A DNA stretch of 64,000 nucleotides, taken from Sphingomonadales bacterium 28-55-16 (lineage in GTDB: Bacteria; Pseudomonadota; Alphaproteobacteria; Sphingomonadales; Sphingomonadaceae). The notes beneath the pieces were generated by a model. That model was not told the DNA's origin and did not search any database. It saw only the letters and a list, made by a program, of their open reading frames with translations. The stretch is taken from positions 1-64,000 of the forward strand of contig NCGG01000013.1 of assembly GCA_002278855.1 (NCBI GenBank), in the 5' to 3' direction. The position numbers and the translations under genes were made by a program. Position 1 is the stretch's first letter, and each line of letters opens with the position of its first letter. Below, in pieces: positions 1-64,000 of the stretch.

Positions 1-9
1 TTTTCGTAA

Positions 10-94
10 GCGGGCGTGGCGGAATTGGTAGACGCACCAGATTTAGGTTCTGGCATCGCAAGGTGTGGGGGTTCGAGTCCCTTCGCCCGCACCA
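10..94 (+). tRNA. tRNA-Leu (anticodon UAG)
   Basis: The sequence folds as a tRNA with a long class II variable region, typical of leucine tRNAs. The acceptor strands GCGGGCG (10-16) and CGCCCGC (84-90) pair perfectly. The anticodon stem CCAGA/TCTGG (37-41 and 49-53) encloses a loop whose central triplet is TAG (44-46), which reads CUA and, by wobble, other CUN codons. The T loop has GTTCGAGTC, and the 3' CCA (92-94) is encoded in the genome. Confidence 0.97.
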
Positions 95-187
95 CGAAAA
101 AGGGATATTCCCGGCTGTCGTTAAACCCGAAAGCCAATTAACAGTTTTTGGCAGGCCAATGGGCCCGCCGTAGATAGAGAAGAAAAC

Positions 188-1687
188 ATGCAGACCGTCG
201 AGACACAGAATGAAGGCCTGAAGCGCGCTTATCGTATGACGATTTCCGCAAAGGATGTTGAATCCCGCATTGATGCCGAGGTGAAGAAAATTGCACCTCA
301 AGTGCGTATGCCCGGCTTCCGTCCCGGTAAGGTTCCGGCCAATCTGGTCAAGAAGATGCATAAGGATTCGTTGCTTCAGGACGCGCTGAACAGCTCGATC
401 CAAGAAGGCGTCCAAAAAGCGATTTCCGACAATAAGCTGCGTCCAGCGACTCAGCCGCATGTGCACCTTGGTGAAGATTATGCGCCCGGCAAGGATGCAG
501 TCGTCGATTTTCACCTTGAAATTCTGCCTGCAATCGCGGCGCCATCGATTGATAGCATCGCGCTTGAGCGCTTGATCGTTGAAGTGAGCGATGCGCAAGT
601 CGACGAATCGATTCTGAAGCTGGCCGAAGGCCAGAAGAGCTTTGAAGCAGCCGACAAGAAATATGCCGCCAAAATGGGCGACAGCGTTGTTATCGACTTT
701 GAAGGCAAGGTTGACGGCGTGCCATTCGAAGGCGGCAAGGGCGAAGGCATGGCGGTTGAGCTTGGATCAGGCCAATTGATCCCTGGCTTCGAAGACCAAT
801 TGGTTGGCGTTAAAGCCAATGACGCGAAGGTTCTGAACGTAACCTTCCCTGAAGATTACAATGCCGAAAACCTGAAGGGTAAGGCTGCAACCTTTGACAT
901 CGTCGTCAACGAAGTGCGCAAGCCAGTCGAAGCCAAGGCTGATGACAATTTGGCCAAGATGTTCGGTCTCGACGGCATCGACAAGCTGCGCGAGTTGATG
1001 AAGGTTCAGGTTGAGCAAGAGCATAACGGACTGACGCGCACCTACATGAAGCGCCAGCTGTTGGATCAGCTTGCCGCCGATCATGACTTCGACGTGCCAC
1101 CATCGATGGTCGAAGCTGAATTCGAACAGATTTGGGCGCAATTGGAACAGGAAGCTGCACGCGAAGAAGACGCTGAAGCGGCGAAGAAGGAAATGGAAGC
1201 CGAGCGCGAAGAGTATCGCGATATCGCCGTCCGCCGCGTTCGTCTTGGCCTGCTGCTCTCGGAAATCGGCCAAGCCAATGGCGTTGAAGTGAGCGCGCAG
1301 GAAATGAACATGCTGGTGCAGCAGGCTGCACAGCAATATCGCCCTGAAGACCGTCAGCGTTTCGTGCAGTATCTGCAAGAAAACCCGATGGCGGCCGCGC
1401 AACTGCGTGCGCCGATGTTTGAGGACAAGGTCGTCGACTTCCTTTTCGATAAGGCGACTGTTACGGAAAAGACCGTGACCAAGGACGTGCTTGAAGCGGC
1501 GATCGAAGCTGAGCCCGACGCAAAGCCGGCAGCCAAGAAAAAGGCGCCTGCCAAAAAAGCTGCAGCCAAGGAAGAAGCGCCTGCAAAGGAAGCAAAGCCA
1601 GCTGCAAAAAAGGCTGCTCCTAAAAAGGATGCAGAAGCGGCGCCAGCCAAAAAGGCACCCGCCAAAAAGGCAGCGCCTAAGAAATAA
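188..1687 (+). CDS. tig: Trigger factor (ribosome-associated chaperone / peptidyl-prolyl isomerase) with a long Lys/Ala-rich tail
   Basis: Cytosolic chaperone that binds ribosomal protein L23 at the exit tunnel and shields nascent chains. The N-terminal ribosome-binding domain carries the signature GFRPGKVP at residues 43-50. An FKBP-type isomerase domain follows at about 155-245, and the helical substrate-binding domain runs to about residue 440. The last 55 or so residues are almost only Ala, Lys, Pro and Glu, in repeats such as PAKKAAPKK. E. coli trigger factor is about 430 residues and lacks this tail, so this protein (499 aa) is clearly extended. The tail is basic and probably disordered; ribosome or RNA contact is an inference. 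The ATG at 188 follows an AGAGAAG ribosome-binding site. A strong terminator follows, and clpP and clpX come next, as in many Proteobacteria. Confidence 0.97.
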   Translation: MQTVETQNEGLKRAYRMTISAKDVESRIDAEVKKIAPQVRMPGFRPGKVPANLVKKMHKDSLLQDALNSSIQEGVQKAISDNKLRPATQPHVHLGEDYAPGKDAVVDFHLEILPAIAAPSIDSIALERLIVEVSDAQVDESILKLAEGQKSFEAADKKYAAKMGDSVVIDFEGKVDGVPFEGGKGEGMAVELGSGQLIPGFEDQLVGVKANDAKVLNVTFPEDYNAENLKGKAATFDIVVNEVRKPVEAKADDNLAKMFGLDGIDKLRELMKVQVEQEHNGLTRTYMKRQLLDQLAADHDFDVPPSMVEAEFEQIWAQLEQEAAREEDAEAAKKEMEAEREEYRDIAVRRVRLGLLLSEIGQANGVEVSAQEMNMLVQQAAQQYRPEDRQRFVQYLQENPMAAAQLRAPMFEDKVVDFLFDKATVTEKTVTKDVLEAAIEAEPDAKPAAKKKAPAKKAAAKEEAPAKEAKPAAKKAAPKKDAEAAPAKKAPAKKAAPKK

Positions 1688-1704
1688 TCTTTGCAGATCT
1701 GGAT

Positions 1705-1737
1705 AAAAAAGGCCCTGGGAATTCCGGGGCCTTTTTT
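1705..1737 (+). terminator. Rho-independent terminator after tig
   Basis: A GC-rich inverted repeat (AAGGCCC...GGGGCCTT) flanked by A6 on the left and T6 on the right begins 17 bases after the tig stop. It has the form of an intrinsic terminator and separates tig from clpP. Confidence 0.85.
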
Positions 1738-1847
1738 GGTTAAGCGTGTCCGGTTTACTTTAGGTCAACGAGGTGCGCGTTCATAAGCTTGCCTGCGCCT
1801 GGATGAAGTCGGGGATGTGCACTCGGAAAAACTTAACCGTTTTCTTG

Positions 1848-1876
1848 CTTGAAACTTTGGTTGCCCACGCCGATGT
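1848..1876 (+). promoter_or_regulatory. Candidate heat-shock (sigma-32/RpoH) promoter of clpP
   Basis: CTTGAAA (1848-1854) is followed, 18 bases after the CTTG core, by CCGATGT (1870-1876). This resembles the RpoH consensus (CTTGAAA, then a C-rich -10 with an AT core). Transcription would start near 1884, about 30 bases before the clpP start. The call rests on the match and on clpP being a classic heat-shock gene; rpoH itself lies at 7635-8540. Confidence 0.5.
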
Positions 1877-1914
1877 AGGGGCTAACGTAAAACATAACAT
1901 CTTAGAGGTATTTC

Positions 1915-2547
1915 ATGCACGTTCCTTTTGATCCCGTTCAAGCTTTGGTTCCCGTCGTTATCGAGCAATCGAACCGTGGAGAGCGCAGCTGGGACATTTT
2001 TTCGCGGCTTCTGCGCGAGCGGATCATTTTCGTGACGGGCGAAGTCGAGGACAATATGGCGTCGGTCATCACCGCGCAGTTGTTATTCCTCGAATCGGAC
2101 AATCCGAAGAAAGACATTTGGATGTATATTAACTCGCCCGGCGGCGTTGTTACCGCGGGCATGGCGATTCATGATACGATGCAATATATCCGTCCGAAGG
2201 TTGGCACTGTGTGCATCGGGCAGGCCGCGTCGATGGGCAGTTTTCTGCTCGCGGCAGGGGAGCCGGGTATGCGCGTGGCTTTGACCAATGCGCGGATCAT
2301 GGTGCATCAGCCTTCTGGTGGTGCGCGCGGTATGGCGTCAGACATTCAGATTCAGGCAAATGAGATCCTTCGTATTCGTAAGCGGATGAACGATCTTTAT
2401 GCGAAATATACCGGCAAGCCTTTGAAGGACATCGAAAAAGCGATGGACCGCGACACCTTCCTTGAGGCCGACGAGGCAAAGGCCTTTGGCCTGATCGACG
2501 AAGTGTACGACAAGCGGCCTTCGAATGCGGATGCCGACGCAAGCTGA
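1915..2547 (+). CDS. clpP: ATP-dependent Clp protease proteolytic subunit ClpP
   Basis: Serine protease that forms the double heptameric ring degrading substrates unfolded by ClpX or ClpA. The catalytic triad is visible as Ser106 (GQAASMGS), His131 ([10 protein letters not shown]) and Asp180 (MDRDTF); the 25- and 49-residue spacings match the family. The oxyanion-loop region INSPGG is at 72-77. At 210 residues it has the normal length. The start ATG follows TTAGAGG. In alphaproteobacteria ClpXP also degrades the cell-cycle regulator CtrA, which ties it to ChpT and DivL in this window. A candidate RpoH promoter lies just upstream, and clpX follows after 135 bases. Confidence 0.98.
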
Positions 2548-2561
2548 TCCCATTTGCAATG

Positions 2562-2588
2562 CATAATGGCAGTTTTGCCATAATGGCA
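2562..2588. repeat. Nested direct/inverted repeat between clpP and clpX
   Basis: CATAATGGCA occurs twice (2562-2571 and 2579-2588) with 7 bases between the copies. The intervening TGCCAT makes TGGCA-N4-TGCCA-N3-TGGCA, so alternative hairpins are possible. No T-run follows, so it is not a normal terminator. It could be an operator for the clpX promoter or an mRNA processing structure. Confidence 0.35.
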
Positions 2589-2682
2589 CGGTCCGTTTTG
2601 GGCTATTGCCAAATCAGAACGCATCTTTAGGATGTTGATTTAATTAAGTGCGCTTATTTTTGGCGCTCAAGCAGGACATTTT

Positions 2683-3954
2683 ATGACGAAGTTAAGCGGA
2701 TCAGATACAAAGAGCACTTTATATTGCTCCTTCTGCGGGAAATCGCAGCATGAAGTCCGCAAGCTGATCGCTGGTCCAACTGTGTTTATTTGCGATGAGT
2801 GTGTCGAACTTTGCAACGATATCATTCGCGAAGAAACCAAGGGCGCGTTGAACGGTCGCAAAGAGGGCGAAGTGCCCACGCCGCAAGAAATCTGCGAAGT
2901 GCTTGATGACTATGTCATTGGTCAGCCGCAGGCAAAGCGCGTGCTGTCTGTTGCCGTGCATAACCATTATAAGCGCCTCAACCATGGTGGTAAGGGTGCA
3001 GATGTCGAGCTTGCAAAGTCGAACATCCTTCTGGTGGGGCCGACCGGCTGCGGTAAAACGCTTCTGGCGCAAACGCTTGCCAAGACTTTCGACGTGCCAT
3101 TTACAATGGCGGACGCGACGACTTTGACGGAGGCCGGCTATGTTGGTGAAGATGTCGAGAACATCATTCTGAAGCTGCTTCAAGCATCCGATTATAATGT
3201 CGAAAAGGCGCAGCGCGGGATCGTCTATATCGACGAAATCGACAAGATTAGCCGCAAGGCCGAAAATCCATCCATTACCCGCGATGTGAGCGGCGAGGGC
3301 GTCCAGCAAGCTCTGCTGAAGCTTATGGAAGGGACAACTGCAAGCGTCCCGCCGCAAGGTGGTCGCAAGCATCCGCAGCAGGAGTTCCTGCAGGTCGACA
3401 CTACGAACATATTGTTTATCTGTGGCGGCGCTTTTGCAGGCCTTGAGAAGATCATTTCAAACCGCCTTGAAGGCAAGTCGATTGGCTTTGGTGCACATGT
3501 CGCAGACCCTGACGAGCGCGGCACGGGTGAGATTTTGAAACAGGTCGAGCCTGAAGATCTTTTGAAATATGGCTTAATCCCAGAATTCGTCGGGCGTTTG
3601 CCGGTAACCGCAACGCTGGAAGACCTTGATATCGCCGCGTTGGTGAAAATCCTCTCGGAACCGAAGAACGCTTTGGTGAAGCAATATCGCAAATTGTTCG
3701 AGATGGAAGATGTTGGGCTGAGCTTCACTGATGATGCGTTAGAAGCGGTCGCCAAAAAGGCAATCGAGCGCAAGACCGGTGCGCGCGGACTGCGCTCCAT
3801 TCTGGAGGCTATTTTGCTCGATACGATGTTCGACCTGCCGACATATGATGGCGTCGATGAGGTTGTTGTCGACAAGGATGTCGTTGAGGGTCGAAAGACC
3901 CCCGTGCTGGTTTACGCAAAGTCCGCGAAGGTTGGTAAAGAGGACGCAGCCTAA
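2683..3954 (+). CDS. clpX: ATP-dependent Clp protease ATP-binding subunit ClpX
   Basis: AAA+ unfoldase that recognises substrates and feeds them to ClpP. The N-terminal zinc-binding domain has the four cysteines Cys15, Cys18, Cys37 and Cys40 (CSFC and CDEC). Walker A GPTGCGKT is at 119-126, Walker B is YIDEID, and the pore loop GYVGED and the RKH loop (GGRKHPQQ) are present. The length of 423 aa is typical. It has its own 135-base upstream region, so it may be transcribed separately from clpP as well as with it. There is no strong terminator after the stop, only a weak TGTGA...TCACA dyad followed by TTCTTTT near 3971-3998. Confidence 0.98.
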
Positions 3955-4219
3955 GCCAGCACACAATGGACTGTGATAAAACGGTCACATTCTTTTACAA
4001 AATGCATGTTAATGCTGCTGTGCACAATGTGCAGTAACGCAAAACCTTGCCTGTGCGCGATGTTGGCCGTTAGGGCGGCTTGCCCGAGGGCTGCTTTGTC
4101 ATTTTTCTGACATTTACTGGTTCCAAGGGGCACAAGTTCCTTTTTGCCCGCCGGTTTTTTTAGAAATGCCAAAGCGTGCGAAATCTTCGGAATTAGAATT
4201 TTCAAAGGGGTCTTTAAAG

Positions 4220-6835
4220 ATGAAATCTCGTTTCCAGATCGCAACCAGTGCTGTCGCACTGACGATTTGCAGCCTTTCCAGCGCTGCATTTGCGCAGTCA
4301 ACCGGCTCAATTGAAGTCGATGATGCCGAAGAAGCAATTGTTGTCACCGGCACCCGTGCCGATCAAGGCGTTAAAGGCGTTGTCATTCCGGATGCAACAA
4401 AGCCCCGCGCCGTTTTGACAGAAGCGTTGATAGCAACCCAACCTTCGGGCCAATCAATCCTCAACACGATCAACCAAGTGCCTGGTGTAAACTTCACCAA
4501 CTCTGACGCTTATGGTTCATCTGGCGGCAATTTGCGCATTCGTGGGTTCGACGGTAACCGCATCAGCCTCACATTCGATGGTTTTCCGCTGAATGACACC
4601 GGGAACTACGCCATTTACTCGAACCAGATGCTTGATCCTGAATTGATCTATTCGGTTAACGTGAACTTGGGCACGACCGATGTTGACTCGCCAACCGCAT
4701 CTGCAGCTGGCGGCACAGTGAACTATCTTACACGCACGCCCGGTTCGGAACTTGGTGGTATGGCCGCAATCACGATCGGCGGTGAAAATTTCCGGCGTGC
4801 CTTTGGCATGTTGGACACAGGTGAATTGACGAGCGCTGGAACACGTGCATTTATTGCAGCTTCAAAGACCCAATATGATAAGTTCAAGGGCCCTGGAGAA
4901 ATGAAAAAGTTCCAGGTCAATGCTGGTGTTTATCAGCCAATTGGTGACAATGGTGACTTTATCTACATCAAGGGGCACTACAACGAAAACCGGAATAACT
5001 TCTACCGCAACATTAACCTCACGGAAATTCGTTCTTTAACAGGTCGCCCAGCAATGGCGGATGTTGGTGGTTTTACAGCTGCTCAAGAAAACGCCATCTT
5101 TAATTTTGATAACCTTGCGTCATGTAACCGCACGGTTGCAGGCGCAGGTGCACAGAATGACGGTAGCAACACCGGTCCCAATGGAAGCGGTGCCGCGGCA
5201 GCATCAATCGCGGGCTCTGGCGCAAACAATCCGCTAAACTCGTCAAGCTGCAGCAACTTCTATGGCGTACGCGTTAACCCATCGGACACCGGTAATATCC
5301 GTTTGAACTCCAAGTTCACCATCACGGATAATCTAACCTTCACATTGGATGCTGGTTATCAAACGGTTCGGGCCAATGGCGGCGGTTCCACAACAATTTC
5401 GGAAACTTCTGCAATCGTCCGTGGTTCATCGACCCTGGCAGGTGTAGATTATAATGGTGATGGTGATTTCCTCGATACCATTCGTTTCTACACACCAAAC
5501 AACACCGAGACCAAGCGCCTCACCGTATTGTCATCGTTGATCTGGGATATCTCTGACGCACATCGCGTTCGCGTTGCGTACACCTTTGACCGTGGTCGCC
5601 ATCGCCAAACCGGTGAATGGGGCTACCTGACCGCACAGGGTGGCGCGGAATCGCCATTTGGCGGCTTGTCTGGACGTAATGTGCTTGCTGCGGACGGTGT
5701 TGCTCTACGGCAACGTGATCGTCTCTCGATTGCGTTGTTGAACCAACTTTCGGCTCAATATGTTGGTAAGTTCTTCGACGATGCACTGCGCGTTGAAGCT
5801 GGTCTTCGTATGCCGTTCTTTGAGCGTAATTTGGAGAACTTCTGTTACACGCAAACTGGCGGAAGCGGTTTTGCGACTTGCACGTCGCAGACTGTTGGAA
5901 CGACAGCTGTAGCAAACTCTGGTGGCGCCATCTTTGTCGTTTCACCTACTGCTGCAGGTCCTTATGCTGCAAATGCTGTGTGGGCGCCTTTCAAAGCCAA
6001 TTATAAGTTCTCGCCAGTGTTGCCGAGCTTCGGTTTCACATACCGCCTTACAGATGATGCCGCGGTTTTTGGTAGCTATGCAAAGGGCTTCTCTTCGCCG
6101 CGCACCGATAACCTGTACCGTGCACCAATTGTGAACGTTGATCCGGAAACCACGGACACATTCGACCTTGGTGTTCGCTATACGACTGGCCGCGTTCAGG
6201 CGCTAGCAACGGCGTGGATGACGAACTTCAAAAACCGCATCGTAACTTCGTTCGACCAGGTAAATGCTATCTCGGTGGATCGTAATATCGGTACGGTAAA
6301 GGGCAAGGGCGTAGACGTTGGTTTGGCGATCCGTCCACTAGATTGGTTCACATTCCAAGGTAACGCTTCGTACAATGACTCAACGTTGCGCGATAACATT
6401 CTTGTATCGAGCACAGTAACGCTTCCAACTAAGGGCAAGCGCGTTGTTGAAACGCCGAAGTGGACACTTGGGTACCGTGCCTCGGTAGAATTCGGCCCAG
6501 CGTCAGCAGGTCTACAAGTGAAGTATGTAAGCGACCGTTTTGCGACCGATTTGAATGATATCAAATCAGGCGCTTACACGACTGCTGATTTCGACGCTCG
6601 TTTCAACCTCGAAACGATTGGCCTCAAGAATAGCTGGCTGCAGTTGAACGTGACCAACATCTTTGATCGTTTCTACCTCGCAAACTTGGGCACGCAAATC
6701 GCAGGACCTGCGAATAATGGTCTTGTGACGATTTCTGGCCTTGCGGCGGGTGCATCGATCCCAGGTGGTTCGGCTCCAAACTTCAGCATCGGCGCGCCGC
6801 GCACCGTTTCTGGTACAGTACGCATCGGCTTCTAA
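4220..6835 (+). CDS. TonB-dependent outer-membrane receptor
   Basis: Ligand-gated outer-membrane beta-barrel energised by TonB-ExbBD. The chosen ATG at 4220 follows AAAGGGG and starts a clear signal peptide (basic start, hydrophobic core, AFAQ cleavage region). A TonB-box-like EEAIVVTGTRAD comes next, then the plug domain (about residues 45-170, with LRIRGFDGNRI and a GGTVNYLTRTPG strand), then a long barrel ending in Phe (VRIGF), as outer-membrane proteins do. The length is 871 aa. An in-frame ATG at 4166 would put 18 charged residues ahead of the signal peptide and is unlikely. No transporter, hydrolase or regulator lies next to it, so the substrate cannot be inferred. Confidence 0.93.
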   Translation: MKSRFQIATSAVALTICSLSSAAFAQSTGSIEVDDAEEAIVVTGTRADQGVKGVVIPDATKPRAVLTEALIATQPSGQSILNTINQVPGVNFTNSDAYGSSGGNLRIRGFDGNRISLTFDGFPLNDTGNYAIYSNQMLDPELIYSVNVNLGTTDVDSPTASAAGGTVNYLTRTPGSELGGMAAITIGGENFRRAFGMLDTGELTSAGTRAFIAASKTQYDKFKGPGEMKKFQVNAGVYQPIGDNGDFIYIKGHYNENRNNFYRNINLTEIRSLTGRPAMADVGGFTAAQENAIFNFDNLASCNRTVAGAGAQNDGSNTGPNGSGAAAASIAGSGANNPLNSSSCSNFYGVRVNPSDTGNIRLNSKFTITDNLTFTLDAGYQTVRANGGGSTTISETSAIVRGSSTLAGVDYNGDGDFLDTIRFYTPNNTETKRLTVLSSLIWDISDAHRVRVAYTFDRGRHRQTGEWGYLTAQGGAESPFGGLSGRNVLAADGVALRQRDRLSIALLNQLSAQYVGKFFDDALRVEAGLRMPFFERNLENFCYTQTGGSGFATCTSQTVGTTAVANSGGAIFVVSPTAAGPYAANAVWAPFKANYKFSPVLPSFGFTYRLTDDAAVFGSYAKGFSSPRTDNLYRAPIVNVDPETTDTFDLGVRYTTGRVQALATAWMTNFKNRIVTSFDQVNAISVDRNIGTVKGKGVDVGLAIRPLDWFTFQGNASYNDSTLRDNILVSSTVTLPTKGKRVVETPKWTLGYRASVEFGPASAGLQVKYVSDRFATDLNDIKSGAYTTADFDARFNLETIGLKNSWLQLNVTNIFDRFYLANLGTQIAGPANNGLVTISGLAAGASIPGGSAPNFSIGAPRTVSGTVRIGF

Positions 6836-6854
6836 TCCGACACAATATGTTAGA

Positions 6855-6885
6855 AAGGGCGGGGCTTTGGCTCCGCCCTTTTTAT
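6855..6885. terminator. Bidirectional terminator between the TonB receptor and mtgA
   Basis: AAGGGCGGGGC...GCTCCGCCCTTT forms a stable hairpin with T-rich sequence on both sides. It lies between two convergent genes and overlaps the last codons of mtgA, so it can serve both strands. Confidence 0.75.
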
Positions 6886-7589
6886 TTGTCGATACAGCTA
6901 TCCAAGCCGTCACGTTTGACGACGCGTATGCGTGCGGAGATGCTGTTGCCATAACGACGGGTAAAGCCGCCGACGCCGTTGACCGCGCGTTTTTTGGGGA
7001 GAGGCAAGATGGCAGCTAATCGCGCTGCCTCCATGCGGCTAAGGTTCTTGGCGGATTTCTGGAAATAGCGTTGCGCGCCGGCTTCCGCCCCATATGTTCC
7101 GATGCCGGTTTCAGCGACGTTCAGATATACTTCCATGATCCGGCGTTTGCCCCAGATATTCTCGATCAGGAAGGTGAAGTACACCTCGGGAATTTTGCGC
7201 AAATAGCGGGTCCAACCCGATCCCTGCCATAGGAACACATTTTTCGCGGTTTGCTGGCTAATAGTAGAGCCACCGCGCATCCGTCCGCCCTGTTTATTGC
7301 GGGTCAGCGCCTTTTCGATTGCGTCGCGGTCAAAACCGTCATGGCTACAAAATTTGCCATCTTCAGCGGCAATCACCGCGCGCACCAGATTTGGCGAGAT
7401 ATCCGCGATAGGTGTCCAGTCGCGTTTCGCACCGTTGCTGTCGAATAACATCGTCAAGGTTGTTGGGACAGGGACTACCGCATAGACAGCGGTAAGCGCA
7501 ATGCTGCCGCCGGCGAAATACAGCGCTGTTTTGAAGCTAGAATGAAAGAAACGGGCGGAAAGCGAGCGCTTGGTTTTTGTCATAAACAA
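6882..7589 (-). CDS. mtgA: Monofunctional biosynthetic peptidoglycan transglycosylase
   Basis: GT51 glycosyltransferase that polymerises lipid II into glycan strands at the periplasmic face of the inner membrane. A single membrane anchor spans about residues 21-42. Motif 1 is EDGKFCSHDGF with the catalytic Glu76, and motif 2 is GGSTISQQ at 106-113, both as in the GT51 family. There is no transpeptidase domain, and 235 aa is normal for MtgA. The start could be Met3 (MTKTK) instead of Met1. It is convergent with the TonB receptor and lies downstream of rpoH on the same strand after 45 bases. Confidence 0.95.
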   Translation of the reverse strand: MFMTKTKRSLSARFFHSSFKTALYFAGGSIALTAVYAVVPVPTTLTMLFDSNGAKRDWTPIADISPNLVRAVIAAEDGKFCSHDGFDRDAIEKALTRNKQGGRMRGGSTISQQTAKNVFLWQGSGWTRYLRKIPEVYFTFLIENIWGKRRIMEVYLNVAETGIGTYGAEAGAQRYFQKSAKNLSRMEAARLAAILPLPKKRAVNGVGGFTRRYGNSISARIRVVKRDGLDSCIDK

Positions 7590-7634
7590 AAACTAGCGCA
7601 GTGCCTTTCGCCCGTCACCTGTTTTTACAGCGGG

Positions 7635-8540
7635 TCAAAAAGCGAGAAGTAACCGCTTTTCGCCAGCGATACGGAGCATCGCTTTTTGCAGCTTTTCAAA
7701 GGCGCGTACTTCAATCTGGCGTACCCGCTCGCGGCTGACACTATAGGTCTGGCTGAGCTCTTCCAACGTCTGCGGCTCTTCAATCAAGCGGCGTTGCGTC
7801 AGAATATGCTTCTCGCGCGCATTCAAGCTGTCCATCGCTTCGGATAATAACGCGTGGCGCATATCGCCTTCTTGCGCATCGGCAACGCGCTCGTCTTGCA
7901 ACGGCGTGTCGTCCACAAGCCAATCCTGCCACTGGCCATCGCCATCTTCGCGCATGGGCACATTCAACGACGTATCGCCGCCCATGGCCATGCGGCGGTT
8001 CATATTGTTCACTTCTTCTTCGGACACGCCAAGGTCGGTCGCAATTTTCCGCAGCGCTTCCTGGTTCAAATCACCATCTTCAAAGGCTTGAAGATTGTTT
8101 TTCATGCGGCGCAAGTTGAAGAATAGCTTCTTTTGCGCAGCGGTGGTGCCGATTTTGACGAGGCTCCAGCTGCGCAGGATAAATTCCTGCATCGACGCGC
8201 GAATCCACCACATCGCGTATGTCGCGAGGCGGAAACCACGGTCGGGATCGAATTTCTTCACGCCCTGCATCAATCCGATATTACCTTCGGAAATCAATTC
8301 GGACACCGGCAGGCCGTAGCCGCGATATCCCATAGCAATTTTTGACACGAGACGAAGGTGCGACGTCACCAGCTGCTCGGCAGCTTTGGTATCGCCATGT
8401 TCTTGAAAGCGCTTGGCAAGCATATATTCTTGCTCGGGCTTCAATACCGGAAATTTCCGGATTTCGCTTAGGTAACGATTAAGGCTCGCGTCCCCCCCAA
8501 GGGCAGGTATCGTAGCCGGAACATTCTTTTTAGCAGACAT
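7635..8540 (-). CDS. rpoH: RNA polymerase heat-shock sigma factor RpoH (sigma-32)
   Basis: Directs RNA polymerase to heat-shock promoters (chaperones, Clp and Lon proteases). The regions are in order: region 1.2/2 with ELISEGNIGLMQGVKKFD and YAMWWIRASMQEFIL, the RpoH box QKKLFFNLRRMK that separates sigma-32 from other group 3 sigmas, and the region 4 helix-turn-helix (TLEELSQTYSVSRERVRQIE). The start at 8540 (MSAKK) follows AGAGGAAAAC. An in-frame ATG 15 bases upstream would make the first codons out of this ribosome-binding site, so it is rejected. The length is 301 aa. The gene sits 73 bases after rluD on the same strand. Confidence 0.96.
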   Translation of the reverse strand: MSAKKNVPATIPALGGDASLNRYLSEIRKFPVLKPEQEYMLAKRFQEHGDTKAAEQLVTSHLRLVSKIAMGYRGYGLPVSELISEGNIGLMQGVKKFDPDRGFRLATYAMWWIRASMQEFILRSWSLVKIGTTAAQKKLFFNLRRMKNNLQAFEDGDLNQEALRKIATDLGVSEEEVNNMNRRMAMGGDTSLNVPMREDGDGQWQDWLVDDTPLQDERVADAQEGDMRHALLSEAMDSLNAREKHILTQRRLIEEPQTLEELSQTYSVSRERVRQIEVRAFEKLQKAMLRIAGEKRLLLAF

Positions 8541-8613
8541 GTTTTCCTCTTTCATTGTGCCTTCCGCCGAGCCTCATCAAGCACCCGTTGGTAAAGCGTT
8601 CCCTTTAGAACAT

Positions 8614-9555
8614 TTATAGTTGAAGCTGCCTTAACAGAAGCTGCATGTCTTCTGGTATACCGCATTCAAGCCGTAAAGTTCCACCGGTGATGGGATGAAT
8701 AAACCCCAAAGAGGCCGCATGCAATGCCTGCCGGTCGAATTTGGCTTGATTTGGACCGATTCTGTAATGGTTTTGTCGATTAGAATAGATGCTATCACCA
8801 ATGAGTGGATGGCCGATATGTGCCATATGAACACGAACCTGATGCGTGCGTCCCGTTTCTAATGTGCATTCAACCATCGCGGTTTTCGCAAAAGCCTGTG
8901 CCATGCGATAATGGGTAACAGCGTGACGGCCCTTTGTATCCGGCAGCACCGCCATTTTCTTGCGATTCGTGGTTGATCTGCCAATTTGCGTCCGCACCGT
9001 TCCAGCAGGCGGGGCAGGGACCCCGCTGACGATTGCAATATATTTGCGTTCGATGTCATGTGCAGCGAAGAGCTTTGCGAGGCCTTCATGCGCGGCATCG
9101 CTTTTTGCAACGACGAGAAGGCCTGACGTGTCCTTGTCAATGCGGTGCACGATGCCAGGGCGTTGCACGCCGCCAATGCCGGATAGCTTGCCGTGGCAGT
9201 GGTGCAGAAGCGCGTTGACGAGTGTTCCGTCGCTATGACCAGCGGCAGGGTGCACGACCAGCCCGGCAGGTTTGTTGACGATAATGAGATGCTCGTCTTC
9301 AAAGACTACATCCAGCGCGATATCTTGCGCGATCGCCTTGTCGGGCACTGGGGCAGGGACGTTCAATTCAAATGTCTGTCCGGCCATTTTCTTGCTGCCT
9401 GCGTCATCGAAAATTTGGCCATTAATGCGCAGAGCTGCATCGGATATGAGCCCCTGAATGCGTGCGCGTGAATATTGCGGCAGCGCAGCCGCAAGCGCGC
9501 TATCAAGACGCCCCTCGCCCAAAACACCCGTTAATGTGGTAATTTCCCCAACCAT
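8614..9555 (-). CDS. rluD: RluA-family 23S rRNA pseudouridine synthase (RluD-like)
   Basis: Converts specific uridines of large-subunit rRNA to pseudouridine. It has an N-terminal S4 RNA-binding domain (about residues 12-70, GRLDSALAAALPQYSRARIQ) and a catalytic domain with HRIDKDTSGLLV, whose Asp is the conserved catalytic residue. RTHQVRVHMAHIGHPLIGD is the late family motif. I place the start at Met 9555 (MVGEITT). The open frame extends further, but those 61 residues lack S4 homology and overlap the divergent gene. Only 16 bases separate this start from the peptidase start at 9572. The RluD assignment rather than RluC or RluA rests on the S4 domain and length (313 aa). Confidence 0.88.
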   Translation of the reverse strand: MVGEITTLTGVLGEGRLDSALAAALPQYSRARIQGLISDAALRINGQIFDDAGSKKMAGQTFELNVPAPVPDKAIAQDIALDVVFEDEHLIIVNKPAGLVVHPAAGHSDGTLVNALLHHCHGKLSGIGGVQRPGIVHRIDKDTSGLLVVAKSDAAHEGLAKLFAAHDIERKYIAIVSGVPAPPAGTVRTQIGRSTTNRKKMAVLPDTKGRHAVTHYRMAQAFAKTAMVECTLETGRTHQVRVHMAHIGHPLIGDSIYSNRQNHYRIGPNQAKFDRQALHAASLGFIHPITGGTLRLECGIPEDMQLLLRQLQL

Positions 9556-9571
9556 AGCATATACATGGGTA

Positions 9572-9979
9572 ATGATCCTGCGTTTATCAAGCAACGACTG
9601 GCAACAACTACTCGACTGGGCCGAAAGCGCGGGTGACGCGGAGTGTTGCGGATTGTTGCGGGGCGTAAAGGGAAGGGTTGCCTCGGTTACGTTGACAGAG
9701 AATGTCGCACCCGACCCACGTCGCAATTTTGAAGTCAATCCGGCGGCATTGATCGCGGTGCATAAAGACGCCAGGGCAGGGGGGTTGCCTTTGCTGGGCT
9801 ATTTCCACTCACACCCGAACGGTTTAGCAGAGCCATCTGCAAGTGATGTTGCCCTAGCAGCACCCGATGCCTGTTTTTGGTTAATCATCGCCGAGCGCAC
9901 CATCACCGCTTGGCAACCTGCAGTGATAAATGGGCGGGTTGCCGGATTTACACCAATAACGTTGACCGTGGAGGGTTGA
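9572..9979 (+). CDS. M67-family (JAMM/MPN+) zinc metallopeptidase
   Basis: A compact 135-residue JAB1/MPN/Mov34 protein. The full JAMM signature is present: Glu24 (AECCGLL), His79 and His81 (FHSHPNG), Ser89 and Asp92, with the H-x-H-x7-S-x2-D spacing, so it should bind zinc and be active. Relatives cleave isopeptide or C-terminal Gly bonds, often in ThiS/MoaD-like proteins or in cysteine biosynthesis (Mec). No ThiS/MoaD-like gene is beside it here, so the substrate is unknown. The start at 9572 is the last ATG before the conserved fold; an upstream extension would run into rluD. chpT follows after 64 bases. Confidence 0.85.
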   Translation: MILRLSSNDWQQLLDWAESAGDAECCGLLRGVKGRVASVTLTENVAPDPRRNFEVNPAALIAVHKDARAGGLPLLGYFHSHPNGLAEPSASDVALAAPDACFWLIIAERTITAWQPAVINGRVAGFTPITLTVEG

Positions 9980-10043
9980 AACACCCTGAAACTCCGTCCA
10001 TGACCGGCGGCAATCTGCCCGATATATTCAGGATTTATTGTTA

Positions 10044-10685
10044 ATGTCCGAGACCGAAATCGAATTTGCCAGCCTTCTTTGCTCACGCCTTTGTCACGAT
10101 CTTTTAAGTCCCGTCGGCGCGATGAATAATGGTCTTGAGCTACTTGCCGATGAACATGATCCCGAAATGCGGCAGCGGTGCATGGATTTGCTTGCGGAAA
10201 GTGCGAAGGCAGCTGCCGATAAGCTAAAATTTTTCCGTTTGGCTTTTGGCGCTGCGGGCGGATTTGGCGCTGACGTCGATCCTCAAGAGGCAAAGTTGGT
10301 GATCGAACCGTTGGTGACATCAAGCGGGCGCACGGCGCTTGAATGGGCGGTGCCTGCGCAAATGATGCCCAAGCGGGCAATTAAAATTCTGATGAATCTC
10401 GTTCTTTTGGTGCATGAATCCATGGTTCGTGGTGGCACATTGTTTGTTGGTGCTGAGGCGCGCGAAGGTGAGCAGGAAATCGTCATTCGCGCAAGCGGAC
10501 CGAAAATCGTCATGGATACAGCTATTCGTGATGCGTTAACCGGCCATATTGACCCTTCAGCCGTGGATTCGCGCACCGCTGCGGCTTGGATGGCGCATAC
10601 GCTCGCGCAAAAAGGGGGCGGCATGGTCCAAATGGCTGAGCCTGATGCTGAGCATCTCGTTATAGGCGCGCTGATCCGCGTCTAG
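10044..10685 (+). CDS. chpT: Histidine phosphotransferase ChpT
   Basis: In the alphaproteobacterial CckA-ChpT-CtrA/CpdR phosphorelay, ChpT accepts phosphate from the receiver domain of CckA and passes it to CtrA and CpdR. The phosphoacceptor helix reads LCSRLCHDLLSPVGAM, with His18 as the expected site. The remainder is a degenerate histidine-kinase-like ATPase fold (HPTransfase family) without the nucleotide-binding G boxes, as known for ChpT. The ATG at 10044 follows CAGGA; a TTG two codons upstream is possible. The length is 213 aa. DivL, which acts upstream of CckA, is at 41047-43407. Confidence 0.88.
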   Translation: MSETEIEFASLLCSRLCHDLLSPVGAMNNGLELLADEHDPEMRQRCMDLLAESAKAAADKLKFFRLAFGAAGGFGADVDPQEAKLVIEPLVTSSGRTALEWAVPAQMMPKRAIKILMNLVLLVHESMVRGGTLFVGAEAREGEQEIVIRASGPKIVMDTAIRDALTGHIDPSAVDSRTAAAWMAHTLAQKGGGMVQMAEPDAEHLVIGALIRV

Positions 10686-10753
10686 CGTTTACTGGCCCCA
10701 CCGCAGCACTGCCTTATATTGCGCACAACCTTCGACTTACCTATGGTTGAGTT

Positions 10754-11446
10754 ATGACCATGATCTGGAACCCATCACCCAATTTTGGCGAACGCAGCCT
10801 GCCGATCACTATGCTTGTGCTTCATTATACCGGTATGCCGTCTGGCGCAGCTGCGATTGACTGGCTTGCTAACCCTGCATCCCAGGTATCGGCCCATTAT
10901 GTGGTCGATGAAGATGGGCAGTTGGTGCACATGGTGCGCGAAGAACAACGCGCGCAGCACGCTGGGCTTTCCTATTGGCGCGGTGTCACAGACTGCAACA
11001 GTGCCAGTATAGGCATTGAAATCGTCAACCCTGGTCATGAGTTTGGCTATCGCCCATTTCCAGAAGCGCAAATGGACACGGTAACGCGGCTGGTTGCAGA
11101 ATTGGTTCGCATGTACGGTATTGAACCACGAAATGTCGTTGGACACAGTGATGTTGCTCCAACTCGGAAAGAAGATCCGGGCGAATTATTTGACTGGGAA
11201 CGGCTGGCAAAACTTCGATGTGCCGTGCCGCGACCGATGACAGATTTGGTTGATCCCGGCTGGCCGGACGCCACATTTTTGCGCGCACTTGAACGCTATG
11301 GCTATGGCATTACGGACGCGCATGCAGCAACTGTGGCATTCCAACGCCGATTTCGGCAGGAAAACATTGATGGCGTGATTGACGGCGAAAGCCGTGCGAT
11401 CCTACGCAGCTTGCTCTTGGCGGTTGAGGGCGGGTCTGCTATCTGA
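10754..11446 (+). CDS. N-acetylmuramoyl-L-alanine amidase (Amidase_2 domain plus peptidoglycan-binding tail)
   Basis: Zinc hydrolase that cuts the bond between N-acetylmuramic acid and L-Ala of the stem peptide. The Amidase_2 fold (about residues 15-150) shows the zinc ligands in LHYTGM near the start, SIGIEIVNPG in the middle, and GHSDVAPTRKEDPG with the second His and the Asp region. A C-terminal helical segment (about 170-225, FLRALERYGYGI and VAFQRRFR) is like PG_binding_1. No signal peptide is evident at the chosen ATG, so it may be cytosolic (AmpD-like recycling) or use another route; AmiD-type enzymes are the alternative. The rnpB gene begins 6 bases after the stop. Confidence 0.9.
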   Translation: MTMIWNPSPNFGERSLPITMLVLHYTGMPSGAAAIDWLANPASQVSAHYVVDEDGQLVHMVREEQRAQHAGLSYWRGVTDCNSASIGIEIVNPGHEFGYRPFPEAQMDTVTRLVAELVRMYGIEPRNVVGHSDVAPTRKEDPGELFDWERLAKLRCAVPRPMTDLVDPGWPDATFLRALERYGYGITDAHAATVAFQRRFRQENIDGVIDGESRAILRSLLLAVEGGSAI

Positions 11447-11452
11447 AGCATG

Positions 11453-11816
11453 CCAGAGGGTTGGGCGACCGCCGCTTAGTGGGTAACTGCTAAGGGGAGG
11501 AAAGTCCGGGCTCCAGCGAGGAACGGTGCCGGATAACGTCCGGCGGAAGCGATTTTAGGGAAAGTGCCACAGAAAATAGTCCACCGCATTTCGATGCGGC
11601 CAGGTCGAAATGGTGCGGTAAGAGCGCACCGCGTTTCTGGTAACAGAAACGGCATGGCAAACCCCACCGGGAGCAAAACCGAATAGGGGCGGCATATGGC
11701 ATCCTCCTGCCAGTCGTCCGGGTTGGTTGCATGAGTGGCGCAGCGATGCGTCGCCTAGATGAATGGTCGCACAGCGCTTAACGGCGCGGACAGAACCCGG
11801 CTTACAGACCCTCTGG
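11453..11816 (+). ncRNA. rnpB: RNase P RNA (bacterial type A)
   Basis: Catalytic RNA that trims tRNA 5' leaders. The terminal P1 helix pairs CCAGAGGG (11453-11460) with CCCTCTGG (11809-11816). Conserved blocks are visible: GGGGAGGAAAGTCCGGGCT with the following CCA (CR-I), the segment from 11639 with GGTAACAGAAACGG, the CCCCACC(GGG) segment, and the 3' block with ACAGAACCCGGCTTACAG (CR-V). A short T-run (CTTTTTA) follows P1 and can end the transcript. The promoter must lie inside the end of the amidase gene, since only 6 bases separate them. The 155 bases from here to the next gene hold nothing else that I recognise. Confidence 0.95.
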
Positions 11817-11971
11817 CTTTTTACCTTAGGCGCACACGAGGAATAGCGTTAGCGCGTCTAATCTATCATTGGCGTTGATTTTGAGCTGGCGGAACGGACG
11901 GGGCGCTGTCCGGCGCATAATTCGCGTTTACGCCCCTAGCAAAATGCGCATGCCGTCGCTAAGTCGGCCGC

Positions 11972-12505
11972 ATGGTGCGATCTACGCGACGAAATGACTG
12001 GGGTTTTCCTCGCTGGCGCGGCTACGGAAGTAGCAGTGAGGCGCAGCAAGTGCGTCTATGTGACCGTTATGGCTGCAACAGGGCAGGCAATTGCCCAGCG
12101 CCCAAATCCCCCAATAATCCCGACCGCTGGATGTTTTGCGAAGAACATGCGGGCGAGTATAATCGCGGATATGATTATTTTCAGGGCTTAACCAAGGAAG
12201 AAGCGGACGAGCGCGAAGCAAATGAACGCCGGGATTCATCCGGCTATAAGGAATCGGCGCATTATGGCTGGGCTGGTTCCGGCGACGGCAGCCGAAGCCG
12301 CGACGAAATGCACGCGCTCGACATATTAGGACTTGAGAGCGATTCCAGCTTTGACGACGCCAAAAGGGCTTGGCGCAAGATTGCCAAGGAAACGCATCCC
12401 GATGTAAACCCCGGCAACGCCGATGCTGCGAAGGCGTTTCAGGCCGGGCAAGCAGCCTATGACGTCTTGCGCGTCGCAGAAGAACGGCGCGAGTGGAAAG
12501 GGTAG
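11972..12505 (+). CDS. J-domain protein with a cysteine-rich N-terminal region
   Basis: A DnaJ-type J domain occupies the C-terminal part (about residues 113-177, ALDILGLESDSSFDDAKRAWR) with the essential HPD at 142-144 that stimulates DnaK ATPase. It has no G/F-rich region and no zinc-finger domain of the DnaJ type. The N-terminal half carries Cys30, Cys35, Cys41, Cys56 and His59, which could bind a metal, then a charged linker. This form (domain at the C-terminus, 177 aa) is common in alphaproteobacteria, where its client is unknown. The ribosome-binding site is weak. The next gene starts 6 bases later, so they are probably co-transcribed. Confidence 0.8.
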   Translation: MVRSTRRNDWGFPRWRGYGSSSEAQQVRLCDRYGCNRAGNCPAPKSPNNPDRWMFCEEHAGEYNRGYDYFQGLTKEEADEREANERRDSSGYKESAHYGWAGSGDGSRSRDEMHALDILGLESDSSFDDAKRAWRKIAKETHPDVNPGNADAAKAFQAGQAAYDVLRVAEERREWKG

Positions 12506-12511
12506 CGTCTT

Positions 12512-12937
12512 GTGCGCCCGAAACTACAGGACTATTGGGCATCTGTGATCCGAGTCTTGCCGCCTTTCCGGAACTTTGCCGCTGCGCTAATTGTTCTAGC
12601 GCTGGCTTTGCGTATCATGGTGCCAGCCGGGTTCATGCCTTCCGCCGAACGCAGCTTTGCGTTGACGATATGCACCGGCATGGACATCCAGACTGTTTGG
12701 ATGGACAAATCGGGCACGCTGCACAAGGAAGACCCGTCAAAGGGTAAATCCGTTGAGCATCAGCCTTGTGCTTTTGCTGGTGCAGCGACGGCGGCTGATA
12801 TAACGTCCGCCGTTCCCCAAATTGCAATGGCCCCAGTTGCGCTGCCAACGCCAAGTTTCACCAAAAGCGAGGTTTCGGTTGGTGCCGGTTTAGCGGCGCC
12901 GCCGCCACCTGCGATAGGCCCACCTTCCTTCATCTAA
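12512..12937 (+). CDS. DUF2946-like small membrane/exported protein
   Basis: This 141-residue protein starts with GTG. One hydrophobic segment (about residues 22-41, FAAALIVLALALRIMVPAGF) could be a signal anchor. The downstream part has the Cys/His features of DUF2946 (LTICTG, and HQPCAFAG at about 82-89) and ends in a Pro/Ala-rich stretch. DUF2946 proteins are commonly found beside TonB receptors and metal-handling genes, and the Cys and His residues suggest metal contact; neither point is shown directly here. It sits between the J-domain gene and the small exported protein and PepSY gene, all on one strand. Confidence 0.6.
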   Translation: MRPKLQDYWASVIRVLPPFRNFAAALIVLALALRIMVPAGFMPSAERSFALTICTGMDIQTVWMDKSGTLHKEDPSKGKSVEHQPCAFAGAATAADITSAVPQIAMAPVALPTPSFTKSEVSVGAGLAAPPPPAIGPPSFI

Positions 12938-12987
12938 ACTGAAGAGCTGCTTTGCGGCTTATTTCTCATTTAGATTTAGGAAACATT

Positions 12988-13185
12988 ATGAAAATTATGT
13001 CCGTTTTGCGCGCTTCTGTGGCGTGCATAGCTATTTCCATCATCACCCCTGCGGCTGCTGAAATAGCAGTAAACAAAGTCGCAGGCGGTGACGATGTAGT
13101 TCGTCGCGAGAATTATGCCGGCAAGACGATTATGTCATTGCCTAAGAACCCGGATGTTTCTGGCGTTGTCCGCGCGCGGTTTTAA
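12988..13185 (+). CDS. Small exported protein of unknown function
   Basis: A 65-residue protein whose first 23 or so residues form a signal peptide (MKIMSVLRAS, then a hydrophobic stretch, then TPAAAE). The mature part would be about 42 residues with no cysteine. ATG 12988 follows TTAGG at good spacing; an upstream in-frame ATG at 12952 would spoil the signal peptide. I do not recognise the family. It lies 9 bases before the PepSY gene and 50 after the DUF2946 gene, so it likely belongs to the same transcript and may act with the PepSY protein in the periplasm. Confidence 0.6.
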   Translation: MKIMSVLRASVACIAISIITPAAAEIAVNKVAGGDDVVRRENYAGKTIMSLPKNPDVSGVVRARF

Positions 13186-13194
13186 GGGGCGCAT

Positions 13195-14535
13195 ATGGAA
13201 AAGGTTACAATTTACCGCACAATCTGGCGTTGGCATTTCTACGCGTCATTGTTCGTCATGCCGCTCATTCTCATTCTATCCACGACGGGCGCAATTTATC
13301 TGTTCAAGCCGCAATTGGACCGCTGGGAGGAGCGCGCGTTTAGCAATCTTTCGACCGATCGGTCCGTGTCACCTAATGTGCAACTCGCGGCTGTTATAGC
13401 CGCTAACCCGGGTGCCCAATTCCAAAGCTATCGGCTGCCAGACCGCAAGGGTGACGCGGCCGTGATCCATATCGGACTTGCCGATGGCCGTTCCATGCGG
13501 GATGTCTACGTATCGCCGCAGGGAAAAATACTGGCCAATGTAGATCCTGAAAGCCGTATTTCGGCAACGGTTTCGCGCATTCACGGCTCGCTTTTAATTG
13601 GCAAAATCGGCGACTGGATTGTGGAACTGGCGGCATGCTGGGCCATCGTGATGATATTGACCGGCCTGTACATGTGGTGGCCACGCGGGCAGCGGCTGGA
13701 GGGTGTCCTATGGCCTAGATTGGGAAAGGGCAATCGCGTGTTCCTGCGCGACCTGCATGCCGTTATTGGTTTTTGGGTGTCTGGCCTAGCGTTGGTTCTA
13801 TTAGCCACGGGCTTGCCTTGGGCAAGCGTTTGGGGTGACGCTTTCCGGATCGCGCGGACGGAGTTAGGGCTTGTTCACGGCGCACAAGATTGGAAATCCG
13901 GCAGCGGCGCACCACATGAAGCGCATGATCATGACGCGATGATGCGCATGCAATCGTCGGGCGTTTCTCTGGTTGGCCTTGCGGATATAGTGGCCAAGGC
14001 CGAGGCAGAAAAATTGCCGCACCCGGTGCTGGTTAAGCCGCCTGGCGCGCCCGAGCGCTTTGGTCCACCCACGCCAATGGCTTGGACTGTAAAGTCGGAA
14101 GCCCAAAACAGGCCGCTGAACCGGCAGATCACTTTCGATATCGCAACCGGTAAAGAGATGTCGCGGACCGGCTTTGCGGACAAGCATATGATTGATCGCG
14201 CGGTAAACTATGGGATCGCTTGGCACGAGGGACAGCTTTTTGGGTGGTTCAATCAGTTTGTCGGCGTTGTTACCGCGTTAGGCCTGATTACATTGGTGAT
14301 ATCAGGATTTCTGATGTGGCGGCGGCGCAAGCCCGAAAATGTGCTGGGCGCTCCATCTATGCCTTCTGTACCGCACAAAATGCGTGGTGTTGCGATCATC
14401 ATCGGCATCATGGCATTGCTGCTGCCGTTACTCGCGCTGTCTTTACTTGCGTTATGGGTTTTTGACCGGTTCTTGCTGCCGCGCGTTCCGGCTTTAGCAG
14501 CCTGGCTGGGCGTTAAACCAGCTTATCCTGCATAA
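13195..14535 (+). CDS. PepSY-associated transmembrane protein
   Basis: Inner-membrane protein of the PepSY_TM family (446 aa). Helices are at about residues 17-38 (FYASLFVMPLILILSTTGAI), 135-160, 185-210, 345-370 and 395-425. Large periplasmic PepSY-like segments lie between the first two helices and in the middle. The motif RxWRWHFYAS near the start is typical of the family. Members are often linked to siderophore or metal uptake as putative reductases, and the region HEAHDHDAMMRMQ (about 242-254) is rich in His and Met, which would suit metal binding. Function here is inferred only from the family and from the DUF2946 neighbour. Its last 13 bases overlap the convergent sufE. Confidence 0.8.
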   Translation: MEKVTIYRTIWRWHFYASLFVMPLILILSTTGAIYLFKPQLDRWEERAFSNLSTDRSVSPNVQLAAVIAANPGAQFQSYRLPDRKGDAAVIHIGLADGRSMRDVYVSPQGKILANVDPESRISATVSRIHGSLLIGKIGDWIVELAACWAIVMILTGLYMWWPRGQRLEGVLWPRLGKGNRVFLRDLHAVIGFWVSGLALVLLATGLPWASVWGDAFRIARTELGLVHGAQDWKSGSGAPHEAHDHDAMMRMQSSGVSLVGLADIVAKAEAEKLPHPVLVKPPGAPERFGPPTPMAWTVKSEAQNRPLNRQITFDIATGKEMSRTGFADKHMIDRAVNYGIAWHEGQLFGWFNQFVGVVTALGLITLVISGFLMWRRRKPENVLGAPSMPSVPHKMRGVAIIIGIMALLLPLLALSLLALWVFDRFLLPRVPALAAWLGVKPAYPA

Positions 14536-14927
14536 CGCGCAGCGGTCTCGCGGATGAGCGATATCATGTTGGGGATGCCCTGTGTCCGGTTCGAGCTTAA
14601 CTGATTTTTAAGGTCGAACGGGGCGAGGGCGCTCTCGATATCGGTCTTTAGAATATCGGCTGCGCTTTTGTTCTCGACTGTTTTGAGGACCAAGGCGATG
14701 ATGCCTTTGGTGATGGCGGCATTGCTGTCCGCAAGAAAGGTAAGTGCGCTATCTGCAGTCACCGGGTAAACCCAAACGCTTGCTGAGCATCCCCTGACCA
14801 AAGTGGCATCCGTTTTCAGTGCGTCGGGCATAGGCGCCAGTTCGCGACCAAGTTCGATCAATAGACGATAGCGGTCGTCCGCCTCGAGAAATTCATATTC
14901 TTCTTGAATGTCGATGAGTGTGGTCAT
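14523..14927 (-). CDS. sufE: SufE-type sulfur acceptor protein
   Basis: SufE accepts persulfide sulfur from the cysteine desulfurase SufS for Fe-S cluster assembly. The active cysteine is Cys47 in VRGCSASVW, the family motif. The fold length (134 aa) is normal. The start at 14927 (MTTLID) is preferred over an upstream Met because the N-terminus then matches the family. No other suf gene is in the window. It lies 25 bases after the last small membrane gene of the psp locus on the same strand, so read-through from the psp promoter is possible. It is convergent with the PepSY gene. Confidence 0.93.
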   Translation of the reverse strand: MTTLIDIQEEYEFLEADDRYRLLIELGRELAPMPDALKTDATLVRGCSASVWVYPVTADSALTFLADSNAAITKGIIALVLKTVENKSAADILKTDIESALAPFDLKNQLSSNRTQGIPNMISLIRETAARYAG

Positions 14928-14952
14928 GTGCCATCGCATATGGGGGTAAGGA

Positions 14953-15195
14953 TTATATATCAATCCCTGCCGCGATAGCCTCAAGCCTTTTGACGCGTTC
15001 TTTCAAATCGGCAACTTCGATACGCGATGCGGCCGACGGCACTGGCGTGTCGCTGCCGTGGCGCATGGTATCTAGTTCTGCATGCTTCAACGCAATCCAG
15101 TCGCGCCAGCCGCGCAAACCAAGCGAGGAGACGATCCCAACCGTGAGCATGGCAAAAGCGCCAATGATGATGTAGAAATTGGGATCCTGTTCCAT
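14953..15195 (-). CDS. Small membrane coiled-coil protein, PspB/PspC-like (psp locus, fourth accessory gene)
   Basis: An 80-residue protein with one N-terminal membrane helix (about residues 8-27, YIIIGAFAMLTVGIVSSLGL) and a C-terminal helix DLKERVKRLEAIAAGID. That helix matches the L-x-E-R-V-x-x-L-E motif in the two preceding genes and in the cytoplasmic helix of PspB. It lacks the EIExLR end of its neighbours. The ATG follows AGGAACC. It is the last of a run of small genes behind pspC and is followed 25 bases later by sufE. The function is unknown; a role in sensing or docking with PspA or PspC is an inference from position and motif. Confidence 0.65.
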   Translation of the reverse strand: MEQDPNFYIIIGAFAMLTVGIVSSLGLRGWRDWIALKHAELDTMRHGSDTPVPSAASRIEVADLKERVKRLEAIAAGIDI

Positions 15196-15222
15196 GGTTC
15201 CTATCTTTCGTTCTGCGCGCCG

Positions 15223-15495
15223 TTACCGGCCGCGTAATTCCTCAATCTGACGGTTAAGATCATTTGTGCTGCTGCTGTCCGTTGCGATGCGCTCAAGCAC
15301 CTGAACGCGTTCTTTCAACGCACGTATCTCATCCTGCATTTGCTGCGTTTCCGCACTGTTCAAAAGGCGATGGGTTTTGGTACCCATAAAGTCTTGATCT
15401 TCAACAATGCCGTTCTTGGCCTTTTGCTTTGTCTGGATAATCTTTCCGATCGTGACGATAAGGATGATCGCAACGACCATTTCAAACGGGCCCAT
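15223..15495 (-). CDS. Small membrane coiled-coil protein, PspB/PspC-like (psp locus, third accessory gene)
   Basis: A 90-residue protein. The N-terminal helix (about residues 4-19, FEMVVAIILIVTIGKI) should anchor it in the inner membrane. After a polar linker comes a coiled coil with LKERVQVLERIATD (about 61-74), and the protein ends in IEELRGR. The first motif resembles the RERIQALESIL core of E. coli PspB. The end resembles the C-terminal tail of the PspC here (AEEIESLR). Its start has a strong AGGAGG ribosome-binding site. Probably a duplicated and diverged Psp membrane component; no function is known to me. Confidence 0.68.
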   Translation of the reverse strand: MGPFEMVVAIILIVTIGKIIQTKQKAKNGIVEDQDFMGTKTHRLLNSAETQQMQDEIRALKERVQVLERIATDSSSTNDLNRQIEELRGR

Positions 15496-15542
15496 AAATT
15501 CCTCCTAGGTGTAAACATATTTGGTCAATGACGGCCTTAGGG

Positions 15543-15842
15543 TCAGCGCAGCCGTTCAATTTCTTCTGAAAGACGTCCCGCTTTGTCCGTTACAATCCGT
15601 TCAAGCACCGCAACGCGTTCTTCCAAATGGCCAATCTTGCCGTTGAGCGTCTCATTTTCGTTGCTCAGCAGCATGATTTTGCGCTCTGCTTCGGGATAGT
15701 CGCCATCGGTTAGCGCTGTCTTGCCGCCCCATTCGTCTTCCAACGGATAGCCATGTTTTGCCCGGATCCAGTTGTTTATAAGCCAACCAACCGTCAGGAG
15801 CGCAACAATTGCAATCACGAAATTTGGTCCGCCAAAGCTCAT
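15543..15842 (-). CDS. Small membrane coiled-coil protein, PspB/PspC-like (psp locus, second accessory gene)
   Basis: A 99-residue protein with an N-terminal membrane helix (about residues 8-24, FVIAIVALLTVGWLINN), a polar middle, and a coiled coil LEERVAVLERIVTD followed by LSEEIERLR at the very end. Its C-terminal 27 residues align without large gaps with the C-terminus of the PspC encoded upstream (RLAEMETYYV...LAEEIESLR). Its ATG overlaps the stop of the preceding 51-codon gene (TAATG), which fixes this start and implies translational coupling. An in-frame ATG 15 bases upstream lies inside that gene and is less likely. Confidence 0.7.
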   Translation of the reverse strand: MSFGGPNFVIAIVALLTVGWLINNWIRAKHGYPLEDEWGGKTALTDGDYPEAERKIMLLSNENETLNGKIGHLEERVAVLERIVTDKAGRLSEEIERLR

Positions 15843-15997
15843 TATAAATCCTTCCAAGGCAGGCGGCGTATGACCGGGCGGCCAGCGGTGTCGCGAAAAT
15901 CAACACTCCAGTTGCGGCGATCGGCATGGCGCTTTTTTTGGACGAAATGGCGGTATGCAAACCAGCAAATGAGACCAAGGATGACAAGCGTGAACAT
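15842..15997 (-). CDS. 51-residue membrane peptide in the psp operon
   Basis: A short gene read directly from the complementary strand: it starts MFTLVILGLICWFAYRHFV and ends RRLPWKDL, 51 codons plus TAA. Residues 2-15 or so are hydrophobic, and the rest is strongly basic (KKRHADRR) and then mixed. So it is probably a single-span inner-membrane peptide with a cytoplasmic positive tail. It starts 26 bases after pspC ends and its stop codon overlaps the next start (TAATG). The coupling, the operon position and the well-formed membrane helix argue that it is real. It could correspond in position, not in sequence, to enterobacterial PspD. Confidence 0.6.
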   Translation of the reverse strand: MFTLVILGLICWFAYRHFVQKKRHADRRNWSVDFRDTAGRPVIRRLPWKDL

Positions 15998-16023
15998 GTA
16001 AGTTCCCCTTCAATATGGTTTAA

Positions 16024-16401
16024 CTAGCGCAAGCTTTCGATTTCTTCGGCCAACTTCTTGTTGTTGCTGACATAATAGGTTTCCATTTCGGCCAGCCGGT
16101 GATCAATCTCCCGAAATCGTGAGCGGATGTCGCGGGTGGTGCGGGCAGGTGATTGACGCACGCCTTGCCAGAACTTCTGCTCTTCCCGGTCGTCGGTGTA
16201 GAGGTGAATTGGCTTTTGATCGGCCATCCACGCTGCTGCGATGTACAGCAGGATTGGCCAGCCCTGTCCTATTGTCAGCGCAATCAAACCAAGCCTAAAC
16301 CAAAGTGCATCAATTCCAGTATAATCTGCTAAACCCGCGCAGACGCCTTTCCATTTTGCATTCTGCTTATCGAGGTAGAATTTGGTGTGTTTCCCTGACA
16401 T
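16024..16401 (-). CDS. pspC: Phage shock protein C (PspC-domain membrane protein)
   Basis: Inner-membrane sensor partner of PspA and PspB in envelope stress. The PspC domain covers about residues 6-62 (FYLDKQNAKWKGVCAGLADY, then a hydrophobic helix WPILLYIAAAWMA). The C-terminal helix IDHRLAEMETYYV...LAEEIESLR corresponds to the conserved tail that follows the membrane helix in enterobacterial PspC. The length is 125 aa. The start at 16401 lies one base after the pspB stop, so translation is probably coupled. The longer upstream open frame overlaps pspB and is rejected. Confidence 0.92.
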   Translation of the reverse strand: MSGKHTKFYLDKQNAKWKGVCAGLADYTGIDALWFRLGLIALTIGQGWPILLYIAAAWMADQKPIHLYTDDREEQKFWQGVRQSPARTTRDIRSRFREIDHRLAEMETYYVSNNKKLAEEIESLR

Positions 16402-16402
16402 T

Positions 16403-16690
16403 TCAGCGATTCCTTTCCAGCTTGCGCATGTTTTCGGGGTCAAAATTTGGTGTGTCGAGTTCAATACGACGTGGTTGCCATTCTGGATTTTCCTGCGCGA
16501 CCAAGCGTTCGACGGTCTCAAGGCGGTCTTCGAGCCGGCGGGCCAGCTCATGCATATCGCCCAGCATCCGCTCGTCATCGTTGGTCAGCGTCGCGGCGGT
16601 TTTCCACCTGGTGACATAATGAAGCACAAGCCATGGAAGTGCCACAAACAGCATTCCCACAACCATGACCGGGACTAATATATCTGCCAT
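16403..16690 (-). CDS. pspB: Phage shock protein B
   Basis: Small inner-membrane protein that cooperates with PspC to relieve PspA inhibition of PspF. The membrane helix is at about residues 5-26 (LVPVMVVGMLFVALPWLVLH). HYVTRWKTA follows it, as in the family, and then a coiled coil LEDRLETVERLVAQENPEW, which matches the conserved ERIQALESIL...HPNW block of E. coli PspB. At 95 residues it is about 20 longer than E. coli PspB, with the extra length at the C-terminus. It starts 3 bases after pspA. Confidence 0.92.
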   Translation of the reverse strand: MADILVPVMVVGMLFVALPWLVLHYVTRWKTAATLTNDDERMLGDMHELARRLEDRLETVERLVAQENPEWQPRRIELDTPNFDPENMRKLERNR

Positions 16691-16693
16691 GGG

Positions 16694-17377
16694 TTAACCC
16701 TCCGTCTTTTGGCCGGCCTTCATGGCCTTTTTCATTTCTTCTAGTTCTGCATCGACGACGTCGAAGGTCTCGAGTGCTGCGATTTCGTCGCCTAAGCTGC
16801 GTGGCGCATCTGAACCGATGGAAAGCGAGTCCGCATAGCCCTGTGCCTCATCGACGCGGCGTTCGAGGACGTCGAAGCGAGAGAAAGCCTCACGCACCTT
16901 GTCGCCATTGTACATCGTGCGCAGCTTAACCTGGTTCTCGGCACTCTCCAGGCGCGTCATCAGCGCATTCTGTCGGCTACGCGCATCAGCAAGCTTTTTC
17001 TGCAGCTTGTGAATGTCCTGTTCGGACGCCTTGAGGGCGTCGTTCAATACATCGACTTCCGCCGTCAGCTGGTCCTTCATGTCGGTGGCCTTGCGCTTTT
17101 CCAGCAAAGCGGCCTTTGCAAGATCCTCACGATCCTTTGACAGAGCCAGATGCGCCTTGTCGGTCCAATCGGCTTCAAGCGTGTCTAGCTTGTCGATATG
17201 GCGACGCAGTTCTTTCTGATCAGCAATGGTGCGCGCGGCAGAAGCCCGGACCTCAACAAGTGTTTCTTCCATTTCGAGGATGATCATACGGATCATCTTT
17301 GCTGGGTCCTGTGACTTGTCGAGGAGATCGGTCACATTGGCGGCGATGATATCGCGGGTTCGTGAAAATATGCCCAT
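16694..17377 (-). CDS. pspA: Phage shock protein A (PspA/IM30/ESCRT-III family)
   Basis: Peripheral membrane protein that assembles on stressed membranes and, when unbound, inhibits the activator PspF. The start MGIFSRTRDII at 17377 is the canonical amphipathic N-terminus of PspA, followed by LLDKSQDPAKMIRMII, the family signature. The rest is nearly all alpha-helix and coiled coil (about residues 25-185), ending in a charged region. The length of 227 aa is typical. An open frame extends 41 codons upstream but has no family match there. The gene lies 103 bases after the small membrane gene, with a hairpin in the gap. Confidence 0.96.
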   Translation of the reverse strand: MGIFSRTRDIIAANVTDLLDKSQDPAKMIRMIILEMEETLVEVRASAARTIADQKELRRHIDKLDTLEADWTDKAHLALSKDREDLAKAALLEKRKATDMKDQLTAEVDVLNDALKASEQDIHKLQKKLADARSRQNALMTRLESAENQVKLRTMYNGDKVREAFSRFDVLERRVDEAQGYADSLSIGSDAPRSLGDEIAALETFDVVDAELEEMKKAMKAGQKTEG

Positions 17378-17423
17378 TGGGTAACTCCGATAATGTTTAT
17401 TGGCGACTTCATTAAAATAGGGG

Positions 17424-17468
17424 GCGACCGGGTGCTTTTTCTGGGGGAGGCTAGGGCACTCCGGTCGC
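17424..17468 (-). other. Hairpin between the first psp gene and pspA
   Basis: Read on the minus strand, GCGACCGG-A-GTGC and GCACCCGGTCGC pair over 12 bases with one bulged A, leaving a loop of about 20. CCCCTATTTT follows. It is not a full intrinsic terminator, but it could attenuate transcription into pspA or protect one mRNA segment. It starts 12 bases after the stop of the upstream small gene. Confidence 0.5.
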
Positions 17469-17480
17469 AGGCTTCCGATA

Positions 17481-17669
17481 TCAGGCAAGATAGCTGACAA
17501 CGAATGGCCTAGGGCTCAAAATATGCGTATTCTTTCCACCGGCGTCGCGATGATTGAGGACCGACAGGGCATAGCTCGTAAAGATCATACTGATCGACAA
17601 AGCGACTGCCAGCCAGAGACGGCTTTCTTGTGCTTTGCCCTTGTGGTTCTTTTCGATATCTTTGCGCAT
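17481..17669 (-). CDS. 62-residue membrane protein, first gene of the psp operon
   Basis: I do not recognise the family. The N-terminus is basic (MRKDIEKNHKGKAQ), a single membrane helix spans about residues 23-43 (LWLAVALSISMIFTSYALSVL), and the C-terminal 20 or so residues would face the periplasm. The ATG at 17669 has an AAAGGGA ribosome-binding site at good spacing, better than any upstream start. A sigma-54 promoter match (17721-17737) lies about 50 bases upstream, and pspA follows 103 bases downstream, so this is the promoter-proximal gene of the stress operon. An unannotated small stress-induced protein is the best description. Confidence 0.65.
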   Translation of the reverse strand: MRKDIEKNHKGKAQESRLWLAVALSISMIFTSYALSVLNHRDAGGKNTHILSPRPFVVSYLA

Positions 17670-17720
17670 CTGTTTATTCCCTTTGCTGCGGTCGGGGTTT
17701 TGCCGACTTGCGGAGCGCCA

Positions 17721-17737
17721 TGCAGGGACCGTGCCAA
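17721..17737 (-). promoter_or_regulatory. Sigma-54 (RpoN) promoter of the psp operon
   Basis: On the minus strand the sequence TTGGCACG-GTCC-CTGCA matches the sigma-54 consensus TTGGCACG-N4-TTGCW with one change. The invariant GG (-24) and GC (-12) have the required spacing. PspF, a sigma-54 activator, is encoded divergently 100 bases away, which is the standard psp arrangement. Its binding sites should lie in 17738-17836. I could not define them with confidence. Confidence 0.8.
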
Positions 17738-17836
17738 TTCGCATTATTGTTGCATTTTGGCCATTTGTTAAAAAATGTGACGATATGATACTGGTAATTA
17801 TTGCCACTCTATGGTGAAATATGCCAATATTTGAAA

Positions 17837-18874
17837 ATGGATCGTGATAATATTCAGTTTATTGGCCAATCATCCGCATTTTTGGATGCGGTCGAGCGTG
17901 CGAGCCGCGCTGCACCCCTGAATAGGCCCGTATTGGTAGTTGGCGAGCGTGGGACCGGCAAGGAATTGATCGCCGAGCGGCTTCATCGCTTAAGCGGTCG
18001 CTGGGACGGACCTTTAGTCACGATTAACTGTGCGGCTTTGCCGGAAACTCTGATTGAGGCCGAGCTTTTTGGTCATGAGACAGGCGCGTTTACGGGGGCA
18101 ACACGTGCGCGCGAGGGGCGGTTTGAAGAAGCCGACGGCGGTACGTTATTTCTGGATGAACTTGGCACATTAAGCATGGGTGCGCAGGAACGGTTGTTGC
18201 GCGCGGTGGAGTATGGCGAGGTTACACGTATCGGGTCATCGCGGCCCATGCGCGTCGATGTGCGCATTGTGGCTGCAACCAATGAGCACCTCCCCAATAT
18301 GGTCGACAAGGGGCGTTTCAGAGCCGATTTGCTCGACCGGCTATGCTTTGAAGTTATCACGCTGCCGCCGCTGCGTGTGCGTGAAGGCGATATTGAGGTG
18401 CTGTCTGAATATTATGGGCGCAAGATGGCGGCGGAACTGGGTTGGGACGGCTGGCCTGGATTTGGTGAAGTCGCTACCCGCGCGCTGGAAAACCATCTCT
18501 GGCCGGGCAATGTGCGCGAATTGCGAAATGTTGTTGAACGTGCCGTGTATCGTTGGGCCGACCCGGCACAGCCAGTCGATTACATCCAGTTCGATCCGTT
18601 CGACAGCCCATGGCGCGGGGGCATTGCGTCTTCTGCGCCTGCGCAAGTACAAGCCGACAATCAGAATGATACAGTTGCGCTGCATCACGCCACTGATCTT
18701 AGTCAAGCAGCAGATGTGTCTGATTTTCGCGAGGCGATCGAGAAATTTGAAAAAGCCGTTCTGGAGCAAGCGCTTGCCAAATGCCGATATAATCAGCGCC
18801 AAACCGCCAAGGCGCTCAACCTCAGCTATGATCAACTGCGTCATACTTTGAAAAAACACGACCTGTTGGGATAA
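17837..18874 (+). CDS. pspF: PspF, sigma-54-dependent activator of the phage-shock operon
   Basis: AAA+ activator that opens sigma-54 promoters. Walker A is GERGTGKE (near residue 36), the sigma-54 contact loop is ETGAFTGA, Walker B is GTLFLDELG, and the arginine region RFRADLLDRL is present. A C-terminal Fis-type helix-turn-helix (RYNQRQTAKALNLSYDQLRHTL) binds DNA. There is no N-terminal receiver or GAF domain, which is the hallmark of PspF; it is instead held back by PspA. The start at 17837 (MDRDNIQFIGQS) matches the family. The ribosome-binding site is weak, which would suit low expression. It is divergent from the psp operon. Confidence 0.93.
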   Translation: MDRDNIQFIGQSSAFLDAVERASRAAPLNRPVLVVGERGTGKELIAERLHRLSGRWDGPLVTINCAALPETLIEAELFGHETGAFTGATRAREGRFEEADGGTLFLDELGTLSMGAQERLLRAVEYGEVTRIGSSRPMRVDVRIVAATNEHLPNMVDKGRFRADLLDRLCFEVITLPPLRVREGDIEVLSEYYGRKMAAELGWDGWPGFGEVATRALENHLWPGNVRELRNVVERAVYRWADPAQPVDYIQFDPFDSPWRGGIASSAPAQVQADNQNDTVALHHATDLSQAADVSDFREAIEKFEKAVLEQALAKCRYNQRQTAKALNLSYDQLRHTLKKHDLLG

Positions 18875-18905
18875 AAAAAGGGGCGGCAATTGCCACCCCT
18901 TTCTT
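18873..18905. terminator. Terminator between pspF and the convergent membrane gene
   Basis: AAAAAAAGGGGCGGCAATTGCCACCCCTTTCTT forms a hairpin with GGGGCGGCA/TGCCACCCC arms (one mismatch). The A-run on one side would be a T-run for the minus-strand gene, and weak Ts serve the plus strand. It lies directly at the end of pspF. Confidence 0.7.
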
Positions 18906-18924
18906 GAAATGGGATGTCGGACAA

Positions 18925-19488
18925 TTAGCCTCCGTTGAAGCTGACCATCGTGTAGAGCATCGGGATCGAAAGCAATGTGTTGAGGCGCGAAGTCATCATC
19001 GCAGTTGTTGCCGCCTTTGCCTTTGTCGCGTCATCTGCTTCAACGATTCCAAGTGCTTTCTTCTGGTTTGGCCAGATGATGAACCACACATTGAAAGCCA
19101 TGATGACAGCAAGCCACATGCCAACGCCAATCAGCCTGTATGGATCTTGCAGCGTAAAGGCCTGATGCGCATAGCCGGCTTGAACCGAAATGATGAGGCC
19201 AAGCAAAACCGTCAGCGCAGCAGCCCAACGGAAAAAGAACAACGCTGATGGCGCGATGTGCTTCGAAATGCCCGGCTTCAATTCGGCAGGGATTTTCGGC
19301 ATTGTTGGGATTTGGACGAAGTTGAAGTAATACAACAAGCCAATCCAGACGATTCCAAAGAATGTGTGCAGCCAACGTGCGACCGATTGCGCGGTCAAGC
19401 CATCACTGTCCAGTCCGAACATGACTGCCAATGACAGCACCAGACCGGCGACGAGCACCAGATGTAGATTTCCAAAAAATTTCGCCAT
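18925..19488 (-). CDS. Membrane protein resembling the N-terminal domain of PuuD urate hydroxylase (Urate_ox_N)
   Basis: A 187-residue protein with about five membrane helices (about residues 8-25, 40-58, 82-104, 118-137 and 165-183). ARWLHTFFGIVWIGLLYYFNFVQ (read as two blocks) matches the Urate_ox_N family, the membrane half of PuuD. PuuD itself also has a C-terminal cytochrome c domain, which is absent here, so uric acid oxidation by this protein alone is doubtful. Stand-alone forms are common in sphingomonads. The His residues in the first helices could bind haem, but that is inference. It is divergent from sodB. Confidence 0.7.
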   Translation of the reverse strand: MAKFFGNLHLVLVAGLVLSLAVMFGLDSDGLTAQSVARWLHTFFGIVWIGLLYYFNFVQIPTMPKIPAELKPGISKHIAPSALFFFRWAAALTVLLGLIISVQAGYAHQAFTLQDPYRLIGVGMWLAVIMAFNVWFIIWPNQKKALGIVEADDATKAKAATTAMMTSRLNTLLSIPMLYTMVSFNGG

Positions 19489-19654
19489 TTTTTCCTCCTG
19501 TAGGCATTCAGGTGGTATTGCCCCTGATAGATTGCTGCCTATCTGGGTGGCAGACGCTTGTCACATAATTTCTGCGATAGGATTGTGTAACCACCGGAAC
19601 GGGCATCATCCTGAAGCGTTTGCTTTGGAACCGTCTTATACAGAAAGATACGCT

Positions 19655-20275
19655 ATGTCCTTTATCCTCCCTCCGCTCCCTTATGACACATCTGCCTTTG
19701 GGGATATTATCTCGGCAGAGACTTTCGACTATCATCATGGCAAGCACCACAAAGCCTATGTCGACAAAACCAATGCGTTGGTTGCGGACAATGCCGCCTT
19801 GTCGGGTGCGTCTTTGATCGACGTAATCGCCGCAGCAAAGGCACAAAATAACAAGGGGTTGTTCAACAACGCAGCGCAGATTTGGAACCATAGCTTTTAC
19901 TGGAAATGCCTCTCACCCGAGCAGCAAGCGCCAACGGGCAAGTTGAAAGCCATGATCGACAAGAGTTTCGGCGGCCATGACGCCATGTTGGCGACGTTGA
20001 AAGAAGAAGCCGTCGGACATTTTGCAAGTGGCTGGGCTTGGCTGCTCCTTGATGGTGACACATTAAAGATCACGTCTCTGCATGATGCCGACACGCCCGT
20101 TGCGCATGACATGAAGCCATTGCTCACCATCGATGTGTGGGAACATGCTTATTATATCGATTACCGCAATGCCCGCCCGAACTATGTCGATGCGTTGCTG
20201 ACCAAAGCGATAAATTGGGATTTTGTGGCGCAAAATCTGGACGGCAACGGCGCGTCACGCGCCGACCAAAAATGA
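19655..20275 (+). CDS. sodB: Superoxide dismutase (Fe type)
   Basis: Converts superoxide to peroxide and oxygen in the cytoplasm. The metal ligands appear in DYHHGKHH (first His at 27), WNHSFYW and DVWEHAYYIDY. The Gln in NNAAQIWNH comes from the N-terminal domain, which is the Fe-SOD pattern rather than Mn-SOD. The length is 206 aa. The open frame reaches back to 19364, but the conserved protein begins at the ATG at 19655 (MSFILPPLPY). It ends 3 bases before the convergent ispZ stop, with no terminator between. Confidence 0.95.
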   Translation: MSFILPPLPYDTSAFGDIISAETFDYHHGKHHKAYVDKTNALVADNAALSGASLIDVIAAAKAQNNKGLFNNAAQIWNHSFYWKCLSPEQQAPTGKLKAMIDKSFGGHDAMLATLKEEAVGHFASGWAWLLLDGDTLKITSLHDADTPVAHDMKPLLTIDVWEHAYYIDYRNARPNYVDALLTKAINWDFVAQNLDGNGASRADQK

Positions 20276-20278
20276 CGA

Positions 20279-20908
20279 TTACCCCTTTGGCGGAAGCTCG
20301 GCATCATCGCCGAGCTTCAGCCCGTGGCGCATCAACATTGGGATATTTGCCAAAGCGAACAAAAAGGTAAGGGCAGTGACACCCCAGACTTTAATCGAAA
20401 GCCATGTATCGAATGAAAACCATTCGGGCCGGCGAAAGATTTCATTCAGCCCGGCCAGCGCGAGGAAAAACAAGCCCCAGCTTAAAGATAGCTTCATCCA
20501 GCCTTTTTCATCTAGCCCCTGATAGGCATGTTCCAGAACATATTTTAGCATCGCTTTACCGCGCAACCATCCGCCAAGCAAAAGTATGGCGAAAAAGGCA
20601 TATATGATGGTCGGTTTGATCTGGATGAAACGTTCGTCTTGGAACCAAATCGTTAGTGCGCCGAAAAATATGCCCAATGCAGCGGTTAGCTTCAGCATCG
20701 GTGATATTCTGCCTAGTTTGAACTTTGACACGATCACGGCGATCAGAATGGCGACCATGAATGCCGCGGTACCAACTATTGCACCTTGCTTGGGGTGTGT
20801 GTCTGAACTGCCGAATTTTGACGCGATAAAGAACAAGAATAAAGGCCCGAAATCGAGAATGAAGTTCAGCGTGCCCGATGGTTTTTTTGTTGGAGCGAGA
20901 TCGTTCAC
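20279..20908 (-). CDS. yciB: Septation protein A family membrane protein (YciB/IspZ)
   Basis: Integral membrane protein of the YciB/IspZ family, linked in other bacteria to septation and envelope integrity. There are about five membrane helices. Family motifs include LDFGPLFLFFIASK near the start, IKPTIIYAFFAILLLGGW in the middle, and LSWGLFFLALAGLNEIFRR. The length of 209 aa is normal. Its start overlaps the ftsY stop by 4 bases (ATGA), so it is the last gene of the dapF-mtaB-ftsY-yciB operon. Confidence 0.9.
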   Translation of the reverse strand: MNDLAPTKKPSGTLNFILDFGPLFLFFIASKFGSSDTHPKQGAIVGTAAFMVAILIAVIVSKFKLGRISPMLKLTAALGIFFGALTIWFQDERFIQIKPTIIYAFFAILLLGGWLRGKAMLKYVLEHAYQGLDEKGWMKLSLSWGLFFLALAGLNEIFRRPEWFSFDTWLSIKVWGVTALTFLFALANIPMLMRHGLKLGDDAELPPKG

Positions 20909-21834
20909 AATGCGCCTCCGCTAATGGCGCGGGCAACGTCTTGAGGATTAAATGGCCGCAGATCGTCAATGGTCTCACCTACACCAATCGCGTGAATGGG
21001 TAGGCCGAATTGCTTTGCAGCCGCCACCAATATTCCCCCGCGTGCGCTGCCGTCCAATTTTGTCATGACAAGTCCGGTCACGTCGGCGACCTCCTTAAAG
21101 GTTTCAATCTGTGACAACGCGTTTTGACCCGTTGTGGCGTCAAGGACGAGAACGACATTATGCGGGGCGGCTGGGTTTAAGCGGCCCAATACGCGTCGGA
21201 TTTTGGCGAGTTCATCCATCAACTCGCGCTTATTCTGCAACCGCCCCGCGGTATCGACGATTAGGACATCAATCCCTTCTGCGGTTGCCTTTTTGACGGC
21301 GTCAAACACAACGCCTGCCGCATCGCCGCCCTCTGGCCCGGTGACAATCGGCACACCAAGCCGTTCGGCCCATATCTTCAATTGGCCAATCGCGGCAGCA
21401 CGAAATGTGTCACCTGCTGCCAGCATGACGCCATAATCCTGTTCCAGAAAAAGATTGGCAAGTTTTGCGATGGTCGTCGTCTTGCCTGAGCCGTTGACGC
21501 CAATGACCAAGATCACTTGCGGACGCGGGAATGCATCAATTTCAAGCGGTGCGGCCACAGGCGCAAGCACAGCGGCAATTTCTTCTTCGACAATTTGCCT
21601 GATACCATCGGCGTCAATGCCCTTGTCAAAGCGGCCAGCGGCGATTTTTTCCCGGATCTGCGATGCCATAGCGGGGCCAAGGTCAGAAGCAATCAACGCG
21701 TCCTCAATCTCGTCGAGGTCACGCGTTTCAAGTTTTGCCTTGGTTACTAATCCGGCAATATTCTCGGTCAGCTTGCCCGATGTCTTTTTGAGGCCACCGA
21801 ACAAACGGTCCGTCCACCCAGCATTCTCGCTCAT
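20905..21834 (-). CDS. ftsY: Signal recognition particle receptor FtsY
   Basis: SRP GTPase that receives Ffh-ribosome complexes at the membrane. The N domain covers about residues 5-95. The G domain has G1 GVNGSGKTT, DTFRAAA (G2 region), DTAGR (G3) and TKLDGSARGG (G4). GLPIHAIGVGETIDDLRPF near the end is the closing motif. The 309 aa show that the long acidic A domain of E. coli FtsY is absent, as usual in alphaproteobacteria. It overlaps mtaB and yciB by 4 bases each. Its partner ffh lies on the opposite strand about 2.3 kb away. Confidence 0.97.
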   Translation of the reverse strand: MSENAGWTDRLFGGLKKTSGKLTENIAGLVTKAKLETRDLDEIEDALIASDLGPAMASQIREKIAAGRFDKGIDADGIRQIVEEEIAAVLAPVAAPLEIDAFPRPQVILVIGVNGSGKTTTIAKLANLFLEQDYGVMLAAGDTFRAAAIGQLKIWAERLGVPIVTGPEGGDAAGVVFDAVKKATAEGIDVLIVDTAGRLQNKRELMDELAKIRRVLGRLNPAAPHNVVLVLDATTGQNALSQIETFKEVADVTGLVMTKLDGSARGGILVAAAKQFGLPIHAIGVGETIDDLRPFNPQDVARAISGGAL

Positions 21835-23096
21835 TCGATAACCTCTGTCTGTAAATTGCCGTCTATTCTGTGCGTGATGCGCGTGGAGACGATACTGCCT
21901 TCCGCTTGCGCTTTGTCGAGCTTCAGATACGCGAAATTCTCGGCGTGACCAGCCATGCCGCCGCTTTCGACCGCAACATTTTGAACGGTGCCAATCAGGC
22001 TATCCAGCCAATTGATTTTCTCTTCAGCGACCGCGTCGCGCAGCATTTTGGCGCGGGCCTTGATTATCTGTGGCGGCAATTGGGGCATAAGCGCCGCAGG
22101 TGTGCCTTTTTTGGACGAATATGGAAAGATATGGCCATGGACGATACCGCATTGGCGGATAAGGTCGATACTGTTGGCGAACATCGCGTCATCTTCGGTC
22201 GGGAAACCGGCAATGATGTCGGCGCCAATGGCGATATTCCGCCTTTTGGCCTTAAGCCGCGCGACAAGGTCAATCGCCAGCTCGCGGCTGTGGCGTCGCT
22301 TCATACGCTTGAGGATCATGTTGTCGCCGGCCTGCAACGATAAATGCACATGCGGCATAACCCGAGCTTCGCCAGTCAGCAGATCAAACAGCCGGGGATC
22401 AATTTCGACTCCATCGATTGAAGAGAGCCGAAGGCGGGGTAGGTCGGGCACAAGTTTCAAGATACGCTCAACAAGCGAACCTAGATTGGGCTGCCCGGGC
22501 AAGTCATGGCCGTAGCTCGTGACATCAACGCCCGTGAGAACAACTTCCTGAAAACCCGTTTCCACCAGCTTTTGGATATGTTCAATGACACTGCCAGCGG
22601 GGACCGAACGACTATTTCCGCGGCCATAAGGTATGATGCAGAAGGTGCAGCGATGGTCGCAGCCATTTTGCACCTCTACGAATGCGCGGGTCTTTCCCGA
22701 ATATGCAGTGACAAGATGCGGCGCGGTTTGCGCGATGGTCATGATGTCTGAAACGATAACGGGTCGGTCGGGGCGATCGATTATCTCCCGCAATAATGCG
22801 GCATTTTGTTTTTCATGATTGCCGAACACACCGGCAACTTCCGGCATATTTTTAAAGCTATCGGGTTCAACCTGCGCTGCGCAGCCCGTCACCCATACCC
22901 GCGCATCCGGGCGGCGCTTATGGGCTTGACGAATGGCTTGTCGGGTTTGGCGGACGGACTCATTCGTCACCGCGCAGCTATTGATGATGACAATGTCGTC
23001 ATGCCCGGCAAGTTGTTCAGCTAGGGCGTTGCTTTCGGCCAGATTTAGCCGGCAGCCCATGCTGATGATTTCAGGTTTTTGCAGTGAGGCGGTCAT
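21831..23096 (-). CDS. mtaB: tRNA t6A37 methylthiotransferase MtaB
   Basis: Radical SAM enzyme that adds a methylthio group to N6-threonylcarbamoyladenosine at position 37 of tRNA. The N-terminal domain holds three cluster ligands, Cys15, Cys41 and Cys72. The radical SAM motif CDHRCTFC has Cys146, Cys150 and Cys153. A TRAM-like C-terminal domain closes the protein. The length is 421 aa from 23096, where the ATG overlaps the dapF stop (ATGA); a longer reading would run back into dapF. TsaE, needed to make the t6A substrate, is encoded at 43404-43835. Confidence 0.95.
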   Translation of the reverse strand: MTASLQKPEIISMGCRLNLAESNALAEQLAGHDDIVIINSCAVTNESVRQTRQAIRQAHKRRPDARVWVTGCAAQVEPDSFKNMPEVAGVFGNHEKQNAALLREIIDRPDRPVIVSDIMTIAQTAPHLVTAYSGKTRAFVEVQNGCDHRCTFCIIPYGRGNSRSVPAGSVIEHIQKLVETGFQEVVLTGVDVTSYGHDLPGQPNLGSLVERILKLVPDLPRLRLSSIDGVEIDPRLFDLLTGEARVMPHVHLSLQAGDNMILKRMKRRHSRELAIDLVARLKAKRRNIAIGADIIAGFPTEDDAMFANSIDLIRQCGIVHGHIFPYSSKKGTPAALMPQLPPQIIKARAKMLRDAVAEEKINWLDSLIGTVQNVAVESGGMAGHAENFAYLKLDKAQAEGSIVSTRITHRIDGNLQTEVIE

Positions 23097-23899
23097 CCAA
23101 AATCGTCCCAGTCGGCTTGTCCGGTGAAGACGTAGGTCGCGCTGCCCGTCATGATGACTGGCTGACCCGGTGCCCACTCGATGATCAAGGTTCCGCCTGA
23201 TTGATGAACGATCACTGGCGATTTGACTTTACCTTGACGGATGGCCGCAACCCCAGTGGCGCAGGCTCCCGTGCCGCATGCGCCGGTGAGGCCGGCGCCG
23301 CGTTCCCAAACGGTTAGGTGAATTTCATGACCATCAATGGAGGCTACATTGACATTCACCCGCTCTGGAAAAACGGCGTCATGCTCGATGATCGGTCCAA
23401 GTCTTTCCAGATCAATTGGGTCGACAGCATCAACAAAGAAAACAGCATGCGGGTTCCCGATGTTGACCGCCATGGGGCTCTCAAGCTCTTCCCATCCTAA
23501 GGGCATCGAGGCGCTGTCCATAGCAAAAGCAAGTGGAATGGCTTGCCAGTCAAATTTTGCCTCGCCCATCTCCACAGTGACGTCATTGCCAGATAAAGTA
23601 CCAGAAATCAGGCCACCTTTGGTTTCGATCTGAAGGTCTTGCTTTAGCAGCGCAACGACGCAGCGCGACGCGTTGCCACATGCTTCGACTTCGCCGCCGT
23701 CTGGATTGAAAATGCGCATAGCTACATCGGCGATATCCGACGCGCCTAAAAGGATTAACTGGTCGCACCCTATACCCAGCTTGCGATCGGCAATGTGGCG
23801 CGCACGTGCAGGAGGCATATCCAATGGGTGGGCGCGCGCGTCTATAATGACAAAGTCATTACCCAACCCATGCATTTTGTGGAATTCGCCCGATACCAT
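23093..23899 (-). CDS. dapF: Diaminopimelate epimerase
   Basis: Converts LL- to meso-diaminopimelate for lysine and peptidoglycan. The two catalytic cysteines are Cys74 (EACGNASRC) and Cys208 (GACGTGAC). HGLGNDF at 10-16 and GNPHAV at 148-153 are further family motifs. The length is 268 aa. It heads a tight operon, dapF-mtaB-ftsY-yciB, in which each junction overlaps by 4 bases. It is divergent from ffh across a 241-base region. Confidence 0.97.
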   Translation of the reverse strand: MVSGEFHKMHGLGNDFVIIDARAHPLDMPPARARHIADRKLGIGCDQLILLGASDIADVAMRIFNPDGGEVEACGNASRCVVALLKQDLQIETKGGLISGTLSGNDVTVEMGEAKFDWQAIPLAFAMDSASMPLGWEELESPMAVNIGNPHAVFFVDAVDPIDLERLGPIIEHDAVFPERVNVNVASIDGHEIHLTVWERGAGLTGACGTGACATGVAAIRQGKVKSPVIVHQSGGTLIIEWAPGQPVIMTGSATYVFTGQADWDDFG

Positions 23900-24043
23900 G
23901 GTCGGCGATTTAGGGGGTGCAAGCCGCAGTGTCCACCGTTCATGCTATGCTCTATAGGTCTTCGGCCTCGCGGAATAATTTGCTTTCTTGCGTTTTAGTG
24001 GCTAAGCGCTCCGTCAAGGCAGGTCGTCTGCCATTCATATGTA

Positions 24044-24064
24044 TTGGAAATTCTTAGTTTCCAA
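24044..24064. repeat. Perfect inverted repeat upstream of ffh
   Basis: TTGGAAA-TTCTTAG-TTTCCAA has two perfect 7-base arms around a 7-base centre. It lies in the 241 bases between dapF and ffh, which contain no other feature that I can name apart from the promoters they must hold. It may be an operator or a leader hairpin. Confidence 0.35.
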
Positions 24065-24140
24065 GCTGGTTGGCGAAGATTCGCTCACCGGCTTTTTGTT
24101 CGTTTATGCCTCAAACGGGGCAATTTGGTAAGGAATGTCG

Positions 24141-25616
24141 ATGTTTGACAAACTCAGCGACCGGTTAGGAGGGGTGTTTGACCGCCTGCGCGGTCGCGGT
24201 GCGTTGAACGAGGCCGATGTGCGCGAAGCGATGCGCGAAGTGCGCGTAGCGTTGCTTGAGGCTGACGTTGCCCTTTCCGTTGTTCGCGCATTTGTCGACA
24301 AAGTAACTGAACAAGCCGTTGGCGCGCAGGTCTTGAAATCGGTTACACCGGGTCAGCAAGTCGTCAAGATCGTCAACGATGCCCTCGTTGAGATGTTAGG
24401 TGCGGAACAAAGCGATCTGAATCTCGCCGTCGCGCCACCTGCGATCATTATGATGGTGGGTCTGCAGGGGTCGGGTAAAACCACGACGACTGCAAAAATC
24501 GCAAAGATGCTGAAGGCGAAGCAGGGCAAAAAAGTCCTGATGGCTTCGCTTGACGTCAACCGTCCCGCTGCGCAGGAGCAATTGGCTACGCTTGGTACGC
24601 AGACCGAAGTCGCCACCTTGCCAATCGTTCAAGGGCAAATGCCCGTTGATATCGCCAAGCGCGCGATGCAGGCGGCAAAGCTGCAGGGCTTTGACGTCCT
24701 TATCCTCGATACCGCTGGCCGTTTGCACGTTGATCAACAGTTGATGGATGAAATGCAGGCTGTTGCCAAGGTGTCCGTGCCGCAGGAAATTCTGCTCGTC
24801 GTCGATTCACTGACGGGTCAAGACGCGGTTAACGTGGCCAAAAGCTTTGGCGAGCGTGTTGATCTCACGGGCATTGTACTGACCCGCATGGACGGCGATG
24901 CACGCGGTGGTGCGGCGCTGTCGATGCGCGCTATTACCGGCAAGCCAATCAAATTTGCAGGCGTCGGCGAAAAGCTTGACGCAATTGAGGCTTTCAACCC
25001 AAGCCGTGTTGCGGGTCGTATATTGGGCATGGGTGACGTTGTCGGCTTGGTCGAGCGCGCGTCCGAAATGGTCGAAAAAGAGGACGCTGAGAAGCTCGCG
25101 GCCAAAATGGCCAAGGGCCAGTTCGACATGGACGATCTGCGCACCCAATTCCGCCAGATGACCAAAATGGGGGGGCTTGGCGCGCTTGCCGGCATGATGC
25201 CCGGCATGAAAAAGGCCAAGCAGGCGATGGACGCCAGTGGCATGAACGACAAGTTGCTCGTGCATATGGATGCCATCATCGGTTCAATGACCCCAAAAGA
25301 GCGCGCCAAGCCCGAACTGTTGAATGCCAAACGCAAAATCCGCATCGCCAAAGGTTCTGGTATGACGGTGCAAGACGTGAACAAGCTGATAAAGATGCAT
25401 CAGGAAATGGCCAGCGCCATGAAGCGTATCCGGAAAATGGGGGGGCTCAAGGGGCTTGCTGCCATGTTCGGTGGAAAAGGCGGCTTGGGTGGCGGCGGCG
25501 ATTTGGGCGGCGCGATGGAGGGGATGCATGGTCTTCCCCCAGGCGCAATGCCGCCCGGCATGGGGGGCGGTGGCATGCCACCTGACCTCGCAAGACTTCT
25601 TAGTAAAAAGAAATAA
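24141..25616 (+). CDS. ffh: Signal recognition particle protein Ffh
   Basis: GTPase subunit of SRP that binds signal sequences and 4.5S RNA. The N and G domains show GLQGSGKTTT, DVNRPAAQEQL, DTAGR and TRMDGDARGG. The methionine-rich M domain runs from about residue 330, with SGMTVQDVNKLIK as the RNA-binding element. The tail is rich in Gly, Met and Pro. ATG 24141 (MFDKLSD) has AAGGA at the right spacing; the ATG two codons earlier would sit on top of that site. The length is 491 aa. rpsP, rimM, trmD and rplS follow on the same strand. Confidence 0.97.
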   Translation: MFDKLSDRLGGVFDRLRGRGALNEADVREAMREVRVALLEADVALSVVRAFVDKVTEQAVGAQVLKSVTPGQQVVKIVNDALVEMLGAEQSDLNLAVAPPAIIMMVGLQGSGKTTTTAKIAKMLKAKQGKKVLMASLDVNRPAAQEQLATLGTQTEVATLPIVQGQMPVDIAKRAMQAAKLQGFDVLILDTAGRLHVDQQLMDEMQAVAKVSVPQEILLVVDSLTGQDAVNVAKSFGERVDLTGIVLTRMDGDARGGAALSMRAITGKPIKFAGVGEKLDAIEAFNPSRVAGRILGMGDVVGLVERASEMVEKEDAEKLAAKMAKGQFDMDDLRTQFRQMTKMGGLGALAGMMPGMKKAKQAMDASGMNDKLLVHMDAIIGSMTPKERAKPELLNAKRKIRIAKGSGMTVQDVNKLIKMHQEMASAMKRIRKMGGLKGLAAMFGGKGGLGGGGDLGGAMEGMHGLPPGAMPPGMGGGGMPPDLARLLSKKK

Positions 25617-25661
25617 TATATTGTTTTAATTTGAATATTTTAAGAAAGGTGAGTTAGTTTT

Positions 25662-26261
25662 ATGGCATTATCAATGCGTTTGTCGCGGGGCGGTTCGAAA
25701 AAGCGCCCTTATTATAAGATCGTCGTAGCCGACGCCCGCGCACCGCGCGATGGTAAGTTTATCGAACGTATCGGTAGCTATAATCCACAGCTTCCTAAGG
25801 ACAGCGCAGAGCGCATGATCCTTGATACCGAGCGCGCAAAGCATTGGCTTGCCGCTGGTGCACAGCCATCCGATCGTGTTGCCCGTTTCCTGGACATCGC
25901 CGGCGTCAAAGAGCGTAAGGTCAAGAGCAATCCAAACAAGGGTGAACCCGGTCAGAAGGCTAAGGATCGCGCTGAAGACAAGGCAACCAAGCTTGCTGAA
26001 GCTGAAGAAGCTGCAGCAGCGGCAGCCGCCGCTCCAGCGCCTGAGCCAGAGCCTGAAGTTGTAGCCGAAGAAGCGCCTGCCGCTGAAGAAGCTGCACCTG
26101 CTGAAGCTGCCGCGGAAGAAGCGCCTGCCGCTGAAGAAGCTGCACCTGCTGAAGCTGCCGCGGAAGAAGCGCCTGCCGCTGAAGAAGTAGCACCTGCTGA
26201 AGCTGCCGCTGAAGAAGCGCCTGCTGCTGAAGAAGCAACCGAAGAAAAGGCCGAGGGCTAA
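25662..26261 (+). CDS. rpsP: 30S ribosomal protein S16 with a long Ala/Glu-rich C-terminal repeat tail
   Basis: The first 80 residues or so are a normal S16 ([18 protein letters not shown], then IGSYNPQLP). S16 of E. coli has 82 residues, while this protein has 199. The extension begins with a Lys-rich linker and continues as a 16-residue unit, [16 protein letters not shown], repeated about 3.7 times. It is therefore acidic, the opposite of ribosomal proteins in general. Alphaproteobacterial S16 proteins often carry extended tails, but I cannot say how common this form is. It lies 45 bases after ffh with an AT-rich leader and a GGTGAG ribosome-binding site. Confidence 0.95.
26067..26243 (+). 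repeat. 48-bp in-frame tandem repeat within rpsP
   Basis: Three nearly identical 48-bp copies (26067-26114, 26115-26162, 26163-26210) and a partial fourth (to 26243) encode the 16-residue acidic unit. Copies 1 and 2 are identical. The near-identity at DNA level indicates recent duplication, so copy number may vary between strains. Confidence 0.9.
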
Positions 26262-26264
26262 GCC

Positions 26265-26771
26265 TTGGCTGACAACACCGTCACGCTTGCCGCCGTTTCG
26301 GGCGCGCACGGCGTGACGGGCGAAGTCCGTCTCAAGCTGTTTGCGGATAGCCTCGACAGCTTGAAGCATTACAAAAGTTTCAATGACGGCGCGTTGACGG
26401 TGAAGTCGTTGCGCCCGACCAAAGACGGCGCAATTGCGCGCTTTGCTGAAATTAATGACCGAAATGCCGCAGAGAAGCTACGCAGCACACTGCTTACGGT
26501 CCCGCGCGAGGCTTTGCCCGCACTGAACGACGGCGAATATTATTATAGCGACCTGCTTGGCTTGCGATGCGTGTCTACCGACGGCACCGACCTTGGGACG
26601 TGCGTTGCTGTCGAAAATTTCGGCGCCAGTGACGTTCTGGAAATCCAGTTGCCATCAGTTGAAGGCACGCCCGGCAAGAAATTCATGGTTCCAATGACGG
26701 CTGACGCTGTACCCGAATGGCATGCAGGCGTGGGTGGTAGCATCGTTATTGATGCCGCTTTCGTGATATGA
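26265..26771 (+). CDS. rimM: 16S rRNA processing protein RimM
   Basis: Assists maturation of the 30S head by binding S19. The N-terminal RimM barrel shows [17 protein letters not shown], and the C-terminal PRC-like barrel shows [15 protein letters not shown] and [12 protein letters not shown]. The length is 168 aa. The start is TTG at 26265: it is the only start codon in frame that keeps the conserved N-terminus, and GAGGG lies before it, inside the end of rpsP. Its stop overlaps the trmD start (ATGA). Confidence 0.93.
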
Positions 26772-27508
26772 CCTTTCACGCTCAAATCCTCACGCTTTAT
26801 CCCGAGATGTTTCCCGGCCCGTTGGGCATATCCTTGGCTGGTCGTGCGTTGGAGGAGGGCAAATGGTCTTGTGTGCCTATCCAGATAAGGGATTTTGCGA
26901 CCGATAAGCACCGTACGGTGGACGATACACCAGCAGGCGGCGGCGCAGGGATGGTGTTGCGCGCAGATATACTCGCAGCGGCGGTCGGCCATGCGTCTGC
27001 AGCGCATCCTGAATCCCCGATACTTGCGATGACGCCGCGCGGTACGCCTATCACGCAAAGCCGCATCCGTGCGCTTGCCGCAGGCCCCGGTGTAACCGTC
27101 CTTTGCGGCCGATTTGAAGGCTTTGACGAGCGCTTGTTTGATGCCCGTCCCGAAATCGAACAAGTGTCGATGGGGGACATCATTCTGTCGGGCGGCGAAA
27201 TCGGAGCGTTGATGCTGTTAGACGCTTGCATTCGGCTGCTTCCCGGCGTAATGGGCGCCTCTTCCAGCGGTGACGAAGAGTCCTTTGAACAAGGGCTCCT
27301 TGAATATCCGCACTACACCCGACCCAATGATTGGGAAGGGCGTATGATCCCTGAAGTGTTGCGATCGGGGGATCATGCGAAAATAGCTGCTTGGCGGAAA
27401 CATCAGGCAGAGGAAATCACTCGGTTACGCAGACCGGACCTTTGGGGGCGTTACAAAGACGCCCGGGTCCAGCCTGCCTCTGACGTGCGACAAAAGAATA
27501 AGGATTAA
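26768..27508 (+). CDS. trmD: tRNA (guanine-N1)-methyltransferase TrmD
   Basis: Methylates G37 of tRNAs to prevent frameshifting. It belongs to the SPOUT knot family. [12 protein letters not shown] and [11 protein letters not shown] are substrate and SAM motifs. The trefoil-knot region [20 protein letters not shown] is at about residues 138-157. The length is 246 aa. It overlaps rimM by 4 bases and is followed by rplS after 7. Confidence 0.97.
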
Positions 27509-27515
27509 ATGGGGC

Positions 27516-27908
27516 ATGAACCTCATCCAGACACTCGAAGCCGAAGCTATTGCAGCTTTGTCAGAAAACAAAAAAATTCCTGCATTCCGTGCAGGTGACA
27601 CCGTTAAGGTGGGCGTGAAGGTCATCGAAGGTGAGCGCACGCGTATTCAGAATTACGAAGGCGTGTGTATCGCGCGTTCGAACAAGGGCATGGGCTCCAA
27701 CTTCACCGTACGCAAAATGTCGTTCGGCGAAGGTGTAGAGCGCGTATTCCCGTTGTACAGCCCGAACATCGACAGCATCGAAGTCGTCCGTAAGGGCGTC
27801 GTGCGTCGTGCGAAGCTCTATTATCTGCGTGGTTTGACCGGTAAGAAGGCACGTATTGCCGAACGCCGTGACCCACGCCCGATTAAAACCACCGAGGCTG
27901 CCGAATAA
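27516..27908 (+). CDS. rplS: 50S ribosomal protein L19
   Basis: L19 lies at the 30S-50S interface. The sequence has the family motifs [43 protein letters not shown] and [14 protein letters not shown]. The length is 130 aa. It is the last gene of the ffh-rpsP-rimM-trmD-rplS run and is followed by a strong terminator. Confidence 0.97.
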
Positions 27909-27941
27909 GGCAGGAGCCGCGTTGCGTTTCTAACCGAACAC

Positions 27942-27978
27942 AAAAGGCCGGGCTCCCATAAAGAGCCCGGCCTTTTTT
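27942..27978 (+). terminator. Rho-independent terminator after rplS
   Basis: AAAAGGCCGGGCTC-CCATAAA-GAGCCCGGCCTTTTTT is a perfect long stem with an A-run before and a T-run after. It ends the ribosomal operon. Confidence 0.92.
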
Positions 27979-27987
27979 ATATGTGTG

Positions 27988-28058
27988 CCCCGGCGCAGGC
28001 CGAGGTCTAGACTTCAGCATAGTCCTCCAGCCATAGCTGGACCCCAGCATTCGTTGGG
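27988..28058. repeat. Composite of three short hairpins, possibly a dispersed intergenic repeat
   Basis: Three stems follow each other: CCCCGGC-GCAG-GCCGAGG (27988-28005, one mismatch), CCAGC-CATA-GCTGG (28027-28040), and CCCAGC-ATTC-GTTGGG (28043-28058, one G-U). The CCCCGGC...GGTC and GGACCCCAGC...TTGGGA halves look like REP-type hairpin pairs that I associate with sphingomonad intergenic regions. No second copy was noticed in this window. Confidence 0.45.
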
Positions 28059-28080
28059 AGCATCAAAGAAGGAATTGCTT

Positions 28081-29106
28081 ATGGGTTATCGTATCGTAGT
28101 TGCAGGCGCGACGGGCAATGTCGGCCGCGAAGTCGTGAACATCCTTGCCGAGCGCGCATTCCCTGCCGATGAAGTCGCTGTGCTCGCGTCATCGCGCAGC
28201 CAAGGTATCGAAATCGAATATGGCGATACCGATAAGATGCTCAAGATCCAGAATATCGAGAATTTCGATTGGTCGGGCTGGGACATGGCGATTTTTGCTA
28301 TCGGTTCGGACGCTACTAAGAAATATGCGCCGATCGCGGCTGCTGCTGGGTGCGTCGTAATTGATAACAGCTCGCTTTTCCGGATGGATCCGGATGTTCC
28401 ATTGATTGTGCCTGAGGTAAACCCCGACGCGATCGACATATACAAGCGCAAAAATATCATCGCGAACCCGAATTGCTCGACAGCGCAATTGGTGGTCGCA
28501 TTAAAGCCGCTCCATGATTATGCGAAGATTACCCGCGTTGTCGTATCGACCTATCAGTCCGTGTCCGGCGCGGGCAAAGAGGGCATGGATGAATTGTTCG
28601 AACAGAGCCGCAATATCTTCGTTGGCGACAGCGCGGATGCCAAGAAATTTACCAAGCAAATCGCTTTCAACGTCATTCCGCATATCGATAGCTTCCTCGA
28701 CGACGGCTATACGAAGGAAGAATGGAAGATGATGGTTGAGGTTAAGAAAATCCTCGATCCGAAAATCAAGCTGACCGCGACTTGCGTGCGCGTACCCGTG
28801 TTCGTCGGTCATAGCGAGGCCGTAAACATCGAATATGAGCGGGAAATGTCGGCAGAAACTGCCCAGAACATCCTGCGGGAAGCGCCTGGCATCATGCTCA
28901 TCGATAAACGCGAAGATGGCGGTTATACGACCCCGGTTGAAGCTGCGGGCGACGATGCGACCTATGTCAGCCGCGTGCGTGAAGACCCCACCGTTGACAA
29001 TGGTCTTGCCTTCTGGTGCGTGTCGGATAATTTACGCAAAGGCGCGGCGTTGAATGCGGTGCAGATTGCCGAACTGCTTGGTCGGCGGCATTTGAAAAAG
29101 GGATAA
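28081..29106 (+). CDS. asd: Aspartate-semialdehyde dehydrogenase
   Basis: Reduces aspartyl phosphate to aspartate semialdehyde, the branch point to lysine/diaminopimelate, threonine and methionine; it supplies DapF's pathway. The NADP-binding motif GATGNVGREV is at 9-18. The catalytic Cys132 is in NPNCSTAQ. The later His motif is RVPVFVGHSEAV. The length is 341 aa from the ATG at 28081, which follows AAGGA. An open frame begins at 27985 but that part is the intergenic repeat region. The next gene starts 3 bases after its stop. Confidence 0.97.
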   Translation: MGYRIVVAGATGNVGREVVNILAERAFPADEVAVLASSRSQGIEIEYGDTDKMLKIQNIENFDWSGWDMAIFAIGSDATKKYAPIAAAAGCVVIDNSSLFRMDPDVPLIVPEVNPDAIDIYKRKNIIANPNCSTAQLVVALKPLHDYAKITRVVVSTYQSVSGAGKEGMDELFEQSRNIFVGDSADAKKFTKQIAFNVIPHIDSFLDDGYTKEEWKMMVEVKKILDPKIKLTATCVRVPVFVGHSEAVNIEYEREMSAETAQNILREAPGIMLIDKREDGGYTTPVEAAGDDATYVSRVREDPTVDNGLAFWCVSDNLRKGAALNAVQIAELLGRRHLKKG

Positions 29107-29109
29107 ATT

Positions 29110-29763
29110 ATGGGGCTGCAAGCCGATATATTCTGGTCGTTTCGCAGCCCGTACAGCTATCTGGCCACACGGCGATATAGCGCGCTCGCGCAAGAATATG
29201 ACCTGACGATCAATTTGCGTCCGGTATATCCGTTGGCGATCCGCGAACCTGACTTTTTTGAACGCAGCCACCCGAACTGGTTGCGCTATACCTTTACCGA
29301 TATGTTCCGCGTGGCGCAGTTTCATGACATCCCGTTTGGTCCACCACGCCCCGATCCCATTGTCCAAGACGTGCTGACGCGCAAGATTTCGGATGAGCAG
29401 CCCTATATTTTTCGCCTGACACGCCTCGGTCAAGCCGCCGCACGGCGCGGCAAGAGCCTTGCTTTTTGCGATGAAGTCTCACGGCTCATCTGGGGTGGCG
29501 CGGAAAACTGGCATGCGGGCGCCCATTTGGCGGGCGCAGCAACGCGCGCCGGATTGGACTTGAGCGAATTGGACGCCGAAGCGATCAAAGATGCAGAAGT
29601 CCTCGACGCTGAAATCGCGGCCAACCAAGCTGCGCTAGAGGCTGCGGGCCATTGGGGCGTCCCGACCTTAGTTTTCGATGGCGAGCCCTTTTTTGGTCAG
29701 GACCGCATCGAGATGGCGGTGTGGCGGATGCAGCAAAAGGGGTTGGTCGCGCGCTCGGCGTAA
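29110..29763 (+). CDS. DsbA-family / 2-hydroxychromene-2-carboxylate isomerase-like protein
   Basis: Thioredoxin-fold protein with a helical insertion, of the HCCA isomerase (kappa GST-like) group. IFWSFRSPYSYLA near the start carries the Ser that replaces the thioredoxin cysteine in these isomerases. WGVPTLVFDGEPFFGQDRIE near the end has the cis-Pro and the conserved tail. The length is 217 aa. The family acts with glutathione, for example in naphthalene breakdown, but no aromatic catabolic genes are nearby, so the substrate is open. It follows asd by 3 bases and is convergent with emrB. Confidence 0.83.
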   Translation: MGLQADIFWSFRSPYSYLATRRYSALAQEYDLTINLRPVYPLAIREPDFFERSHPNWLRYTFTDMFRVAQFHDIPFGPPRPDPIVQDVLTRKISDEQPYIFRLTRLGQAAARRGKSLAFCDEVSRLIWGGAENWHAGAHLAGAATRAGLDLSELDAEAIKDAEVLDAEIAANQAALEAAGHWGVPTLVFDGEPFFGQDRIEMAVWRMQQKGLVARSA

Positions 29764-29766
29764 TCG

Positions 29767-31323
29767 TTAGTCTGCCATCGCCGGCTGCTGCCCTGGCGCT
29801 GCTTTGCCGGGCTTCAATAAGAAAACCATCGGGCTGACGATTATCAGCATGATCATCATCAATTTGAAGTCGTCTAGATAGGCGATCATTGCGGCCTGCC
29901 GGTTAACTTCCAGATTGACCATTTGCATCGCAGCCTCGCCTATGGATCCCAGTCGGTCTGCAGTCGACGGGTCGACTATGCTCATCGAAGAGGCTGTTAC
30001 ATGCGATGCAAGATCTTCGTGGCTGGTTTGCATATTGCGCGCGAGCATCGTGGTCATGACAGATATTCCGAAGCTTCCACCAAGGCTACGGAACAAATAA
30101 AGCAAGCTTGAGCCATCCGTGCGCATCCGCATCGGCAAGGTCGAGAATGCGACACCGTTCAGCGGAATGAAAACAAAGCCCATGCCAAATCCCTGCAGTA
30201 GGCCGGTGTAGACGATGAGGTGCCAGTCCATATTCAATGACCAGCTGGTCATCATCCACATGGATGCCGCCGTCATCAGGAAACCACCGAAGATGATAAT
30301 GCGCGGATCCACTTTGGTGCCTAACTTTGCGGCGATAAACATGGCAAGCACAATGCCTATTCCGCGCGGCGCTAGAAGTACGCCGGTGTCAAAGACGGTA
30401 TATCCATAAAGATTTTGCATCATGGGCGGCAACAAAGCAAAGATGCCGAACATCATCATACCGACAAGTAGCATCATGTTCAGCGAAATGAAGAAGTTGC
30501 GGTCCGTAACCAAAAGCCGCTCAAACATCGGACGGCGGGTCGTCATCTGGTGCATGGCAAACATCCAAAGCGCAGCCAGCACGACGAGCAGCTCGATGAT
30601 GATTTCCCAGCTTTGCAGCCAGTCCTCTTGCTGACCGCGGTCAACCAACAACTGAAGCGTCGCAAGACCAATAGCGAGCATTGCAAAACCAAAGCGATCA
30701 AGCTCTCGCCGGTTGATAGGGCGTGACGGGAGTAGCCACCAGAGGATAGCCAATGTCGGAATGCCGATGGGCAGATTGATGTAAAACACCCAGCGCCAAT
30801 TGTAATTCTCGGTTAACCAGCCCCCGATCATCGGACCCAATATGGGCGCGATCATAATGCCCATGCCCCAGATGGACATTGCGCGCGGCACCTCAGATGG
30901 CTTGTTGATGTCGAGCATAATGGTCTGTGAAAGCGGGCCGATGAAGGCTGCGCACAAACCTTGCAATATGCGGAACGCGACCATCTCGGTCAGGCTGGTT
31001 GCGATTCCGCACAGCATGGACGCGACGATAAAACCTGCGACCGCAGCCAGAAACAGGTTGCGTGAGCCAATCCGGTCAGAAAGCCATCCGGTGATCGGCA
31101 TCGCAACAGCGCTTGCGACGATATAACTCGTTAGGACCCATGTGATGGTGTCCATCGTTGCGCCAAGGCTGGTTTGCATATGCGGGATGGCCACATTTGC
31201 AATCGTCGAATCCAAGATCTGGATAATCGTCGCCCCCATGACGGCAAGCGTCAGCAGCGCCTTGTTTTTGACCGGATAGGCCGCTTGATCGAGCGGATTA
31301 CTTGTCGGTGTCGATGCGGACAT
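29767..31323 (-). CDS. emrB: DHA2-family multidrug efflux permease (EmrB-like)
   Basis: Proton-driven drug exporter with 14 membrane helices. The motif LDSTIANVAIPHM in helix 1 is typical of DHA2 drug exporters, as are the motif A region GWLSDRIGSRNLF and the helix 5 motif LGPMIGGWL. The length is 518 aa from the ATG at 31323; a TTG six codons earlier is possible. The start lies inside the end of emrA (overlap of 26 bases), so translation is probably coupled. With EmrA and an outer-membrane channel encoded elsewhere it would export hydrophobic compounds. Confidence 0.92.
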   Translation of the reverse strand: MSASTPTSNPLDQAAYPVKNKALLTLAVMGATIIQILDSTIANVAIPHMQTSLGATMDTITWVLTSYIVASAVAMPITGWLSDRIGSRNLFLAAVAGFIVASMLCGIATSLTEMVAFRILQGLCAAFIGPLSQTIMLDINKPSEVPRAMSIWGMGIMIAPILGPMIGGWLTENYNWRWVFYINLPIGIPTLAILWWLLPSRPINRRELDRFGFAMLAIGLATLQLLVDRGQQEDWLQSWEIIIELLVVLAALWMFAMHQMTTRRPMFERLLVTDRNFFISLNMMLLVGMMMFGIFALLPPMMQNLYGYTVFDTGVLLAPRGIGIVLAMFIAAKLGTKVDPRIIIFGGFLMTAASMWMMTSWSLNMDWHLIVYTGLLQGFGMGFVFIPLNGVAFSTLPMRMRTDGSSLLYLFRSLGGSFGISVMTTMLARNMQTSHEDLASHVTASSMSIVDPSTADRLGSIGEAAMQMVNLEVNRQAAMIAYLDDFKLMMIMLIIVSPMVFLLKPGKAAPGQQPAMAD

Positions 31324-32344
31324 GGGCCGACAATCCTGCAATCATTGCACGCTTCGGTTTGTCGGTAATCGATATTCGCACGGGTACGCGCTGCGTTACC
31401 TTGACCCAATTGCCATTGGCATTTTGCGCCGGAAGGACAGAAAATTCTGAACCCGTACCCGCGCCAATGCTTGCTACTTTACCCCTTACCTTAAGGTCAG
31501 GATACGCATCAAATGTGATTTCGGCGGGCTGCCCGACGCGCATATGCGCAAGATCGGTTTCCTTAAAGTTGGCTTCGATCCAGCTTTTGTTGCTCGCAAC
31601 AATGGTGACGCCGGGCAAGCCTTGCACCATCATCTGACCAAGCTGCAAACGGTCCGCTTGACTTACGACGCCTGCAACAGGCGCGCGCACTTCAGTGCGC
31701 GAGAGGTTGAGCATAGCCTGCTCACGTTGCACCTGACCGGCTTTAATGGCGGGATTGATACCGGGTGCGGCCGATCCGGTGGCGAGGGCCGCGCGCGCCT
31801 TTATTGCACCGGCTTGTGCGGATGCAACGCGGCTGCGTGCGTCAGACAAGGCATGTTCCGCAGCTTGTAACCGAGCGCGCGTGGTAAAGCCGTCCTGCAT
31901 GAGCGACGATTGCCGCTGATATTCTTTTTCATAAAACGCGACGTCTTCACGCGCGCTTTCAATATCCACATTCGTGTTTTGATATTCGGTTTGAAGCGAT
32001 GAGACCCGAACTTGCGCCGCCGCAATCGATGCGTCTGCTTGCTCAATAGCGATCTGATATGGTGCCGGATCAATCCGGAACAAAAGATCACCCTTTTTGA
32101 CTACGTCATTCTCGCGGACTGCAACATCAACGATACGTCCGCCGACCTCGGCTGAAATTGAAACCTTGTCTTGTTGGACATAGGCATTGTCGGTCGACAC
32201 ATAATGGTCGTTCACAATGTAATAAGCTGTAGCCCCGCCAGCCAACAATAGCGGCACAGAGCCAAGCAGCGCCAAACGCGCCAAACGGCGGGGTTTGGCA
32301 GGCGAGTTGCTGCGAACGTCGATTTGTGGATCAGCCTCAGCCAT
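31298..32344 (-). CDS. emrA: Membrane-fusion protein of the efflux system (EmrA/HlyD family)
   Basis: Periplasmic adaptor linking EmrB to an outer-membrane channel. A short cytoplasmic start is followed by one membrane helix (about residues 24-44, LALLGSVPLLLAGGATAYYI). Then come the biotinyl-lipoyl domain (YVSTDNAYVQQDKVSISAEV, VAVRENDVVKKGDLLFRIDP), a long coiled coil (about 100-210), and the second lipoyl half (EVRAPVAGVVSQ). The length is 348 aa. It begins 8 bases inside marR. Confidence 0.93.
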   Translation of the reverse strand: MAEADPQIDVRSNSPAKPRRLARLALLGSVPLLLAGGATAYYIVNDHYVSTDNAYVQQDKVSISAEVGGRIVDVAVRENDVVKKGDLLFRIDPAPYQIAIEQADASIAAAQVRVSSLQTEYQNTNVDIESAREDVAFYEKEYQRQSSLMQDGFTTRARLQAAEHALSDARSRVASAQAGAIKARAALATGSAAPGINPAIKAGQVQREQAMLNLSRTEVRAPVAGVVSQADRLQLGQMMVQGLPGVTIVASNKSWIEANFKETDLAHMRVGQPAEITFDAYPDLKVRGKVASIGAGTGSEFSVLPAQNANGNWVKVTQRVPVRISITDKPKRAMIAGLSAHVRIDTDK

Positions 32345-32777
32345 GCGACACCTCAAGCGGTTTACGGGTTAGATTTGCGCGAACGATATTCAACATTGCT
32401 TCCAATTCCAAACGTTGTGCTTCGTCCAGACCGGCCATTGCGTCATCAAAGAGCGCAAGTGCCGTCGGACGCAAAGCCTCGATTTTCTTCTCACCTTCCG
32501 AGGTGAGATGTAAACGCCAGCTACGACGATCCGCGGGGTCGGCGCGGCGTTCGACCAAACCTGCATCCTGCAAGCGGTCAACCATTCTTCCAAGTGTGAT
32601 GGGTTCCACATCAAGCATATCAGCGACCGTCACCTGCGTGCTTCCGTCGAAACGCTTAAGCAAAGCCAGCACGCGCCATTGCGGCCGGGTAACGCCCATG
32701 GCACGCGCACGCTCGTCAAACGACCGCCGAAGCAATCGCGCAGCGTCACCCAAAAGGAACCCCAGATCGTCACTCAT
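32337..32777 (-). CDS. MarR-family transcriptional regulator
   Basis: Winged-helix dimer that usually represses the adjacent efflux genes until a ligand binds. The helix-turn-helix lies at about residues 55-75 (QVTVADMLDVEPITLGRMVD) and the wing is VERRADPADRRSWRLHLTSEG. The length is 146 aa. It is the first gene of marR-emrA-emrB, and the three overlap, so it most likely controls its own operon. Confidence 0.93.
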   Translation of the reverse strand: MSDDLGFLLGDAARLLRRSFDERARAMGVTRPQWRVLALLKRFDGSTQVTVADMLDVEPITLGRMVDRLQDAGLVERRADPADRRSWRLHLTSEGEKKIEALRPTALALFDDAMAGLDEAQRLELEAMLNIVRANLTRKPLEVSHG

Positions 32778-32796
32778 GCTATCGACATAATAGCTA

Positions 32797-32811
32797 TGCT
32801 TATTATTAGCA
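32797..32811. promoter_or_regulatory. Candidate MarR operator
   Basis: TGCT-TATTATT-AGCA, 20 bases upstream of the marR start, is an AT-rich dyad of the size MarR proteins bind and lies where the promoter should be. The arms are only 4 bases, so this is weak. Confidence 0.25.
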
Positions 32812-32913
32812 AGATTGTTTTGGTGCGGTGCACAAATTTCGAAAAAACTTTCCTGAAAGAGACGTGCGTGGCATTAAGTACATATTGTCTCCGAACGAAC
32901 GAAGAAGCAGCTA

Positions 32914-33672
32914 ATGATCACTTCCAACAGTTTCCTCGCCGCCGACGGCGTCAAAATTGCCTGGCGTGAAATCGGGCAGGGGCGGCCCTTGCTGCTGATC
33001 CATGGCTTCATGTCCGAAGCGGACACCAATTGGATTAAATATGGCCATGCTGCGCCGCTCGCGCAGGCCGGATTTCGTGTTATCATGCCCGACCTGCGCG
33101 CGCATGGGTTAAGCGGTAAGCCCCATGATCCGGTGCATTATCCCCGCGACATATTGGCCGATGACCAGTTCGCGTTGCTCGCGCATTTGGGCGTCGAGGA
33201 TTACGACTTGGGCGGATATTCGCTCGGCGGGCGCACTGTTTCGCGCATGCTTGCGCGCGGTGCCGCGCCGGGTCGGGCGGTTATTTCAGGCATGGGGCTG
33301 CAGGGGCTCACGAATACGGCCTATCGTGGCGTTCATTTTCGCCATGTTTTCGACAATCTGGGGCATCATGAAAAGGGTTCGGCTGCATGGATGGCAGAGG
33401 CCTTCCTGAAAACCACCGGCGGTGATCCCGAAGCTTTGCGGTGTGTTTTGGAGACGTTTATCGACACCAGTTCGGCGCAGATTGCCCAATGGACATTACC
33501 CGTCGCTGCGGTGTGCGGAGAGCAGGACAATGATAATGGCTCGGTTGACGACCTCGTAGCGATACTGCGCCGTGGAAAGCTTTTCCCTGTTCCGGGCAAT
33601 CATATGAGCGCAGTCATTAAGCCCGAGCTTGGGCAGGCCTTTGTCGACGCCTTAACCGGAGACGTCTGGTGA
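32914..33672 (+). CDS. Alpha/beta hydrolase
   Basis: Soluble esterase-like hydrolase of 252 aa. The nucleophile elbow GYSLGG has Ser103, and the oxyanion region is LIHGFMSE. The acid is probably one of Asp205/Asp207 in CGEQDND, and the base is His230 in GNHMSA. There is no signal peptide. The substrate cannot be read from the sequence. Its stop overlaps the GTG start of the next gene (GTGA), so the two are co-translated. It is divergent from marR. Confidence 0.88.
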   Translation: MITSNSFLAADGVKIAWREIGQGRPLLLIHGFMSEADTNWIKYGHAAPLAQAGFRVIMPDLRAHGLSGKPHDPVHYPRDILADDQFALLAHLGVEDYDLGGYSLGGRTVSRMLARGAAPGRAVISGMGLQGLTNTAYRGVHFRHVFDNLGHHEKGSAAWMAEAFLKTTGGDPEALRCVLETFIDTSSAQIAQWTLPVAAVCGEQDNDNGSVDDLVAILRRGKLFPVPGNHMSAVIKPELGQAFVDALTGDVW

Positions 33673-34235
33673 CGTTGCCGATGTTTGACATTCAGCCAAT
33701 TTTGATGGGCGAGCGGGTCATGCTGCGGCCGTTGATGGTGGCTGACTATGATGCGCTGTTTGCAGTGGCTTCAGATCCGGAAATATGGACCATGCACCCC
33801 TTTCCCGATCGGTATAAAAAAGATGTATTTGACGATTTTTTTGCCGGCGCCATCGAATCGCAGGGTGCGTTTGCCATATCAGACAAAGCAACCGGCGAAA
33901 TCATCGGCGGCACACGCTTTGCCAGTTACGACATTGTTGCCGATCAAATTGAAATTGGCTGGACCTTTTTCGCGACCGCATATTGGCGCACGGGTGTTAA
34001 TCGCGAAGTGAAGGCGCTGATGCTCGATTATATCTTCCAGTTTGTTCAGACCGTGGTCTTTCAGGTTGGCGCGAACAATTTCCGGTCCCGCACCGCCGTT
34101 GAACGTTTGGGTGGGAAGTTGGTGCGGGAATATAAGCGCAATCATGGCGGGCAGCTGCATGACTACACAACCTATCATTTGACGCGCCAGGATGCCCTGT
34201 CAGGGGCATTGTCGGCTTCATTGTCCGTGCAGTAG
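33669..34235 (+). CDS. GNAT-family N-acetyltransferase
   Basis: Acetyl-CoA-dependent acetyltransferase of the RimJ/RimL type. GERVMLRPLMVADYDALF is the usual N-terminal strand and helix. IEIGWTFFATAYWRTGVN is the strand 4 to CoA-loop region, and VGANNFRSRTAVERLGGKL is the RimL-like motif. The length is 188 aa if it starts at the GTG at 33669, which overlaps the hydrolase stop; the ATG at 33681 is an alternative. The target is unknown. Confidence 0.85.
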   Translation: MTLPMFDIQPILMGERVMLRPLMVADYDALFAVASDPEIWTMHPFPDRYKKDVFDDFFAGAIESQGAFAISDKATGEIIGGTRFASYDIVADQIEIGWTFFATAYWRTGVNREVKALMLDYIFQFVQTVVFQVGANNFRSRTAVERLGGKLVREYKRNHGGQLHDYTTYHLTRQDALSGALSASLSVQ

Positions 34236-34237
34236 CC

Positions 34238-34768
34238 ATGCGCGGAGAATCTGCCCTAGAAAGGCGTTTCTGGACGTTTTGGCTGTTCGGCATTTTGTTG
34301 TTAGCCGCTCAGATCGTCATGAATGTCTGGCTGGTGACGGACGCCTCCCCCTTGGGCATGAGCGACCATCAGGCAGCGGGCACTGCGGCGCGGGTGAATA
34401 TCATCCATGCAGGCTGGGCTGCGGCCGGTGTGCACGATCTGGCAATCTATAGTATGGAGTTGGACCTCATATTCATCGGCGTTTATGCGTGGGGTGCGTT
34501 TGCTGGTGGGCGGATGTTTGCAGCGTCATCGCGCCCGATGTTGGCACGTCTCGGCAAAGTCATCATGTTTGCTGCCGTTGGCTTTGCAATCACTGATTAT
34601 GCTGAAACCATCAGCCAGCTTATTCAAGCCGCGGGCACAGGCGGGGTTGATCTGCTGGCGTGCGTTGCCGCCAAAATGCGGCCCGTAAAAATGATATTGT
34701 TTTTGGTGACCTTTCTTGGCGTGCTTGTCGCCCTCATGATACAACAGGTGTCGCGCCGCGCGGCTTGA
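34238..34768 (+). CDS. Hypothetical integral membrane protein
   Basis: A 176-residue protein with four probable membrane helices (about residues 11-32, 66-88, 104-122 and 149-168). I do not recognise a family or catalytic motif. It starts 2 bases after the GNAT gene, so it is probably the third gene of that small operon. The codon use looks like that of its neighbours. Confidence 0.65.
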   Translation: MRGESALERRFWTFWLFGILLLAAQIVMNVWLVTDASPLGMSDHQAAGTAARVNIIHAGWAAAGVHDLAIYSMELDLIFIGVYAWGAFAGGRMFAASSRPMLARLGKVIMFAAVGFAITDYAETISQLIQAAGTGGVDLLACVAAKMRPVKMILFLVTFLGVLVALMIQQVSRRAA

Positions 34769-34822
34769 CGGGGTAAACCGAAAGCTTCACCATCGCGTCA
34801 TATTTTTATCCAGGAACCCCTT

Positions 34823-36697
34823 ATGAAAAATCTTGTATCCCTTGCCGCTTTGGCATTCGCCACCCTATCTGTACCAACTGTCGCCATGGCGCAGGACGCA
34901 TCGGCCGCGACCGCAGCGCCAACGGTGGCTGATGCAGATGCGTTTGTTGCCCGCGCCGAAAAGGACTTGTTTGATTTTTCCGTCGAAGGTGGCCGTGTCG
35001 CGTGGATTAACGCCACCTATTTGACGGATGACACCGATGCGATCGCTGCGCGTTATGGCGAAATCGGTACAGAAAAGGCGGTTGATTATGCACTCGCAGC
35101 TGCAAAATATCAGGCGCTACCCGGGCTTTCCTATGACACGAAGCGCAAGCTAGACATTCTGCGTGGCGGCATTGTCTTACCCGCACCCACAACGCCCGGA
35201 GCGGCAGCGGAACTTGCGACCATCTCGACCAAATTGCAGTCTTCTTATGGCAAGGGCCGCGGCACTTTGCGTGGCAAGGAAATCAACGGCTCGGATATCG
35301 AGGCAGAGATGGGATCGAACCGCAATCCCGAAGAGTTGAAGGAAATGTGGGTGAGCTGGCATGACAATGTCGGTGCGCCCATGGGGCCGGATTACAGCCG
35401 GATGGTGGAAATCGCCAATAAGGGCGCGACTGAACTTGGCTATGCCGATGTCGGTGCCATGTGGCGGTCCGGATATGACATGCCCGCTGATGACTTTGCC
35501 AAGCTGACTGACAAATTATGGCTTGAGGTAAAGCCTTTATATGATGAGTTACACACCTATGTCCGCACGCAACTGAACAAAAAATATGGAGATGCGGTCC
35601 AGTCCAAAACAGGACCGATCCGCGCCGACTTGCTGGGCAATATGTGGGCGCAGGAATGGGGCAATATTTATGATGTTGTCGCTCCATCCGGCGCCGGCGA
35701 CATCGGGTATGACATTGGCGAGCTGTTGGTGGCCAAAGGGTATAAGCAAACCGAAGTTGCGGATTTTACAGCAAGCCGCGGCACGGCGGAAAAAAACATG
35801 GTGAAGGTCGGCGAGGGCTTTTTCTCGTCGCTCGGCTTTGCGCCACTGCCAAAAACTTTTTGGGACCGTGCGCAGTTTATCAAGCCAACCGACCGCGAGG
35901 TGGTCTGCCACGCATCGGCATGGGACATCGACAATGTTGAAGACCTTCGCATCAAAATGTGCATCAAAGTGAACACGGATGATTTTGTAACCATCCACCA
36001 TGAGCTTGGGCACAATTATTATCAGCGCGCATATAATAAGCAGCCCTATCTGTATCTAAATGGCGCAAATGATGGCTTCCACGAGGCAATTGGTGATGCA
36101 ATCGCATTATCGATTACGCCCAATTATCTTGTCCAGATCGGTCTGCTTGACCCTGCCAAGATACCCGGTGCAGATAAGGACAATGGGCTGCTGTTGCGTC
36201 AAGCTATGGACAAGGTCGCGTTCCTGCCATTCGGCTTGCTGATCGATAAATGGCGTTGGGGCGTTTTTAATGGATCCATTGCGCCGGCAAATTATAACAA
36301 GGGCTGGACCGACTTACGTTTACAATATCAAGGCATTGTTCCGCCAGTTCCTCGTGCAGCCGATCGTTTTGACGCTGGAGCGAAATATCATATTCCCGGC
36401 AACACGCCATATACTCGGTATTTCCTGGCACGGATATTGCAGTTCCAATTTTACAAGGCGGCTTGCGATATATCCGGATGGAAAGGGCCACTTCACCGCT
36501 GCTCGTTCTACGGCAACAAGGAAGTAGGAACGCGGCTGAATGCCATGCTTGAAATGGGCGCATCCAAGCCTTGGCCAGATGCGCTGCAGGCGTTCACCGG
36601 AACACGTGAAATGTCGGGCAAGCCGATGCTGGAGTATTTTGCGCCTTTGATGAAATGGCTCAAGGCTCAAAACAAGTGCGCGAAAAAGGGCTGGTAG
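34823..36697 (+). CDS. M2-family peptidyl-dipeptidase (angiotensin-converting-enzyme-like)
   Basis: Zinc dipeptidyl carboxypeptidase of the ACE family. A signal peptide (MKNLVSLAALAFATLSVPTVAMAQ) sends it to the periplasm. The zinc motif is HHELGH with His393, Glu394 and His397; the third ligand is Glu421 in GFHEAIGDA, at the 24-residue spacing of M2 enzymes. The length is 624 aa. ACE-like enzymes occur in several Proteobacteria, including Xanthomonas. Its role is likely peptide scavenging; no peptide transporter is adjacent. Confidence 0.93.
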   Translation: MKNLVSLAALAFATLSVPTVAMAQDASAATAAPTVADADAFVARAEKDLFDFSVEGGRVAWINATYLTDDTDAIAARYGEIGTEKAVDYALAAAKYQALPGLSYDTKRKLDILRGGIVLPAPTTPGAAAELATISTKLQSSYGKGRGTLRGKEINGSDIEAEMGSNRNPEELKEMWVSWHDNVGAPMGPDYSRMVEIANKGATELGYADVGAMWRSGYDMPADDFAKLTDKLWLEVKPLYDELHTYVRTQLNKKYGDAVQSKTGPIRADLLGNMWAQEWGNIYDVVAPSGAGDIGYDIGELLVAKGYKQTEVADFTASRGTAEKNMVKVGEGFFSSLGFAPLPKTFWDRAQFIKPTDREVVCHASAWDIDNVEDLRIKMCIKVNTDDFVTIHHELGHNYYQRAYNKQPYLYLNGANDGFHEAIGDAIALSITPNYLVQIGLLDPAKIPGADKDNGLLLRQAMDKVAFLPFGLLIDKWRWGVFNGSIAPANYNKGWTDLRLQYQGIVPPVPRAADRFDAGAKYHIPGNTPYTRYFLARILQFQFYKAACDISGWKGPLHRCSFYGNKEVGTRLNAMLEMGASKPWPDALQAFTGTREMSGKPMLEYFAPLMKWLKAQNKCAKKGW

Positions 36698-36702
36698 CTA
36701 AG

Positions 36703-36731
36703 ACGGCCCCGCCTGTATCGGGCGGGGCCGT
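36703..36731. terminator. Strong hairpin after the M2 peptidase gene
   Basis: ACGGCCCCGCC-TGTATCG-GGCGGGGCCGT is a perfect 11-base stem right after the stop codon. No T-run follows on either strand, so termination would be partial or Rho-assisted. It lies between convergent genes. Confidence 0.6.
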
Positions 36732-36745
36732 GTATATCCCCGAAG

Positions 36746-37216
36746 TTAGGCGGTTGTTTTAGGCGCTGGCTTTGCAGGCGCCGCTTTTTTCACAACTGGT
36801 TTTGCGCGCGTCGCAGGCTTTGCTGGTGAGGCAGGTGCAGCAGCGGGTTTGGCAACTGTCTTTGTTGCGGGCTTCTTCACTGCAGGCTTTTTGGCAGCTG
36901 GTTTTTGAGCCGCAGGTTTTTTCGCTGCCGGCTTTGCATTCTTGGCAGCTTTGCGGTCATAAACTTTTTTACCGGCCACGGCAGCAGCAGCGGTGGCGAT
37001 AACTGCGCCCGCAACGGCAGCGGTTTTGCCAGGATTTTCCTTAATGACGGCGCCTGCGGTAGCAGCCGCACTTGTGGCAGAATCGACCGCCGATTTGGCG
37101 CTTGAGGACGCCGTCTCAGCCGCTGAACGCGCATTGCCGGTAAGGCCATTTACGATGCTACGCAGCTTGTTCAAAAGCTTGCTGAATACTGCGGATTCTG
37201 TGGAATTTTTTGGCAT
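36746..37216 (-). CDS. Histone H1-like Ala/Lys/Pro-rich protein
   Basis: A 156-residue protein. Residues 1-60 are Ser/Ala-rich and helical (RSAAETASSSAKSAVDSATS), like DUF883/ElaB or LEA-type sequences. A hydrophobic stretch AAVAGAVIATAAAAVAG at about 65-82 could be a weak membrane helix. The C-terminal 70 residues are repeats of KKPAAKK/KPAVKK type, as in histone H1-like AlgP proteins. It may bind DNA or the membrane surface. Low complexity prevents a firm family call. The start has the strong AGGAGG site. Confidence 0.7.
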   Translation of the reverse strand: MPKNSTESAVFSKLLNKLRSIVNGLTGNARSAAETASSSAKSAVDSATSAAATAGAVIKENPGKTAAVAGAVIATAAAAVAGKKVYDRKAAKNAKPAAKKPAAQKPAAKKPAVKKPATKTVAKPAAAPASPAKPATRAKPVVKKAAPAKPAPKTTA

Positions 37217-37282
37217 GAGTAGTTCCTCCTAGGTTGTAATAACTCATTATAATCGTTGGGCGTCGGTTTCGTTCCTACGCGT

Positions 37283-38728
37283 TTATCTGAAAGGCGGTTC
37301 GTTGAATGCGCGCAGCTTGCGGCTGTGGAGGCTATTCCCAGCCTCGCGCAGTAACTCGCAGGTTTGAATGCCGATTTGTAAATGTGCGGCTATGGCTTCT
37401 TCGTAAAACCGGTTCGCCTGGCCTGGCAGCTTGATTTCGCCGTGCAACGGCTTGTCCGAAACACATAACAAAGTGCCATAAGGCACGCGGAACCGATAGC
37501 CCTGCGCCGCAATTGTCGCCGACTCCATATCTATAGCAATCGCCCGGCTTTGTGAGAAGCGCAGCGCCGATGCGGAATAGCGCAATTCCCAATTTCGGTC
37601 ATCAGTTGTGACAACGGTACCCGTGCGCATGCGCCGCTTAAGATCCGCTCCACTGGTGCCCGAAACATGTTCTGCGGCGCTTGCCAAAGCTTGCTGCACT
37701 TCGGCAATGGGCGGGATGGGGATCTCAGGTGGCAAAACCTCGTCCAATATATGGTCATCGCGCAAATAAGCATGGGCAAGAACATAATCGCCGATGCGTT
37801 GCGTTTCCCGAAGCCCGCCGCAATGGCCAATCATCAGCCAAGCCTCGGGCCGCAGCACCGCTAGGTGGTCGCAAATGGTTTTTGCGTTGGATGGACCAAC
37901 GCCGATGTTGACGAGTGTAATGCCAGAACGATCCGGTGCGATGAGATGGTATGCGGGCATCTGGTGCCTGCGCCAAGTGCTGTCGGCAACAAGCTGCGCG
38001 GCATTGTCTGTTGGCTTGTCGACATATAGCCCGCCAGCACCCGACAAAGCGGTGTAGCGGCCATTGCCGACTTGCGTGCAAGCCCAGCTAACAAATTCGT
38101 CGACATAACGGTGGTAGTTGGTGAACAAGATATAATGCTGCACATGTTCGGCGGGCGCACCTGTGTAATGGCGCAGGCGGGCAAGTGAGAAGTCGGTGCG
38201 TAATCCATCGAACAAAGCGAGCGGCGCATTACTATTGCCCTTTATGCGCAGCAGTCCATCGGCGATCTCGTCACCAATGTCAGCGAGCTCTGTTGTCGGG
38301 AAATACCGCGCCAATTCATTGGGACTGACGGTGCCAAGCTCAAGATCCGCTGATCCGTCTAGCACATAAGGGAAGGGGATTTCTTGGCTACTGCGGCCAA
38401 CGGATATGTCGAGTTCATATTGCTCAACCAACAAATCAAGCTGTGCGCCAATATATTCAGCGAAAAGGTCCGGCTTGGTGAAGGTGGTGCGGAACGTGCC
38501 GATCTTCTCCAGCTTGCCAAAAGCTAAGTTGGATTTACTCTCACGCGTCTTGCCCGCATATGTGATTACAAGTTCGGGGTAGCAAAAATCATTGTTTGCG
38601 CGCTGGTCTGCCGAAGGCGGGGTTTTGTCTTTCAAATAACTTGCAAGCGCGGATTGGAGCCGTTTTACTGAGGCTTCATATTCAGTGGTGAGTTGAGTAA
38701 TAATGCTTTGAGTGTGTTGACTAGTCAT
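37283..38728 (-). CDS. amn: AMP nucleosidase
   Basis: Hydrolyses AMP to adenine and ribose 5-phosphate in purine turnover. The N-terminal AMP-nucleosidase domain covers about residues 10-170. The C-terminal nucleoside-phosphorylase fold shows VNIGVGPSNAKTICDHLAV, MIGHCGGLR, and IAIDMESATIAAQGYRFRVP with the catalytic-type Glu. The length is 481 aa. The ATG at 38728 has a plausible GGTG site; a GTG two codons upstream is possible. It is the only purine salvage gene nearby. Confidence 0.94.
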   Translation of the reverse strand: MTSQHTQSIITQLTTEYEASVKRLQSALASYLKDKTPPSADQRANNDFCYPELVITYAGKTRESKSNLAFGKLEKIGTFRTTFTKPDLFAEYIGAQLDLLVEQYELDISVGRSSQEIPFPYVLDGSADLELGTVSPNELARYFPTTELADIGDEIADGLLRIKGNSNAPLALFDGLRTDFSLARLRHYTGAPAEHVQHYILFTNYHRYVDEFVSWACTQVGNGRYTALSGAGGLYVDKPTDNAAQLVADSTWRRHQMPAYHLIAPDRSGITLVNIGVGPSNAKTICDHLAVLRPEAWLMIGHCGGLRETQRIGDYVLAHAYLRDDHILDEVLPPEIPIPPIAEVQQALASAAEHVSGTSGADLKRRMRTGTVVTTDDRNWELRYSASALRFSQSRAIAIDMESATIAAQGYRFRVPYGTLLCVSDKPLHGEIKLPGQANRFYEEAIAAHLQIGIQTCELLREAGNSLHSRKLRAFNEPPFR

Positions 38729-38762
38729 ATCCACATTTCACCGAATTTTGCAATTTTGGCAA

Positions 38763-38790
38763 CAAAAAAGGGAGGGTCGCCCCTCCCATT
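38763..38790 (-). terminator. Terminator after the peroxiredoxin gene
   Basis: On the minus strand GGGAGGGGCGACCCTCCC is followed by TTTTTTGTT, a compact intrinsic terminator 32 bases after the peroxiredoxin stop. Confidence 0.85.
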
Positions 38791-38821
38791 CTTGTACCTA
38801 GTCGGTAAGTTTGATCAGATA

Positions 38822-39301
38822 TCAGAGTTGGCCGAGCATATATTCTGCTGAACTGACGTTGAAATCGCCCGGCGCTTCGACATTGACATGCTCAACGATG
38901 CCATCATTAACGACCAGCGAGAAACGCTGGCCGCGCTTGCCCATGCCAAATGCGCTTCCGTCCATTTCCAACCCAAGCGCCGCTGCGAAGTCGCCATTTC
39001 CGTCTGCAAGCATAACGATCGCGTCCGAACCGCCGGACTTGTTCCAAGCGCCCAATACAAAGGCGTCGTTCACTGCGGTACATGCGATTTCGTCGATGCC
39101 CTTTGCCGCAAGTTCATCGGATTTCTCTACGAAGCCCGGAAGATGCCGCGCTGAACATGTTGGCGTAAAAGCGCCCGGTACAGAGAATAAAGCGATGCGA
39201 CGCCCTGCGAAATATTCCCCAGACTGAACAGGCTGGGGCCCTTCAGCGGTTGCCTTGACCAGTTTGACGTCCGGAATTTTGTCACCAACAGATATGCTCA
39301 T
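38822..39301 (-). CDS. Peroxiredoxin of the Prx5 type
   Basis: Thiol peroxidase that reduces hydrogen peroxide and alkyl hydroperoxides. The peroxidatic cysteine is Cys49 in PGAFTPTCS, the Prx5 signature; Cys74 is the only other cysteine nearby. The reductant may be glutaredoxin or thioredoxin; trxA is at 52010-52330. The length is 159 aa from the ATG at 39301 (MSISVGDKIP); the longer open frame lacks family similarity. It is divergent from ahcY. Confidence 0.93.
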   Translation of the reverse strand: MSISVGDKIPDVKLVKATAEGPQPVQSGEYFAGRRIALFSVPGAFTPTCSARHLPGFVEKSDELAAKGIDEIACTAVNDAFVLGAWNKSGGSDAIVMLADGNGDFAAALGLEMDGSAFGMGKRGQRFSLVVNDGIVEHVNVEAPGDFNVSSAEYMLGQL

Positions 39302-39538
39302 ATGTTCAATCCTTTGAGAAATATTTCGATACGTCATCCGAGACCGGCCTTGCCAAGTCAAGAGGACGTCGCTGAATACCATGATTTTTAAGGCCAATGA
39401 CTTAGCGGAAGCGCCGCAATCATATGGCAGAGGCCAGGCCACTCATGTACCATGCCATATAAAGCAATCTTTATATTTGATTATATCGTAATCGGCGGCT
39501 AAAGGCCTGATATCTAGAACCTCCCGGAGAAGACGCCT

Positions 39539-40933
39539 GTGGCTTTCAACGATTATGTCATTGCCGATATCGGCGAGGCCGATTTCGGCCGTAAAGAAAT
39601 CAATATTGCCGAAACCGAAATGCCCGGTCTTATGGCATTGCGCCAAGAATTTGGTCCATCACAGCCGCTGAAAGGTGCGCGGATCGTTGGTTCGCTGCAC
39701 ATGACGATACAAACAGCGGTTCTCATTGAGACATTGACCGCGCTTGGCGCTGATGTGCGCTGGGCAACGTGCAACATATTCTCCACTCAGGATCACGCCG
39801 CAGCCGCGATTGCCGCGCAGGACATTCCGGTGTTCGCCATCAAGGGCGAGAGCCTTGCCGATTATTGGGACTATGTCGGCCGTATCTTTGATTGGGGTGA
39901 CGACACAACTGCGAACATCATCCTAGACGATGGTGGTGACGCCACCATGTTTGCATTATGGGGCGCGAAGCTTGAGCGCGGTGAAACCTTTGGTGAGCCC
40001 GAGAATGAAGAAGAAGTTGAATTCCAGCGCGCTTTGAAAGCCTTTGTCGCCAAAAAACCGGGCTATCTGACGGAGACGGTAAAAAACCTGAAGGGTGTGT
40101 CGGAAGAAACCACAACGGGCGTCCATCGCTTGTACGAAATCGCGAAGAAGGGCGAGCTGCCTTTCCCAGCGATCAACGTCAATGACAGCGTGACCAAGTC
40201 GAAATTCGACAATCTCTATGGCTGCAAGGAATCGCTCGTTGATGCCATTCGCCGCGCCACAGACGTCATGCTCGCTGGAAAGGTTGCCTGCGTTGCGGGC
40301 TTTGGTGACGTTGGCAAGGGGTCAGCCCAGTCGCTCCGCAATGGCGGCGCGCGCGTGATGGTCACTGAGATAGATCCAATCTGCGCATTACAGGCTGCGA
40401 TGGAAGGTTTTGAAGTTGTCACGATGGAAGAAGCCGTAAAGCGTGCAGATATTTTCTGCACCGCCACCGGCAACGCAGATGTCATTACCGCTGAGCATAT
40501 GATGAACATGAAGCCCATGAGCATTGTGTGTAACATTGGCCATTTTGACAGCGAAATTCAGATATCCGCTTTGTCCAACTATAGCTGGAACGAAGTGAAG
40601 CCTGGTACCGATTTGGTGGAGTTTCCGGACGGAAAGCAAATCATCGTTCTTGCCAAGGGCCGCTTAGTTAATCTTGGCTGTGCTACCGGACATCCAAGCT
40701 TTGTGATGTCGGCGAGCTTCACCAACCAAGTGCTTGCGCAAATCGAGCTTTGGACAAACGGTGAAAACTATAAGAACGAGGTTTACGTTCTGCCAAAGCA
40801 TCTCGATGAAAAAGTTGCGACGCTCCACCTCGAAAAGCTGGGTGTTAAACTCACTAAGCTGACCGACAAGCAGGCTGGATATATTGGCGTTTCAACCGAA
40901 GGCCCGTTCAAGCCAGACCATTATCGCTATTGA
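39539..40933 (+). CDS. ahcY: S-adenosylhomocysteine hydrolase
   Basis: Splits S-adenosylhomocysteine into homocysteine and adenosine in the methyl cycle. The NAD-binding motif is [10 protein letters not shown], the substrate region is [13 protein letters not shown] with the catalytic Lys, and the end is KPDHYRY, the family signature. The length is 464 aa. The start is GTG at 39539 with GGAGAAG before it; no ATG gives the conserved N-terminus. The 237-base upstream region shows no SAH riboswitch that I can recognise. A terminator follows. Confidence 0.97.
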
Positions 40934-40960
40934 TAATCCGTCCTATTGTGATGTGAATAA

Positions 40961-40990
40961 GCCTGCTGCGGAAACGTAGCGGGCTTTTTT
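40961..40990 (+). terminator. Rho-independent terminator after ahcY
   Basis: GCCTGCTGCG-GAAA-CGTAGCGGGC forms a stem with two mismatches capped by a GAAA tetraloop and followed by T6. Confidence 0.82.
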
Positions 40991-41046
40991 CGTTGCGCAG
41001 GCCAATCATTTGGGCATTAGCATATGCGTGGCAATATAGAGGGCGC

Positions 41047-43407
41047 ATGACGATGACAGGCACTGGCCTGCCAATTGCACTGATAGGCATTTTGATGGCG
41101 CTTTGGCTTGTAGGAGCGACTGTTGCCATTTGGGTCGGGCTGTCTATGCGCAGCCAATCGAACAAATTGCTGCGCCAAGCGACGCGTGTGGGGCGCCTTT
41201 TGGAAATTGCGCCAGCGCTTCCTGTGGTGGTTAAAGGTGATGGACGTATTGAGGCGTCCGATCGGTTTGCGCGGCTGCTTGGTCTGAATGGACCTGCGTC
41301 CGTGCTTTCGGATCTTAGCGGTCACGACAATGCTGGACTTGCAATTGAGGATCTTGCCGAACTTGAGGCCAAGGTGCGTGAGACCCAGCGCACAGGGCGG
41401 GGTTTTACACTACCGTTGGCAATTGAAGGTTCACACCGCAGATTAACCGTCGTCGGTAACATTGCTGACGCGATTGTTTACCCCAATGGCGCTGCCTTAC
41501 TCTGGTTTTTTGATTCAACGGAAAGCCTGCATGAACTTGAAAAACGGGCGCAGGAGTCGGACGCGGCGCGTTCAGCATTCGCTGCATTGGCTGGTCTGAT
41601 TGAAGCTGCGCCTATTCCGATGTGGCATCGCCGCCCTGACTTGAACCTGCATTTTGTAAATCATGCTTATGTCGAGGCGGTTGGCGCGACCGATGGGCTT
41701 CAAGTTGTCGAGCAGGGTGTTGAACTGCTTGAGCCAGAAAATGGCAAAACCGCAGCGGATTTCGCTGCTGAGGCTGCGGCCGAAGAAATCCAAAAGGAAA
41801 GGGTCGTGTCGGCAACGCTGAATGGCGAGCGCCGGCAGTTGCGCGTGTTTGACATCCCGTTGGGGGCGTCAGGCGTTGCTGGACTGGCGATCGACGTCCA
41901 AGACTTGATCGATACGAAATCCGAAGTGCGCGAACTTTCGGAGGCGCAGCGTGACCTTTTGAACCTCATGTCGGCCGGCGTTGCGCAGTTTGATTCCCGG
42001 CAGGTGCTCAGCTTTGCAAATCTTCCATTTCAAAGTCTGTTTTCATTTCGAGACCAGTGGCTTTCCGAAAAGCCAGAATTTGCGCGGGTTCTTGACCGCA
42101 TGCGCGAAAATGGAAAGCTGCCCGAAGTGCGTGATTTTCCGGCCTGGCGCAAGGGACGCGAGGAATGGTTCCGCGCGTCTGATCCAACCGAAGAAAATTG
42201 GCTGTTACCGGACGGGACGCATTTGCGCGTGTTGGCGCAACCTATTCCGGATGGCGGTCTGCTGATGATTTTCGAAGATCGTACCGAACAGGCACAACTG
42301 GCCAGCGCGCGGGATATCTTGCTGCGTGTGCGCACCGCAACATTTGATAATTTGTTTGAAGCGATTGCGGTCTTCTCAGCGGATGGCCGGTTAAGTATCT
42401 GGAACCGTTTGTTTGCAGAGACGTGGACACTGTCGGACGATCAACTGATTAAGCACCCAAGGCTGGATGAGTTGCTGCCGTTGCTTTCGGCGCATCTTCA
42501 AAATCCGATGCAGATAAATGTTTTGGGCGAGCTTATCCGCATGACATCGTCGAGCCGCGCCCAGCGCAAGAGCCGGGCTATTTTTGCTGATGGTCGGATG
42601 TTTCAGATTGCAACAATTCCGCTACCCGATGGCAACACGCTGTTCACTATGCTCGATATGTCCGACACGTTGAAGATTGAACAGGCCTTGCGGGACCGCA
42701 GCAGTGCTTTGCAGGATGCTGATGCCATTAAAGGCAAATTCTTAGCTAATATGAGCTACGAATTCCGCACGCCTTTGACATCTATCAGCGGCTTTGCAGA
42801 TTTATTGAAGGCGGGCATTGCGGGCGACCTTGCGCCGCAGGCTCTCGCATATGTCGATGCCATTTTGCAATCAGCGGATCAGCTTTCGGAGCAGATTAAC
42901 ACCGTGTTGGACTATAGCCAGATTGAGGCAGGGGCGTTGCCGCTGGTGCTTGAAGAAGTCGATGTTCCGACATTGGTGACACAGATTGCAGAAACGAAGG
43001 CGCAGATGGCGATGGCTGCGGGCGTGTCGTTGCAGGTCGAATGCGGTGAGGCCAAGGGCGCGATTTCGCTGGATGTTAAACGCGTGGGCCAAGCTGGGGG
43101 GCAGATTCTCGACAACGCGATCCGTTATCACCGTGAAGGCGGGGAAGTGTTGTTTTTCGCCCGTTGGCACAATGACGTGCTTGAACTTGTCATATCCGAT
43201 AATGGTTCGGGTATAAGTGACGAGGATGTTCGGGGCCTTCCTCCAAGCGATGGCGCTGTGCAAAGCGGGGATGCTGCCGGCGCGAAAAATCGCGGGCTTG
43301 GTTTGCCCTTGGCACGCCGAATTATTGAATCGCACGGTGGTACCTTCCATTTACATTCTGAGGCCGGGCAGGGGACCACGGTGATTATGGCCTTCCCCCC
43401 CAAATGA
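41047..43407 (+). CDS. divL: DivL-type cell-cycle regulator: PAS/histidine-kinase-like protein with Tyr in place of the phosphoacceptor His
   Basis: Membrane-anchored regulator of the CckA kinase. An N-terminal helix spans about residues 8-30, followed by several PAS-like segments (about 170-290, 310-420 and 430-530). The H-box-like helix reads FLANMSYEFRTPLTS. The residue where kinases have His is Tyr571 (codon TAC, 42757-42759), as in Caulobacter DivL. The ATPase domain is retained (GQILDNAIRYH, DNGSGI, GLGLPLARRIIESHGG). The length is 786 aa. The ATG at 41047 is chosen because the membrane helix then follows directly. The tsaE gene overlaps its end by 4 bases. Confidence 0.88.
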   Translation: MTMTGTGLPIALIGILMALWLVGATVAIWVGLSMRSQSNKLLRQATRVGRLLEIAPALPVVVKGDGRIEASDRFARLLGLNGPASVLSDLSGHDNAGLAIEDLAELEAKVRETQRTGRGFTLPLAIEGSHRRLTVVGNIADAIVYPNGAALLWFFDSTESLHELEKRAQESDAARSAFAALAGLIEAAPIPMWHRRPDLNLHFVNHAYVEAVGATDGLQVVEQGVELLEPENGKTAADFAAEAAAEEIQKERVVSATLNGERRQLRVFDIPLGASGVAGLAIDVQDLIDTKSEVRELSEAQRDLLNLMSAGVAQFDSRQVLSFANLPFQSLFSFRDQWLSEKPEFARVLDRMRENGKLPEVRDFPAWRKGREEWFRASDPTEENWLLPDGTHLRVLAQPIPDGGLLMIFEDRTEQAQLASARDILLRVRTATFDNLFEAIAVFSADGRLSIWNRLFAETWTLSDDQLIKHPRLDELLPLLSAHLQNPMQINVLGELIRMTSSSRAQRKSRAIFADGRMFQIATIPLPDGNTLFTMLDMSDTLKIEQALRDRSSALQDADAIKGKFLANMSYEFRTPLTSISGFADLLKAGIAGDLAPQALAYVDAILQSADQLSEQINTVLDYSQIEAGALPLVLEEVDVPTLVTQIAETKAQMAMAAGVSLQVECGEAKGAISLDVKRVGQAGGQILDNAIRYHREGGEVLFFARWHNDVLELVISDNGSGISDEDVRGLPPSDGAVQSGDAAGAKNRGLGLPLARRIIESHGGTFHLHSEAGQGTTVIMAFPPK

Positions 43408-43835
43408 TCATCGTGACGGATGCAGACATGCGCGCTTTTGGTAAAAAGCTTGCGCAAGACTTAAAGCAGTCCGATTGGGTTGCGATCAATGGTCCGCTTG
43501 GTGCAGGCAAAACCGTGCTGTGCGCGGGCATATTGGCAGGCCTTGGGTTCGCGGGCGAAGTTGCCAGCCCATCTTACGCGATAGTCCATAGCTATGAGCC
43601 GCCAGATGTTTCTATTGCCGTGGCCCATGTCGATTTGTATCGATTGGACAATGTTGACGAACTAGACGAGCTGGGGTTGGCGGACGAACGCAGTGACCGC
43701 ATTACTTTGGTCGAATGGGCGGAACGATTTGGTCCAGCCTATGTGGTGCCAAGCCACATCATCGACATAGTGCCGCAAGCGGACGGAAGCCGAATTTTGA
43801 CTTTGAAAATGGATGAAAATGACACCCGTACTTGA
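43404..43835 (+). CDS. tsaE: tRNA t6A biosynthesis ATPase TsaE
   Basis: ATPase subunit that works with TsaB and TsaD to make threonylcarbamoyladenosine at tRNA position 37. Walker A is GPLGAGKT at 30-37. VASPSYAIVHSY and HVDLYRLDNVDELDELG are the family motifs. The length is 143 aa. It overlaps divL by 4 bases and amgK by 23. Confidence 0.95.
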   Translation: MIIVTDADMRAFGKKLAQDLKQSDWVAINGPLGAGKTVLCAGILAGLGFAGEVASPSYAIVHSYEPPDVSIAVAHVDLYRLDNVDELDELGLADERSDRITLVEWAERFGPAYVVPSHIIDIVPQADGSRILTLKMDENDTRT

Positions 43836-44814
43836 TATGACCCCGCCTGCTGGTTTGGACGATTTCCTGGTTGCGCATGGATGGACCGCGGCGCAGGTGA
43901 CGCCTGTTGCTGGCGATGCCTCCTTCCGCCGCTATTTCCGCGTTGATTGTGCGGCGCGCGGAAAAGCGATATTGATGGATGCGCCGCCGCCGCATGAAGA
44001 CCCGCGTCCCTTCATCCATGTTGCGCAATATCTAAACGGGCATCAGTTCCGCGCACCTGACATCTTCGCGACCGACCTCACGCGCGGTTTTGTGCTCTTG
44101 GAGGATTTTGGTGACCGGCGGATGCGTGAGCATCTGGACGCGCACCCCGAAGATGAGGTCGCAGTGTACCGCGCCGCAATTGACGCTATTGTGCGCCTCT
44201 CGGCAACGCCGGCTGTGCAGACACAGCACTATGACATGGCAACCTATATGCGTGAAGTGCAGCTTTTGTCTGAGTGGTACATGCCGGCCATGGGCCTTGA
44301 TTTTGATCGCGCTGAATTTGACCGTGTCTGGACGGAAGCCTTGGCGCCGCTGTCCGATTATCAAAAAGTGACCGTTTTGCGGGACTATCACGCCGAAAAC
44401 ATCATGCTGCTTGATGATGGGCAGCAAGGCATGATCGATTTTCAGGATGCTTTGGTTGGGCACCCGGCTTATGATTTGGTGTCCTTGCTGCAAGACGCGC
44501 GGCGTGACGTGTCGCCAGCGCTTGAGGCAGAGATGCGCGCATATTATCACGAAATGGCGCAGCCGGATGCCGACTTTGATGCGCATTATGCGTTATTGGG
44601 TGCACAACGAAATACGAAGATTATCGGCATCTTCACGCGTTTGTGGAAACGCGATGGCAAGGAACGTTATTTGTCATTTCTGCCGCGCATGTGGGTATTG
44701 CTCGAGCGCGACTTGGCCCATCCAGATCTTGCGGCCGTGAAGCACTGGTTCGACACAACTATTCCGGTTGAAATGCGCAACACCATGCCCACTGAATTGC
44801 ATATCAATGGGTAA
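43813..44814 (+). CDS. amgK: N-acetylmuramate/N-acetylglucosamine kinase AmgK
   Basis: Aminoglycoside-phosphotransferase-fold kinase that phosphorylates MurNAc at the anomeric carbon, bypassing early de novo UDP-MurNAc synthesis. ATP-binding N-lobe: DASFRRYFRV and KAILMDAPPP. Catalytic loop: LRDYHAENIMLL, followed by the metal-binding IDFQDALVGHPAYDLVSLLQD. The length is 333 aa; the Met at 43819 is an alternative start. The identity rests on the fold and on murU next to it, the pair that makes UDP-MurNAc from recycled sugar. Confidence 0.9.
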   Translation: MKMTPVLDMTPPAGLDDFLVAHGWTAAQVTPVAGDASFRRYFRVDCAARGKAILMDAPPPHEDPRPFIHVAQYLNGHQFRAPDIFATDLTRGFVLLEDFGDRRMREHLDAHPEDEVAVYRAAIDAIVRLSATPAVQTQHYDMATYMREVQLLSEWYMPAMGLDFDRAEFDRVWTEALAPLSDYQKVTVLRDYHAENIMLLDDGQQGMIDFQDALVGHPAYDLVSLLQDARRDVSPALEAEMRAYYHEMAQPDADFDAHYALLGAQRNTKIIGIFTRLWKRDGKERYLSFLPRMWVLLERDLAHPDLAAVKHWFDTTIPVEMRNTMPTELHING

Positions 44815-45535
44815 GCCTGTCGATACCGCGATGATCATGGCGGCAGGCAAGGGCACGCGGATGATGCCGCTGACGGCCGACCGTCCAAAGCCATTAATCG
44901 CAGTTGGCGGTACTGCCTTGCTTGACCATGTGCTTGACCATCTGCGTGACGCAGGGGTCGGCAGAATTGTCGTTAACGTGCATTATTGCGCGGAGCAGGT
45001 GGAGCAGCATCTTGCCGCATCTGCATCCGACCTCGATGTGCGCATATCGGACGAGCGGGATTTGCTGCGCGATACAGGCGGCGGACTAGTCCACGCATTG
45101 CCCATCATCTCGGATGATCCTTTTCTGTGCGTAAACGCGGACAATTGGTGGACCAATGCAGGCGAAAATGCGATTTCGCGGCTGATGGCGGCTTGGGATG
45201 ATGCCCATATGGATGTCCTCATGCTCCTTATCCCTCTGGAGGTCGCTTACAACAGCCAAGGCACTGGTGACTTCAACATGGACGAAAATGGTCGGTTGTC
45301 GCGTCGACAAGGCGATTTGCCAGCGAAATATGTGTGGACCGGTATTCAGATGCTGTCCAAGCGCCTGATCGTTGATCCACCGGCCGATGTGTTTTCAACG
45401 AATATTTTCTGGGACCGCGCCATCGCGCAGGGCCGCTGCATGGGCATAGTGCACGAAGGGTTGTGGTTTGATGTCGGGTACCCAGCCGCAATTACGGCTA
45501 CAGAGACCCGGTTGGCGGAACATGGCAGGGGATAA
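44807..45535 (+). CDS. murU: MurNAc-1-phosphate uridylyltransferase MurU
   Basis: Transfers UMP to MurNAc 1-phosphate to give UDP-MurNAc, the second step of the recycling route. The nucleotidyltransferase signature AAGKGTRMMPLTADRPKPL is at about residues 12-30. NADNWW supplies the metal-binding Asp. The length is 242 aa. The start at 44807 overlaps amgK by 8 bases, and its end overlaps addB by 14. Confidence 0.92.
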   Translation: MGKPVDTAMIMAAGKGTRMMPLTADRPKPLIAVGGTALLDHVLDHLRDAGVGRIVVNVHYCAEQVEQHLAASASDLDVRISDERDLLRDTGGGLVHALPIISDDPFLCVNADNWWTNAGENAISRLMAAWDDAHMDVLMLLIPLEVAYNSQGTGDFNMDENGRLSRRQGDLPAKYVWTGIQMLSKRLIVDPPADVFSTNIFWDRAIAQGRCMGIVHEGLWFDVGYPAAITATETRLAEHGRG

Positions 45536-48497
45536 CATCTCTGCCCTGCGCGCCCATGTATTCAATGTCCCGTTGGGCAACGACCTGTGCGATGTAACTG
45601 CGCAATGGGTATTGCAATCCGCGGGCGCTGACCCGCTAGCAATTAGCAACAACATATTGTTGCTGCCCAATAACCGGGCGATTAAGTCGATGACGGAGGC
45701 GTTTGTCCGGCAGGCCGCGCCGGGCATGCTGTTGCCGCGCATGGTGGCCGTGGGCGATATGCAATTGGACGAAGCCTTGGGGCCAATGCTTGACCCCATT
45801 GATACGGACATCGCGATATGGCCAGCGATCGGCGCGTTTGATCGCCTGATGCTACTGGCAAAGCTTGTTAATGACCATAAGCCCCACGATGCGGCGCTTT
45901 CACCCGCAGAAGCGTTGCGGTTGGCGCGCAAATTGGCGGACTTGATTGACGAGCTTGAGGTTGATCTGGTCGATTTCACCCAGATAGAAAATATCGCCAT
46001 CGATGCGGACTTGGCTGGCCATTGGCAAAGCGCTTATGGTCGGCTTTTGCAGATATTGCCTGCCTATCATGTGGCGTTGACCGCGCGCAAACTCATGGGG
46101 CCAGCCGAACGCCGGAATCATTTGCTTGCGGCGTTGGAACGGCGCCTTGCAGAAAATATGGTTGAAGGCCCCATTATAGCAGTGGGCATAACAACATCGG
46201 CCAAGGCCGTGGCGCGGGTGCTGCGCCGGGTAGCCCGCATGCCGAATGGATATGTCATCTTGCCGGGTGTCGACCTTGCCTTATCCGACGAGCGCTGGAA
46301 TGACCTGTCGGCCTCCACCGACGATGCGCAAGGCTTTGATCGCCGCCGCAATATCGAAGTGCATCCGCAATTTCACTTGAAACATCTGCTCGAATTGATG
46401 GGTATTGACCGCGGCGAGATTGATATCCTCCCGACAGCCCAGCCAGAACCGAAAGGCGCTGCAATTTCGGAGATATTTTGTCTGCCGGAGCACAGTGTCC
46501 AATGGCAGGGCCTGCCTGCTTCAAGCAAAAGCTTGCCGCATGCGAAGTGGTTGGAAACAGAGGATAGCGCGCAAGAGGCAAAGGCGATTGCGGTGCGTAT
46601 CCGGGGGGCGCTGGAGGTTGCACACGCACGCACCGCTCTCATAACGCCCGATCGTGAATTGGCGGTCCGCGTCGCCGGGCAGTTGCGCAGATGGGGCATA
46701 CAGGTCGACGATAGTGCGGGTATACCCTTGCTGCAAACACCGCCAGGCACGCTTGCACTTGCATTGGTGGACGCCATCTCAAGCCGTTTTTCCGCATCGA
46801 CTATTTTGGCCATTGCGAAGCATCCTTTGGCATTTGCGGGTACAGAACGGCTTGCTTGGTTGGACCATGTGCGGCAGCTTGATCTTGCGGTGCGGGGTAC
46901 GCCGAATGGGGTGGGTTTGGCTGCAATCACGACACGGTTGCAGACGGCACGAAAGCCGAATGCACAACTTATAGCTTGGTGGTCCGACGTTGCGACGCTT
47001 TTGGCGCCACTGGAATGCGCGGATAGCCGACCGTTTGATGATATTCTGGCAACGTTGCGCGATGTCGCGACACGCCTGACCGATGGCGCTATCTGGCGCG
47101 GCGCCAGTGGCCGCGAATTGGCGCGCATGTGGGAGGAGGTCACTTCGGGCGACCTTTCGACGCTAGGTTGTGTCGAGGTTACGGGTCTGGTCGCCACGTT
47201 TAACGAGATTTTCTCCAGTGCTGTCGTTCGCCCGCCTTATGGTGGGCACCCCCGCGTGGCGATATATGGTTTGCTTGAAGCGCGCCTTCAGCAAGCGGAT
47301 TTGCTGATTTGTTCGGGATTGAACGAAGGCACATGGCCACAAATTGCGCAGCCCGACCCATGGTTGGCGCCCGCGATCCGGCGGCATTTGAAACTGCCGA
47401 CGTTGGACCGGAACATTGGCTTGTCGGCGCACGATCTTGCTACGGCATTGGGTGCGCAAGAGGTACTGTTGACGCGTGCCCGGCGTGATCGTGGCGGACC
47501 GACCGTTGCGTCGCGCTTTTTGTTGCGGATTAAGGCACTAACGGCACAAACGCTTGTGGCGGATGATGAACTTTTGGCGTGGGCGCGCGCGCTTGATCGA
47601 CCCGAGGAAACCGTTCCCTTCGCCAAGCGGCCCTTGCCGATGCCAAATGCGGAACAACGCTTGGTGTCTTTGTCCGTTACCGATTTCGACCAGTTGAAGT
47701 CTGACCCATATTCATTTTATGCCAAGCGTATCCTCGGCCTACCGGTGCTGGAAAAAGTGGATGCCGAGCCAAGCTATGCGTGGCGCGGAAGCCTTGTGCA
47801 CGAGATCTTGGAAAAATGGTTCACACAGGATGCTTGCGCGGTCGACATGCTCGCGAAGCGTGCGGACGACTTGTTGGCACAGGAAGCGACGGACCCGCTG
47901 CTGCGCGCATTATGGCAGCCGCGTATCGCCGCTGGTCTGCGCTGGGTGGCGGATGAAACGAAGCGGTTGATCACTGAAGAAGGCCGCTTGGTTGCGGTTG
48001 CCGAGCAGCCTGGTACCGTCAACATCAAAGGCATCGTCGTGCGCGGCCGCGTGGACCGGATTGATCGAACCGCAGATGGCGACCTTGTCATTATCGACTA
48101 TAAGACCGGCACGCCGCCATCGACTAAGCAGATCAACGCAGGATTTGCACTGCAGCTCGGGTTGATTGGTTATATGGCAGAGAAATTGGCCTTTAAAGGC
48201 GTTTCGGGCGCGGCGAGCCATTTTGAGTATTGGAGCTTGGCCAAGAACAAAACCAAAGATTTTGGTTCTATCACCGTGCCGACCAGCACACGTCCTGCAG
48301 ACAAAAAGCCCGAACGGGATCAGTTTATCGCTTTCGCGGTCGAACAAGCTGAGGCCGCGATTAGCAATTGGATCTTGGGCAATACGCCTTTCACCGCCAA
48401 GCTGCATCCTGAATTTGCGCTGTATGGTGATTATGACCAACTGATGCGCTTGCAGGAATGGAATGGCCGTCAGGCTGTTATCGAGGATACCATATGA
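45522..48497 (+). CDS. addB: Double-strand break repair protein AddB (alphaproteobacterial type)
   Basis: Partner of AddA in processing DNA ends for RecA loading. The N-terminal inactive helicase region has LLPNNRAIKSM, where an active helicase would have Walker A. The C-terminal PD-(D/E)xK nuclease domain shows GSLVHEILEKWF, then RGRVDRIDR and IIDYKTG with the catalytic Asp and Lys, then QLGLIGYM. The cysteines that hold the Fe-S cluster in Bacillus AddB are not seen at the C-terminus (ALYGDYDQLMRLQEW). The length is 991 aa from the ATG at 45522. It overlaps murU and addA. Confidence 0.93.
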   Translation: MAGDNISALRAHVFNVPLGNDLCDVTAQWVLQSAGADPLAISNNILLLPNNRAIKSMTEAFVRQAAPGMLLPRMVAVGDMQLDEALGPMLDPIDTDIAIWPAIGAFDRLMLLAKLVNDHKPHDAALSPAEALRLARKLADLIDELEVDLVDFTQIENIAIDADLAGHWQSAYGRLLQILPAYHVALTARKLMGPAERRNHLLAALERRLAENMVEGPIIAVGITTSAKAVARVLRRVARMPNGYVILPGVDLALSDERWNDLSASTDDAQGFDRRRNIEVHPQFHLKHLLELMGIDRGEIDILPTAQPEPKGAAISEIFCLPEHSVQWQGLPASSKSLPHAKWLETEDSAQEAKAIAVRIRGALEVAHARTALITPDRELAVRVAGQLRRWGIQVDDSAGIPLLQTPPGTLALALVDAISSRFSASTILAIAKHPLAFAGTERLAWLDHVRQLDLAVRGTPNGVGLAAITTRLQTARKPNAQLIAWWSDVATLLAPLECADSRPFDDILATLRDVATRLTDGAIWRGASGRELARMWEEVTSGDLSTLGCVEVTGLVATFNEIFSSAVVRPPYGGHPRVAIYGLLEARLQQADLLICSGLNEGTWPQIAQPDPWLAPAIRRHLKLPTLDRNIGLSAHDLATALGAQEVLLTRARRDRGGPTVASRFLLRIKALTAQTLVADDELLAWARALDRPEETVPFAKRPLPMPNAEQRLVSLSVTDFDQLKSDPYSFYAKRILGLPVLEKVDAEPSYAWRGSLVHEILEKWFTQDACAVDMLAKRADDLLAQEATDPLLRALWQPRIAAGLRWVADETKRLITEEGRLVAVAEQPGTVNIKGIVVRGRVDRIDRTADGDLVIIDYKTGTPPSTKQINAGFALQLGLIGYMAEKLAFKGVSGAASHFEYWSLAKNKTKDFGSITVPTSTRPADKKPERDQFIAFAVEQAEAAISNWILGNTPFTAKLHPEFALYGDYDQLMRLQEWNGRQAVIEDTI

Positions 48498-51400
48498 GCA
48501 TGGCTGCCAAAACCCTCCACCCGCTCATATCAGCACAACGAAGCGCCGTTGTTCCCCACGATAACATCTGGTTGAGCGCATCGGCGGGCACAGGCAAAAC
48601 GCAGGTGCTGACCGCGCGTGTCATCCGGTTGCTGTTGGAAAATGATGTAGAGCCGGAAAACCTATTGTGCATCACGTTCACTAAGGCCGGTGCCTCCGAA
48701 ATGGCGGACCGGATCAACCAGCTGTTGGCGTCATGGGTGCAATTGGATGATAAAATCCTTTTCCATGATCTTGAGGCTATTGGCGCGGAGGCTGGTCCCG
48801 AAGCCCGCAAAAAGGCACGGCAACTGTTTGCAAAGGTACTGGACGCACCTGGCGGTGGTTTGCAGATACTGACCATCCACAGTTTCTGCCAATCTCTGCT
48901 CGGCAGCTTTCCCGAAGAAGCGGGATTGGTGCCGGGTTTCAAACCCGTTGAGGGCCGTGAACAAAGGGAATTGCTCGACGCGGCACTCGCAAATTTGGTT
49001 ATTGATGCCGAGGAACGCGGCGACATCAGGATAATCGAAAATTTACAGGAACTCAGCCTGATCATGGGTGAGGAGGCGGCGCTGCGGTTCTTGCACCGCA
49101 CGGCCGCTGCGCCCGACGTGATGGCATCTATCCCCGATGATGCCGGCGCTATGGTCTGGGCGCGGCGCTTAGCGGATGTGCGCTTTACAGGCTCCGTTGA
49201 AGATATGCTGGAGGCTACATTTTCCGACGAGAATATTCCGCGTGCCGCGCTGCAAGCGATTATCGATGCCAATCTTTTGTGGTGCGATAACAAAGCCGAC
49301 AGCCGCGGGGGCAAGCGTGCTGCAGTGCTGCAGGACTGGCTATCGCGCACGCCTGCCGAACGGGCGATACAATTACAGGAACTCCACAGTTGTTGGTCAA
49401 CCGGAAAGGGTGAGCCTCAGACATCTTCCAGAGGCCATACCCCCATGCATGACGCTTATGGGTCGTTGGCGCTTGAGATGTTCCAGTGGACGAACCAGCT
49501 CATAGGTGAAGTCGCGCGCGCACAATATGCCGATCGGCTCGCGCGGGCTTTGTTGGTGGGTAAGGAATTTTCTGCGCAATATGGCAAAGCGAAACAGGCC
49601 CTTGGCGCGGTTGATTTTGACGATTTGATCCGACGCACAGCGGCTTTGCTGAAGCACAGCCAAATGGCGGATTGGGTTCGGTTTAAGCTCGATCGGCAAA
49701 TCGACCATATATTGGTGGATGAAGCACAGGATACCAACGCCGCCCAATGGGACATAATCAGCGCGCTCAGTGATGATTTTTACAGCGGCATGGGCGTCCA
49801 CCCCGACAGAAGCCGCACCCTATTTTCTGTCGGTGATTTCAAGCAAGCCATTTACGGGTTCCAAGGCACTGCGCCGGAACGCTATGAAGCGGCAGGGGTG
49901 TATTTCGCAGACCGCATTGGCGCATCGGGATCTGAGTTGAGCCGGCTTACCTTATCGCAGAGTTTTCGGTCCACAGCGCCAATTCTTGATTTCGTTAATG
50001 CTGTCATTGAAGAGGCAGGCCCTGAAAGTTTCGGGGTCAGCGGGGACATTGCGGAGCATTATAGTGAAAAGCCCCAAATCGGGATGGTTGAGCTTTTCGA
50101 GCCCATTTGCGCAAAACCAAAGTTGCAGGATGACGGGGCTTCGGCGGACGAGGAAGAGGATTGGTTCAGCGACGAAAAACGTGCGCTTGCCGAAAAGCTG
50201 GCCGATCATGTCAAGGCGCTGATTGACGCAAAACCTTGGTTGGTGAGCAAAGGCCGGACCCTTGAACCCGGTGATATCATGTTCTTGCTGCGCAGCCGGG
50301 GCGAGATGGCGTCGATGCTGGTCGCGCAATTGCATGAGCGCAAAGTGCCTGTTGCGGGTATCGATAGGCTGCGTTTGCTGCAGCCTTTGGTGGTACAGGA
50401 TCTGCTTGCAGCGATCAAATTTGTGTTGCAGCCCAATGATGATTTCAGCCTGGCCTGTATACTTGTATCGCCCATCATGGGCTGGTCGCAGGAAACGCTC
50501 CTCCAATATGGCTATGTCGGCGACCGCAAGGGCAGCTTGTGGCAACATATTCGTGACCGGCCCGAGCTGAGCCAGCAGATGGCTCCGCTGCGTGATATGC
50601 TGGCGATGGCCGACTTCACGACGGTGTATCATTTCCTTGAACAGATATTGTCCGGGCCAATCGGCGCGCGGCGCAAATTCACGGCGCGTTTGGGCGGCGA
50701 AGTGCTGGTTCCAATCGAGGAAATGCTGAACGCCGCGTTGCAATTTGAACAGCAGCACGGTGGCGGCTTGCAAAAATTCATTGCGTGGTTCGACCGCGGC
50801 GACACAGAAATCAAACGCGAAGGGGACAGCAGCAGCAAAGAGGTGCGGATCATGACGGTCCACGGAGCCAAGGGCTTGCAGGCGCCTGTTGTCATACTGG
50901 CTGATGTCACGTCGGATCCCACCAAAAAGCCGGACCAATCGGTTGAACTGTTAATGGATGAGGGGCATCGCACGCCATTATTACCCATTCGCAAAGCGGA
51001 ACAGTCCGGACGGTTGCAGGGCATTATGGACATGCAAAAGACCCGCGAGCTGCAGGAACATAAACGCTTGCTCTATGTCGCTATCACGCGCGCCGAAGAG
51101 CGGCTGATTATGGCTGGATCGCTTGGCATCAGCCGTAAGGGCGAGCCGCCAGCCGAAAGCTGGTGTGCGCTCCTGCAAAAAGGGATGATTGCGCTTGGGT
51201 GCGATTGGGAAAATGATGCGCGCTGGGGCAGGGTGTTGCGCCATGTCGGGCTAGAAGGGGTGTCTTTGCGGGCTCCAGAAAGCAGCAATGATCCGATTGC
51301 GCGGGCCGAAACACGCGTGAGCACGCCCCAGTGGCTCTTTGCACCCGCGCCGGCGGAACAACGGCCACCGCGTCCTTTGGTCCCGTCGCGTCTGGACGAT

Positions 51401-51928
51401 GACGATTATGGCGATGCGCCAGCGACTTCGGCCATGCGCCAGGCGGCCGCGCGCGGCAAATTGATCCATGCTTTGCTGGAACGCATCACCGATCATGCAT
51501 CGCTCCAAAAGGCCGAGCAATGGTTGAAAGCGCAGACACCTGATCATGCTATTGATACGGCGAAGATTATCGCCGAGGTGCGCACGATAGTGCATGATAC
51601 GCAATGGGCCCCGTTTTTTGGGCCTTCTGCACGCGCGGAGATACCTCTGGTCGCTGTGGTGGGTGAGACAGTTATTAACGGACGGATTGATAGGCTGCTC
51701 GTAGAACCGGGTTTGGTGCGTGCAATAGACTTTAAGACGGGCCGTCAGGTGCCCATGGATGAAACCGGCGTTCCAACCCCGCATCTGCGGCAAATGGCGC
51801 ATTATCGGTCGGCATTACAGACCATATTTCCTGATGCGCGGGTGGAGGTTTCGTTGCTTTTCACGCATGCGCCGCGTTTCATTACGCTTTCCGACGCTAT
51901 TTTGGCCCCTTATTACCCCGCCTCTTGA
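48494..51928 (+). CDS. addA: Double-strand break repair helicase-nuclease AddA
   Basis: UvrD-like 3'-5' helicase with a C-terminal nuclease, which together with AddB replaces RecBCD. Walker A: SASAGTGKT; motif Ia: CITFTKAGASEM; Walker B: HILVDEAQDTNAAQW; motif III/IV: VGDFKQAIYGFQG and LSQSFRS; motif V/VI: MTVHGAKGLQAPVV and LYVAITRAEERL. The nuclease part has GRIDRLLV and AIDFKTGR. The length is 1144 aa. It overlaps addB by 4 bases; trxA follows after 81 bases. Confidence 0.96.
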   Translation: MSMAAKTLHPLISAQRSAVVPHDNIWLSASAGTGKTQVLTARVIRLLLENDVEPENLLCITFTKAGASEMADRINQLLASWVQLDDKILFHDLEAIGAEAGPEARKKARQLFAKVLDAPGGGLQILTIHSFCQSLLGSFPEEAGLVPGFKPVEGREQRELLDAALANLVIDAEERGDIRIIENLQELSLIMGEEAALRFLHRTAAAPDVMASIPDDAGAMVWARRLADVRFTGSVEDMLEATFSDENIPRAALQAIIDANLLWCDNKADSRGGKRAAVLQDWLSRTPAERAIQLQELHSCWSTGKGEPQTSSRGHTPMHDAYGSLALEMFQWTNQLIGEVARAQYADRLARALLVGKEFSAQYGKAKQALGAVDFDDLIRRTAALLKHSQMADWVRFKLDRQIDHILVDEAQDTNAAQWDIISALSDDFYSGMGVHPDRSRTLFSVGDFKQAIYGFQGTAPERYEAAGVYFADRIGASGSELSRLTLSQSFRSTAPILDFVNAVIEEAGPESFGVSGDIAEHYSEKPQIGMVELFEPICAKPKLQDDGASADEEEDWFSDEKRALAEKLADHVKALIDAKPWLVSKGRTLEPGDIMFLLRSRGEMASMLVAQLHERKVPVAGIDRLRLLQPLVVQDLLAAIKFVLQPNDDFSLACILVSPIMGWSQETLLQYGYVGDRKGSLWQHIRDRPELSQQMAPLRDMLAMADFTTVYHFLEQILSGPIGARRKFTARLGGEVLVPIEEMLNAALQFEQQHGGGLQKFIAWFDRGDTEIKREGDSSSKEVRIMTVHGAKGLQAPVVILADVTSDPTKKPDQSVELLMDEGHRTPLLPIRKAEQSGRLQGIMDMQKTRELQEHKRLLYVAITRAEERLIMAGSLGISRKGEPPAESWCALLQKGMIALGCDWENDARWGRVLRHVGLEGVSLRAPESSNDPIARAETRVSTPQWLFAPAPAEQRPPRPLVPSRLDDDDYGDAPATSAMRQAAARGKLIHALLERITDHASLQKAEQWLKAQTPDHAIDTAKIIAEVRTIVHDTQWAPFFGPSARAEIPLVAVVGETVINGRIDRLLVEPGLVRAIDFKTGRQVPMDETGVPTPHLRQMAHYRSALQTIFPDARVEVSLLFTHAPRFITLSDAILAPYYPAS

Positions 51929-52009
51929 TGGGGTAAGCAAAACTATTGCGTATGGTCCTTGTCAGCCTCTAGCGGCGCGAATACATGGGGGCGAACAAAG
52001 GAGATTAAC

Positions 52010-52330
52010 ATGGCTACAAAATCCGTAGGTGATAATGATTTCGCCGCAACTGTGCTGGCATCTGGCAAACCCGTATTGGTCGATTTTTGGGCCGAATGGT
52101 GCGGCCCATGCAAGATGATTGGCCCAAGCCTTGAAGAAATCAGCGAAGAGCTCGCCGGACAGGTTGAGATTGTGAAGCTGAACATTGACGATCATCCCGA
52201 TACGCCTGCCAAATATGGCGTGCGCGGCATTCCGACGATGATCCTGTTCAAGGACGGCGAAATCGCCGACACTAAGGTCGGCGCGGCGCCCAAGGCGCAG
52301 TTGAAAAGCTGGCTCGAAGCTGCGCTTTAA
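52010..52330 (+). CDS. trxA: Thioredoxin
   Basis: Cytosolic disulfide reductase. The active site is WCGPC (Cys31, Cys34). The cis-Pro motif GIPTMILFKDG is present. The length of 106 aa is normal. It has a near-perfect AAGGAG ribosome-binding site, which fits high expression. The start at 52010 is clear; upstream codons are not conserved. It is convergent with argJ, 9 bases apart. Confidence 0.97.
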   Translation: MATKSVGDNDFAATVLASGKPVLVDFWAEWCGPCKMIGPSLEEISEELAGQVEIVKLNIDDHPDTPAKYGVRGIPTMILFKDGEIADTKVGAAPKAQLKSWLEAAL

Positions 52331-52339
52331 TCGCGCATA

Positions 52340-53563
52340 TTAGCTGCGGTAATCGGCGTTGATGCTAATATAACCGTGGGTCAGGTCACATGTCCACACC
52401 GTGGCTTGTCCTGACCCGACGCCCAGATCAACGCCGATTTCGATTTCTTTTTGTTTTAGGTGGAGCGCGACAGGCGCTTCATCATAATCGGCAACGGCAA
52501 GTCCGTTGCGCGCGACTAAGGTCGCACCAAAGCGGATGGAGAGTGTGTCGCGGTTTGCAGGTTCGCCTGCTTTGCCGACGGCCATCACCACACGGCCCCA
52601 ATTGGCATCTTCGCCCGCAATTGCGGTTTTAACCAAGGGCGAATTGGCAATGGCCAACCCAATGCGCCGAGCGCTTTCGTCGTTGGCGGCGCCAGACACC
52701 TGGATTTCGATAAATTTTTGTGCGCCTTCGCCATCGCGAACAACGAGATGCGCCAATTGGCGGCAGACATCACGCAGCGCAGCCGCAAAAGCATCGGCTC
52801 CAACGTCATCAAGCGAGGTTAACCGCGCGTTGCCCGCCTTGCCGGTTGCAAATGCAAGTACCGTGTCGCTGGTTGACGTGTCGCTGTCGACGGTGATGCA
52901 GCTGAAGCTCGATTGATTTGCCGCAGATAAGAGACGTTGAAGAAATGCGGCGTCGATTGCGGCGTCCGTGAAGATATAGCCCAGCATGGTCGCCATGTCG
53001 GGTGCAATCATACCCGACCCCTTGATCACGCCCACAAGCTGAACCTTGCGGCCGTCAACCATCGCGCTTGCGGTCGCGCCCTTCGCAAAGGTGTCCGTGG
53101 TGCCGATACCGTGCGTGACATCTTCCCAGCTGCAGGGTGGTGCGTCGAAGGCCGCTGTCAGCCCTGCCTGTGCTTTGTCGAGGGGCAGGGGAACGCCGAT
53201 CACACCGGTTGAAGACACGAATATGTCGGTCGCGTCACAGTTCAAGTGTGCAGCGACCTGCGCAGTAATCGCATCCACCGCTTCCTTTCCGCGCTGCCCC
53301 GTAAAGGCATTGCTGTTGCCTGCATTGACCACCAATGCCCGCGCGCGGCCATGCACCAGATGCGCGCGGCACAGTTCAACCTCAGCCGAGCAGCACAGAT
53401 TCTGGGTGGTCACGCCAGCTACGGTCGTTCCCTCGTCCAAAACAATATAGGTCAAGTCGCAACGGTCCCAATCCTTATACCCAGCGCGCGCAACCCGCGG
53501 CGTTGCGCCAATGATTTCGGGCATGCTGGGAAAAGGAACAGACAAAGGGGAAGGGTTAGACAA
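52340..53563 (-). CDS. argJ: Bifunctional ornithine acetyltransferase / N-acetylglutamate synthase
   Basis: Recycles the acetyl group in arginine biosynthesis. It is made as a precursor that cuts itself before Thr192 in MIAPDMATML; that Thr becomes the nucleophile of the beta chain. KGSGMIAPDMATML and SCITVDSDTSTSDT are family motifs. The length is 407 aa. It is the only arginine gene in the window. The 175-base region to the next, divergent gene must hold promoters for both directions and has a GCCGGT-GCA-ACCGGC dyad at 53642-53656. Confidence 0.95.
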   Translation of the reverse strand: MSNPSPLSVPFPSMPEIIGATPRVARAGYKDWDRCDLTYIVLDEGTTVAGVTTQNLCCSAEVELCRAHLVHGRARALVVNAGNSNAFTGQRGKEAVDAITAQVAAHLNCDATDIFVSSTGVIGVPLPLDKAQAGLTAAFDAPPCSWEDVTHGIGTTDTFAKGATASAMVDGRKVQLVGVIKGSGMIAPDMATMLGYIFTDAAIDAAFLQRLLSAANQSSFSCITVDSDTSTSDTVLAFATGKAGNARLTSLDDVGADAFAAALRDVCRQLAHLVVRDGEGAQKFIEIQVSGAANDESARRIGLAIANSPLVKTAIAGEDANWGRVVMAVGKAGEPANRDTLSIRFGATLVARNGLAVADYDEAPVALHLKQKEIEIGVDLGVGSGQATVWTCDLTHGYISINADYRS

Positions 53564-53738
53564 GACACTGAATTCCTGTAATAATTTCTAAAATACTAAG
53601 GCGGCGCGTAAATGGAATTTTTCGTTTATCTGTTGGCCGCAGCCGGTGCAACCGGCAATGCACGCCAAACACGTCGCTTCGGGATAGACGGATAGACTTT
53701 GCCCTCCTATATGCATCGGGCACGTAACAGGGCGACAT

Positions 53739-54011
53739 ATGCGTTTACTGATTTATTTACTGGCAATGATGAGCGGATTTTCCGTCGCGGAAGCGACGCG
53801 TCCGGTCGCCTCGACGCCAGCATCGGTGGATTCAGTCGTTGCGCAGGCTTATGTCGCCGCGGCTGCGCTTGAAGCTGTTGCCGCTTCTGAACCATTGGTC
53901 CGTGCGACCGCAAAGGCGCGCACATCACTTGTACCCGCCATTGGTGATGCGCACGCGATTACCGTAGCGCCAGATACGCCGGTTGACCGGCATGATATCA
54001 TCTTAGGTTAG
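53739..54011 (+). CDS. Small exported protein upstream of secA
   Basis: A 90-residue protein. The first 18-19 residues form a signal peptide (MRLLIYLLAMMSGFSVAEA). The mature part is Ala/Val-rich, without cysteine, and ends TPVDRHDIILG. I do not recognise the family. It ends 87 bases before secA on the same strand, with two small hairpins in the gap. Its placement resembles that of SecM, the secretion monitor of E. coli secA, but the SecM arrest sequence is not present. Co-transcription with secA is likely. Confidence 0.6.
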   Translation: MRLLIYLLAMMSGFSVAEATRPVASTPASVDSVVAQAYVAAAALEAVAASEPLVRATAKARTSLVPAIGDAHAITVAPDTPVDRHDIILG

Positions 54012-54018
54012 GCTTTCT

Positions 54019-54069
54019 GCGCCCTTTAGGGTGCGTCCAATAGCTACCTACTGCGCACCAAATGTGCGC
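54019..54069 (+). promoter_or_regulatory. Two hairpins in the secA leader
   Basis: GCGCCC-TTTA-GGGTGC (54019-54034) and GCGCAC-CAAAT-GTGCGC (54053-54069, perfect) lie between the small exported gene and secA. The secA ribosome-binding site AAAGGA (about 54088-54093) is not inside either stem. No T-run follows. They may tune readthrough or mRNA stability. Confidence 0.4.
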
Positions 54070-54098
54070 GCCTTCTACATATCTCAAAGGAATTTTCC

Positions 54099-56828
54099 AT
54101 GCTCGGCGGACTTGCCAAAGCCTTATTCGGGTCGTCAAACGACCGTTACGTTAAATCGATCATGAAGATCGTTGACCAGATCAACGCGCTTGAGGGCGAA
54201 ATTTCCGGCATGGATGATGCCCAATTGAAGGGCCAAACGCAGCTTTTCCGAGATCGATTGGCAGCGGGGGAAACGCTTGACGACATCTTGCCTGAAGCCT
54301 TTGCGACAGTGCGGGAAGCATCAAAGCGCGTTATGGGCATGCGCCATTTTGACGTACAGATGGTCGGCGGTATTGTTTTGCATCGCGGCGAGATTGCCGA
54401 AATGCGGACGGGTGAAGGTAAGACCCTGACCGAAACCTTGGCCTGCTACCTGAACGCAATTGAGGGCAAGGGCGTTCATGTTGTGACCGTGAACGACTAT
54501 TTGGCCCGCCGCGACGCCGAATGGATGGGGCGTATATATGGTTTCCTTGGCCTCAGCACGGGCGTGGTTGTTCCAAACATTCCCGAGCATGAACGCCGCG
54601 CTGCGTATGAAAGCGACATCACATACGCGACCAATAATGAACTTGGCTTTGATTATCTGCGCGACAATATGAAATATGAGCGCGCACAAATGGTGCAGCG
54701 TCCGTTCAATTTCGCAATTGTCGATGAGGTTGATTCCATCCTTGTTGATGAAGCGCGCACACCGTTGATCATTTCTGGTCCTACAGATGACAAATCCGAA
54801 TTATATATGCTCGTCCAAGCCGTTGTCCTTCAACTGGATGAGGGCGATTATGATAAAGACGAAAAAAGCCGCAATGTGACACTGACCGAAGATGGCACAG
54901 AAAAGGCCGAGCGTATCTTGGAAGGCGCAGGCTTGCTGACGGGCTCGAACTTGTATGACTATGAAAACACGCTGGTCGTGCATCATCTGGATCAAGCACT
55001 CAAAGCCAATGTGATGTTCAAACGCGACATTGATTACATTGTGAAAGACGGCAAAGTTATCATCATCGACGAATTTACCGGTCGCATGATGGATGGACGC
55101 CGCTGGTCGAACGGCCTGCATCAGGCCGTCGAGGCCAAAGAAGGTGTAGAAATTGAGCCTGAAAACCAGACGCTCGCTACGATAACATTCCAGAATTATT
55201 TCCGCATGTACCCCAAATTGTCCGGCATGACCGGAACGGCGGCAACCGAGGCAGGTGAGTTTCACGAGATCTACAAGCTCAACGTTGTTGAAATTCCAAC
55301 GAACCTACCTGTTCAGCGCGTTGATGAGGACGACCAGTTCTACAAAAATACGCAAGACAAATTTGGTGCAATCGCCAAGACAATAAAGGAAGCCAATGAC
55401 CGCGGACAGCCTGTTCTCGTTGGCACAGTGTCCATTGAAAAATCCGAGCTGCTTTCGGAGTTTCTGGAGAAAGAAGGGGTCAAGCACAGTGTCTTGAACG
55501 CCCGTTTCCACGACAGCGAAGCGCGCATTGTTGCACAGGCTGGCCGCTTGAATAGCGTGACGATTGCCACCAACATGGCGGGCCGCGGAACGGATATTCA
55601 ACTTGGCGGCAACTTTGAATTCCGTCTGGAAGATGAATTGCGCGACATGCCCGAGGGTCCAGAGCGGGAAGCCGCTATCGACGCGTTGAAGGTCGAAATA
55701 GCGGCCGAAAAGGCTAAGGTGATCGAAGTCGGCGGATTGTTCGTACTTGCCACCGAGCGCCATGAAAGCCGTCGGATCGATAACCAGTTGCGCGGTCGTT
55801 CGGGACGTCAGGGTGATCCCGGCCTTTCGCGGTTCTACCTATCGCTTGACGATGATCTGCTGCGTATTTTTGGTTCCGAGACTTTGTTCTCGCGGATGAT
55901 GAATTCAAGCCTGGAAGACGGCGAAGCGATTGGCGGCAAATGGCTGTCAAAGGCTATCGAAACTGCGCAACGCAAAGTCGAAGCGCGGAACTACGATATT
56001 CGCAAGCAGCTCGTTGAATATGACGATGTGATGAACGATCAACGCAAGGTGATTTACGATCAACGCAGCGAGATCATGGATTCCGAAGCGGTCGACGACA
56101 TCATTGAGGACATGCTGAACGACACGGTGAATACGCTTGTTGGCGATTGTTGCCCCGAAGGCACCTATCCTGAACAATGGGACATAGTGTCCCTCAAACA
56201 AAAATGTGCTGAGCTGTTGGGCCTTGCCCCTGATATTGACAGCTGGCTGCAGGAAGACGGACTTGATCCAGAAACCATTGAAAACCGTGTGTCGGAAATG
56301 GCCAATGCCAAGTTTCAAGCGAAGGGTGCTGCGCTCGACCAAGCGGTCTGGCGACAGGTTGAAAAAAGCATATTGCTGCAAACACTTGACCATCACTGGA
56401 AAGAGCATCTGTCCACGCTCGATGCATTGCGTCAGGTGATCTATCTGCGCGCTTATGCCCAGAAGAACCCAGTGAACGAGTATAAGCAAGAAGCCTTTGG
56501 TCTGTTTGAGCGTATGTTGTTCGCTATCCGCGAAGGCGTGACAAAGACGATTGCGACGAATGACTTCCGGGCTGAGGAAGAATTAGCGCAGCCGGCATTG
56601 CCTGAGCTGCCAGATTTTCTGACAACGCATATTGATCCGTTTACCGGTGAAGATAATAGCGATGACATTGATGCAGGTTCGCGTGGATTCGTTACGACAA
56701 AGATTGCACGTCCTGCGATCGCTTCAGGATTGAACGACCCATATGCGGGCAATCCGGACCTGCGGCGCAATGATCCGTGCCCATGTGGTTCCGGACAGAA
56801 ATATAAGCACTGTCATGGCGCTTATTGA
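54099..56828 (+). CDS. secA: Preprotein translocase ATPase SecA
   Basis: Motor that drives preproteins through SecYEG. Walker A is [14 protein letters not shown], Walker B is [17 protein letters not shown], and the second nucleotide domain has [15 protein letters not shown] and [10 protein letters not shown]. The preprotein cross-linking domain and helical scaffold follow. The C-terminal zinc motif [14 protein letters not shown] binds SecB. The length is 909 aa. Confidence 0.97.
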
Positions 56829-56849
56829 TTCTGCGATGAGGGAAGAGCG

Positions 56850-57599
56850 ATGATGCTTGGGCTAGCTGGGCTTTTTGCCATTGTTGCTTTGGTCTATGCC
56901 TCGGTGGGTTTCGGGGGAGGGTCAACCTATACGGCCTTATTGGCGTTATGGGGCGTTGATTATCGGCTTATCCCGGTCATAGCGCTTATCTGCAACATCA
57001 TCGTCGTCACCGGCGGCAGCATCCGTTTCGTGCGGGCTGGTCTTGTCTCCTGGCCGCAGATATACCCTTTGCTCCTGATATCGGCGCCACTTGCCTTTTT
57101 AGGGGGGCTGGTGCCGCTTAAGCAAGTGGTGTTCCTGACGATATTAGGAAGCGCGTTGTTGGCGTCTGCGATTGCCCTTTTGTTGCAAGCGGACAAGATG
57201 GCGCCACGCGCAGTATCCAAGCCGCTGTTATTTTGTATTTCAGGCGGTGTAGGGCTTCTGGCGGGCTTGTCGGGCATCGGTGGCGGTATATTCATGGCAC
57301 CTGTCCTGCACCTCATCCGCTGGGCAGAGGCCCGCCGGATCGCGGCATTCGCGTCTCTCTATATTTTGATAAATTCGGCTGCTGGACTTTTGGGGCAAAT
57401 CCTTAAGTCGGGTCCACAGGCGCTTGCCGAACCAGCGATGCAATATGGCCTGTTGCTCGGCGCGGTGTTGGTTGGCGGGCAATTGGGCAGCCTGTTCGGC
57501 ATGCGCTACCTATCACCACGGCTTTTGCGCAGCCTGACGGCTATATTGGTCGGCTACGCCGCTGTGCGATTGCTATGGCAGGCTTATACTTCAGGCTAG
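56850..57599 (+). CDS. Sulfite exporter TauE/SafE family membrane protein
   Basis: Integral membrane protein with about eight helices. FGGGSTYTALLALWG near the start and the repeated GGVGLLAGLSGIGGGIFMAPVL are the two family repeats. The length is 249 aa. Relatives move sulfite, sulfoacetate or other organosulfur anions; the substrate here is not evident, as no sulfur-metabolism genes are adjacent. It begins 22 bases after secA and may share its transcript. Confidence 0.87.
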   Translation: MMLGLAGLFAIVALVYASVGFGGGSTYTALLALWGVDYRLIPVIALICNIIVVTGGSIRFVRAGLVSWPQIYPLLLISAPLAFLGGLVPLKQVVFLTILGSALLASAIALLLQADKMAPRAVSKPLLFCISGGVGLLAGLSGIGGGIFMAPVLHLIRWAEARRIAAFASLYILINSAAGLLGQILKSGPQALAEPAMQYGLLLGAVLVGGQLGSLFGMRYLSPRLLRSLTAILVGYAAVRLLWQAYTSG

Positions 57600-57619
57600 T
57601 TTTACACTCGCCTGAAAAA

Positions 57620-57694
57620 TGGCTCCCCGGGAGGGATTCGAACCCCCGACCAATTGATTAACAGTCAACTGCTCTACCACTGAGCTACCAGGGA
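57620..57694 (-). tRNA. tRNA-Asn (anticodon GUU)
   Basis: On the minus strand the acceptor strand TCCCTGG pairs with CCGGGGA, the discriminator is G and CCA is encoded (57620-57622). The anticodon stem GTTGA/TCAAT encloses CTGTTAA, so the anticodon is GTT for asparagine. The T arm contains GTTCGAATC. It lies downstream of nadK on the same strand. Confidence 0.97.
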
Positions 57695-57768
57695 ACAGCC
57701 CGATATCCTCGGGCAGAGGCGCGCCTATAGCAGCGCTTTTTTGTCTTTGGCAAGCACCCATTGCCGGT

Positions 57769-58545
57769 TCAGACAATAAATTGTTCCATTGCAATGCGAT
57801 CATCAAGAGCATGTTCCGGATCGAATAATAATGTAAGTGCGCGGTTGCGGTCCAAGGCCACTTCGACTTGCGCAATGTCCCGGATTTCGCGTTGGTCCGC
57901 AACGGCGCTTACCGGCCTTTTGCTGGCTTCCAAGATATTGATCCGGATAACATAACGGTCCGGCAAAATAGCGCCTTTCCAGCGGCGGGGGCGAAATGGG
58001 CTGATGGGCGTTAAGGCCAGCAATGAAGAGTCCAGCGGCAAGATAGGCCCGTTGGCCGATAGATTATATGCCGTAGAGCCCGCTGGCGTAGACACCAATA
58101 TGCCGTCGCAGATCAGCTCGGGAATGACGACCCTCCCATTGACCCAAATTTCAAGCTTTGCCGCCTGCCGCGTTTCGCGCAGCAGCGACACTTCGTTAAT
58201 GGCAGGCAAAGTGAATCTCTGCCCGCCGATCGTCGTAATTTCGGTCGTTAATGGCCGTACGGAAAAAGACTTGGCGCGTTCAAGCCGCCTGGGCAAATCG
58301 TGCAAATCCCATCCGTTCATCAAAAAACCGATGGTGCCGCGGTTCATGCCATAAGCGGGTATGTCGCGCCGGCTCTCCAATAACTGGTGCAACACCTGAA
58401 GCATGTGGCCGTCGCCCCCCAGCACGATCACCGCATCGGCGCTGTCGATCGGAACAAACTCATGCACGTCGCGTAAAAGCGCTTCTGCCTCACGCGCTTG
58501 CGGGGTTGCCGATGAAAGAATTGCAAGTTGCATATATCTGGTCAT
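57769..58545 (-). CDS. nadK: NAD kinase
   Basis: Phosphorylates NAD to NADP. The conserved GGDG is in VLGGDGHMLQ, and the NAD-binding motif is AYGMNRGTIGFLMN. ISTPAGSTAYN-like sequence appears as LVSTPAGSTAYNLSANGPI. The length is 258 aa. The ATG at 58545 overlaps the moaA stop (ATGA); Met5 is an alternative start. Confidence 0.95.
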   Translation of the reverse strand: MTRYMQLAILSSATPQAREAEALLRDVHEFVPIDSADAVIVLGGDGHMLQVLHQLLESRRDIPAYGMNRGTIGFLMNGWDLHDLPRRLERAKSFSVRPLTTEITTIGGQRFTLPAINEVSLLRETRQAAKLEIWVNGRVVIPELICDGILVSTPAGSTAYNLSANGPILPLDSSLLALTPISPFRPRRWKGAILPDRYVIRINILEASKRPVSAVADQREIRDIAQVEVALDRNRALTLLFDPEHALDDRIAMEQFIV

Positions 58546-59528
58546 CCACCTGTTGCGTTCATATGTCGGGCAAGCCGTAATTCGGGCTGCGCGAGTTGGC
58601 TTTCGAATTCATGACGTTGGGGTTTAAGGCGCAAAGCAGTCCGAAGCAAATGGTCTACATCCGATGGCATGCCTTCGCGCAGTGCCTTGCGCAGGTCTAC
58701 GTGCAGCTCCGAACCAAGGCACATGTAGATCTTGCCATCGGTGGTCAGGCGGATGCGGTTACAATGGTCGCAGAAATTGTGGCTCATAGGCGTGATGAGG
58801 CCAAGCCGGAGCCCCAAAAGTTCGATGTGCCAATAACGGGCGGGGCCCGCGCTTTTATGCGCCAGGCTATGAAAGCTGTATCGTTCGCGCAAGGGAGCGG
58901 TAAAGTCATCCAATGCGATGTAGCGTTCCACGCGTTCGGTTACGCCAGCGCCCAAAGGCATGGTTTCGATAAGCGTGAGGTCCAACCCATGTTCGGCGCA
59001 AAAATCGGCCATGGGCAATAACGCGTCTTCATTTTCGTTCTTGAGCGCGACCATGTTGATTTTTACGGCCAAGCCATGCGCCTGCGCAGCGTGGATACCG
59101 GCCATGACATGATCAAGGTCCCCGCCACGGCTAATCTGACGAAAAGCTTCCGGATCTAGCGTATCCAGGCTGATATTGATCCGCTTCATTCCTGCGGACG
59201 CAAGCAAAGGCGCAAATTGCTGTAATCGGCTGCCGTTTGTGGTCATGGTAAGTTCGTCAAGATTTCCGGCCTGCACATGCCGCCCAAGCGCTTCGATCAA
59301 AACATGGATGTCACGCCGGACCAGCGGTTCTCCGCCGGTGAGGCGGATCTTGCGTATCCCATGCGCGATGAACTGCTCAACCAAAGTCATGATTTCGTCG
59401 TAGGTCAGTAGGTCGCGATGCGGCAGAAAAGTCTGCTGTTCCGGCATGCAATAGGTACAACGGAAGTTACACCGGTCGGTCACCGATATCCGTAAATAGT
59501 CGATATTGCGTCCGAAGCCGTCGATCAT
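58542..59528 (-). CDS. moaA: GTP 3',8-cyclase MoaA
   Basis: Radical SAM enzyme that starts molybdenum cofactor synthesis from GTP. The N-terminal cluster motif is CNFRCTYC. The C-terminal cluster is held by NFCDHCNRIR and a third Cys in MCLGSE. LTGGEPLVRRD is the SAM-contact motif, and the protein ends in the Gly-Gly typical of MoaA. The length is 328 aa. No other moa genes are in the window. The 168 bases from here to mfd show no feature that I recognise. Confidence 0.96.
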   Translation of the reverse strand: MIDGFGRNIDYLRISVTDRCNFRCTYCMPEQQTFLPHRDLLTYDEIMTLVEQFIAHGIRKIRLTGGEPLVRRDIHVLIEALGRHVQAGNLDELTMTTNGSRLQQFAPLLASAGMKRINISLDTLDPEAFRQISRGGDLDHVMAGIHAAQAHGLAVKINMVALKNENEDALLPMADFCAEHGLDLTLIETMPLGAGVTERVERYIALDDFTAPLRERYSFHSLAHKSAGPARYWHIELLGLRLGLITPMSHNFCDHCNRIRLTTDGKIYMCLGSELHVDLRKALREGMPSDVDHLLRTALRLKPQRHEFESQLAQPELRLARHMNATGG

Positions 59529-59696
59529 TTTGGCGATGTAAGCGCAAAAGCCTTTGGGGCAAAGCTGAATTAATCGGTGCCACCGGATGAACCACTGCCT
59601 TTATGGGCTTTAGGCGTCGCGAACTATAGGTGGGAGGGAAACATTTCGTGGGCAACACGACGCGATACATTTGAGGGCGATGGCCCGCGACCAGGT

Positions 59697-62600
59697 TTAA
59701 GTCGGTTTGCGTGCGAGATTGGCAAGGCCGCGCGACAACTGCAAACAGCCATTCAGCCGCGCTGCCGGGTCGCCCCAGACACGGTTGATCACCAATTTGC
59801 TATCGGGACGAAGCTTTGCCGTTTGGCCAAGCTTGTCGACATAAGCGAGCAGTCCGGCGACATTGGGTGGCGTATCCTGATGGAAACTGACCAATGTGCC
59901 GCGCGCACCCACCTCGATTTTTGCGACCTGCGCGATGAGCGCGTTTTGCTTAATCTGGATAAGCTTGAGCAAATTTTGCGTCGGCCCCGGTATCGGACCA
60001 AAACGGTCGGTCATTTCGGCTGCGAACCCTTCGACATCCTGCCCCTCTTCCAGATCGTTCAAGCGGCGATAGAGCGCCATGCGGACGGAAAGATCGGGGA
60101 CATAATCCTCCGGAATAAGAATCGGCGCGTCGATGGTGATCTGCGGCGAGAAGCTGCCGCGCGGTGTGGCCAGGCCTTGCGCGCCCGCGCGCGCTTCCAA
60201 AATCGCTTCCTCGAGCATCGACTGATAAAGTTCAAAGCCGACTTCTTTGATGTGCCCTGATTGTTCGTCGCCCACCAGATTACCCGCGCCGCGAATGTCG
60301 AGATCATGGCTCGCAAGCTGGAAGCCGGCGCCAAGGCTGTCGAGGTCGCCGAGTACTTTCAGGCGCTTTTCCGCGGTCTCGGTGAGTACACGGTTGGGTT
60401 CGTGCGTCAGATAGGCATAAGCGCGCGTTTTGGACCGGCCAACACGCCCACGCAGCTGATATAATTGCGCGAGGCCAAAGCGGTCCGCGCGGTGGATGAT
60501 CAATGTGTTCGCGCTGGGAATATCCAGGCCGCTCTCAACAATGGTGGTCGACAACAGCACATCATAGCGTTTTTCGTAGAAAGCGCTCATGCGCTCCTCC
60601 ACTTGCGTCGGCGACATCTGACCGTGCGCGGTAACATATTTTACCTCGGGTATTTCCGTGCGCAGATATTCCTCGATTTCGGTCAGGTCCGTAATGCGCG
60701 GTACGACGAAGAAACTTTGCCCGCCGCGATAATGCTCGCGCAGCAATGCTTCGCGCAAAACGACCGGATCCCACGGCATCACATATGTGCGCACAGCGAG
60801 CCGGTCGACTGGCGGCGTTTGAATGACCGACAGCTCGCGCAAGCCCGACATCGCCATCTGCAACGTCCGCGGTATGGGCGTAGCGGTGAGCGTCAGCATA
60901 TGTACGTCGGTCTTGAGCGCCTTCAGTTGCTCCTTGTGGTTGACACCGAATCTTTGTTCTTCATCAACGATGACAAGGCCAAGCCTTTTGAATTGCAGCG
61001 ATTTTGCCAGAACGGCGTGTGTGCCGATGACGATGTCGACCGTTCCATCCGCCAGCCCTTCGCGGGTCTTGGTGGCCTCTGTGGTTGGCACGAGACGCGA
61101 AAGCCGTCCCAGCTTGAGCGGCAGGTCACGAAAACGTTCGGCAAAGTTCGCATAATGCTGCCGCGCCAATAATGTTGTCGGCGCAATGACGGCGACCTGA
61201 AGGCCCGCCATCGCGGCTGCAAAGGCCGCACGCATTGCAACTTCTGTCTTTCCGAAGCCCACATCGCCGCAGACCAAGCGATCCATTGGCTTGCCTGCCG
61301 ACAAATCCTGAAGCACTTCTTCAATTACACGCAGCTGGTCTTCGGTTTCTTCATACGGAAAGCGGTCGACGAAGCTTGCATAAGCAGGGCCATCCACCTC
61401 AATGACGGCGCCCGGCCGCAAGGCGCGTTCGGCAGCAGTCTTGAGCAATTCACCCGCAATCGCGCGAATACGCTCTTTGAGCTTTGACTTGCGCCGCTGC
61501 CAGGCTTCGCCGCCCAATTTGTCGAGCGAGACATGCTCGCTATCCGAACCATAGCGAGAGAGGACATCAATGTTTTCTACGGGGACATACAATTTGTCAC
61601 CACCCGCATAAGTCAGCGCGACGCAATCATGTGGGCTGTTGCCGACGGGGATGGAAATCAGACCTTCATATCGTCCAATGCCATGATCCTGATGCACAAC
61701 GAGGTCGCCCGGGGTCAGCGCCGCCAATTCGGCCATGAAAGCGTCAGCGGATTTGCGGCGTTTTTGGCGCCGCACCAGCCGATCGCCAAGCATGTCTTGT
61801 TCGCTCAGGACGACGAGGTCCGGCGTGGTGTAACCATGATCGAGCGGGAGCACGACCATGGCGGTGTGTCCAGCCGCAACGCCTAAGGCCTGTTGCCAAC
61901 TATCGACCAGGATTATGGTGGGTGCCTTATGGTCCGCCAGCAAGCCTTTCAGCCGTTCGCGGGCACCAACCGAATAGCTTGCAATAACGGTTTTTGTTTT
62001 GGCCGCGTGCAGTGACTTGAGATGAGTCGCAACGGCTTCGTAGACATTCGCTTTTTGCGCGCGTTCAGGGGCGAAGTCTCGCGCTGCGCCGATACCGAAA
62101 TCAATGATAGTTCCCGAATCGGGTTGTGCGAACGGGGTAACGAGATGCGCGGCATTATCTGAAAACAACTGATCGAGTTCATCACCGCTTAAATACAGCA
62201 TCTCCGGCGGCAGTGGGCGATAACTTCCCGGTTCAGCCGCTTGTGCCTTCACACGGTTTTCATGATAATCGGTAATGGAATCGAGCCGCGACTGACCTGC
62301 AGCAATCGCGCCGCTGTCACGAATCACCAGCGCATCTGCGCCCACATGATCGAATATGGTCGCCATCCGCTCCTCGAACAGAGGCAACCAATGGTCCATA
62401 CCTGAAAGTCTGCGGCCCTCCGAGACGGCCTGATATAATGGGTCGCCCGTAGCGGTGACGCCAAAGCGTTCGCGATAGCCCATACGAAAACGCTTAATGG
62501 CATCTTCATCCATCAATGCCTCAACGGCGGGTAAGATGTCGAAATATTCGACCTGATCGATGCTGCGCTGGTCCGCCGGGTTGAAACGGCGAATGCTTTC

Positions 62601-63167
62601 AATTTCGTCGCCGAAGAAGTCGAGGCGCAAGCCAACGTCGCTTCCCGCTGGGAACAGGTCTACGATGCTGCCGCGGATGGCAAACTCGCCCGCGTCGGCA
62701 ACGGTATCGACACGGAAATAGCCATTGGACTGCAGCAATGACGCAAGCCGTTCGCGGCTGATCTCGCGGCCAGCAGCCAAACGCTCACCCGTTTGGCGAA
62801 TGCGAAATGGCGTGACATATTTCTGGATAACTGCGCCAATGGTCGTGACAACCAACTGCTTCTTTTTTGCGGGCTGCTGAAGCGCCTGCAATGTTGACAT
62901 GCGCTGCGAGGTTACGACCACCGATGGTGACGCACGGTCATATGGTAAGCAATCCCAACCGGGTAAAATCAATATCTCAAGTTCAGGTGCAAAAAAGGGT
63001 ACAGCGTCCGCAATCGCACGCATGGCGGATTCATCCGGCGCGATATACAATGCGCGCGTCTTCGCTGCACGCGTCAGGTCTGCGAGCAACAAAGGCACAA
63101 AGCCATTGGGCACCGAAGCAAGCGTAAGCGCCTGGCGGCTGTTTATGATCCGCTGCAGGTCAATCAT
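59697..63167 (-). CDS. mfd: Transcription-repair coupling factor Mfd
   Basis: Removes stalled RNA polymerase from damaged DNA and recruits UvrA. The N-terminal UvrB-like domains cover about residues 1-330. The RNA-polymerase interaction domain is near 470-550 (LTPGDLVVHQDHGIGRYEGL). The RecG-like motor has CGDVGFGKTEVAMRAAF, VDEEQRFGV, LTLTATPIPRTLQ and RGRVGRS. A C-terminal regulatory domain ends the protein. The length of 1156 aa is normal. Its start overlaps the sdhE stop by 4 bases. Confidence 0.97.
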   Translation of the reverse strand: MIDLQRIINSRQALTLASVPNGFVPLLLADLTRAAKTRALYIAPDESAMRAIADAVPFFAPELEILILPGWDCLPYDRASPSVVVTSQRMSTLQALQQPAKKKQLVVTTIGAVIQKYVTPFRIRQTGERLAAGREISRERLASLLQSNGYFRVDTVADAGEFAIRGSIVDLFPAGSDVGLRLDFFGDEIESIRRFNPADQRSIDQVEYFDILPAVEALMDEDAIKRFRMGYRERFGVTATGDPLYQAVSEGRRLSGMDHWLPLFEERMATIFDHVGADALVIRDSGAIAAGQSRLDSITDYHENRVKAQAAEPGSYRPLPPEMLYLSGDELDQLFSDNAAHLVTPFAQPDSGTIIDFGIGAARDFAPERAQKANVYEAVATHLKSLHAAKTKTVIASYSVGARERLKGLLADHKAPTIILVDSWQQALGVAAGHTAMVVLPLDHGYTTPDLVVLSEQDMLGDRLVRRQKRRKSADAFMAELAALTPGDLVVHQDHGIGRYEGLISIPVGNSPHDCVALTYAGGDKLYVPVENIDVLSRYGSDSEHVSLDKLGGEAWQRRKSKLKERIRAIAGELLKTAAERALRPGAVIEVDGPAYASFVDRFPYEETEDQLRVIEEVLQDLSAGKPMDRLVCGDVGFGKTEVAMRAAFAAAMAGLQVAVIAPTTLLARQHYANFAERFRDLPLKLGRLSRLVPTTEATKTREGLADGTVDIVIGTHAVLAKSLQFKRLGLVIVDEEQRFGVNHKEQLKALKTDVHMLTLTATPIPRTLQMAMSGLRELSVIQTPPVDRLAVRTYVMPWDPVVLREALLREHYRGGQSFFVVPRITDLTEIEEYLRTEIPEVKYVTAHGQMSPTQVEERMSAFYEKRYDVLLSTTIVESGLDIPSANTLIIHRADRFGLAQLYQLRGRVGRSKTRAYAYLTHEPNRVLTETAEKRLKVLGDLDSLGAGFQLASHDLDIRGAGNLVGDEQSGHIKEVGFELYQSMLEEAILEARAGAQGLATPRGSFSPQITIDAPILIPEDYVPDLSVRMALYRRLNDLEEGQDVEGFAAEMTDRFGPIPGPTQNLLKLIQIKQNALIAQVAKIEVGARGTLVSFHQDTPPNVAGLLAYVDKLGQTAKLRPDSKLVINRVWGDPAARLNGCLQLSRGLANLARKPT

Positions 63168-63451
63168 GACTTATGGCTGCTAAGCCCCTCAGGAAGCGAA
63201 ATGAAGTCGAGTTGCATCATCAGATCCATTAATGGGCCAGCAAAGGCAGGGTCGGGTTCTGCTGTCCCCAGCGCCCATGCCATGATGTCGACATCCTGTT
63301 CATCAATCAGCCGCTCAAACCATTCAAACTCAACTGGCCCCCATTCCGCCGAATGACGGTCGAAAAACCCACCAACCATTGCATCGGCCTCGCGCGTGCC
63401 ACGGTGATGCGCGCGATAATGCAATTTGCGACGATAGGGGTCAGCGTCCAT
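63164..63451 (-). CDS. sdhE: FAD assembly factor SdhE (succinate dehydrogenase assembly factor 2)
   Basis: Small helical protein that promotes covalent FAD attachment to SdhA. The defining RGxxE motif is present as RGTRE, after KLHYRAHH. Later residues FEWFERLIDEQDVDIMAWA are the family core. The length is 95 aa. It overlaps mfd by 4 bases and is divergent from recG across 60 bases, an arrangement common in alphaproteobacteria. Confidence 0.92.
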   Translation of the reverse strand: MDADPYRRKLHYRAHHRGTREADAMVGGFFDRHSAEWGPVEFEWFERLIDEQDVDIMAWALGTAEPDPAFAGPLMDLMMQLDFISLPEGLSSHKS

Positions 63452-63511
63452 GTCACGCGTCCTTTAAGTTTCTGGTGGATTAGGATTTGCGGGTTATAAG
63501 CGGCCCTAGTC

Positions 63512-64000
63512 ATGCGCCCAGATATACTCAATCCGTTATTTGCAGAAGTACGTGCCCTAAAAGGTGTTGGTCCTGGTCTTACCAAGCCGTTGGAGCGGCT
63601 TGGGCTGGATCGGGTGAAGGACATATTGTACCATTTTCCCAACAGCTGGACGTACCGCAAGGCCGTCTCGCGCTTAGATGTCGCGGATGTAGGCAATAAC
63701 ATCATTTTGACCGTCACCGTTATGGATCATCGGGGTGGAAGCAACCCGCGTGCGCCTTTGCGCATTTTTGCGGCTGACTTAGGCGGCAATTATATCACGT
63801 TGACATTCTTTGGCCGAAACGGCGGTTGGGCGCGCAAACAGCTTCCGGTCGGCGAAAAACGTATCATTTCGGGCAAGCTCGACCGTTATGGTGACGAATT
63901 GCAGATGGTACATCCCGACCATGTCGTGCCAATCGACAGTGACGCCTCACCGGGGCTTGCGGAGCCTATTTACCCTCTGTCGGATGGCCTCACCAACAAA
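63512..64000 (+). CDS. recG: ATP-dependent DNA helicase RecG (5' part only)
   Basis: Branch-migrating helicase for stalled forks and recombination. The 163 codons in the window open with MRPDILNPLFAEVRAL, then KGVGPGLTKPLERLGL and ILYHFPNSW, the N-terminal features of RecG. A wedge OB-fold region follows (IILTVTVMDHRGG, ITLTFFG). The helicase motor lies beyond the window end, so the gene is truncated by the window and not by a mutation. The start is the ATG at 63512. Confidence 0.93.
   Translation, partial: MRPDILNPLFAEVRALKGVGPGLTKPLERLGLDRVKDILYHFPNSWTYRKAVSRLDVADVGNNIILTVTVMDHRGGSNPRAPLRIFAADLGGNYITLTFFGRNGGWARKQLPVGEKRIISGKLDRYGDELQMVHPDHVVPIDSDASPGLAEPIYPLSDGLTNK

Follow-up and report, generated by a model that had tools for sequence, protein, structure and literature searches.

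The psp locus described here lies in a 64,000-nt stretch of Sphingomonadales bacterium 28-55-16, which as a whole we call the window. Read along the minus strand, a sigma-54-type site is followed by a 62-aa leader gene, pspA, pspB, pspC, X51, A99, B90, C80 and sufE, as set out below, with pspF on the other strand.

17831..18874, plus strand: pspF, divergent sigma-54 activator gene (TIGR02974, 483.6 bits against a cut-off of 443.55); the coordinates assume a TTG start, the true start not being settled
17721..17736, minus strand: sigma-54-type promoter site TGGCACGGTCCCTGCA, lying 343 nt ahead of the start of pspA
17481..17669, minus strand: leader gene, 62 aa, with a single predicted membrane helix, between the promoter site and pspA
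16694..17377, minus strand: pspA (TIGR02977, 266.9 bits against a cut-off of 242.95), starting MGIFSR
16403..16690, minus strand: pspB (TIGR02976, 88.7 bits against a cut-off of 51.7; PF06667, 91.4 bits)
16024..16401, minus strand: pspC (TIGR02978, 114.4 bits against a cut-off of 104), with the tail end EEIESLR
15842..15997, minus strand: X51, a 51-aa protein lacking a coiled-coil tail and predicted to have a single membrane helix; the gene overlaps A99 by one base, its final base being also the opening base of the A99 start codon
15543..15842, minus strand: A99, array protein of 99 aa
15223..15495, minus strand: B90, array protein of 90 aa
14953..15195, minus strand: C80, array protein of 80 aa, last in the row, whose tail holds the first half of the core only
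14523..14927, minus strand: sufE, which closes the array (PF02657, SufE, 116 bits)

The first-pass annotation had reported the 99-, 90- and 80-aa genes, and their coordinates, lengths and motifs were all found to be correct. Its description of each protein as one N-terminal membrane helix (predicted) followed by a tail of the form L[EK]ERVxxLE is borne out by the core motifs LEERVAVLE, LKERVQVLE and LKERVKRLE of the 99-, 90- and 80-aa proteins, respectively, next to LEDRLETVE in the window's PspB. The likeness that it saw between the protein ends and that of PspC (EIESLR) holds for A99 (EIERLR) and B90 (IEELRGR); C80 has no IExLR end. The pattern also goes beyond chance, with A99, B90 and C80 matches at E ≤ 0.001 in 45, 42 and 36 of 61 relatives' genomes, and within its own genome an A99 query matches B90 (E 1e-5, 40% identity). 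The first-pass annotation missed X51, the sigma-54-type promoter and the 62-aa leader gene. In the Pfam and NCBIfam scans, X51, A99, B90 and C80 gave no family above its cut-off, and Rfam gave no match within 13500-19000 of the window.

The promoter site surfaced when 600 nt upstream were searched with any base permitted before TGC; a scored sigma-54 scan over 350 nt upstream did not detect it. The pattern TGGC[AG][CT]N6TGC[AT], which was picked after the result of the 350-nt scan, occurs in 95 of 108 upstream stretches vs. 8 of 2160 shuffles. The pattern TGGCN7TTGCW was not found before pspA and occurs six times in the window (shuffle mean 2.6; at least six in 6 of 100 shuffles). At the place of the leader gene, 72 of the 78 family loci with a site carry a frame of at least 40 aa starting with ATG, 69 of them with a membrane-like segment, a count made without a shuffle control; the leader frames in the family often end in -LA or -VA. 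Together, the site and the gene spacing fit a predicted membership of the array in the Psp regulon, under a PspF/sigma-54 promoter.

Among 36 genus genomes, including the window's, the array is made up of at most seven slots in a single order, D90, X51, A99, A108, A98, B90 and C80, present in 7, 21, 33, 24, 21, 34 and 36 genomes, respectively, where absences weigh little in three genomes (G014, G011 and G036) whose loci are cut by contig ends. The window fills the X51, A99, B90 and C80 slots, and the genome with the best A99 match (G026, 99%) additionally has A108 and A98. Two A108 genes, on two contigs, are found in G011. X51, which has a membrane-like N-terminus, lies between pspC and A99 in the genus, and none of 60 family loci holds a gene under the X51 class. 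One genus genome, G003, gave no pspA match.

The same arrangement extends across the sphingomonad family. In 59 of 60 family psp loci, covering 59 genera and drawn from well-scoring PspC matches (one genus is represented twice, and a further four candidates were not included), one to nine array genes lie behind pspC on the same strand, closely spaced and 268 in total. Four is the commonest array size (20 loci), followed by five (15) and three (10); seven genes were counted in five loci, six in three, two and eight in two each, and one and nine in one each. The gaps have a median of 22 nt and are at most 60 nt in 251 of 268 cases. The array, or pspC, is followed by sufE in 57 of 60 loci, and C80 is the last array gene in all 54 loci that hold it, the class names in these loci being nearest-model labels at E ≤ 0.01 and not statements of orthology. 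A99-type proteins used as queries against named genomes picked out 465 relatives. In each of the best 80, a set that includes Sphingorhabdus, Sphingomonas, Sphingobium, Blastomonas, Sphingosinicella, Pacificimonas and Chakrabartia, pspC is the upstream neighbour on the same strand (80 of 80); all of these linkage counts rest on related genomes. The neighbourhood survey that the first-pass annotation proposed thus shows family-wide linkage to pspABC. Its reading of a multiplied membrane arm is partly supported, and the scale of the multiplication was understated.

An alignment (A1) made of B90-type proteins together with the single relatives found in sister families has matches in 235 of 249 family genomes, covering 83 of 91 genera; TIGR02978 (PspC) has matches in 238 of the 249. 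Fourteen family genomes give no A1 match. These include all 11 that lack PspC, which give no pspA match either. The other three A1-negative genomes have PspC: one (G130) has a single C80-type gene between pspC and sufE, one (G151, in 660 contigs) gave no match, and one (G105) has pspABC followed by sufE, with the array gene absent. Twelve family genomes of at least 90% completeness (G075, G091, G117, G125, G142, G147, G171, G186, G194, G236, G277 and G003) gave no pspA match, and the whole Psp system seems to be dispensable in several genera.

Outside the family, two of 19 sister-family psp loci (L110 and L112) have an array-like gene, one each, and sufE directly follows pspC in six (L102, L103, L104, L114, L118 and L119). 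Since no array lies between pspC and sufE in those six loci, the sufE neighbour came first. Single array relatives away from psp were found in 12 of 24 genomes of the order, and a search with A1 over 134 class-wide genomes matched the window's own genome and two of the family only. The multiplied array is thus, as far as searched, a mark of one family, with single relatives in its sister families. In L110 (3971-4225) and L112 (3960-4196), pspC is directly followed by another, short gene that encodes a PspC domain and no tail, and then by the one array-like gene, as if PspC had been split into its domain and its tail. The same two genomes have a further single array-like gene (L120 and L129) beside a gene which, recognised by eye, we take to be rpoD-like.

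The array proteins share a common build. By hydropathy, 261 of 268 have a single membrane-like segment at the N-terminus, and 226 of those 261 carry more positive charge after the segment than before it, predicting a cytoplasmic tail. An AlphaFold2 model of A99 consists of helices at residues 6-30 and 50-98, the second with a confidence of about 81 over its first ten residues and 90-95 beyond; with a pTM of 0.37, the arrangement of the helices in this model is not to be trusted. Between paralogues of one genome, C80 excluded, the 28-residue core is on average 52% identical vs. 25% over the first 45 residues, and core identity exceeds that of the membrane end in 304 of 311 pairs, in a comparison that favours the core, which was cut out by its motif. 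Within a class, the first 45 residues are 58-70% identical across the genus. The conservation of the tail between paralogues suggests that it serves one shared cytoplasmic partner.

Signs of exchange between the tails were also looked for. Half-by-half class models, built with the suspected recombinants included, counted no mosaic gene among 154. Inspection by eye showed a 108-aa-class tail at the end of the 99-class protein in G006, G034 and G025; the closing letters of the 99-class gene in G034 and G006 are near those at the end of the 108-aa gene in other genomes, and the spacer after the 99-class gene is also alike in G034 and differs in G006. The B90-class proteins of G015 and G031 start like a 95-aa protein of G005. 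Two loci, L077 and L093, carry A99-class genes with a 108-aa-class tail, the 108-aa class itself being missing from both genomes; these genes are likely to have arisen through deletions between paralogous tails.

How closely the array proteins are related to PspB and PspC was examined by profile. The array proteins tested were those of the window and a random sample of 60 out of the 268, and none passes a curated cut-off for PspB or PspC in Pfam or NCBIfam. Against TIGR02976 (PspB), A99 (P0001) scores 14.0 bits and B90 (P0002) 12.1 bits vs. a cut-off of 51.7, and C80 (P0003) has no match. B90 scores 9.2 bits against Pfam PspB (cut-off 25.6) and matches TIGR02978 and TIGR02976 weakly (E 0.011 and 0.18, respectively); A99 is likewise a weak match to both PspB and PspC models. 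The PspC domain, PF04024, is not among the matches listed at E ≤ 10 for P0001-P0003 or P0006. When the 60 sampled proteins were scanned singly against NCBIfam (18,950 models) and Pfam, the four most-matched NCBIfam models were a PspC model (30 proteins), two PspB models (25 and 14) and another PspC model (13), the next model matching 6; the best TIGR02976 E-value was 9.1e-6. In Pfam, PspB leads with 18 of the same 60, with LapA_dom (11) and bZIP (9) close behind, and the single best E-values of ZapB and DivIC are better than that of PspB. The description of these proteins as PspB/PspC-like therefore stands to the extent that PspB and PspC models lead both libraries, whereas their being PspB or PspC proper is not supported, as no curated cut-off is reached.

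Models built from sister-family sequences (10 PspB and 11 PspC) separate the array from the remaining 4,222 frames of these loci, most of which are not genes, with PspA, a long coiled coil, as the hard control. With the threshold set at E ≤ 1, the hits of the PspB model comprise 175 of 268 array proteins and no background frame; those of the PspC model comprise 97 array proteins, no background frame and one PspA; and those of a model of the PspC tail comprise 76 array proteins and one background frame. Tightening the threshold to E ≤ 0.01 leaves 39, 6 and 7 of the 268, respectively, and no background. The hhalign probability, from single-pair comparisons with single-pair E-values, is 93 for the array type vs. 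PspB, 80 vs. PspC and 19 for PspB vs. PspC. In the array-less genome G105, the array profile has just two matches at E ≤ 0.1, on PspC (0.0012) and PspB (0.0019). The psp-less G003 gave a stray match (E 0.0013). In the window's genome, PspB (0.023) ranks below an unrelated frame (0.009), and PspC is absent at E ≤ 10. A PDB sequence search with the array profile returned coiled coils of many kinds, the best being the KcsA channel (E 0.0011); the window's own PspC gave a best E-value of 0.56. The array's ending [EQ][IV]xx[LI]R, which 188 of the 214 non-C80 array proteins carry, closes the PspC tail in 60 of 60 family, 33 of 35 genus and 1 of 19 sister-family loci, which is one contrast between related groups and not many independent ones. 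From these profile results, we conclude that the kinship of the array with PspB, and probably with PspC, is real but distant, carried by the tail and the layout, and that it does not amount to family membership.

What the array may do is best approached through PspC. The C-terminal domain of PspC is reported to bind PspA (PMC5596341), and in E. coli the PspC leucine zipper is reported to be required for the interaction with PspA (PMC3068692); there is dispute over the membrane side that the E. coli PspC tail occupies (PMC3068692). Because the tail region of PspC is reported to bind PspA, we consider the likeliest role of the array to be that of extra membrane anchors for PspA. The predicted single-pass proteins, whose shared tail is a distant profile relative of those of PspB and PspC, would thus be additional PspA docking sites, a reading that we judge about evenly balanced between right and wrong. 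E. coli PspB is reported to self-associate and bind PspC, and not to bind PspA directly (PMC3068692); if the array is PspB-like in function, direct binding of PspA by the array is less likely. In the proposed mechanism, PspF and sigma-54 would turn on the whole cluster under envelope stress, and the array proteins would insert in the membrane with the tail in the cytoplasm, where it would pair with the tails of PspC, PspB and other array proteins. The paired-tail surface would bind PspA, drawing it off PspF for more induction and also keeping it on the membrane. A tail multiplied on separate membrane helices would provide more docking places for PspA, or more partners for PspC, and the differing helices would put these sites in differing membrane surroundings. 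A bolder form of the proposal, which we offer only tentatively and would not expect to hold in full, is that the array is combinatorial: each species would have up to nine interchangeable anchors with one PspA-binding tail on different membrane helices, and recombination between tails would reshuffle the sets, so that the number and kind of docking sites would be set species by species.

The multiplicity of one to nine genes would also suit a structural part, and the array proteins could be effectors rather than docks, i.e., small stress-induced proteins which form mixed coiled-coil bundles that steady the damaged inner membrane, as PspB and PspC may do without PspA; in Yersinia, PspB and PspC alone can counter mislocalised secretins (PMC5596341). 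However, the paralogues keep the tail and not the membrane part, and we regard an effector role as somewhat unlikely. The membrane part is central to another explanation, in which every helix would detect its own type of damage and pass the signal on, by way of the shared tail, to PspC, PspA and PspF. This is in keeping with membrane ends that differ between paralogues while being conserved across the genus within each class. The array sets of the species vary widely, however, which fits fine tuning better than fixed senses, and separate sensors appear rather improbable to us.

That the array consists of ordinary membrane coiled-coil proteins which merely happen to lie in the cluster, their likeness to PspB and PspC being generic, agrees with the curated cut-offs that none of them reaches and with the varied coiled coils returned from the PDB. 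The first-pass annotation had named such generic likeness as an outcome that would count against it, and the profile tests found a likeness that goes further. The generic coiled coil was rejected because PspB and PspC lead the NCBIfam and Pfam libraries, while the sister-family models nearly spare PspA and, at full length, pick no background at all; we hold this explanation to be very improbable. Lastly, sufE is the next gene in nearly all family loci, and the array could serve SufE and iron-sulphur work rather than the Psp response. However, the sister-family loci show sufE behind pspC before any array, the 11 psp-less genomes are without an array match, and a SufE role is hardly credible.

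How PspA is recruited to damaged membrane, and how much of this is decided by its membrane partners, is a live question. The family offers a natural series, from none to nine extra candidate partners with one kind of tail on many helices, and such a series makes it possible to ask which part does the sensing and which the docking. It also provides an array context for many genes which, where sources name them, are mostly 'hypothetical proteins'. Sphingomonads carry surface sphingolipids in place of LPS (PMC11165598), and that this surface is the reason for needing the array is a guess on our part. Among the literature matches listed for the open-licence literature, no title announces such an array, and no word beginning with 'sphingo' appears in the main text of PMC11237479 and PMC9239133.

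Among known systems, the enterobacterial Psp response also includes the small proteins PspD and PspG (PMC3068692, PMC11237479). Neither name is among the matches listed for the window's small proteins. PspD and PspG are not known as tandem families. Closer is the mention of 'PspB duplicates' in psp operons, given in one line of PMC11237479 (section 17, with AOL22920.1 as the example), which resemble the array as extra PspB-like genes in a pspFABC cluster; that line names no organism and does not describe array size, order, spread or a shared tail, and AOL22920.1 may be a member of this very array. The tail of PspC is similar to the array by ungapped likeness over its end, including the final [EQ]IxxLR in the sphingomonad family, whereas the array proteins are without the PspC domain, which in PspC precedes the tail, and stay below the PspC cut-off. 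With PspB, the array shares its size, one N-terminal membrane helix, the tail L-E-x-R-x-x-x-[LM]-E-R-[IL] and the same cluster. However, the array proteins are without the W-R end of PspB (alignment A4), and as many as nine of them can accompany a normal pspB.
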